DNA of 21,433 nucleotides from a virus. The notes beneath the pieces are model-generated. The model ran no database searches. It was not told the DNA's origin and worked only from the letters and a program-made list of their open reading frames with translations. The DNA is taken from positions 1 to 21,433 of the IMG/VR virus record IMGVR_UViG_3300017776_003333. One strand, given 5' to 3'. Positions within the stretch are counted from its first letter, which is position 1. Every line of letters begins with the position of its first letter. The translations under genes and the position numbers were made by a program. Positions 1 through 21,433 of the stretch are shown here, in pieces.

Positions 1-84
1 AATAAAGGGTCAGCAAGAGTCATGACTGAACTTGAAAAAATAACCAATCCTGAACAATTTAATGCGCAATCTAATACTAATTAG
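1..84 (+). CDS. C-terminal end of an unidentified upstream gene (partial)
   Basis: A reading frame is open from the first base to a TAG at 82-84 and gives 27 residues rich in Glu, Asn and Gln. The start lies outside the window. The next gene, a lipoprotein, begins inside it at 62 in another frame. That overlap recalls Rz/Rz1 spanin pairs, in which the outer-membrane lipoprotein gene overlaps the end of the inner-membrane spanin gene, but too little of this protein is visible to test the idea. No function is assigned. Confidence 0.5.
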   Translation, partial: NKGSARVMTELEKITNPEQFNAQSNTN

Positions 85-433
85 TCTTACTGTAGTCCTT
101 GCTAGTTGCTCAATGTTGCAATCAGTAAAGCCAGTACAGGTAAAAACAATAGCTGAAAGATCACCTATATATCATCCACCTTTACCTTATCCTATGAGCC
201 TATCTTCAGTTGATTGGGAGGTAATGACACCTACAACCATGCAGGAATACTTAGATAACTTAGAGGCAGGCAACGCACCTAAGAGAGCCTTCTACTCATT
301 ATCAAGTAAAGAGTATGAGAATTTATCAATGGATATGGCAGAGATTACTAGGTACACAAAAGACATATTAAGTATTATTAAATATTACAGAGAACTTGAT
401 CAGAGAGAAGTTAATCAAGTAGAATCTAATTAA
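62..433 (+). CDS. Small phage lipoprotein, candidate outer-membrane spanin-like lysis protein
   Basis: The 123-residue protein starts with a short lipoprotein signal peptide: basic MRN, a hydrophobic stretch, then the lipobox LASC with Cys16 as the expected lipidated residue. It should therefore be exported and anchored in a membrane. A Pro- and Tyr-rich segment follows (about residues 35-45), then a mostly helical, charged C-terminal part with predicted coiled-coil character. It overlaps the end of the preceding gene and stands directly before a candidate holin and an endolysin. A spanin-like or other lysis role is inferred from that position. Similar lipoproteins occur in marine podoviruses and siphoviruses, mostly without a known function. 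At 123 residues it is longer than lambda Rz1, and it is not especially proline-rich overall, so a structural or superinfection role remains possible. Confidence 0.6.
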   Translation: MRNLILISLTVVLASCSMLQSVKPVQVKTIAERSPIYHPPLPYPMSLSSVDWEVMTPTTMQEYLDNLEAGNAPKRAFYSLSSKEYENLSMDMAEITRYTKDILSIIKYYRELDQREVNQVESN

Positions 434-456
434 TAATTTCAATAAGGAGGTTAATT

Positions 457-633
457 ATGGAAATTATGGATATCATTAACTACATCACTATGGCTGTCAC
501 AGTAGCTTCTGCAATAGCAGCTTCTACACCTACACCTAAAGATGATGCACTCTTAGGCAAGGTATATAAGTTTATAGACTTGGTAGCAATAAATATTGCT
601 AAGGCTAAAGACAAAGCACCGCAGACTAAGTAA
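457..633 (+). CDS. 58-residue membrane protein, candidate holin
   Basis: ATG at 457 follows a strong ribosome-binding site (AAGGAGG, 6-7 bases upstream). The 58-residue product has one hydrophobic segment, about residues 5-23, rich in Ile, Val and Ala. A TPTPKDD turn follows, then an amphipathic helix and a Lys-rich C-terminus. Its size, single membrane segment, charged tail and position upstream of an endolysin without a signal peptide fit a small holin-like protein. Phage proteins with the hydrophobic-TPTPKDD-helix pattern are common next to lysis or structural genes, but to my knowledge few have been tested. Its stop overlaps the start of the nuclease gene (TAATG), so the two are probably translationally coupled. 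The holin role is inferred. Confidence 0.6.
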   Translation: MEIMDIINYITMAVTVASAIAASTPTPKDDALLGKVYKFIDLVAINIAKAKDKAPQTK

Positions 634-1028
634 TGAGTGAATCCCCTGATGCTTTCGTATATAGAGCAACCCTAGATAGGGTAGTGGATGGGGATACTTT
701 AGATTGCACACTTGATCTTGGTTTTGATGTATTTCTAAACAAACAAAGAGTCAGACTCGCAGGAATAGATACACCTGAATCAAGAACTAGAAACCTAGAA
801 GAAAAAGCATTAGGTCTTAAAGCAAAAGAAAGACTAATAGAACTGTGTTCAGGCACATTTAAAGTTAAATCATTAGGTAAAGGTAAGTATGGCAGAATTT
901 TGGGCATCCCTTATACAAAAGATGGTGAAGATATTTGTCAAAAACTTATCAATGAAGGACACGCAGTTGAATATTGGGGCGGTACAAAAACCGCTAAAGT
1001 CAGAGAAGATGGAACGTGGGGAGAATAA
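633..1028 (+). CDS. Staphylococcal-nuclease-like (SNase/TNase fold) endonuclease
   Basis: This 131-residue protein matches the thermonuclease (SNase) family along its whole length. The motif VVDGDT contains Asp21, LAGIDTPES contains Asp46 and Glu49, Arg41 lies just before it, and GKYGRILG contains Arg88. These are the equivalents of the calcium ligands Asp21 and Asp40, the general base Glu43, and Arg35 and Arg87 of staphylococcal nuclease, so all key residues appear present. The family cuts DNA and RNA in a calcium-dependent way. No signal peptide is visible, so it probably acts in the host cytoplasm, perhaps in degrading host nucleic acid. The gene lies inside the lysis cassette between the candidate holin (TAATG overlap) and the endolysin (next ATG two bases after its stop). 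Confidence 0.85.
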   Translation: MSESPDAFVYRATLDRVVDGDTLDCTLDLGFDVFLNKQRVRLAGIDTPESRTRNLEEKALGLKAKERLIELCSGTFKVKSLGKGKYGRILGIPYTKDGEDICQKLINEGHAVEYWGGTKTAKVREDGTWGE

Positions 1029-1029
1029 T

Positions 1030-1491
1030 ATGCACATATCAGAAGAAGGCTTATCGCTTATAAAGAAATTTGAAGGTTGTCCAACGTCAGGCGGTTTAGC
1101 AATACCATACACATGTCCTGCAGGTGTTTTAACCATCGGATATGGACACACAAAAACAGTAAAAGAACATGATAAATGGACTATGGATCATGCAAGTTAC
1201 ATACTAAAAGAAGAGATAGAAGATGAGTATGAAGGTTTTATCAATGACCTTGTCACAGTACCACTAGAACAACATCAATTTGATGCCTTAGTTGCATGGG
1301 TTTTTAATCTTGGTTCAGGCAACTTGCAATCATCTACGCTACTTAAAATGTTGAACGCAGGTGATTATCATGCAGTACCTAATCAGATAAGAAGATGGAA
1401 CAAAGCAAATGGTGAAGTGTTAGATGGTCTTGTAAGACGTAGAGAAGCAGAAGCTAAGATGTTTGCAGGTGAAGATTGGTTTACAGTCTAA
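1030..1491 (+). CDS. Endolysin, GH24 (lambdoid / T4-type) lysozyme
   Basis: The 153-residue protein hydrolyses peptidoglycan between N-acetylmuramic acid and N-acetylglucosamine. KKFEGC carries the catalytic Glu15. CPAGVLTIGYGHT carries Cys29 and Thr35 in the C-x5-T spacing of the Glu-Asp/Cys-Thr triad. The C-terminal half has the conserved FDALVAWVFNLG and RRWNKANG...GLVRRREAE elements. Cys takes the place of the usual Asp, as in P1-type lysozymes. The Glu-to-Cys spacing (13 residues between) is longer than the usual 8 or so. ATG at 1030 is preferred over an in-frame ATG at 889 because it follows GGGGAG and lies just after the nuclease stop, and family homology begins there. There is no signal peptide or SAR segment, so release should depend on a holin. 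Confidence 0.92.
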   Translation: MHISEEGLSLIKKFEGCPTSGGLAIPYTCPAGVLTIGYGHTKTVKEHDKWTMDHASYILKEEIEDEYEGFINDLVTVPLEQHQFDALVAWVFNLGSGNLQSSTLLKMLNAGDYHAVPNQIRRWNKANGEVLDGLVRRREAEAKMFAGEDWFTV

Positions 1492-1721
1492 TGGCACTTT
1501 CTAAAAAACAAAACAAACGTCTAGGTGCAATTCTATCTGTAATGTTTGAAGAGAACACACCACAAGAACACTTACAAGAATTAGTTAGTGAAGGTTTTGT
1601 AGCTAAAGAAGGTGATAATGTTTCTATTACTCCGCTAGGTCTTAACGAAAAAAATCGCCTGTGTACGTTGAGCGGATTAAATATTATGTATGCACATGAA
1701 AAAAAAGAAGAAGCTAATTAG
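1491..1721 (+). CDS. Small unknown protein, possible winged-helix fold
   Basis: The start is the ATG at 1491 in a TAATG overlap with the endolysin stop. An earlier in-frame ATG at 1476 would only add five residues overlapping the endolysin. The 76-residue product begins with a basic segment, continues with a Glu-rich helix, and has a short VAKEGDNVSITPLGLNEKNR stretch. That recalls the wing and third helix of small MarR/PadR-like winged-helix proteins, but the resemblance is weak. It is the last rightward gene of the lysis operon and its stop overlaps the end of the convergent leftward gene by eight bases. Function unknown. Confidence 0.6.
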   Translation: MALSKKQNKRLGAILSVMFEENTPQEHLQELVSEGFVAKEGDNVSITPLGLNEKNRLCTLSGLNIMYAHEKKEEAN

Positions 1722-1732
1722 CTAATTTTTTT
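1699..1732. terminator. Candidate bidirectional terminator between convergent operons
   Basis: A perfect palindrome, AGCTAATTAGCT (1712-1723), lies where two convergent genes end and overlap. An A-rich run is on its left and seven T on its right. In either RNA this can form AGCU-AAUU-AGCU, extended past a two-base internal mismatch by A-U pairs, followed by a U-run. The core stem is short and AT-rich, so strength is uncertain. The position suits termination of both the lysis operon and the leftward operon. Confidence 0.45.
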
Positions 1733-1914
1733 ACTCTTTTTACCTTAACTTTTTTGTGTCCAAAATAATGTGCAAACAATTTTCTTGCTTGCTCTTCACT
1801 ATCCGTAGCATATGAACTGTATTCTTTAATTTCTGATATTAATTTTTTTGCTTTCCACCATCTTTGAAAGTTTTTTTCATATGGATCGCTTTTGTTATAT
1901 ATAAATGATGTCAT
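1714..1914 (-). CDS. Small basic unknown protein
   Basis: A 66-residue protein, very rich in Lys, with several aromatic residues (FQRWWKAKK) and a basic C-terminus ending in HKKVKVKRVKKLAN. The composition suggests nucleic-acid binding, but no known motif is recognised. It starts in an ATGA overlap with the coiled-coil gene upstream and is the last gene of the operon that starts at 4807. Its 3' end overlaps the convergent gene by eight bases. Confidence 0.6.
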   Translation of the reverse strand: MTSFIYNKSDPYEKNFQRWWKAKKLISEIKEYSSYATDSEEQARKLFAHYFGHKKVKVKRVKKLAN

Positions 1915-2234
1915 TTCTTTCTATTGTTAATTATTTTTTTTGTTAAATCAGGTGCTAATTTTGAATTTGGATTTCTATCAGGATGCACTTTAGACAATAT
2001 AAAAGTTAGTTCTTCTTTTGTAAAACCTAGATTATTTCCACTATTACTTGCTCTTGCTAGTCTTAAATCTCTTTCTAGCAACTGTATTCTTTGTTCTTGT
2101 AACTCTAATTTTTTTTGTTGATTCTCAATCTTTCTTTTTAAAGCACTTGTGTCTTCGTTTAGTTGTGGTGTAGTAAAGGTAACAGTTCCTGCCGTAGTTA
2201 CATTTCCACTACCATCCATAGTTAAATCAACCAT
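1911..2234 (-). CDS. Coiled-coil protein with a C-terminal J-domain-like HPD motif
   Basis: The 107-residue protein has three parts. An N-terminal Thr/Gly-rich stretch (1-25) looks like a short beta segment or tag. A strongly heptad-like coiled coil rich in Lys, Glu and Gln (about 28-62) follows. The C-terminal segment (70-107) contains LTFILSKVHPDRNPNSK. HPD at 84-86 is the signature that J-domain proteins use to stimulate the ATPase of Hsp70 (DnaK), and the helix before it plus the basic residues and Asn/Ser after it fit helices II and III of a minimal J domain. Phage proteins with this C-terminal HPD-(K/R)-x-x-N-S element are known, mostly annotated as hypothetical or DnaJ-like. Recruitment of host DnaK is an inference. 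Confidence 0.65.
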   Translation of the reverse strand: MVDLTMDGSGNVTTAGTVTFTTPQLNEDTSALKRKIENQQKKLELQEQRIQLLERDLRLARASNSGNNLGFTKEELTFILSKVHPDRNPNSKLAPDLTKKIINNRKK

Positions 2235-2237
2235 TTT

Positions 2238-2792
2238 CTATTTCCAATTATTTCCTTCATACCAACCAACTAAAGAATATCTTTTGCCTCTGCTAACTGG
2301 CATGACTCTATGATATAAAAAAGAAGGAAATACTATCACAGTTCCTTTCTGCTTGATTATGTCTTGACTGGGTGTACCTATATCCTCTGAAAACATAAAC
2401 TCTCCACCTTCGTATTCTGTGGAATCAGAAAGTTGTACTGTAATACCTAGTTTTCTTACTGATGCTCTGTTATCCATTCTCATATCAAAGTGATTGTCAT
2501 AATGACTACCTTCTTTGTATTCTGCTATTTGGAATTCTCTAAATCCATTAAGGTCAAATCCAAAACATTCACTATTAGCCATGACAATATACTTTTCTAT
2601 ATATTTGTTTATTTTTACATTGTCATTAGTGCCATATGGGAATCCAACCACTGTAGACTCTCTAATATTACTGTCTGTGTGATCATTACCAACCTTACCT
2701 GTTTGTTTGGCTTCTGTATGGAACAAAGATTTGATCTGTTCACAATCTACATCAGATACTTCTGCATCCCATGCGTACCACCAACTGTTCAT
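2238..2792 (-). CDS. 2-oxoglutarate/Fe(II)-dependent dioxygenase (PKHD / prolyl-4-hydroxylase-like)
   Basis: This 184-residue protein belongs to the double-stranded beta-helix 2OG-Fe(II) oxygenases. HxD is present in YDNHFDMRMD (His101, Asp103). The distal His161 lies in FPSFLYHRVMPV and the 2OG-binding Arg171 in GKRYSLVGW, with the typical YEGGEF element (127-132) between. The closest pattern is the PKHD-type hydroxylase / P4H catalytic domain (PiuC-like). The family couples oxidative decarboxylation of 2-oxoglutarate to hydroxylation of a protein or small-molecule substrate, which is not known here. It is cytoplasmic, with no signal peptide. Such enzymes are frequent in marine phages. Its start overlaps the stop of the upstream 49-residue gene (TAATG). 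Confidence 0.9.
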   Translation of the reverse strand: MNSWWYAWDAEVSDVDCEQIKSLFHTEAKQTGKVGNDHTDSNIRESTVVGFPYGTNDNVKINKYIEKYIVMANSECFGFDLNGFREFQIAEYKEGSHYDNHFDMRMDNRASVRKLGITVQLSDSTEYEGGEFMFSEDIGTPSQDIIKQKGTVIVFPSFLYHRVMPVSRGKRYSLVGWYEGNNWK

Positions 2793-2941
2793 TATTTCTT
2801 ATCTTTGTTCAGCCTTTGTTTAGCCTCAGAAGATAATATGATCCTGTTCCACATGTTACCCTTCTTACGCTTCCTGATTAATCCAGTGGCTTCATCAGGG
2901 CAGCTTTCTCTCCACGTTTTATCTAATTTTTTAAGATTCAT
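2792..2941 (-). CDS. 49-residue basic protein
   Basis: The frame runs from an ATG at 2941 to a TAA at 2792-2794 and is supported mainly by context: the stop overlaps the start of the oxygenase (TAATG) and the start follows AGAG in the eleven-base gap after the membrane-protein gene. The product begins with MNLKKLDKTWRESCPDEA, has a cluster of basic residues (RKRKKG), and ends with KQRLNKDKK. No motif is recognised. Confidence 0.6.
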   Translation of the reverse strand: MNLKKLDKTWRESCPDEATGLIRKRKKGNMWNRIILSSEAKQRLNKDKK

Positions 2942-2951
2942 TTTAGTTCTC

Positions 2952-3170
2952 TTATTTGTTTATATACCAAAGTTCAAACTTTTCCCATATGGCTCTACCG
3001 AAATAGTAAGGTAAAAATACTATTAATATCCAACCAAATAAAGCTAAAAATAAAAGTCCAACAACTGTAAAGAAAAATATATCTCTAATAGTATTTAAGA
3101 TGCTATTATTTTTATTTATGGTTTCTAATGGTCTACCCCATTCGTCATGTGGTTCGTTTGGCTCTCTCAT
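2952..3170 (-). CDS. Small single-pass membrane protein
   Basis: A 72-residue protein with a polar, charged N-terminus (residues 1-28), one strong hydrophobic segment, about residues 30-53 (rich in Phe, Leu, Val and Ile), and an aromatic, charged C-terminus. No cleavable signal peptide or lipobox is visible, so it should be an integral inner-membrane protein. It is embedded in an operon with a regulator and an oxygenase rather than with lysis genes. Superinfection exclusion or a membrane accessory role would be typical of such genes but is not shown here. Confidence 0.65.
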   Translation of the reverse strand: MREPNEPHDEWGRPLETINKNNSILNTIRDIFFFTVVGLLFLALFGWILIVFLPYYFGRAIWEKFELWYINK

Positions 3171-3171
3171 G

Positions 3172-3378
3172 CTATAACCTCACTCTGTTTTCTAAATTAT
3201 AAATAACACCGAGCAAAGCAAGTTCTGCTCTTTTGCCTATCATTACTTTGCCATTCTCCCATCTAGAAATAACTGATCTATTGGGAATACCACCACTGAA
3301 GTAACCTAGTTCTCTAGCTAAATCTGATTGCGTAAGATCATACTTATTTCTAAATTGTTTTAAGTCTTTACCATCCAT
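3172..3378 (-). CDS. XRE-family (Cro/CI-like) helix-turn-helix regulator
   Basis: The start is placed at ATG 3378, which forms a TAATG overlap with the upstream stop. An in-frame ATG four codons earlier (3390) would overlap further. The 68-residue protein is essentially one HTH_3 domain. DLKQFRNKYDLTQSDLAREL is the first helices, SVISRWENGK is the recognition helix with the typical SRWENG signature, and a final helix closes the fold. It lacks a C-terminal oligomerisation or peptidase domain, so it resembles Cro or an antitoxin-type repressor more than CI. The operon it belongs to is headed by a palindromic operator (4851-4866), so autoregulation and control of the other two copies of that operator is a reasonable but unproven guess. 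Confidence 0.85.
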   Translation of the reverse strand: MDGKDLKQFRNKYDLTQSDLARELGYFSGGIPNRSVISRWENGKVMIGKRAELALLGVIYNLENRVRL

Positions 3379-3863
3379 TATTTCCACCATTTAGGTTTAT
3401 TAACACCTTTGTTCCATGCAGCATAGTGTTTTTCGTTAATCATGTAATCACGATAAGCTGCAATGTGATTATACTTTCTTTTATATTTGTCAGGCATAGC
3501 CTGTGCAAAACTGGTCATTTCACCTTCTTGTATGTTCATGGGAAAGCGCAACAGACCTTCTTGCAAATCTCCCCATGATTTGTGGTTATGTCCATATCGT
3601 AATTTAAACTGCGAACACAACTCAACCCAATGCAGCAAAAGCCACCTGTAATTTTCATGAGTTGTTCTTGCCCATATAGTGCAAGGGTGATTTACAAAAG
3701 CAGGCTTGTAAAGATTGTAAACATCACAATACTGCTTGGGTGATAGTAGTCTATGTGCGGTGCATAGCATTTGTGCGCTTTCTAGCGGCATCTTGCAAAT
3801 TAATTTATCAGGCAAGTCTATAGCTGCCAAATCTGGTTCTAGTCTTACTGCAAATATATTCAT
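3378..3863 (-). CDS. Conserved phage protein of unknown function
   Basis: A 161-residue protein with a pattern I recognise from many phages: an N-terminal strand MNIFAVRLEPDLAA, then LICKMPLESAQMLCTAHR, the motif FVNHPCTIWAR, and a C-terminal AAYRDYMINEKHYAAWNKG. The conserved His, Cys, Trp and Arg residues suggest an enzyme or a DNA-binding protein. Some databases give this group names linked to pyrimidine-dimer glycosylase, but I see no clear match to T4 endonuclease V and do not assert that. It overlaps the start of the next gene by four bases upstream (ATGA) and the XRE gene downstream. Confidence 0.7.
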   Translation of the reverse strand: MNIFAVRLEPDLAAIDLPDKLICKMPLESAQMLCTAHRLLSPKQYCDVYNLYKPAFVNHPCTIWARTTHENYRWLLLHWVELCSQFKLRYGHNHKSWGDLQEGLLRFPMNIQEGEMTSFAQAMPDKYKRKYNHIAAYRDYMINEKHYAAWNKGVNKPKWWK

Positions 3864-4807
3864 AGTTTTACCTCATAATCTTTTTGTACTACACCAACAT
3901 CTTTACTACCTCTAAAATGCGCTTTTACAAATGTGTGCTTGCCATTGTTAAGTCTGCGTAAATGTTTTCTTACACTGTGAAACTTTGTTCCTTCCGACCT
4001 GCTGCCATTACTGCAACCTGTACCGCTCTCACTGCCATAAAGGTCTAATTTAAGAGTTTTATGCTCCCATGTAGGCTTTGCCCTTAGTTCACTTACTTTG
4101 TACCTGCTGCGGCTTTCTAACACCTGTGGCTTTATACCTTGCACATCTTTAGTATTAGTTATTTGCGGAAAGTGCATCATTAACATAAAAGTAGTTATAC
4201 AAGTTGATATACTTTCTGCCCAACGTATTAGTGAACGATTTGTGTACATACCATTTTCATCAGCACTAAAATCTGTGCAGTGTGCAAATGGATTTGTTTC
4301 TTCATTTTCATTTAACATATATTTAAATGTTGAGTTTTTATAAAACTCAAGCAGGTATAGATTCGGATCAAACAAAAAAGCATCATCTGCAGGAATATAT
4401 GGAATAGAACATACGCTAAATTGACTTTGTATGTTCTGATCAATATCTTTTGATGGCACATCCCACAACATGTCACAAATAACCATATTGATAACTATCT
4501 CACCTGCATCAAATTGCATGTAACACATTTCATATGGTAAGCAAAAAATTATCTCTTCAGATATTTTATTAGCTTCCTCTGTTGTTAAGGCATCTTCTTT
4601 TACGTCAATATAAAATTTTTGTGAATTTTGTATGCTTCGCGTCAACAACTTAAAATTTTGATACATATCACCTGTGGTTAAAACATCAGGTTCCATATGA
4701 TCAGGCATAAACCAATTTTTCTTGAAAGCTGAATTTGCATCTTTTGTATATCTAGAATCAAAAGTTTTGTAAGTATGAAGTAGTTTTTCTAATATTAATT
4801 TATTCAT
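3860..4807 (-). CDS. Conserved phage protein of unknown function (315 residues)
   Basis: This is the first gene of the leftward operon behind the promoter at 4836-4865, with GGAG nine bases before ATG 4807. The N-terminal two thirds are acidic and contain Cys and Met clusters with no recognisable motif. The C-terminal 50 or so residues carry HSVRKHLRRLNNGKHTFVKA followed by HFRGSKDVGVV and a terminal KDYEVKL. That HSVRKHLRRL...GK...V.AHFRG signature is shared by several phage proteins of unknown function and looks like a small basic nucleic-acid or protein-binding module. Its position at the head of an operator-controlled operon suggests an early or lysogeny-linked gene. Confidence 0.75.
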   Translation of the reverse strand: MNKLILEKLLHTYKTFDSRYTKDANSAFKKNWFMPDHMEPDVLTTGDMYQNFKLLTRSIQNSQKFYIDVKEDALTTEEANKISEEIIFCLPYEMCYMQFDAGEIVINMVICDMLWDVPSKDIDQNIQSQFSVCSIPYIPADDAFLFDPNLYLLEFYKNSTFKYMLNENEETNPFAHCTDFSADENGMYTNRSLIRWAESISTCITTFMLMMHFPQITNTKDVQGIKPQVLESRSRYKVSELRAKPTWEHKTLKLDLYGSESGTGCSNGSRSEGTKFHSVRKHLRRLNNGKHTFVKAHFRGSKDVGVVQKDYEVKL

Positions 4808-4835
4808 TCAATTTATCTCCGTAGAAAATGTAATG

Positions 4836-4866
4836 ATAATATAACATATTGTTTACATTTGTAAAC
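4836..4866 (-). promoter_or_regulatory. Leftward promoter overlapped by palindromic operator (copy 1)
   Basis: Read on the minus strand, TTTACA (4865-4860) and TATTAT (4841-4836) are 18 bases apart; TATATT (4843-4838) at 16 bases is an alternative -10. The palindrome GTTTACAAATGTAAAC (4866-4851) covers the -35 box. The rest of the 61-base gap holds the leader and ribosome-binding site (CGGAG, 4821-4817) for the gene starting at 4807. The same palindrome, exact, lies upstream of 15949 and, degenerate, upstream of 5862. Confidence 0.65.
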
Positions 4867-4868
4867 AC

Positions 4869-5045
4869 CTAGTGATATTTTCTTTTATCTTTTCCGTACT
4901 TTATAACATCATGCACAACTTCCCATTCTTCTTTGGTTAATATTTGTTTTACATTTCCTAAAGTCATGTTGATTAAATCTGCATCATGTTTGACGCTGAA
5001 CTCTTCAAGTATTTCTTGCAATAAATTTGGATTAAGTGCCATCAT
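4869..5045 (-). CDS. Small unknown protein, last gene of a five-gene operon
   Basis: Several in-frame ATGs are available (5063, 5051, 5045, 5042). 5045 is chosen because AGGAG lies seven bases before it, whereas the same AGGAG is too close to 5051. The 58-residue product starts MMALNPNLLQEILEEFS and is largely helical and acidic in the middle with a basic C-terminal tail (YGKDKRKYH). No motif is recognised. It overlaps the end of the upstream gene by 14 bases and stops two bases before the palindromic operator region of the next operon. Confidence 0.55.
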   Translation of the reverse strand: MMALNPNLLQEILEEFSVKHDADLINMTLGNVKQILTKEEWEVVHDVIKYGKDKRKYH

Positions 5046-5274
5046 TGTCATACTCCTGATCATAAAAGTATTCTGTCATTTGTTCTATATCTTCATTTGA
5101 AAGACCGCCTTTCATTATAGTCATTTGTAGAAAATCTATTACTGCGATAACTATTGGCTTGACTGAATTAACTTTTTCAACGTACTCCAAACAATCTATA
5201 AAGAGATCTTCTCTGTCTCTTAGATTCCATAGATCACGAACCATTGGTTCAATTTCAACTATTGAATTACTCAT
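5032..5274 (-). CDS. Small acidic unknown protein
   Basis: An 80-residue, acidic, predicted all-helical protein (MSNSIVEIEPMVRDLWNLRD..., ending EYFYDQEYDNDGT). The middle, VNSVKPIVIAVIDFLQM, is hydrophobic but too short and broken for a clear membrane segment. It begins in an ATGA overlap with the gene upstream, so it is probably translationally coupled. Function unknown; small acidic phage proteins of this kind sometimes inhibit host enzymes, but nothing here shows it. Confidence 0.6.
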   Translation of the reverse strand: MSNSIVEIEPMVRDLWNLRDREDLFIDCLEYVEKVNSVKPIVIAVIDFLQMTIMKGGLSNEDIEQMTEYFYDQEYDNDGT

Positions 5275-5462
5275 ACAATCACCTTTCCATTCATATTAAC
5301 TGATGCTATGTAACCTGTGTGATCACGTAACACCCAAAACTTTTTATCAGATAATCCATGTATTGCAGATAATTCTTCTACAGGATAGCAATATGTGAAC
5401 CCACTATCCGCGCGATCATGTTGATAAAGTCTGACCGCATCACCAAATAATAAAGTATTCAT
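5271..5462 (-). CDS. Small unknown protein, predicted beta-rich
   Basis: A 63-residue protein with alternating strands and turns: FGDAVRLYQHDRADSGFTY, then KKFWVLRDHTGYIASVNMNG. The pattern suggests a small beta-barrel or SH3-like fold, but there is no sequence family that I can name. The start forms a TAATG overlap with the 46-residue gene upstream and the stop forms an ATGA overlap with the next gene, so it is part of one coupled translation unit. Confidence 0.6.
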   Translation of the reverse strand: MNTLLFGDAVRLYQHDRADSGFTYCYPVEELSAIHGLSDKKFWVLRDHTGYIASVNMNGKVIV

Positions 5463-5602
5463 TACACGCTCTCCAATTTAAGCACTAACTCAGCTGCATC
5501 CCTTCGTAAATTAGGACTTAGAGCATTTTTTGATAATTGTTGTGTGGCAAGACCCAACAGAACTAATTCATGTTCTGTAACTTCTAATACAATTTTTTTC
5601 AT
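5462..5602 (-). CDS. 46-residue unknown protein
   Basis: ATG at 5602 overlaps the stop of the upstream gene and its own TAA (5464-5462) overlaps the next ATG, both as TAATG. The double coupling is the strongest evidence that this short frame is translated. The product MKKIVLEVTEHELVLLGLAT... is mainly two helices, with Leu- and Val-rich faces and a SPNLRRDAAELVLKLE segment. No motif recognised. Confidence 0.6.
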   Translation of the reverse strand: MKKIVLEVTEHELVLLGLATQQLSKNALSPNLRRDAAELVLKLESV

Positions 5603-5862
5603 TAAACTAACTCCCTTACAATTTCTACATCACTATGATGATTAGAGTCTTCCAAAGCCTCTACAAATGTTTCAAAGATACTATCTCTGTCCCATTGGTT
5701 AAACTTAGATACAATCAGACCTAACACCTCAGCATCACTAGGTGCAGCATCTTGTACATATGCTTTCTGTTTTATAGTTTGTATGAGTTGTGGCATAACA
5801 TTATGGATAATGTCATCACTGCTTGGGTTTCCATTATTAGGTACATCATTTAAGTTTTTCAT
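5602..5862 (-). CDS. Unknown acidic protein, first gene of a leftward operon
   Basis: An 86-residue acidic protein that starts with an Asn/Asp/Ser/Pro-rich, probably disordered segment (MKNLNDVPNNGNPSSDD) and continues with amphipathic helices (VMPQLIQTIKQKAYV, AEVLGLIVSKFNQW, IFETFVEALED). TTGGAG lies eight bases before ATG 5862. It is the first gene behind the promoter and operator at 5896-5924. Function unknown. Confidence 0.65.
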   Translation of the reverse strand: MKNLNDVPNNGNPSSDDIIHNVMPQLIQTIKQKAYVQDAAPSDAEVLGLIVSKFNQWDRDSIFETFVEALEDSNHHSDVEIVRELV

Positions 5863-5895
5863 TTTATTTCTCCAATTTATTAACTTAATATGTAA

Positions 5896-5924
5896 ATTAT
5901 ATACATGTTTACAAAAATAAACAA
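5896..5924 (-). promoter_or_regulatory. Leftward promoter overlapped by degenerate palindromic operator (copy 2)
   Basis: On the minus strand TTGTTT (5924-5919) and a perfect TATAAT (5901-5896) are 17 bases apart. The sequence GTTTACAAAAATAAAC (5907-5922, plus strand) is a degenerate version of the palindrome GTTTACA-WW-TGTAAAC found at the two other leftward promoters, with five of seven bases of one arm matching the other, and it covers the -35 and spacer. The leader contains ATTAACTTAATAT (5879-5891, plus strand), also found at 15972-15984. Confidence 0.65.
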
Positions 5925-5937
5925 GTACATTTTGTGC
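5925..5937. repeat. 13-base repeat GTACATTTTGTGC, inverted copy of 16027-16039
   Basis: This 13-mer is the exact reverse complement of the one at 16027-16039. In both places it lies two to nine bases from the GTTTAC-type operator, upstream of a leftward promoter. It is itself imperfectly palindromic, with an ACA/TGT core, and may be a second operator type or an upstream promoter element. Confidence 0.45.
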
Positions 5938-5947
5938 TATTTATAAA

Positions 5948-6265
5948 TTAAAAAGGAAGGTGGTCTGATGTTTTCTTTAATAATGATTGCACTTTTTCTA
6001 ACAATTCATATTCAGTTCCGTAAGCTTCTACAAATCTTGTTTTGTATGGATGTCTACTTATAGGCTCTTTATCGCTACCCATTCTATGATGCTCAAAACA
6101 TAAAGGTAATATTATAAAATGTGCATTTAGTTTAGTTTTGCCTTCAATATGATGTATCTCTGCAGGAACACCATACATGCCCTGTAAGCGACAAACTATA
6201 CAACCTAGCTGCCTAACCTTATCCATGTGTATTTTTTCTTTAGAAGTAGCGTTTCTACCCTTCAT
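5948..6265 (-). CDS. Ref-like HNH nuclease (RecA-dependent nuclease family)
   Basis: The 105-residue protein shows a compact HNH-type metal site. GCIVCRLQG has Cys22 and Cys25, AEIHHIEG has His38 and His39, and LPLCFEHHR has Cys56, His59 and His60. The order and spacing resemble phage P1 Ref, which cuts DNA at RecA-bound displacement loops, and related phage proteins often found in recombination modules. It is the last gene of the operon with ERF and a PD-(D/E)XK nuclease, which supports a recombination or repair role. Its ATG directly follows the stop of the upstream gene (TAAATG). RecA dependence itself is inferred from the family, not from the sequence. Confidence 0.75.
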   Translation of the reverse strand: MKGRNATSKEKIHMDKVRQLGCIVCRLQGMYGVPAEIHHIEGKTKLNAHFIILPLCFEHHRMGSDKEPISRHPYKTRFVEAYGTEYELLEKVQSLLKKTSDHLPF

Positions 6266-6607
6266 TTAAGCATTATATCTTTTTTGTTCTTCTCTTCTGT
6301 TAACCATTTTTGTTCGCCATTCTTCAAATCCTATTTCAAGAGCCTTAAGTTCTATGCGCAAGCTAGATAGATTAGATTTACTTACTGCGTGTCTTAGCCT
6401 TGTTTTATACAATTCAGGATTATTTTCAGCATAAACTTCTTGTGATGCCACAGTCTTATGACCTTCAGTCATAGCAATCATTTTTAATTGTGCAAGTAGT
6501 TTTTTTATATCAGCTTCGCACTTTAATATTTCATATTCAGCATTACGAATGGGTTTAGATAGTTTCCGTATTTGATGAATCCACAATTCTTGTTGTTCTT
6601 CATTCAT
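6266..6607 (-). CDS. Coiled-coil protein of the recombination operon
   Basis: A 113-residue, almost wholly helical protein with many charged heptads. Coiled coil is likely at about 15-50 and again at 75-105. The middle carries MTEGHKTVASQEVYAENNPE, a break between the two helical arms. Two antiparallel helices would be a natural structure. Similar proteins lie beside phage nucleases and annealases but I know of no function. Its start overlaps the upstream stop (ATGA), its stop abuts the Ref-like gene. Confidence 0.65.
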   Translation of the reverse strand: MNEEQQELWIHQIRKLSKPIRNAEYEILKCEADIKKLLAQLKMIAMTEGHKTVASQEVYAENNPELYKTRLRHAVSKSNLSSLRIELKALEIGFEEWRTKMVNRREEQKRYNA

Positions 6608-6933
6608 TCTAAATCATAGTTTGTTAGTACTGAACATTTGCCAACAATCATGTCACCTAAAGCAGTCAAGTCATTGTTTTTAAGATAGTTTCTCCATTTC
6701 ATAGTAGCCAAACCATTTACTTCATTTGTATTATCAAATTTACCCTCTTCATCTATTATTGCATGACACTCTCTTCCGTTGTGCAATACATGTATCAATT
6801 CAATTAGACCGCTTTTTGTCCATGATTGCATTTCGTTTAAATCAGGTGGGTTTTTGTATTCTATCAATTCTATGAATAACCCTTCTTCATTTGGCACATC
6901 TGATATATGCAGAACATTATAAGTTTTACTCAC
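6604..6933 (-). CDS. Unknown protein of the recombination operon, GTG start
   Basis: A 109-residue acidic protein. The start is read as GTG at 6933, two bases after the upstream stop, with no strong ribosome-binding site, which fits coupled translation; no ATG gives a better start. It has a beta-rich N-terminal half (YNVLHISDVPNEEGLFIELI) and a helical C-terminal half (MKWRNYLKNNDLTALGDMI). No motif is recognised. It overlaps the next gene by four bases. Confidence 0.6.
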   Translation of the reverse strand: MSKTYNVLHISDVPNEEGLFIELIEYKNPPDLNEMQSWTKSGLIELIHVLHNGRECHAIIDEEGKFDNTNEVNGLATMKWRNYLKNNDLTALGDMIVGKCSVLTNYDLE

Positions 6934-6935
6934 AA

Positions 6936-7283
6936 CTAAAAAGGAGCATTCTCTTCATCAACAGAAAGACCTGCGCTCAGATATTCTAAACCTGAATCTG
7001 CCCTTTGATTCCAACATCCGAATTTATATTTTTCTTTATCAAAATACACTCTGCCTCCAATGTCAGGAACTCTTTCGTGTATTTTATTTTCAGGCGAATT
7101 AACGTGTATTAATCCTGCACTAAACATAAGTTCGTGCTTCTCTTTACCATCGCGATTTTGGCTTTTTACAATAACTCCATACCTCTTTTCACCATTGATT
7201 TGCATATTACCTCTAAAGACAACCTCTGATTGTCCCTCAGGGAAAAAAGCACCTTTTAGTTCATCATCATATTTTTTTTCCAT
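6936..7283 (-). CDS. Possible single-stranded DNA-binding protein (SSB-like acidic tail)
   Basis: The 115-residue protein is beta-rich: VVFRGNMQINGEKRYGVIV, then HELMFSAGLIHVN, then KYKFGCWNQRADSGLEYLSA. It ends in the acidic tail SVDEENAPF. Tails ending in acidic residues and Pro-Phe are what SSB proteins use to bind partner enzymes. The last strand pattern also recalls small DUF736-type proteins. The neighbours ERF and the PD-(D/E)XK exonuclease need an SSB partner, which makes an SSB-like role attractive. The fold is not proved: no typical OB-fold motif is clear. AAAGG lies seven bases before ATG 7283. Confidence 0.55.
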   Translation of the reverse strand: MEKKYDDELKGAFFPEGQSEVVFRGNMQINGEKRYGVIVKSQNRDGKEKHELMFSAGLIHVNSPENKIHERVPDIGGRVYFDKEKYKFGCWNQRADSGLEYLSAGLSVDEENAPF

Positions 7284-7285
7284 TT

Positions 7286-7555
7286 TTATACCTTTATTAA
7301 TTTATATTTATAACCTTTGCCGCCTGTGATCTTTTTTCGGTCTACAACCTCAACACTCATATCAAGCGGCAGTCCAAACCTTTCTCTACATTCCATTTTA
7401 CGCATATTTCTGATTGCTGCGCTTATTGTGGGTTCCCCAAAAAATTTTCCTGTAACTCTTTTTATTTCAGATTGTAAGTCCCAAAATGTCCACCAATGAC
7501 CACTTTCCATACATTTATACACACAGAGATTCAAATCAGGACTCTTCTTTTTCAT
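7286..7555 (-). CDS. Winged-helix-like protein of the recombination operon
   Basis: ATG 7555 is chosen because AAGGAG lies six to seven bases before it. An earlier ATG (7570) lies within that ribosome-binding site region. The 89-residue product has helix MESGHWWTFWDLQSEIKRVT, helix EPTISAAIRNMRKMECRERF, and a final strand pair VEVVDRK...GKGYKYKLIKV. That is the order of a winged helix: DNA-recognition helix at about 45-58 and a wing at 70-88. Phage proteins of this type occur next to replication and recombination genes. It overlaps the 3' end of the ERF gene by 20 bases. Confidence 0.65.
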   Translation of the reverse strand: MKKKSPDLNLCVYKCMESGHWWTFWDLQSEIKRVTGKFFGEPTISAAIRNMRKMECRERFGLPLDMSVEVVDRKKITGGKGYKYKLIKV

Positions 7556-8231
7556 TGTTATCTCCTTCATATAAATTTACTAAATCATTTAATGATTTTT
7601 TAGTTGCATTGACTGCAGCTATGTGCGCCTTACTTATAACTGATTTATTGGCAGTATATAAAGTTTGACATGTTTCTTTATCAGGGTGCTTTAAAAAACT
7701 ACGACACAGTTCAAGAAATGCCTCTTCATCATCAGCAGATGCTAGCAAGTTACCCTCTTGATTTACTAAGAGATATTTAGCATCTTCCTTAATCACATTA
7801 GGTTTGGAAACAGGTTTAGATTTAGCTATCTTTTTAGTAATTTCTTCTGCCTTATTGCCATCATCATCAGCAGCACCAATACCACAAGCCAAAGATAAAG
7901 AGTATCTGCGTGCATATGTCAACGCACTGCCATATCCGTGTGGTGTTTGTTTGTCAGCAGGTACAAATATTTTTCCTGTTTCTAATTTAGAACCATGACC
8001 TATAAATACAGTCTCTATACAAACTCCACCCTCTACCTGCTCAGATATTTGTTGATACAAAACACCTTGTTCTAGTAAAGGCTCTTTAACTGCCTGTATA
8101 ACATCTTCTAAAGTCGCATATGGACTACCTGATTTATTTTTACTATTTTTAAAAAAATCATTAGTTGCAGACCTGTTTGCATCGCTTATTTTTTTTTGTG
8201 CTTCAACGATTGCACTTATCAATTTATCCAT
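7536..8231 (-). CDS. erf: ERF-family single-strand annealing protein
   Basis: The 231-residue protein matches the ERF superfamily of phage annealases. SPYATLEDVIQAVKEPLLEQ (37-56) and the hallmark TPHGYGSALTYARRYSLS, followed by LACGIGAADDDGN, lie in the N-terminal 125 residues. ERF proteins form rings on single-stranded DNA and pair complementary strands during phage recombination and genome circularisation. The C-terminal third is acidic and probably a partner-binding or regulatory part. It lies between a PD-(D/E)XK nuclease (which would produce single strands) and an SSB-like gene. GAGG is six bases before ATG 8231, three bases after the nuclease stop. Confidence 0.9.
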   Translation of the reverse strand: MDKLISAIVEAQKKISDANRSATNDFFKNSKNKSGSPYATLEDVIQAVKEPLLEQGVLYQQISEQVEGGVCIETVFIGHGSKLETGKIFVPADKQTPHGYGSALTYARRYSLSLACGIGAADDDGNKAEEITKKIAKSKPVSKPNVIKEDAKYLLVNQEGNLLASADDEEAFLELCRSFLKHPDKETCQTLYTANKSVISKAHIAAVNATKKSLNDLVNLYEGDNNEKEES

Positions 8232-8233
8232 GT

Positions 8234-9022
8234 TTACCTCAAGTTGAATAGTTCAATAGCAGCTTCTTTTTCTTTGTTTGACCATTTCCAATCATCAAAG
8301 TCAGGAACAAGTAATCTTGCTATTTGGTTAATATCATCAGAATAAGATAATAACTCCATCATAGAGTTACAGGCTCTTCTGACCACTCTTAAATGCTCTT
8401 CAATATCAGATACAGGCACAGTCTTGACCATTTGTTTGGTCTTGCTTGCGTATACGTAGTCAATTAAAGGAACAGCATCTAACGCAGTTGCGTAAATAGA
8501 TAACTGTCTGCTATAAGAATTTGGTAATTTACTAGGCATGCGACTGGTGGTCTTTATATCACGCACCACACCATCATAATAAAGATCATAGTAGCCAATA
8601 ATGGGAATGGGTATTTCTTCAAACTCAAGTTTAATTTTACCCTGTGTTTCTATAGGTTTGCCTAGTTGCCTGTAAAACGGAACAGATATTTTTACGTACT
8701 CTATGAGCATGTCTCTTTCAGTTTTGGATTTAGTTCTATCAAAATAAAGATTGCCCTGTCTAGCTTCTTTTTCTTTTTCATCATAAACATTCAAAGCAAA
8801 ATCAACCAAGCTGCGTTCAGATAATCTCATATCGTCTAAAGATTTTTCTATGGCGTTGTCTGTTGCAGTACCCCTCCAAAAAGCAGGTATGCCTAAGTTT
8901 TCTGTATAGCCACTTACTTTTAATAGCCAACGTGTAGGATTTTGTATGTATTCGTTTATTGAAGATGCGCTTAAATGATTAACATTGTGCGTCTGAAAAG
9001 GATTGTTACTTACTGTATTCAT
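8234..9022 (-). CDS. PD-(D/E)XK exonuclease (RecB/Cas4-like)
   Basis: ATG 9022 is used; the frame could open at a TTG four codons earlier. The 262-residue protein has the RecB-like nuclease layout. HLSASSINEYIQNPTRWLL (16-34) is the usual opening and AFWRGTATDNAIE (47-59) stands in the place of the motif that often holds a His. GYYDLYYDG with Asp146 and RDIKTT with Asp155 and Lys157 form the D...D-x-K active site. QLSIYA with Gln173 is the final motif. The enzyme should resect double-stranded DNA to give the single strands used by the ERF annealase downstream. It is the first gene of the recombination operon. Confidence 0.85.
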   Translation of the reverse strand: MNTVSNNPFQTHNVNHLSASSINEYIQNPTRWLLKVSGYTENLGIPAFWRGTATDNAIEKSLDDMRLSERSLVDFALNVYDEKEKEARQGNLYFDRTKSKTERDMLIEYVKISVPFYRQLGKPIETQGKIKLEFEEIPIPIIGYYDLYYDGVVRDIKTTSRMPSKLPNSYSRQLSIYATALDAVPLIDYVYASKTKQMVKTVPVSDIEEHLRVVRRACNSMMELLSYSDDINQIARLLVPDFDDWKWSNKEKEAAIELFNLR

Positions 9023-9047
9023 TTTATATATCAATTAATCTGCATGT

Positions 9048-9076
9048 ATATTAATACAAAATGGGTGGATATGCAA
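9048..9076 (-). promoter_or_regulatory. Leftward promoter of the recombination operon with an operator-like repeat
   Basis: On the minus strand TTGCAT (9076-9071) and TAATAT (9053-9048) are 17 bases apart, in the 78-base gap between the divergent genes starting at 9022 and 9101. The 18-base motif ACAAAATGGGTGGATATG (9056-9073) fills the spacer and recurs with 16 of 18 matches at 9321-9338. No clear rightward promoter was found for the HTH gene. Confidence 0.45.
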
Positions 9077-9100
9077 TATTAAATGATGTATCCTGTAATC

Positions 9101-9319
9101 ATGAAACTGAATGAGTATTTAAAATTTAACAAAATTACGCAATTAAGCTTTTTACAAGCATCTAAAGAATTAGGTGGTGAGTTTAGTATTCATGCAGTTT
9201 CTAAATGGTGTCAAGGACAACGCATACCTAGACAAGATGAAATGTATATCATATACCGTCTGACAGACGGGCAAGTAACCCCAAATGATTTTTATGTCTT
9301 GCCTGCTAAAAATAAGTAG
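9101..9319 (+). CDS. Small Cro/YdaS-like HTH regulator
   Basis: ATG 9101 gives 72 residues beginning MKLNEYLKFNKITQLSFLQA, the usual opening of short Cro/YdaS-type regulators. In-frame ATGs at 9083 and 9086 would add six or five residues and cannot be excluded, since no start has a strong ribosome-binding site. The helix-turn-helix covers about residues 12-45, with HAVSKWCQGQRIPRQDEMY as the recognition helix and following turn. A C-terminal tail ends VTPNDFYVLPAKNK. It sits at the divergent junction between the leftward recombination operon and the rightward replication operon, where Cro or repressor genes are typical. Two copies of an 18-base motif flank it. Confidence 0.8.
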   Translation: MKLNEYLKFNKITQLSFLQASKELGGEFSIHAVSKWCQGQRIPRQDEMYIIYRLTDGQVTPNDFYVLPAKNK

Positions 9320-9320
9320 T

Positions 9321-9338
9321 ACATAATGGGTGTATATG
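9321..9338. repeat. Second copy of the 18-base motif ACAWAATGGGTGKATATG
   Basis: ACATAATGGGTGTATATG matches the motif at 9056-9073 in 16 of 18 positions. It lies between the HTH gene and the next gene and covers the likely ATG start (9336). It may be a second operator for the HTH protein, or act on the mRNA at the start codon. Confidence 0.45.
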
Positions 9339-9680
9339 TCAATAGAAGCTATCAACTGGTGCAAAAACAAAAATTGTAATACACCATCCACAAAACTTAT
9401 ATTGGTTTGGTTAGCAAACTATGCAGATCAAGATCATTCTTGTTTTCCTAGCGAAAAACATTTAGCAGAACTTTGTGGAATATCAGATAGGCAAGTACGT
9501 AGATGTATTGACTGGTTAGAAAAAAATAATCTACTTACAAAACAACGTAGGTTTGGAACGTCAAACAGGTATTTTCTTAATGTGGACACCCATGTCCTTA
9601 TGGTTAGGACGCGAGCTTCCACCTATACTAAAGATACAATAAAGATAAAAAAAGGAGGTAAAAATGATCTTGCAGGATAA
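9336..9680 (+). CDS. HTH (winged-helix) replication-initiation-type protein
   Basis: ATG 9336 is preferred; a GTG two codons upstream is also in frame. The 114-residue protein has the layout of the HTH_36 / phage replication protein O N-terminal domain. KLILVWLANYADQDHSCFPS opens it, then HLAELCGISDRQVRRCIDWL is the helix-turn-helix and NNLLTKQRRFGTSNRYFLN the wing. Such domains bind the phage origin or a promoter. The short tail lacks a helicase-loader domain. It ends within the primase-helicase gene (17-base overlap), so the two probably act together at replication initiation. Confidence 0.75.
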   Translation: MSIEAINWCKNKNCNTPSTKLILVWLANYADQDHSCFPSEKHLAELCGISDRQVRRCIDWLEKNNLLTKQRRFGTSNRYFLNVDTHVLMVRTRASTYTKDTIKIKKGGKNDLAG

Positions 9681-11367
9681 GTTATTAGAAAATGGTATTA
9701 GATTAAAAAGTTACACGGAGGGTACGCACAAGGTAAAGTGTCCAAAATGTCAACCTCCACATAATTCACAAGATAGACCTTTATCAGTAACAATAGATGT
9801 AGATAATGTCGTGTGGTTTTGTCATCATTGTGAAGACACAGGTTCAGTTCATGACGATAGAACTAACGTAAAGCAAATTAAACCTGTGCAAAAAAAAATA
9901 GTTGAGCCTGTAAAAATTGACACAGTTAGTGATACTAAATTTTTAGATGAATATTTTATAAACAGATCAATTTCTAGAGACACTTATAAACATTTCTGCA
10001 TACATTCAAAAGATAATAATTGGATAGCTATGCCTTACAATCCACACAACAATAGATGTGACAACATTAAATACAGAACCATAGATAAAAAATTTAAACA
10101 GACACCTAATGCTAAAAAATCTTTATATAACTATGGCGCAGTAAAAGATTCTAGCACTGTAGTTTTTGTAGAAGGAGAAATAGACGTGCTCAGTCTTTGG
10201 GAGGTGGGCATTAAAAATGCAACAACACTGCCTGATGGTGCGCCTGCAAAAGTAAGCTTAAGAGAGGGGGACAAAAGGTTTAGCTGCTTACAGACACATC
10301 CCTTAGAAAAAGCTAAAAAGATTATTCTTTTTGTAGATAATGATGGTGCAGGTGAGAATCTTAACAAAGAATTATTGCACAGGTATGGAAAGGATAAATG
10401 TTGGTACGTTGAGGTGCCTAAAGATTGCAAGGATGCAAATGATATATTGGTTACACATGGAGCAGCAAAACTTAAGCAAATTGTAGATCAGGCAAAACCA
10501 TATCCTGTTGATGGTTTGTATACAGTCAATAACTACACATCACAAGTTATAGACCTTTACAATGGCAATTACACTAAGCCTATAGAGGTAGGGTATCCCT
10601 CAGTTGATCGCATATACAAAGTTTTAAAAGGCACATTTCATGTGTGGACAGGAATACCAAATCATGGAAAATCTACAGTATTAGATCAATTCTTGGTTAG
10701 CATAGCGCAAAGACATGGCTGGAAGTTTGCTATGTTTAGTCCTGAACATTCTACTAGCATGCACATAAGAAGATTGGCACAGATAGTTACAGAAAAACCT
10801 TTTGACAAAGGTTTGGAGGGCAGAATGTCAAGTGATGAATTGCATCACGCTTTGGATTGGGTAAAAGAGCATTTTTATTTTATTGAGACTAGAGAACACA
10901 TACCTAATATACAAAAAATATTAGAGATTGCTAAACAGAGTGTACAAAAATTTGGTATCAATGGAATTGTCATAGACCCATACAATGAAGTAGATGCAAG
11001 AAGGCAGGGTAATTATAGAGAAGATGAACATATACGTGACTTTATATCTAACTGTAAAAAGTTTGCAAGAAATACAGATTGCACTGTGTGGGTTGTTGCA
11101 CATCCAACTAAAATGCAAAAAGAAACTGATGGAGGATATGCACCGCCTACTGCATACGACATTGCAGGCGCTTCACATTGGCATAATCAGAGTGATGCAG
11201 TAGTAACTGTACACAGAGATTTTGATGATGATTCTATAAATATAATTACACGTAAAATAAGAGAACAAGGTTTGTATGGGCAAATAGGACAATGCACACT
11301 TGTTTATAATCACAAAAAAAGAGTTTTTGAAGAAAGAAAACTAGACGTAACCAATTACACAGTTTAA
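9664..11367 (+). CDS. Primase-helicase (T7 gp4-like)
   Basis: The 567-residue protein fuses a primase and a DnaB-type replicative helicase. A zinc-binding site has Cys26, Cys29, Cys53 and Cys56 (CPKC...CHHC). The TOPRIM domain has FVEGEID (Glu170) and FVDNDGAG (Asp225, Asp227). The RecA-like helicase has Walker A GIPNHGKST (330-338) and Walker B GIVIDPYNE (Asp438). A later segment, VWVVAHPTK, matches the sensor/H4 region, with an arginine-rich C-terminal part. GGAGG at 9655-9659 is the ribosome-binding site. It should unwind the fork and make primers. No DNA polymerase gene is present in this window. It ends in a TAATG overlap with the methyltransferase. Confidence 0.95.
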   Translation: MILQDKLLENGIRLKSYTEGTHKVKCPKCQPPHNSQDRPLSVTIDVDNVVWFCHHCEDTGSVHDDRTNVKQIKPVQKKIVEPVKIDTVSDTKFLDEYFINRSISRDTYKHFCIHSKDNNWIAMPYNPHNNRCDNIKYRTIDKKFKQTPNAKKSLYNYGAVKDSSTVVFVEGEIDVLSLWEVGIKNATTLPDGAPAKVSLREGDKRFSCLQTHPLEKAKKIILFVDNDGAGENLNKELLHRYGKDKCWYVEVPKDCKDANDILVTHGAAKLKQIVDQAKPYPVDGLYTVNNYTSQVIDLYNGNYTKPIEVGYPSVDRIYKVLKGTFHVWTGIPNHGKSTVLDQFLVSIAQRHGWKFAMFSPEHSTSMHIRRLAQIVTEKPFDKGLEGRMSSDELHHALDWVKEHFYFIETREHIPNIQKILEIAKQSVQKFGINGIVIDPYNEVDARRQGNYREDEHIRDFISNCKKFARNTDCTVWVVAHPTKMQKETDGGYAPPTAYDIAGASHWHNQSDAVVTVHRDFDDDSINIITRKIREQGLYGQIGQCTLVYNHKKRVFEERKLDVTNYTV

Positions 11368-12059
11368 TGAAGCAAGTTAAAGAATTATATGATGCTGCTG
11401 CATCTAGATATGACGCAATGTATAACGAAGATAATGCAAAGCTTATTGAGGCTGAAAATATGTTTATTTATGAAAATTTACCAACCACAGGTGCAAAAAC
11501 AATATTAGATTGCGGATCAGGAACTGGTTTGTTTGTTGATTTGTTTAAAAAGGATTTATGGCATTGTAAATATCAAGGCTTAGACATTAGTAAAAAAATG
11601 ATTGATATTGCCAAAAAAAAACATCCTGAAATAAGCTTTGACGTATGTGACTTTATGACATATGACGAAAGCAATAAGTTTGATTTAGTCATAAGTCTTT
11701 TTGCAGTCTCTGATTATTGCGGTGTAGAAGGTGTACAAAAAATGAGCAGACACCTTAAAAAAAATGGGTTGATGTATTTAACATTCATAAATAAAAATGG
11801 TGGATATAATGCTTTATGTCATGAACAAATGAATACAGATATAGAAACTGTCAAATTTACATATAAAGAAATTAAAGACATATTAGAAAAAATGGAATAT
11901 GATTGGTCGTACATTTTGGGTTTTTCCAGTTTGGAGTACAATGATGCAAATGGATCGTTTAAATTTAAAGACTCAGTTGAGGCTATATATACAGACATGG
12001 AACATAAAAAACATGATCTCAACAACTGTAAGTATTATCTTCTTATCTTGCAGGTATGA
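11367..12059 (+). CDS. Class I SAM-dependent methyltransferase
   Basis: The 230-residue protein is a Rossmann-fold methyltransferase. Motif I is ILDCGSGTG (46-54), motif II GLDISKKMIDIAKKKHP with the acidic residue that binds the SAM ribose, and FDVCDF the next. DLVISLFAVSDYCG is motif IV/post-I. There is no DPPY or NPPF, so it does not look like a classical DNA amino-methyltransferase, and the layout fits small-molecule or general methyltransferases of the UbiE/type 11 kind. Start and stop overlap both neighbours (TAATG with the helicase, ATGA with the PAPS-reductase-like gene), which ties it to the cassette 11367-14311. Substrate unknown. Confidence 0.85.
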   Translation: MKQVKELYDAAASRYDAMYNEDNAKLIEAENMFIYENLPTTGAKTILDCGSGTGLFVDLFKKDLWHCKYQGLDISKKMIDIAKKKHPEISFDVCDFMTYDESNKFDLVISLFAVSDYCGVEGVQKMSRHLKKNGLMYLTFINKNGGYNALCHEQMNTDIETVKFTYKEIKDILEKMEYDWSYILGFSSLEYNDANGSFKFKDSVEAIYTDMEHKKHDLNNCKYYLLILQV

Positions 12060-13192
12060 AGCTTAATCTTAACATAAGTGTATTTGATGCCGCTTTAAAT
12101 CGGTTACAGGAAGTATATGAGCAAGGTCATACAGTAGTAATTTCACAAAGCGGTGGTAAGGACTCAACTATCTGTATGGAAATGGCAATTATGGCTGCAG
12201 ATGCAGCAGGCAAGTTACCAATAAACGTAGTTCATAGGGATGAAGAAATATTATTTCCTAATACTTACGAATATTTAGACAGGGTAGCCGCTAGACCAGA
12301 AGTAAACATGCATCATCTGTATGCAGGACAACCAGTCGTAAATGTATTTAATAGAAACTTACCTTATTGGTGGATATTTGATGAAAATCTTGCACCATCA
12401 GACTGGGTACGACAGCCTCCTGAATACGCCTACAGAATAGATGAAAAAAATATAAATGGTTTAGTAACACCTGAAAGATTTCCTGTAGAAGAAGGAAAAG
12501 ACTTGTTTGCTTGTATAGGGTTACGAGTACAAGAAAGCCCAAACAGGCGTATGGGATTATTTTCAAGCAAAGGACACATTACAAAACCTAATGACAGAGG
12601 AGTCAAATACATAAGACCGATCTATGATTGGACTGATGGAGATGTTTGGAAAGCTATTTCTGATTTCAAATGGGATTACAATCATGCTTATGATGTTATG
12701 GTAAAACACGGAAGATCAAAAAACAAATTACGCATAGCACCGCTTACTATGACTACTGCAGGTATACCTGATTTACAATTAGCGCAGAAAGCTTGGCCTC
12801 GGTGGTTTGATAAAGTCTGTCACAGATTAGAAGGTATACGAACTGCAGCACAGTTTGGAAAAATATCATGTCAACCAATACGAAAATCAGGAGAGACATG
12901 GGAAGAATGTTTTAAAAGAGAATGTATTGAGGAAGCACCACAATGGATTTCTGAAAGAGCAGTAAAAATCATGGATACTGAGGTAAGAAAATTTAGCAGA
13001 CAAAATGGTTCTGATATGGATTTTCCACAAGTTAATTCTATAAGAGCCAACCCAAATGGTTCATGGAAAAAGCTAGCTATGAATATGTATAACGGAGACC
13101 CTTTTTCATTAAAACAAGGCACACTTCCATATATGGAACCCGAATACTTTAGAGAAGGAAGCGGAACTTGGGGAGGCAAACCTACATTTTAA
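12056..13192 (+). CDS. PP-loop PAPS-reductase-like enzyme (IbrA-like)
   Basis: The 378-residue protein has an N-terminal PP-loop ATP pyrophosphatase domain with SQSGGKDST (30-38) and then VVHRDEEILFPNTYEY, as in phosphoadenosine-phosphosulfate reductases and ATP-using sulfur-transfer or adenylating enzymes. The later segment YIRPIYDWTDGDVWKAIS is the usual substrate-side motif. The C-terminal part (about 200-310) has the pattern of the extended family known from IbrA of E. coli prophages: APLTMTTAGIPDLQLAQ and ICHRLE-type helices. The ParB-like gene two genes downstream completes an IbrA/IbrB-type pair. What it modifies is unknown: sulfur transfer, nucleotide or base adenylation and regulation are all possible. 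Confidence 0.8.
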   Translation: MKLNLNISVFDAALNRLQEVYEQGHTVVISQSGGKDSTICMEMAIMAADAAGKLPINVVHRDEEILFPNTYEYLDRVAARPEVNMHHLYAGQPVVNVFNRNLPYWWIFDENLAPSDWVRQPPEYAYRIDEKNINGLVTPERFPVEEGKDLFACIGLRVQESPNRRMGLFSSKGHITKPNDRGVKYIRPIYDWTDGDVWKAISDFKWDYNHAYDVMVKHGRSKNKLRIAPLTMTTAGIPDLQLAQKAWPRWFDKVCHRLEGIRTAAQFGKISCQPIRKSGETWEECFKRECIEEAPQWISERAVKIMDTEVRKFSRQNGSDMDFPQVNSIRANPNGSWKKLAMNMYNGDPFSLKQGTLPYMEPEYFREGSGTWGGKPTF

Positions 13193-13509
13193 TGAACACA
13201 TCGGAATTGAAAAAAGAGATAGAAAAGGCAGATTGGGTGTGGGCAAAGACATATGCCGACATAGCACCGCATTGGTATATACGAGATATAGAACATCCTC
13301 TTCTTTATGGTATGTTACTACATAAAATTAAAAATTATGGCGTTGATGAAAACTACACAAATGATAAAGGCGTAACATATATCTGCAGATATTTATATCA
13401 TGGCAAACATAAATATTGGTGGATGCGACCAGTAATAAATAGAGCATTAATAGATGAATCACCTAACGTAACAAAACATCATAACAAATACGGAGAAAAT
13501 TATGGCTAG
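13192..13509 (+). CDS. Small conserved protein of the PAPS-reductase/ParB cassette
   Basis: ATG 13192 forms a TAATG overlap with the preceding stop and gives 105 residues. An in-frame ATG at 13168 lies inside the upstream gene. The protein is rich in aromatic residues and His: WVWAKTYADIAPHWYIRD at about 18-35, HPLLYGMLLHKI, then YLYHGKHKYWWMRPVINRA near the end. The signature resembles a family of small proteins whose first half reads W.WA.T...APHWY, found beside phage and bacterial genes of varied function. It stands between the IbrA-like and ParB-like genes and overlaps the latter by eight bases. A structural or substrate-binding partner is the simplest guess. Confidence 0.65.
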   Translation: MNTSELKKEIEKADWVWAKTYADIAPHWYIRDIEHPLLYGMLLHKIKNYGVDENYTNDKGVTYICRYLYHGKHKYWWMRPVINRALIDESPNVTKHHNKYGENYG

Positions 13510-14311
13510 AACTAAAGGTAAGGCTGAAGTAGAAAAGAAAAATAAAGTACTAGAGGCTTTAGATATTAAATACATAACACATGATAAAATTGTTCCTAAT
13601 ACATACAATCCCAATAGACAATCAGATGATGAATTTGAATTGTTAAAAAGATCAATGACCGAAGATGGTTTTACACAACCTATTGTATGTGTACATCATG
13701 AAGAACAAGATGGTATGTTTCGCATAGTAGATGGAGAGCATAGGTGGAGATGTTCTAAAGAATTAGGTTATGAAGAAATACCTATCGTAGTAACTCCAAT
13801 GACTTACGAACAAGCAAGAATAGCAACATTGAGACACAACAGAGCAAGAGGCTCAGAGGACATAGAACTTACATCAGAGGTATTAAGAGACTTAGAAAAA
13901 TTAGGTGCTTTAGATTGGGCGCAAGATAGCTTGATGATGGACGATCTAGAATTACAAAGAATGATAGAGGATATACCTGCTCCTGAGGCAATGGCAGATG
14001 AAGAATTTGGAAGTGCATGGATTCCATCTGATTCTGATTCATCAGAAGATAGTGTTCGTGGCACAGAACATCAAACCGCAGATGGAACAATGATCAAGGC
14101 TTTAACACCTGAAGCGTTATCACAACAAAGACAGGTAGAAAAGAAAATTGCAGAAGCAAAAACTGAAGAAGAAAGAACTATGGCAGTACAAGCTGCTAAC
14201 TTCTATAGACTTAATCTAGTATTTAGTGGAGATGAAGCAGATATAGTTAAAGGAGTATTAGGAGAAGAACCTGCAAATGCTCTATTAATGCTTTGTAAAG
14301 CACAAAACTAG
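13502..14311 (+). CDS. ParB/sulfiredoxin-fold protein (IbrB-like)
   Basis: The 269-residue protein has a ParB N-terminal (ParB/Srx) domain at about 22-110. It has IVPNTYNPN, then EDGFTQPIVCVHH, and VDGEHRWR (77-83), the equivalent of the GERR box that binds nucleotide in ParB and ATP in sulfiredoxin. VVTPMTYEQARIATLRHNRARG follows, which is typical of phage ParB-like proteins. A helical middle and an acidic, serine-rich linker (185-200) lead to a helical C-terminus. No obvious chromosome-partition HTH is present. With the PP-loop gene upstream, the closest known pairing is IbrA/IbrB. GGAG lies eight bases before ATG 13502. Confidence 0.8.
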   Translation: MARTKGKAEVEKKNKVLEALDIKYITHDKIVPNTYNPNRQSDDEFELLKRSMTEDGFTQPIVCVHHEEQDGMFRIVDGEHRWRCSKELGYEEIPIVVTPMTYEQARIATLRHNRARGSEDIELTSEVLRDLEKLGALDWAQDSLMMDDLELQRMIEDIPAPEAMADEEFGSAWIPSDSDSSEDSVRGTEHQTADGTMIKALTPEALSQQRQVEKKIAEAKTEEERTMAVQAANFYRLNLVFSGDEADIVKGVLGEEPANALLMLCKAQN

Positions 14312-14409
14312 CAAAAATGGGTTACAGAAAAGCGTTTTAAGCAACGATAGGGTCATGGGTAATGGTATAGCATCCCCCTAATCATAAGGCTTGCAAGTCG
14401 TTGAGCAAT
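14312..14409. other. Non-coding gap with possible RNA structure, no gene assigned
   Basis: No open frame of useful length. CAACGAT (14342-14348) can pair with GTCGTTG (14397-14403) as a seven-base stem (one G-U), enclosing a segment with a D-arm-like stretch GGTAATGGTATAGCATC. A canonical tRNA cannot be drawn: the distance is about ten bases too short, and no proper anticodon or T arm forms. It follows the last gene of the rightward operon and precedes the terminator of the leftward operon. Confidence 0.3.
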
Positions 14410-14437
14410 AAAAAAGACCTCTTGCGAAGTCTCTTTT
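14410..14437 (-). terminator. Intrinsic terminator of the amidoligase-GGCT operon
   Basis: On the minus-strand RNA, AAAAGAGACUUC and GAGGUCUUUUUU form a 12-base-pair stem that includes two G-U pairs, closed by a GCAA (GNRA-type) tetraloop and ending in six U. It begins nine bases after the stop of the gene ending at 14446. Read the other way, the two G-U positions become A-C mismatches and the U-run is broken by C, so it should act mainly leftward. Confidence 0.75.
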
Positions 14438-14445
14438 ATCTAAGT

Positions 14446-14913
14446 TTACTTTACTAATCTAAAGTCTCTTTGTTCTTCTCTAGCATACGCATCTTTTATT
14501 GCATACTTAAGGTAAGTTTCATCAAGACCAAAATCATCATAGCCTTCCATTATGCAATCTAAGTAGGGCATTGATGGAGGATATACTGATGTACTATTCA
14601 TAAAGTAAAGCATCACTTTGTCAGTATCAAAATCATCTGTAAGGTTAGGCACAGTAACAATTTTTTTACCATAAAGGTTCGGATAGCCTTCATATATGTC
14701 CAAAGCTGCTTCACACCTCTGTGTGATTCTCCAAAGTCCGATTGGTACAACTGCATCATTTGTTTCTGCAATATCAGCAACACCTCTAAACTTTAGTTCC
14801 CAACCATGCAATAACAAGCTTCCCAAGGGTTCTGCATCAGGACATCTAAGATTCATTTGTCCTAAGTTGAGGTTGCTTCCGTAGGCTCCGTATAAGTAAG
14901 ATTTAAACTTCAT
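14446..14913 (-). CDS. Gamma-glutamylcyclotransferase-like protein (GGCT/AIG2 fold)
   Basis: ATG 14913 is chosen because AAGGAG lies six bases before it, after the amidoligase stop. The in-frame ATG at 14955 is within the amidoligase gene. The 155-residue protein has LYGAYGSNLN (7-16), the signature loop of the GGCT fold, then MNLRCPDAEPLG, and IYEGYPNLY (73-81), whose Glu75 matches the catalytic glutamate of the family. Known members release 5-oxoproline from gamma-glutamyl peptides or gamma-glutamylamines. It is the partner of the amidoligase upstream, and the pair may make and cleave a gamma-glutamyl-type amide bond. It ends at a clear leftward terminator. Confidence 0.85.
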   Translation of the reverse strand: MKFKSYLYGAYGSNLNLGQMNLRCPDAEPLGSLLLHGWELKFRGVADIAETNDAVVPIGLWRITQRCEAALDIYEGYPNLYGKKIVTVPNLTDDFDTDKVMLYFMNSTSVYPPSMPYLDCIMEGYDDFGLDETYLKYAIKDAYAREEQRDFRLVK

Positions 14914-14926
14914 ATTTTTCTCCTTT

Positions 14927-15949
14927 TTAGTTAAGTTCATTTTCTCTTTCTTCAAAGTAGTTTTTGACTCTTTGGTCTACACCATCTAGCCATCCACCAT
15001 CTTGTTCTGTGGCAACATTGCCTGTTTGTGTCTGTAAGACCCAAATTTCCTGTAATTCACTATTACCTGTTTTTCCACAAAGGTATCTGTAAGCAGCGTC
15101 TCTATCTAAAGAACTTTCTCTTGCACCTGTATAAAGATCATTCAATATAGAGTTTCTAAGTATAGTAATTCCAACTCCGTTTCTATCAACTATCCATCCA
15201 TTGTGCCTTCTGCTATAAGTAACATCATATCCATTGTTTTCTAAGATGTTTCTTATCATGTTGTAAGGTCTGTTTTTGTTTGCAGCAGATGTTCTTGTGC
15301 TAGTAAGCTGAACACTTCTTTCAACAAAGGTCTGCAAGAAACTTAACCAATTAACAATCTTAGTAAAATTTAAAGTACCACTGTGGTGTCTAAACTCTAT
15401 AGTTCCGTAAGTAGTAAGTTTGTTAAGATTTACTTTGTAGTATTTACCTGCTGCATGAGCAAGTCTGTTTTTTGAATTTTGTCTCTTGATTGTGTTTTTA
15501 TTAGGCACAACACTGTCACACCAATTAGCGTTACCTCTTCTGCTTCTAGGCATAATAAGATCAATCTGCGCTTCATAGTCTGCGTATCTTTCATAAACAG
15601 TTTGTATCTGCCCAACAGTAAGATCATCAACACCAAGATGTATGTGTAAACCACAATTTCTAGTGACCTTTATACCCTCTATAGAATCTAAAGCTTCACA
15701 TACTTTTAACAACTCAGCTACACCCTCTGCACCTTTTAAGATTGGCGATACTATTTCACCGCAAGTAGTGTAATTAGGTAAGCTGCCATCAGTAACAATC
15801 TTCCAAGATTCCATCACTCTATGTGTGTAACCTTCATAGTGACATTCAACCACTTGGTTAAGAGTGTTAGCTACTAGGTGTATATCTGCACCTTCAAACT
15901 CCATTTCTATTCCAAATGTTCTGTCTGTTATGGTTGGTAAGTTATTCAT
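14927..15949 (-). CDS. Amidoligase-family (ATP-dependent amide-bond ligase) enzyme
   Basis: The 340-residue protein matches the COOH-NH2 ligase / glutamine-synthetase-fold amidoligase family. RTFGIEMEFEG (10-20) gives the first strand with acidic metal ligands. NCGLHIHLGVDDLT (98-111) gives the His pair. TIEFRHHSGTLN (183-194) supplies Glu, Arg and His residues of the ATP and metal site. The family forms amide or peptide bonds between carboxyl and amino groups using ATP. The GGCT partner 13 bases downstream fits gamma-glutamyl chemistry, on a protein, a peptide or the cell wall; the substrate is unknown. AAAGGAG lies before ATG 15949, and the promoter at 15989-16017 is covered by an operator. 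Confidence 0.85.
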   Translation of the reverse strand: MNNLPTITDRTFGIEMEFEGADIHLVANTLNQVVECHYEGYTHRVMESWKIVTDGSLPNYTTCGEIVSPILKGAEGVAELLKVCEALDSIEGIKVTRNCGLHIHLGVDDLTVGQIQTVYERYADYEAQIDLIMPRSRRGNANWCDSVVPNKNTIKRQNSKNRLAHAAGKYYKVNLNKLTTYGTIEFRHHSGTLNFTKIVNWLSFLQTFVERSVQLTSTRTSAANKNRPYNMIRNILENNGYDVTYSRRHNGWIVDRNGVGITILRNSILNDLYTGARESSLDRDAAYRYLCGKTGNSELQEIWVLQTQTGNVATEQDGGWLDGVDQRVKNYFEERENELN

Positions 15950-15988
15950 TTCAATTTATCTCCTTTAATTAATTAACTTAATATAGTG

Positions 15989-16018
15989 ATTATAGGGTAA
16001 ATGTTTACAAATGTAAAC
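15989..16018 (-). promoter_or_regulatory. Leftward promoter overlapped by palindromic operator (copy 3)
   Basis: On the minus strand TTTACA (16017-16012) and a perfect TATAAT (15994-15989) are exactly 17 bases apart. The palindrome GTTTACA-AA-TGTAAAC (16003-16018) covers the -35 box. The leader shares ATTAACTTAATAT (15972-15984) with the 5862 operon and CAATTTATCTCC (15952-15963) with the 4807 operon (4809-4820). Confidence 0.75.
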
Positions 16019-16026
16019 ACTTATTT

Positions 16027-16039
16027 GCACAAAATGTAC
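16027..16039. repeat. 13-base repeat GCACAAAATGTAC, inverted copy of 5925-5937
   Basis: Exact reverse complement of 5925-5937. It lies between the leftward promoter/operator (15989-16018) and the rightward packaging promoter (16048-16077), nine bases from each. A protein bound here could affect both promoters. Confidence 0.45.
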
Positions 16040-16047
16040 TATTTTTT

Positions 16048-16077
16048 TTGACACTGGTTAAGACTTATAGATAGAAT
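16048..16077 (+). promoter_or_regulatory. Rightward promoter of the packaging and capsid operon
   Basis: TTGACA (16048-16053, perfect -35) and TAGAAT (16072-16077, five of six matches) are 18 bases apart, 31 bases before the small terminase start. It is divergent to the amidoligase promoter, with both in the 159-base gap 15950-16108. The TerS leader has no strong ribosome-binding site. Confidence 0.6.
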
Positions 16078-16108
16078 GGTAATAACAGGATATAAATACT
16101 GATAAATA

Positions 16109-16666
16109 ATGGTTAAAAAAAAGGCTACCAACAAAAAATTAACCCTTACAAAAAAAGAAGAAATAAGAAATAAATTTGTACAGGGCATTGAAGACAATAA
16201 AGGTGGACGTAAGCTTTTCACCATTGATGAGTTAGCATCAGACTACGGCATACCTAAGCCTACTCTTTACAAGACTGCACAAAGAGAAGATTGGTCTATT
16301 CAACAAAAAAGATTCCAAGATAAATATCTTATTGAACTGGATGAAAGAAAAAGAAAAGAATTAGTACAAGAAGCAGTGCAGTTTGATAAGACTAGCTTGC
16401 AACTAGCAAAAGGTCTTATGGGACAAATAGCACAAACATTAAGACAAAATACAGAAGAAGATAAAATTAAACCACAAGTATTAAATACTTTAAGTCAGGC
16501 ATTAGGCTCTGTTCAAAAAGTAGGCAAACTTGCATTAGGACAAGCAACAGATAACGTAAACGTAGAAACAAATGCAAAAGACGATGAAACATTCAGAGAA
16601 GCTTTGGGACTTTTGGACAACATTGCCGAGCAACGAAGAAAAGGCAACGCTAAGTCTGTACACTGA
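16109..16666 (+). CDS. terS: Probable small terminase subunit
   Basis: The 185-residue protein is directly before the large terminase and has the small-subunit layout. A very Lys-rich N-terminus (1-20) leads to an HTH domain with FTIDELASDYGIPKPTLYKT (37-56). A long helical middle, LVQEAVQFDKTSLQLAKGL to IAQTLRQ, follows as the likely oligomerisation part, and a short C-terminal segment may contact the large subunit. Small terminases bind the phage packaging site and regulate the large subunit. Its 3' end overlaps the large terminase frame by up to 95 bases. Identity rests on position and architecture, since small terminases vary widely in sequence. Confidence 0.75.
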   Translation: MVKKKATNKKLTLTKKEEIRNKFVQGIEDNKGGRKLFTIDELASDYGIPKPTLYKTAQREDWSIQQKRFQDKYLIELDERKRKELVQEAVQFDKTSLQLAKGLMGQIAQTLRQNTEEDKIKPQVLNTLSQALGSVQKVGKLALGQATDNVNVETNAKDDETFREALGLLDNIAEQRRKGNAKSVH

Positions 16667-17876
16667 TTGGTTAACTAAAGCTAGACCAAAGCAAATAAGT
16701 CCACAAGAAGAACATCACATATGGTTGATACTTGCAGGACGTGGTTGGGGAAAGACTAGAACAGGCGCACAAGATATAGCCCTATATGCACTAAGAAATC
16801 CTGATAGTATTTGTGCTGTTATTGCTCCTACATTTGGTGATTTAAAAAGAGTTTGTTTTGGTGGACCTAGTGGCTTGTTATCAATAATACCTGATGATTG
16901 TTACTTTACATCTAGAGGTAGAAAATCATACTCAGAGACAACTGCAGAGATCAGATTAGCAAATGGTAGCAAAATAATAGGATATGCAGCAATAGAACCT
17001 GACAGACTAAGGGGTCCGCAGTTTCATAGAGCATGGTGTGATGAGTTAGCAGCATGGAGATATCCTGAAACATTTGATCAACTTATGTTTGGTTTACGTT
17101 TAGGCGAAAATCCACAATGTATTATCACAACAACACCTAAGCCAACGCCTCTTATTAAACAACTTATAGAAAGAGAAGATGTGATTGTCACATCAGGTAG
17201 TACATTTGAAAATGTAGATAACTTAGCCCCAAGCGCATTGGCAATGCTTAAAGAAAGGTATGAAGGCACAACTTTAGGAAGACAGGAGCTATATGCTGAA
17301 GTAGTAGATTCAGTAGAAGGTGCTTTATGGTCAAATGCACTTATTGACGAAGCTAGATTACCTGCTAATGAAGAAAGAGAACTTACAAAAATTATTGTGG
17401 CAGTTGACCCTGCTGTAACAAGCGGTGCAGGTTCAGATGAAACAGGTATCGTAGTAGTAGGCAAAGATGCAAATAACGAGTATTATGTTCTAGAAGATGA
17501 GAGCGGAAAGTATTCTGCGGATAAATGGGGAAGAATAGCCATTAATCTTTTCTACGAATGGGAAGCTGATCAAATAGTAGCAGAAGTAAATAATGGCGGT
17601 GATTTAGTGGAAAGACTGTTGCGAGGCATAGACCCTCATGTTAATTACAAAAGTGTACATGCCACAAGAGGTAAGCTTGTAAGAGCAGAGCCTATAAGTG
17701 CTTTATATGAGCAAAGAAAAGTACATCACATTGGTACATTTCCAGAACTAGAATCACAAATGACAACATACACTGGAGAAAGACCTAAACCAAGTCCTGA
17801 TAGATTAGATGCCTTAGTTTGGGGTTTAACAGAAGTTAGCAAGTCTAGAGGTTCAGTAAATTGGAGAATAAGCTAA
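16572..17876 (+). CDS. terL: Large terminase subunit (DNA-packaging ATPase and nuclease)
   Basis: The 434-residue protein has Walker A LAGRGWGKT (54-62), Walker B AWCDELAAW with the catalytic Asp-Glu, and a coupling motif ITTTPKP. The C-terminal RNase H-like nuclease has VAVDPAV with Asp279, the EVNNGG segment and the final DRLDALVWGL with metal-binding Asp. It cuts concatemeric DNA and drives it into proheads through the portal. The start is uncertain: ATG 16572 overlaps the small terminase, ATG 16584 and a TTG near 16620 are alternatives, and none has a clear ribosome-binding site. The N-terminal LPSNEEKATLSLYTDWLTKA matches the usual leader of this terminase family, which supports an upstream start. 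Confidence 0.95.
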   Translation: MQKTMKHSEKLWDFWTTLPSNEEKATLSLYTDWLTKARPKQISPQEEHHIWLILAGRGWGKTRTGAQDIALYALRNPDSICAVIAPTFGDLKRVCFGGPSGLLSIIPDDCYFTSRGRKSYSETTAEIRLANGSKIIGYAAIEPDRLRGPQFHRAWCDELAAWRYPETFDQLMFGLRLGENPQCIITTTPKPTPLIKQLIEREDVIVTSGSTFENVDNLAPSALAMLKERYEGTTLGRQELYAEVVDSVEGALWSNALIDEARLPANEERELTKIIVAVDPAVTSGAGSDETGIVVVGKDANNEYYVLEDESGKYSADKWGRIAINLFYEWEADQIVAEVNNGGDLVERLLRGIDPHVNYKSVHATRGKLVRAEPISALYEQRKVHHIGTFPELESQMTTYTGERPKPSPDRLDALVWGLTEVSKSRGSVNWRIS

Positions 17877-19885
17877 TGGCATCAGTATTAGATAATTTAA
17901 AAAATGTATTTACAACAAAACCTGAAAAAAAAGACGCAGGTAATATGGTTGGATATTTTGGAGTAGGTACATCTAAATCAAAAAACTATTCGTATCAAGA
18001 TTTAGCCGAAGAAGGCTACATGAAAAACAGCATTGTTTTTAGATGCGTAAACGAGATAGCCAAAGGTGCTAGTGCAGTACCATTTATGGTAAAAGCAGGA
18101 GATCAGGTCTTAGATAGTCACCCTATCGTCACCCTACTGAGCCGACCTAATCCGTTGCAATCCCATAGTGAGTTCTTCAACAGCATCTTTGGTTTCTTAC
18201 TCCTTAGCGGTAACGCTTACATTCTTAAAGTAGGATCAGAAGTAGGCGCACCTAAAGAATTACACCTGTTAAGACCTGACAGAATGGTTGTCAAAGGTGG
18301 TAGTAATCCGATACCTGACAGGTATGAATATGTTTTAAATGGCAGAGTACAAGCTACATATCCTGTAGAAGAAAGAACAGGATTCAGTGAGGTCAAGCAT
18401 GTCAAGCTATGGAATCCATTAGATGACTTTTATGGGTTATCACCTATGTCCGCAGCAGCTATAGAAGTTGACCAACATAATATGTCAGGCAAACACAATA
18501 TTAACTTACTAAGTAACGGAGCAAGACCTAGTGGAGCAGTAGTATTTAAACCACAAGATGATGGGGGGTTTGCTGTAAATTTATCTGAATCACAAAGACA
18601 ACAATTACTAACAGACCTTAATAATAGATTTAGTGGTACTGCCAATGCAGGTAGACCATTATTGTTAGAAGGTGATTTTGATTGGAAAGAGATGGGTTTA
18701 AGCCCTAAAGACATGGACTTCCTAAATCTTAAACAAATGGCAGCTACAGATATAGCTATGTGTTTTGGAGTGCCTAGTCAGTTAGTAGGTGTATCTGATG
18801 CACAGACATATGCAAACGTAGCTGAAGCAAGATTGGCTTTATATGAAGAAACAATAATTCCACACTTAAGAAAATTAGAATCAGACTTTAATGAGTGGCT
18901 TGTACCAATGTTTGGTGAGAATCTAGAGTTTAGCTTTGACATAGACAAAATACCTGCTTTAGCTGAAAGAACTAAACGTATATATGAGAATGTAACCTCA
19001 GCAGTTAGAGAAGGGATTATGACTAGAAACGAAGCTAGAGAAGCTATTGGTCTATCCCCTATAAATGGTGCAGATGATCTATACATATCAGCTACTTTAT
19101 TACCTTTGAGTGATGAAACACCAACACAACCAAATAACCCTGTAGCAGAAGAGGAACTGGATGCTTATGAAGATGAAGAGGAAGACTCTTTAGACGATGA
19201 AAAAGCATTATCTGATATAAACACTGTGCCTACAGATGGCATGGCTACAGAAGCACAACGCGGTCTTAACTGGAGAAAAGAACACAACAGAGGTGGCACA
19301 GCAGTAGGTGTTGCTAGAGCAAATCAATTAATAAACAAACAACGCTTATCAATAAGTACAGTCAAAAGAATGTACAGCTTCTTTTCTAGGCACGAAGTTG
19401 ACAAACAGGGACAAGGTTTTAAACAAGGACAAGAAGGTTATCCATCAGCAGGCAGAATAGCATGGGCATTGTGGGGCGGTGATGCAGGATTTTCATGGTC
19501 AACAAAAGTTAGAAACCAAATAGTAAGAGAAGAAGAAAAATTATTTTCACAGGATATACATGTAGAGATACCGCTTGTAGAAGAAAAGAAAATAACAGGT
19601 GCTGTAAAAGAAGGTTTGCAAAACAAGGTAGATAAACATAACGAGAAATACGGAGACAAGCCATCTAAAAGAGCTACACTGCGTATGTTAGAAGCTGTAT
19701 TTAACAGAGGTGTAGGGGCTTATAGGACTAATCCACAGTCTGTTAGACCATCTGTAAGATCACCTGAGCAGTGGGCATATGCACGCGTAAATAGTTTTCT
19801 TGCAGCTTTGCGCACTGGTAGGTTTAGAGGCGGTAAGCATGACACAGATCTTTTTCCAAAAGGACATCCTTTAAGTAGTAAGTGA
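17876..19885 (+). CDS. HK97-type portal protein with two extra C-terminal domains
   Basis: ATG 17876 forms a TAATG overlap with the terminase stop. Residues 1 to about 420 are an HK97-family portal. They include NSIVFRCVNEIAKG, LLSGNAYIL, the LHLLRPDRM segment, and DIAMCFGVPSQLVGV with ANVAEARLALYEETIIPHL, the clip and stem helices. A linker rich in Asp and Glu (about 420-450) leads to a first added domain (452-545) with GLNWRKEHNRGGTAVGVA and GRIAWALWGGDAGFSW. The second (about 574-669) has RATLRMLEAVFNRGVGAYRT and AYARVNSFLAALRTGRF and resembles what I believe is called DUF5824. Usual HK97-type portals have about 400-450 residues. The added parts may be a scaffold, a DNA-handling module or an ejected protein. 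The stop overlaps the next GTG start. Confidence 0.9.
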   Translation: MASVLDNLKNVFTTKPEKKDAGNMVGYFGVGTSKSKNYSYQDLAEEGYMKNSIVFRCVNEIAKGASAVPFMVKAGDQVLDSHPIVTLLSRPNPLQSHSEFFNSIFGFLLLSGNAYILKVGSEVGAPKELHLLRPDRMVVKGGSNPIPDRYEYVLNGRVQATYPVEERTGFSEVKHVKLWNPLDDFYGLSPMSAAAIEVDQHNMSGKHNINLLSNGARPSGAVVFKPQDDGGFAVNLSESQRQQLLTDLNNRFSGTANAGRPLLLEGDFDWKEMGLSPKDMDFLNLKQMAATDIAMCFGVPSQLVGVSDAQTYANVAEARLALYEETIIPHLRKLESDFNEWLVPMFGENLEFSFDIDKIPALAERTKRIYENVTSAVREGIMTRNEAREAIGLSPINGADDLYISATLLPLSDETPTQPNNPVAEEELDAYEDEEEDSLDDEKALSDINTVPTDGMATEAQRGLNWRKEHNRGGTAVGVARANQLINKQRLSISTVKRMYSFFSRHEVDKQGQGFKQGQEGYPSAGRIAWALWGGDAGFSWSTKVRNQIVREEEKLFSQDIHVEIPLVEEKKITGAVKEGLQNKVDKHNEKYGDKPSKRATLRMLEAVFNRGVGAYRTNPQSVRPSVRSPEQWAYARVNSFLAALRTGRFRGGKHDTDLFPKGHPLSSK

Positions 19886-20703
19886 TACCACAAACAAAAC
19901 AATTTAATACAATAAGAAGAGGGCGCATAAGCGCAAAAAAAGAAGCTGCAAGACAATTAAGAATTAGAAATAATCTTGAAAAAACTTTGCGCAATAGATT
20001 AGATACTTTGTTTAGAAAGTTTGTTCGTACAAAAGCTTACTTGTTTAAAGAGTTTGGTGTATTTGATTTAAACAGTGCAATACAAGACCTTAATGAAGAA
20101 TTACTGCCTACTATGTCACAGCATTACAGAAAAACATTTCGTACTGTATTTGCTGCTGCTAATGAAATACACGACAAAGGCACTAAAGAAGAAGATGTTT
20201 TTGTTATGGGACAAAGTATAGACTTTGAAAGATTAGTAGAAGCTTATTACACAGGCAGAACTTTAACGCTAACTGGCGTATCAAGAAGAATCTCTAATAA
20301 AGTAGATAGAATTATAAGAGATGGTAGATCAGAAAACCTAACGTTAGCCCAAATATCAAAAAATATAGCAAACCAAGTAACACCAATTTCAAGAGGTAGA
20401 GCAGCAACCATTGCACGCACAGAAACACATAATTCTGCAAGTTTTGCACATCATAGTTACTATGAGTCAGCACAGAATAGCTTAGGTATGACAATGATAA
20501 AACAGTGGGTATCAACTGGTGATCTAAGAACGAGATCAGCACATAGTTCTGCAAACGGACAACAAAGACCAATGAATGAGGACTTTATTGTGGGTGGCAC
20601 ACCTATGGCTCATGCAGGTGATCCAAAAGGCGGTGCTAAAAATGTAATTAATTGTAGATGTGTGATTGTTTATGCAGATGAACAAGATGTTGTGCTAGAT
20701 TGA
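19882..20703 (+). CDS. Mu-F-like head morphogenesis protein
   Basis: GTG 19882 overlaps the portal stop (GTGA), and no ATG gives a better start. The 273-residue protein has a basic, helical N-terminal half and a C-terminal Mu-F domain. RAATIARTETHNSASFAHH (about 173-191) is the helix, then WVSTGDLRTRSAHSSANGQ, FIVGGTPMAHAGDPKGGA and INCRCVIVY. Mu-F family proteins are minor head proteins needed for assembly and in some phages are ejected with DNA. Placement between portal and prohead protease is normal for HK97-like capsid operons. The His/Asp/Cys pattern resembles the related ADP-ribosyltransferase/polymorphic toxin fold only in outline, and no toxin activity is suggested. Confidence 0.9.
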   Translation: MIPQTKQFNTIRRGRISAKKEAARQLRIRNNLEKTLRNRLDTLFRKFVRTKAYLFKEFGVFDLNSAIQDLNEELLPTMSQHYRKTFRTVFAAANEIHDKGTKEEDVFVMGQSIDFERLVEAYYTGRTLTLTGVSRRISNKVDRIIRDGRSENLTLAQISKNIANQVTPISRGRAATIARTETHNSASFAHHSYYESAQNSLGMTMIKQWVSTGDLRTRSAHSSANGQQRPMNEDFIVGGTPMAHAGDPKGGAKNVINCRCVIVYADEQDVVLD

Positions 20704-20746
20704 TCATTCAGATACTATATATAGGGATAAATTTGGAGATAGCACT

Positions 20747-21433
20747 ATGAGCAGTGAATTAACATCTAATGAGCCTGATTTAGCTGTCCGTACAGACGAG
20801 TACGATTCACACGAAGATTCTAAAAAGAATGACGAAAAGCACGTTAGAGCAGTACAGGAAACTGATGACTCTTATATCATTGAGTTTGGCAAAGACATGA
20901 CACAACCTAATGAAGAGTCTGACTATGACGAAGAAGAAAAAGATGAAAAGTCTTTTATAGAGGTTAAGTCTGAAATTAAAGCAGAGTCCGATGACGGAGT
21001 ATTTGAAGGATATGGTTCTGTATTTAACAATACAGACTTAGGTAATGACGTTATTAAAGGTGGTGCATTTAAAAAGAGTTTACAAGAAAGAGGCACAAAA
21101 GGTGTCAAACTTTTATATCAACACAAATCAGATATGCCGATAGGTGTATTTGATGAAATTAGAGAAGATTCACATGGCTTGTATGTTAAGGGCAGACTTG
21201 CACTTAAAACACAGGCAGGTCAAGAAGCATACGAATTATTAAAAATGGGTGCATTGGATGGTCTGAGTATAGGCTTTCGTGTCAACCCTAAAGAGGTTTC
21301 TTATGATAAGCGCAAAGGGCAGCGTGTTATCAAAGAGGTAGACTTAATGGAGATAAGCCTTGTAACTTTCCCAATGAACCCTAAAGCTACGGTTCGGCAG
21401 GTAAAGGGAGAGGAAATATCCATAAGGGAGTGG
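20747..21433 (+). CDS. HK97-family prohead protease (partial, C-terminus beyond the window)
   Basis: TTGGAG lies eight bases before ATG 20747. The frame is open for 229 codons to the last base. Residues 1 to about 70 are acidic, Ser/Glu/Asp-rich and probably disordered. The protease core follows: FEGYGSVFNNTDLGNDVI, KGGAFKKSL, LLYQHKSDMPIGVF with His126 and GLSIGFRV with Ser174, then VDLMEISLVTFPMNP. His and Ser are the expected catalytic residues of family U35/S78. The enzyme cleaves scaffold or delta domains from the major capsid protein during prohead maturation. The core spans much of the family's usual length, so the missing part is probably a short tail or a fused domain. The 43-base gap before it (20704-20746) holds only the leader. 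Confidence 0.92.
   Translation, partial: MSSELTSNEPDLAVRTDEYDSHEDSKKNDEKHVRAVQETDDSYIIEFGKDMTQPNEESDYDEEEKDEKSFIEVKSEIKAESDDGVFEGYGSVFNNTDLGNDVIKGGAFKKSLQERGTKGVKLLYQHKSDMPIGVFDEIREDSHGLYVKGRLALKTQAGQEAYELLKMGALDGLSIGFRVNPKEVSYDKRKGQRVIKEVDLMEISLVTFPMNPKATVRQVKGEEISIREW

Follow-up and report, generated by a model that had tools for sequence, protein, structure and literature searches.

An amidoligase and gamma-glutamyl cyclotransferase gene pair in the presumed early regulon of a marine phage group

Introduction

Sets of amidoligase and cyclotransferase genes have been noted in phages since 2009. According to PMC5498523 and PMC11945000, the LUZ24-, RIO-1- and phiEco32-like phages carry together the genes of an amidoligase, a gamma-glutamyl cyclotransferase (GGCT), a glutamine amidotransferase (GATase), a second ligase and an ATP-grasp enzyme. 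There, this gene set was predicted to be a peptidoglycan modification cassette which might prevent superinfection, and the prediction is credited to Iyer 2009 and Hardies 2013. The two families occur together in LUZ24-like, RIO-1-like and Vibrio phages. No experiments on, and no substrate for, any phage amidoligase-GGCT pair were found in the literature searched.

The pair analysed here is encoded by a marine phage known from an IMG/VR virus record; the window is the whole analysed stretch of 21,433 bases. The first-pass annotation had named the amidoligase-GGCT neighbourhood as one described in phages, which agrees with PMC5498523 and PMC11945000, both of which build on the work of Iyer and Hardies. 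As in the RIO-1, LUZ24 and phiEco32 podovirus cassettes, a PF12224 amidoligase occurs with a GGCT among early or replication genes. In contrast to these cassettes, the window has only two such genes, they form an opposite-strand unit with an early-regulon operator, and the amidotransferase was not found.

Results

Organization of the locus

The amidoligase and cyclotransferase reading frames lie on the minus strand and are flanked by two plus-strand genes, one ParB-like and the other encoding the terminase small subunit (TerS) (Table 1). The opposite-strand position of the unit, with the modification cassette on one side and the packaging genes on the other, had been described from the first reading and was confirmed by the positions of the reading frames. 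Both genes were found to be real, and the enzyme families originally assigned to them were supported by Pfam and PHROG. Neither protein matched the defence-system models or NCBIfam.

Table 1. Positions of the gene pair, its control elements and the related sites in the window.
Feature	Position	Strand	Details
GS-like amidoligase (PF12224)	14927-15949	-	340 aa; Pfam and PHROG matches
Gamma-glutamyl cyclotransferase (GGCT/AIG2-like)	14446-14913	-	155 aa; Pfam and PHROG 2520
Operator palindrome TGTTTACAAATGTAAACA	16002-16019	.	overlaps the -35 element and spacer of the amidoligase promoter
Amidoligase promoter TTTACA-17-TATAAT	15989-16017	-	11/12 consensus bases
Second shared element GCACAAAATGTAC	16027-16039	.	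exact copy otherwise only at 5925-5937
Intrinsic terminator hairpin, 3' of the cyclotransferase gene	14407-14440	-	-16.8 kcal/mol, z -5.2
Operator copy, identical	4850-4867	.	at the promoter of a regulon partner, gene 3860-4807
Third operator copy	5906-5923	.	promoter of the 5602-5862 early operon
GCACAAAATGTAC copy	5925-5937	.	exact match search of the window
XRE-type HTH protein encoded by the early operon	3172-3390	-	HTH_3 match
Packaging-gene promoter-like site (divergent), TTGACA-18-TAGAAT	16048-16077	+	promoter scan

Amidoligase and cyclotransferase

The amidoligase matched PF12224 (Amidoligase_2) with an E-value of 1.9e-27 and 97.2 bits (curated cut-off 22), and PHROG 2443 with an E-value of 6.7e-42. 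The protein consists of a catalytic part, approximately residues 1-230, and a variable C-terminal part, approximately residues 230-340. Residues E15, E17, E65, H102, H104, K172, N174, E185, F186, R187, H189, G191 and T192 were invariant in 26 ligase sequences, and the GS-like motifs ExE, HxH and EFRxHxGT are present and invariant in the same number of sequences. The HIH and EFRHH motifs pointed out in the first-pass annotation are located at residues 102-104 and 185-189, respectively. No match to a solved structure was obtained up to an E-value of 1 when the PDB sequences were searched with the ligase profile. The structural model (pLDDT 76) gave gamma-glutamylmethylamide synthetase as the top Foldseek match against the PDB, followed by glutamine synthetases. 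These matches, which were mostly to glutamine synthetases, are weak and consistent: the top probability was 0.99, but with an E-value of 4e-3 and a TM-score of 0.34. The protein is predicted to be a GS-fold enzyme with ATP-dependent amide ligation activity.

The cyclotransferase matched PF06094 with 27.5 bits (cut-off 22.8) and PHROG 2520 with an E-value of 2e-28. Its family and the numbering of Glu75 had been given correctly at the outset, whereas the start codon had to be corrected to the ATG at 14913. This codon was preferred over an upstream TTG; it is preceded by AAGGAG, lies 13 bases past the stop codon of the ligase gene, and is supported by the alignments of the relatives. Residues Y11, G12, N14, E75 and G76 were invariant in 23 cyclotransferase sequences, where Y11-G12-N14 form a YGSN-type loop. 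Human GGCT entries were the best solved relatives of the cyclotransferase profile, with E75 aligned to human Glu98. Human GGCT was also the best fold match of the model (pLDDT 92.5; 2i5t, E-value 3.5e-9, TM-score 0.72). Glu75, proposed earlier as a residue to mutate, superposed on the catalytic Glu98 of the human enzyme; in the entry 3cry, this position reads Q.

The dN/dS values determined against the relative G003 were 0.14 for the amidoligase and 0.07 for the cyclotransferase, indicating purifying selection on both genes. The invariant active-site residues, the structural matches and the purifying selection suggest that both enzymes are probably active.

Promoter, operator and terminator

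The promoter, operator and terminator proposed for the unit in the first-pass annotation were all found to be real. The promoter, read from 16017 to 15989, is overlapped by an 18-bp palindrome, TGTTTACAAATGTAAACA. The terminator, which was overlooked by a simple terminator scan, is a 15-pair hairpin followed by T-rich DNA, and hairpins of different sequence occur at the equivalent place in three relatives (L005, L006 and L010). Because of the hairpin after the cyclotransferase gene and its equivalents in the relatives, the unit is probably transcribed as a bicistronic RNA with its own end. In L007 (7059-7640), L009 (4206-5347) and L018 (4117-5270), extra genes are inserted between the cyclotransferase terminator and the ParB gene.

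The search of the window for TGTTTACAAATGTAAACA with up to 3 mismatches resulted in 5 matches at three distinct sites, compared with 0.12 expected in shuffled sequences. The palindrome is exact at 4850, in the promoter of the gene for a 315-aa protein, and has two mismatches at 5906, in the promoter of the 5602 operon; both sites belong to early leftward operons. In the window, the 13-bp element GCACAAAATGTAC is found unchanged at two places, the ligase promoter and the 5602 promoter, and nowhere else. The control of the unit had been regarded as isolated and private, which does not hold, as the operator and the second element recur at these early promoters. The 315-aa early protein (3860-4807), whose promoter bears TGTTTACAAATGTAAACA, has no Pfam or PHROG match and is kept in the relatives.

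The palindrome was found at the same position, with slight variation, in every core-clade relative. The core TGTTTA-N6-TAAACA was detected in 16 of the 20 relatives' records and the reversed pattern in none of the 20. The long relatives retain both the ligase operator and the 5602-type operator. In the diverged relative G016, TGTTTACAAATGTAAACA is absent, and the promoters of the ligase and of the 3860 homologue bear GGGTTGYAATAAYAAC instead; a perfect palindromic version of GGGTTGYAATAAYAAC occurs at a third site. An operator which has been replaced at several promoters and yet kept in step is good evidence for common control. Since the operator is common to the early promoters and has changed in parallel in a relative, the amidoligase-cyclotransferase unit is a member of the early regulon of the phage.

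This regulon is presumably an early one, as on the same strand it includes functions in recombination and single-strand binding as well as HTH genes. The XRE-type HTH protein of the early operon may be the regulator of the three operators, and relatives of this candidate were found in G003, G004, G007, G010, G014, G016 and G017. The comparison of its recognition helix with the operator type across the relatives gave no clean correlation. At 9020-9095 of the window, the divergent exonuclease/Cro-like promoter region has a TACAAAATGGGTGGAT-type motif which is kept in the relatives and is perhaps a second operator system.

Distribution among related phages

As selection by the ligase is biased, relatives were also selected by TerL. 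The ligase and the cyclotransferase were present at the same site and on the same strand in all 24 core-clade contigs of the TerL selection. The sister clade also has the pair, with a shorter ligase and a separate gene of 78-84 aa between the two. The third clade has neither the pair nor the PAPS-reductase-like gene. The pair thus belongs to the fixed core of genes in this phage group and is no recent add-on.

The gene of 78-84 aa, seen in L068, L078, L079 and L087, occurs only where the ligase lacks the C-terminal extension. The idea that it is the detached C-terminal part of the ligase was rejected, as it has no sequence support, and no homologue of the gene was detectable in the window. In L153, a Flavobacteriales-binned contig from a more distant phage of the family, the unit has moved across the PAPS/ParB cassette to its opposite side. 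That cassette (12056-14311 in the window) encodes a PAPS-reductase-like, a 113-aa and a ParB-like protein and resembles IbrA/IbrB; the phage relatives of the PAPS-reductase-like protein are annotated as IbrA.

The unit had been suggested to be a moron-like accessory. The own promoter and terminator fit a moron, but sporadic presence and independent regulation do not apply: the carriage by 24 of 24 core-clade contigs at the same site, the purifying selection and the shared control led to the rejection of this view. A temperate lifestyle was also considered and set aside, as tyrosine integrase was absent from the seven long relatives.

Discussion

The pair would constitute a modification unit which is expressed early and directed at the host. 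In an ATP-consuming reaction, the amidoligase would link an amine with a carboxylate, the latter probably in the gamma position of a glutamyl group. Release of gamma-glutamyl groups as 5-oxoproline by the cyclotransferase could serve to trim or recycle side products or to reverse the modification. The suggestion of opposed enzymes, one attaching and one removing a gamma-glutamyl-type group, is chemically sensible. The likeliest target would be the peptide part of the host peptidoglycan precursors, with an altered envelope of the infected cell as the result. Two points favour peptidoglycan precursors, namely the context in the literature and the endolysin of the phage, a PF00959 lysozyme which cuts the glycan; the phage's own enzyme would presumably tolerate changes in the peptide. 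The phage might benefit through a remodelled envelope or through the exclusion of superinfecting phages. That host peptidoglycan precursors receive an early modification of the gamma-glutamyl type is a tentative reading, only just short of probable. The enzyme families, the intact active sites, the two-gene transcription unit, the shared operator and the conservation argue for it. The missing amidotransferase of the classical cassettes argues against it, and the adjoining methyltransferase/IbrA-like/ParB-like cassette could point to nucleic acid as the target.

In butirosin synthesis, the ligase BtrJ and the cyclotransferase BtrG handle a gamma-glutamyl group. Similarly, the phage pair could attach such a group and take it off again, or use it for protection and deprotection, on a small amine or on a protein of either host or phage. 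The chemically opposite enzymes are mostly paired in phages, with a GGCT in 8 of 11 further phage records that had been selected by the ligase, and gamma-glutamylmethylamide synthetase is the best fold match of the ligase; however, a candidate carrier protein was not found and no homologue of the small sister-clade gene was detected in the window, and the BtrJ/BtrG-like role is rather unlikely. A related view, which we consider improbable, sees the pair as a minimal, reversible system for writing and erasing gamma-glutamyl groups. Such a system would be expressed early and tag nucleic acid or a protein of the host, thereby neutralising defence or redirecting the host, and would not be a cell-wall set. 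It is also unlikely that the pair taps the pools of gamma-glutamyl amines, glutathione or glutamate during infection. The closeness of the cyclotransferase to human GGCT, an enzyme of gamma-glutamyl amino acids, fits such a metabolic role, but mere catabolism would require no conserved ligase of a separate family, and no solved glutamine synthetase matches the ligase in sequence. The bacterial amidoligase relatives, with a cyclotransferase nearby in just 7 of 71 loci, are uninformative on the phage pair.

An extra step in the modification of DNA or nucleotides by the adjoining cassette (with methyltransferase, PAPS-reductase/IbrA-like and ParB-like genes) is quite improbable as the role of the pair, in spite of the strong co-occurrence within the family. 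Both the PAPS-type gene and the unit were present in 20 contigs and neither in 17, and no contig had one with a visible lack of the other; the relocated unit of L153 still adjoins the PAPS/ParB cassette. However, this pattern needs at most 2 changes on the TerL tree, one of which is due to a contig edge (L092 ends before the site), so that co-inheritance accounts for the co-occurrence, which does not in itself show a functional link. The association is not repeated in other phages: a clear full-length PAPS-type gene was found in just 3 of 17, in none of them adjoining the pair, and many phages have IbrA-like genes without an amidoligase. The unit is also on the strand opposite to the modification cassette and under different control. 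Cross-linking or modification of the virion is most improbable; the unit does adjoin the packaging and capsid genes, but its opposite strand, early-type operator and own terminator speak against a virion role.

Of the classical partners in the predicted peptidoglycan modification cassettes, the glutamine amidotransferase (PF13522) was sought in the seven long relatives; the window itself is a fragment. The amidotransferase was absent from these relatives and was detected in five other cassettes by the same search, and its location elsewhere in the genome was rejected. No ATP-grasp enzyme or second COOH-NH2 ligase is among the named neighbour genes of the window. In the records tested, the amidotransferase was present in Vibrio, Alcaligenes, Arthrobacter and E. 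coli phages and absent from the relatives of the window, Geobacillus phage GR1, the Heliusvirales and a Terrisporobacter phage. As the relatives lack the amidotransferase in the same way as GR1, the Heliusvirales and the Terrisporobacter phage, the pair of the window is a reduced two-gene form of these cassettes. The kind of system is known and biochemically unsolved and the novelty is modest; the regulation of this member is unusually clear. As it comprises no more than two genes and its early operator is defined, the pair is among the simplest forms for finding the substrate. The parallel replacement of the operator at two promoters offers a handle on an early regulon in uncultured marine phages.

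The human GGCT (2pn7, 3cry) is the best sequence and fold match of the cyclotransferase, with the catalytic Glu aligned. Among phages, the Arthrobacter phages Wheelbite and Ottawa have the GGCT adjoining the amidoligase as in the window but, unlike the window, the glutamine amidotransferase as a third gene after the two. Geobacillus phage GR1, the Heliusvirales gut phages and the Terrisporobacter phage share with the window an adjacent pair without GATase in the tested records. These phages have Firmicute hosts, and in several of them a zinc-ribbon gene follows the GGCT. Their pairs are co-directional with the neighbouring genes, unlike that of the window, and the proteins are approximately 35-40% identical. 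In the Heliusvirales, the pair likewise has the terminase genes on one side and ParB-like or DNA methyltransferase genes on the other.
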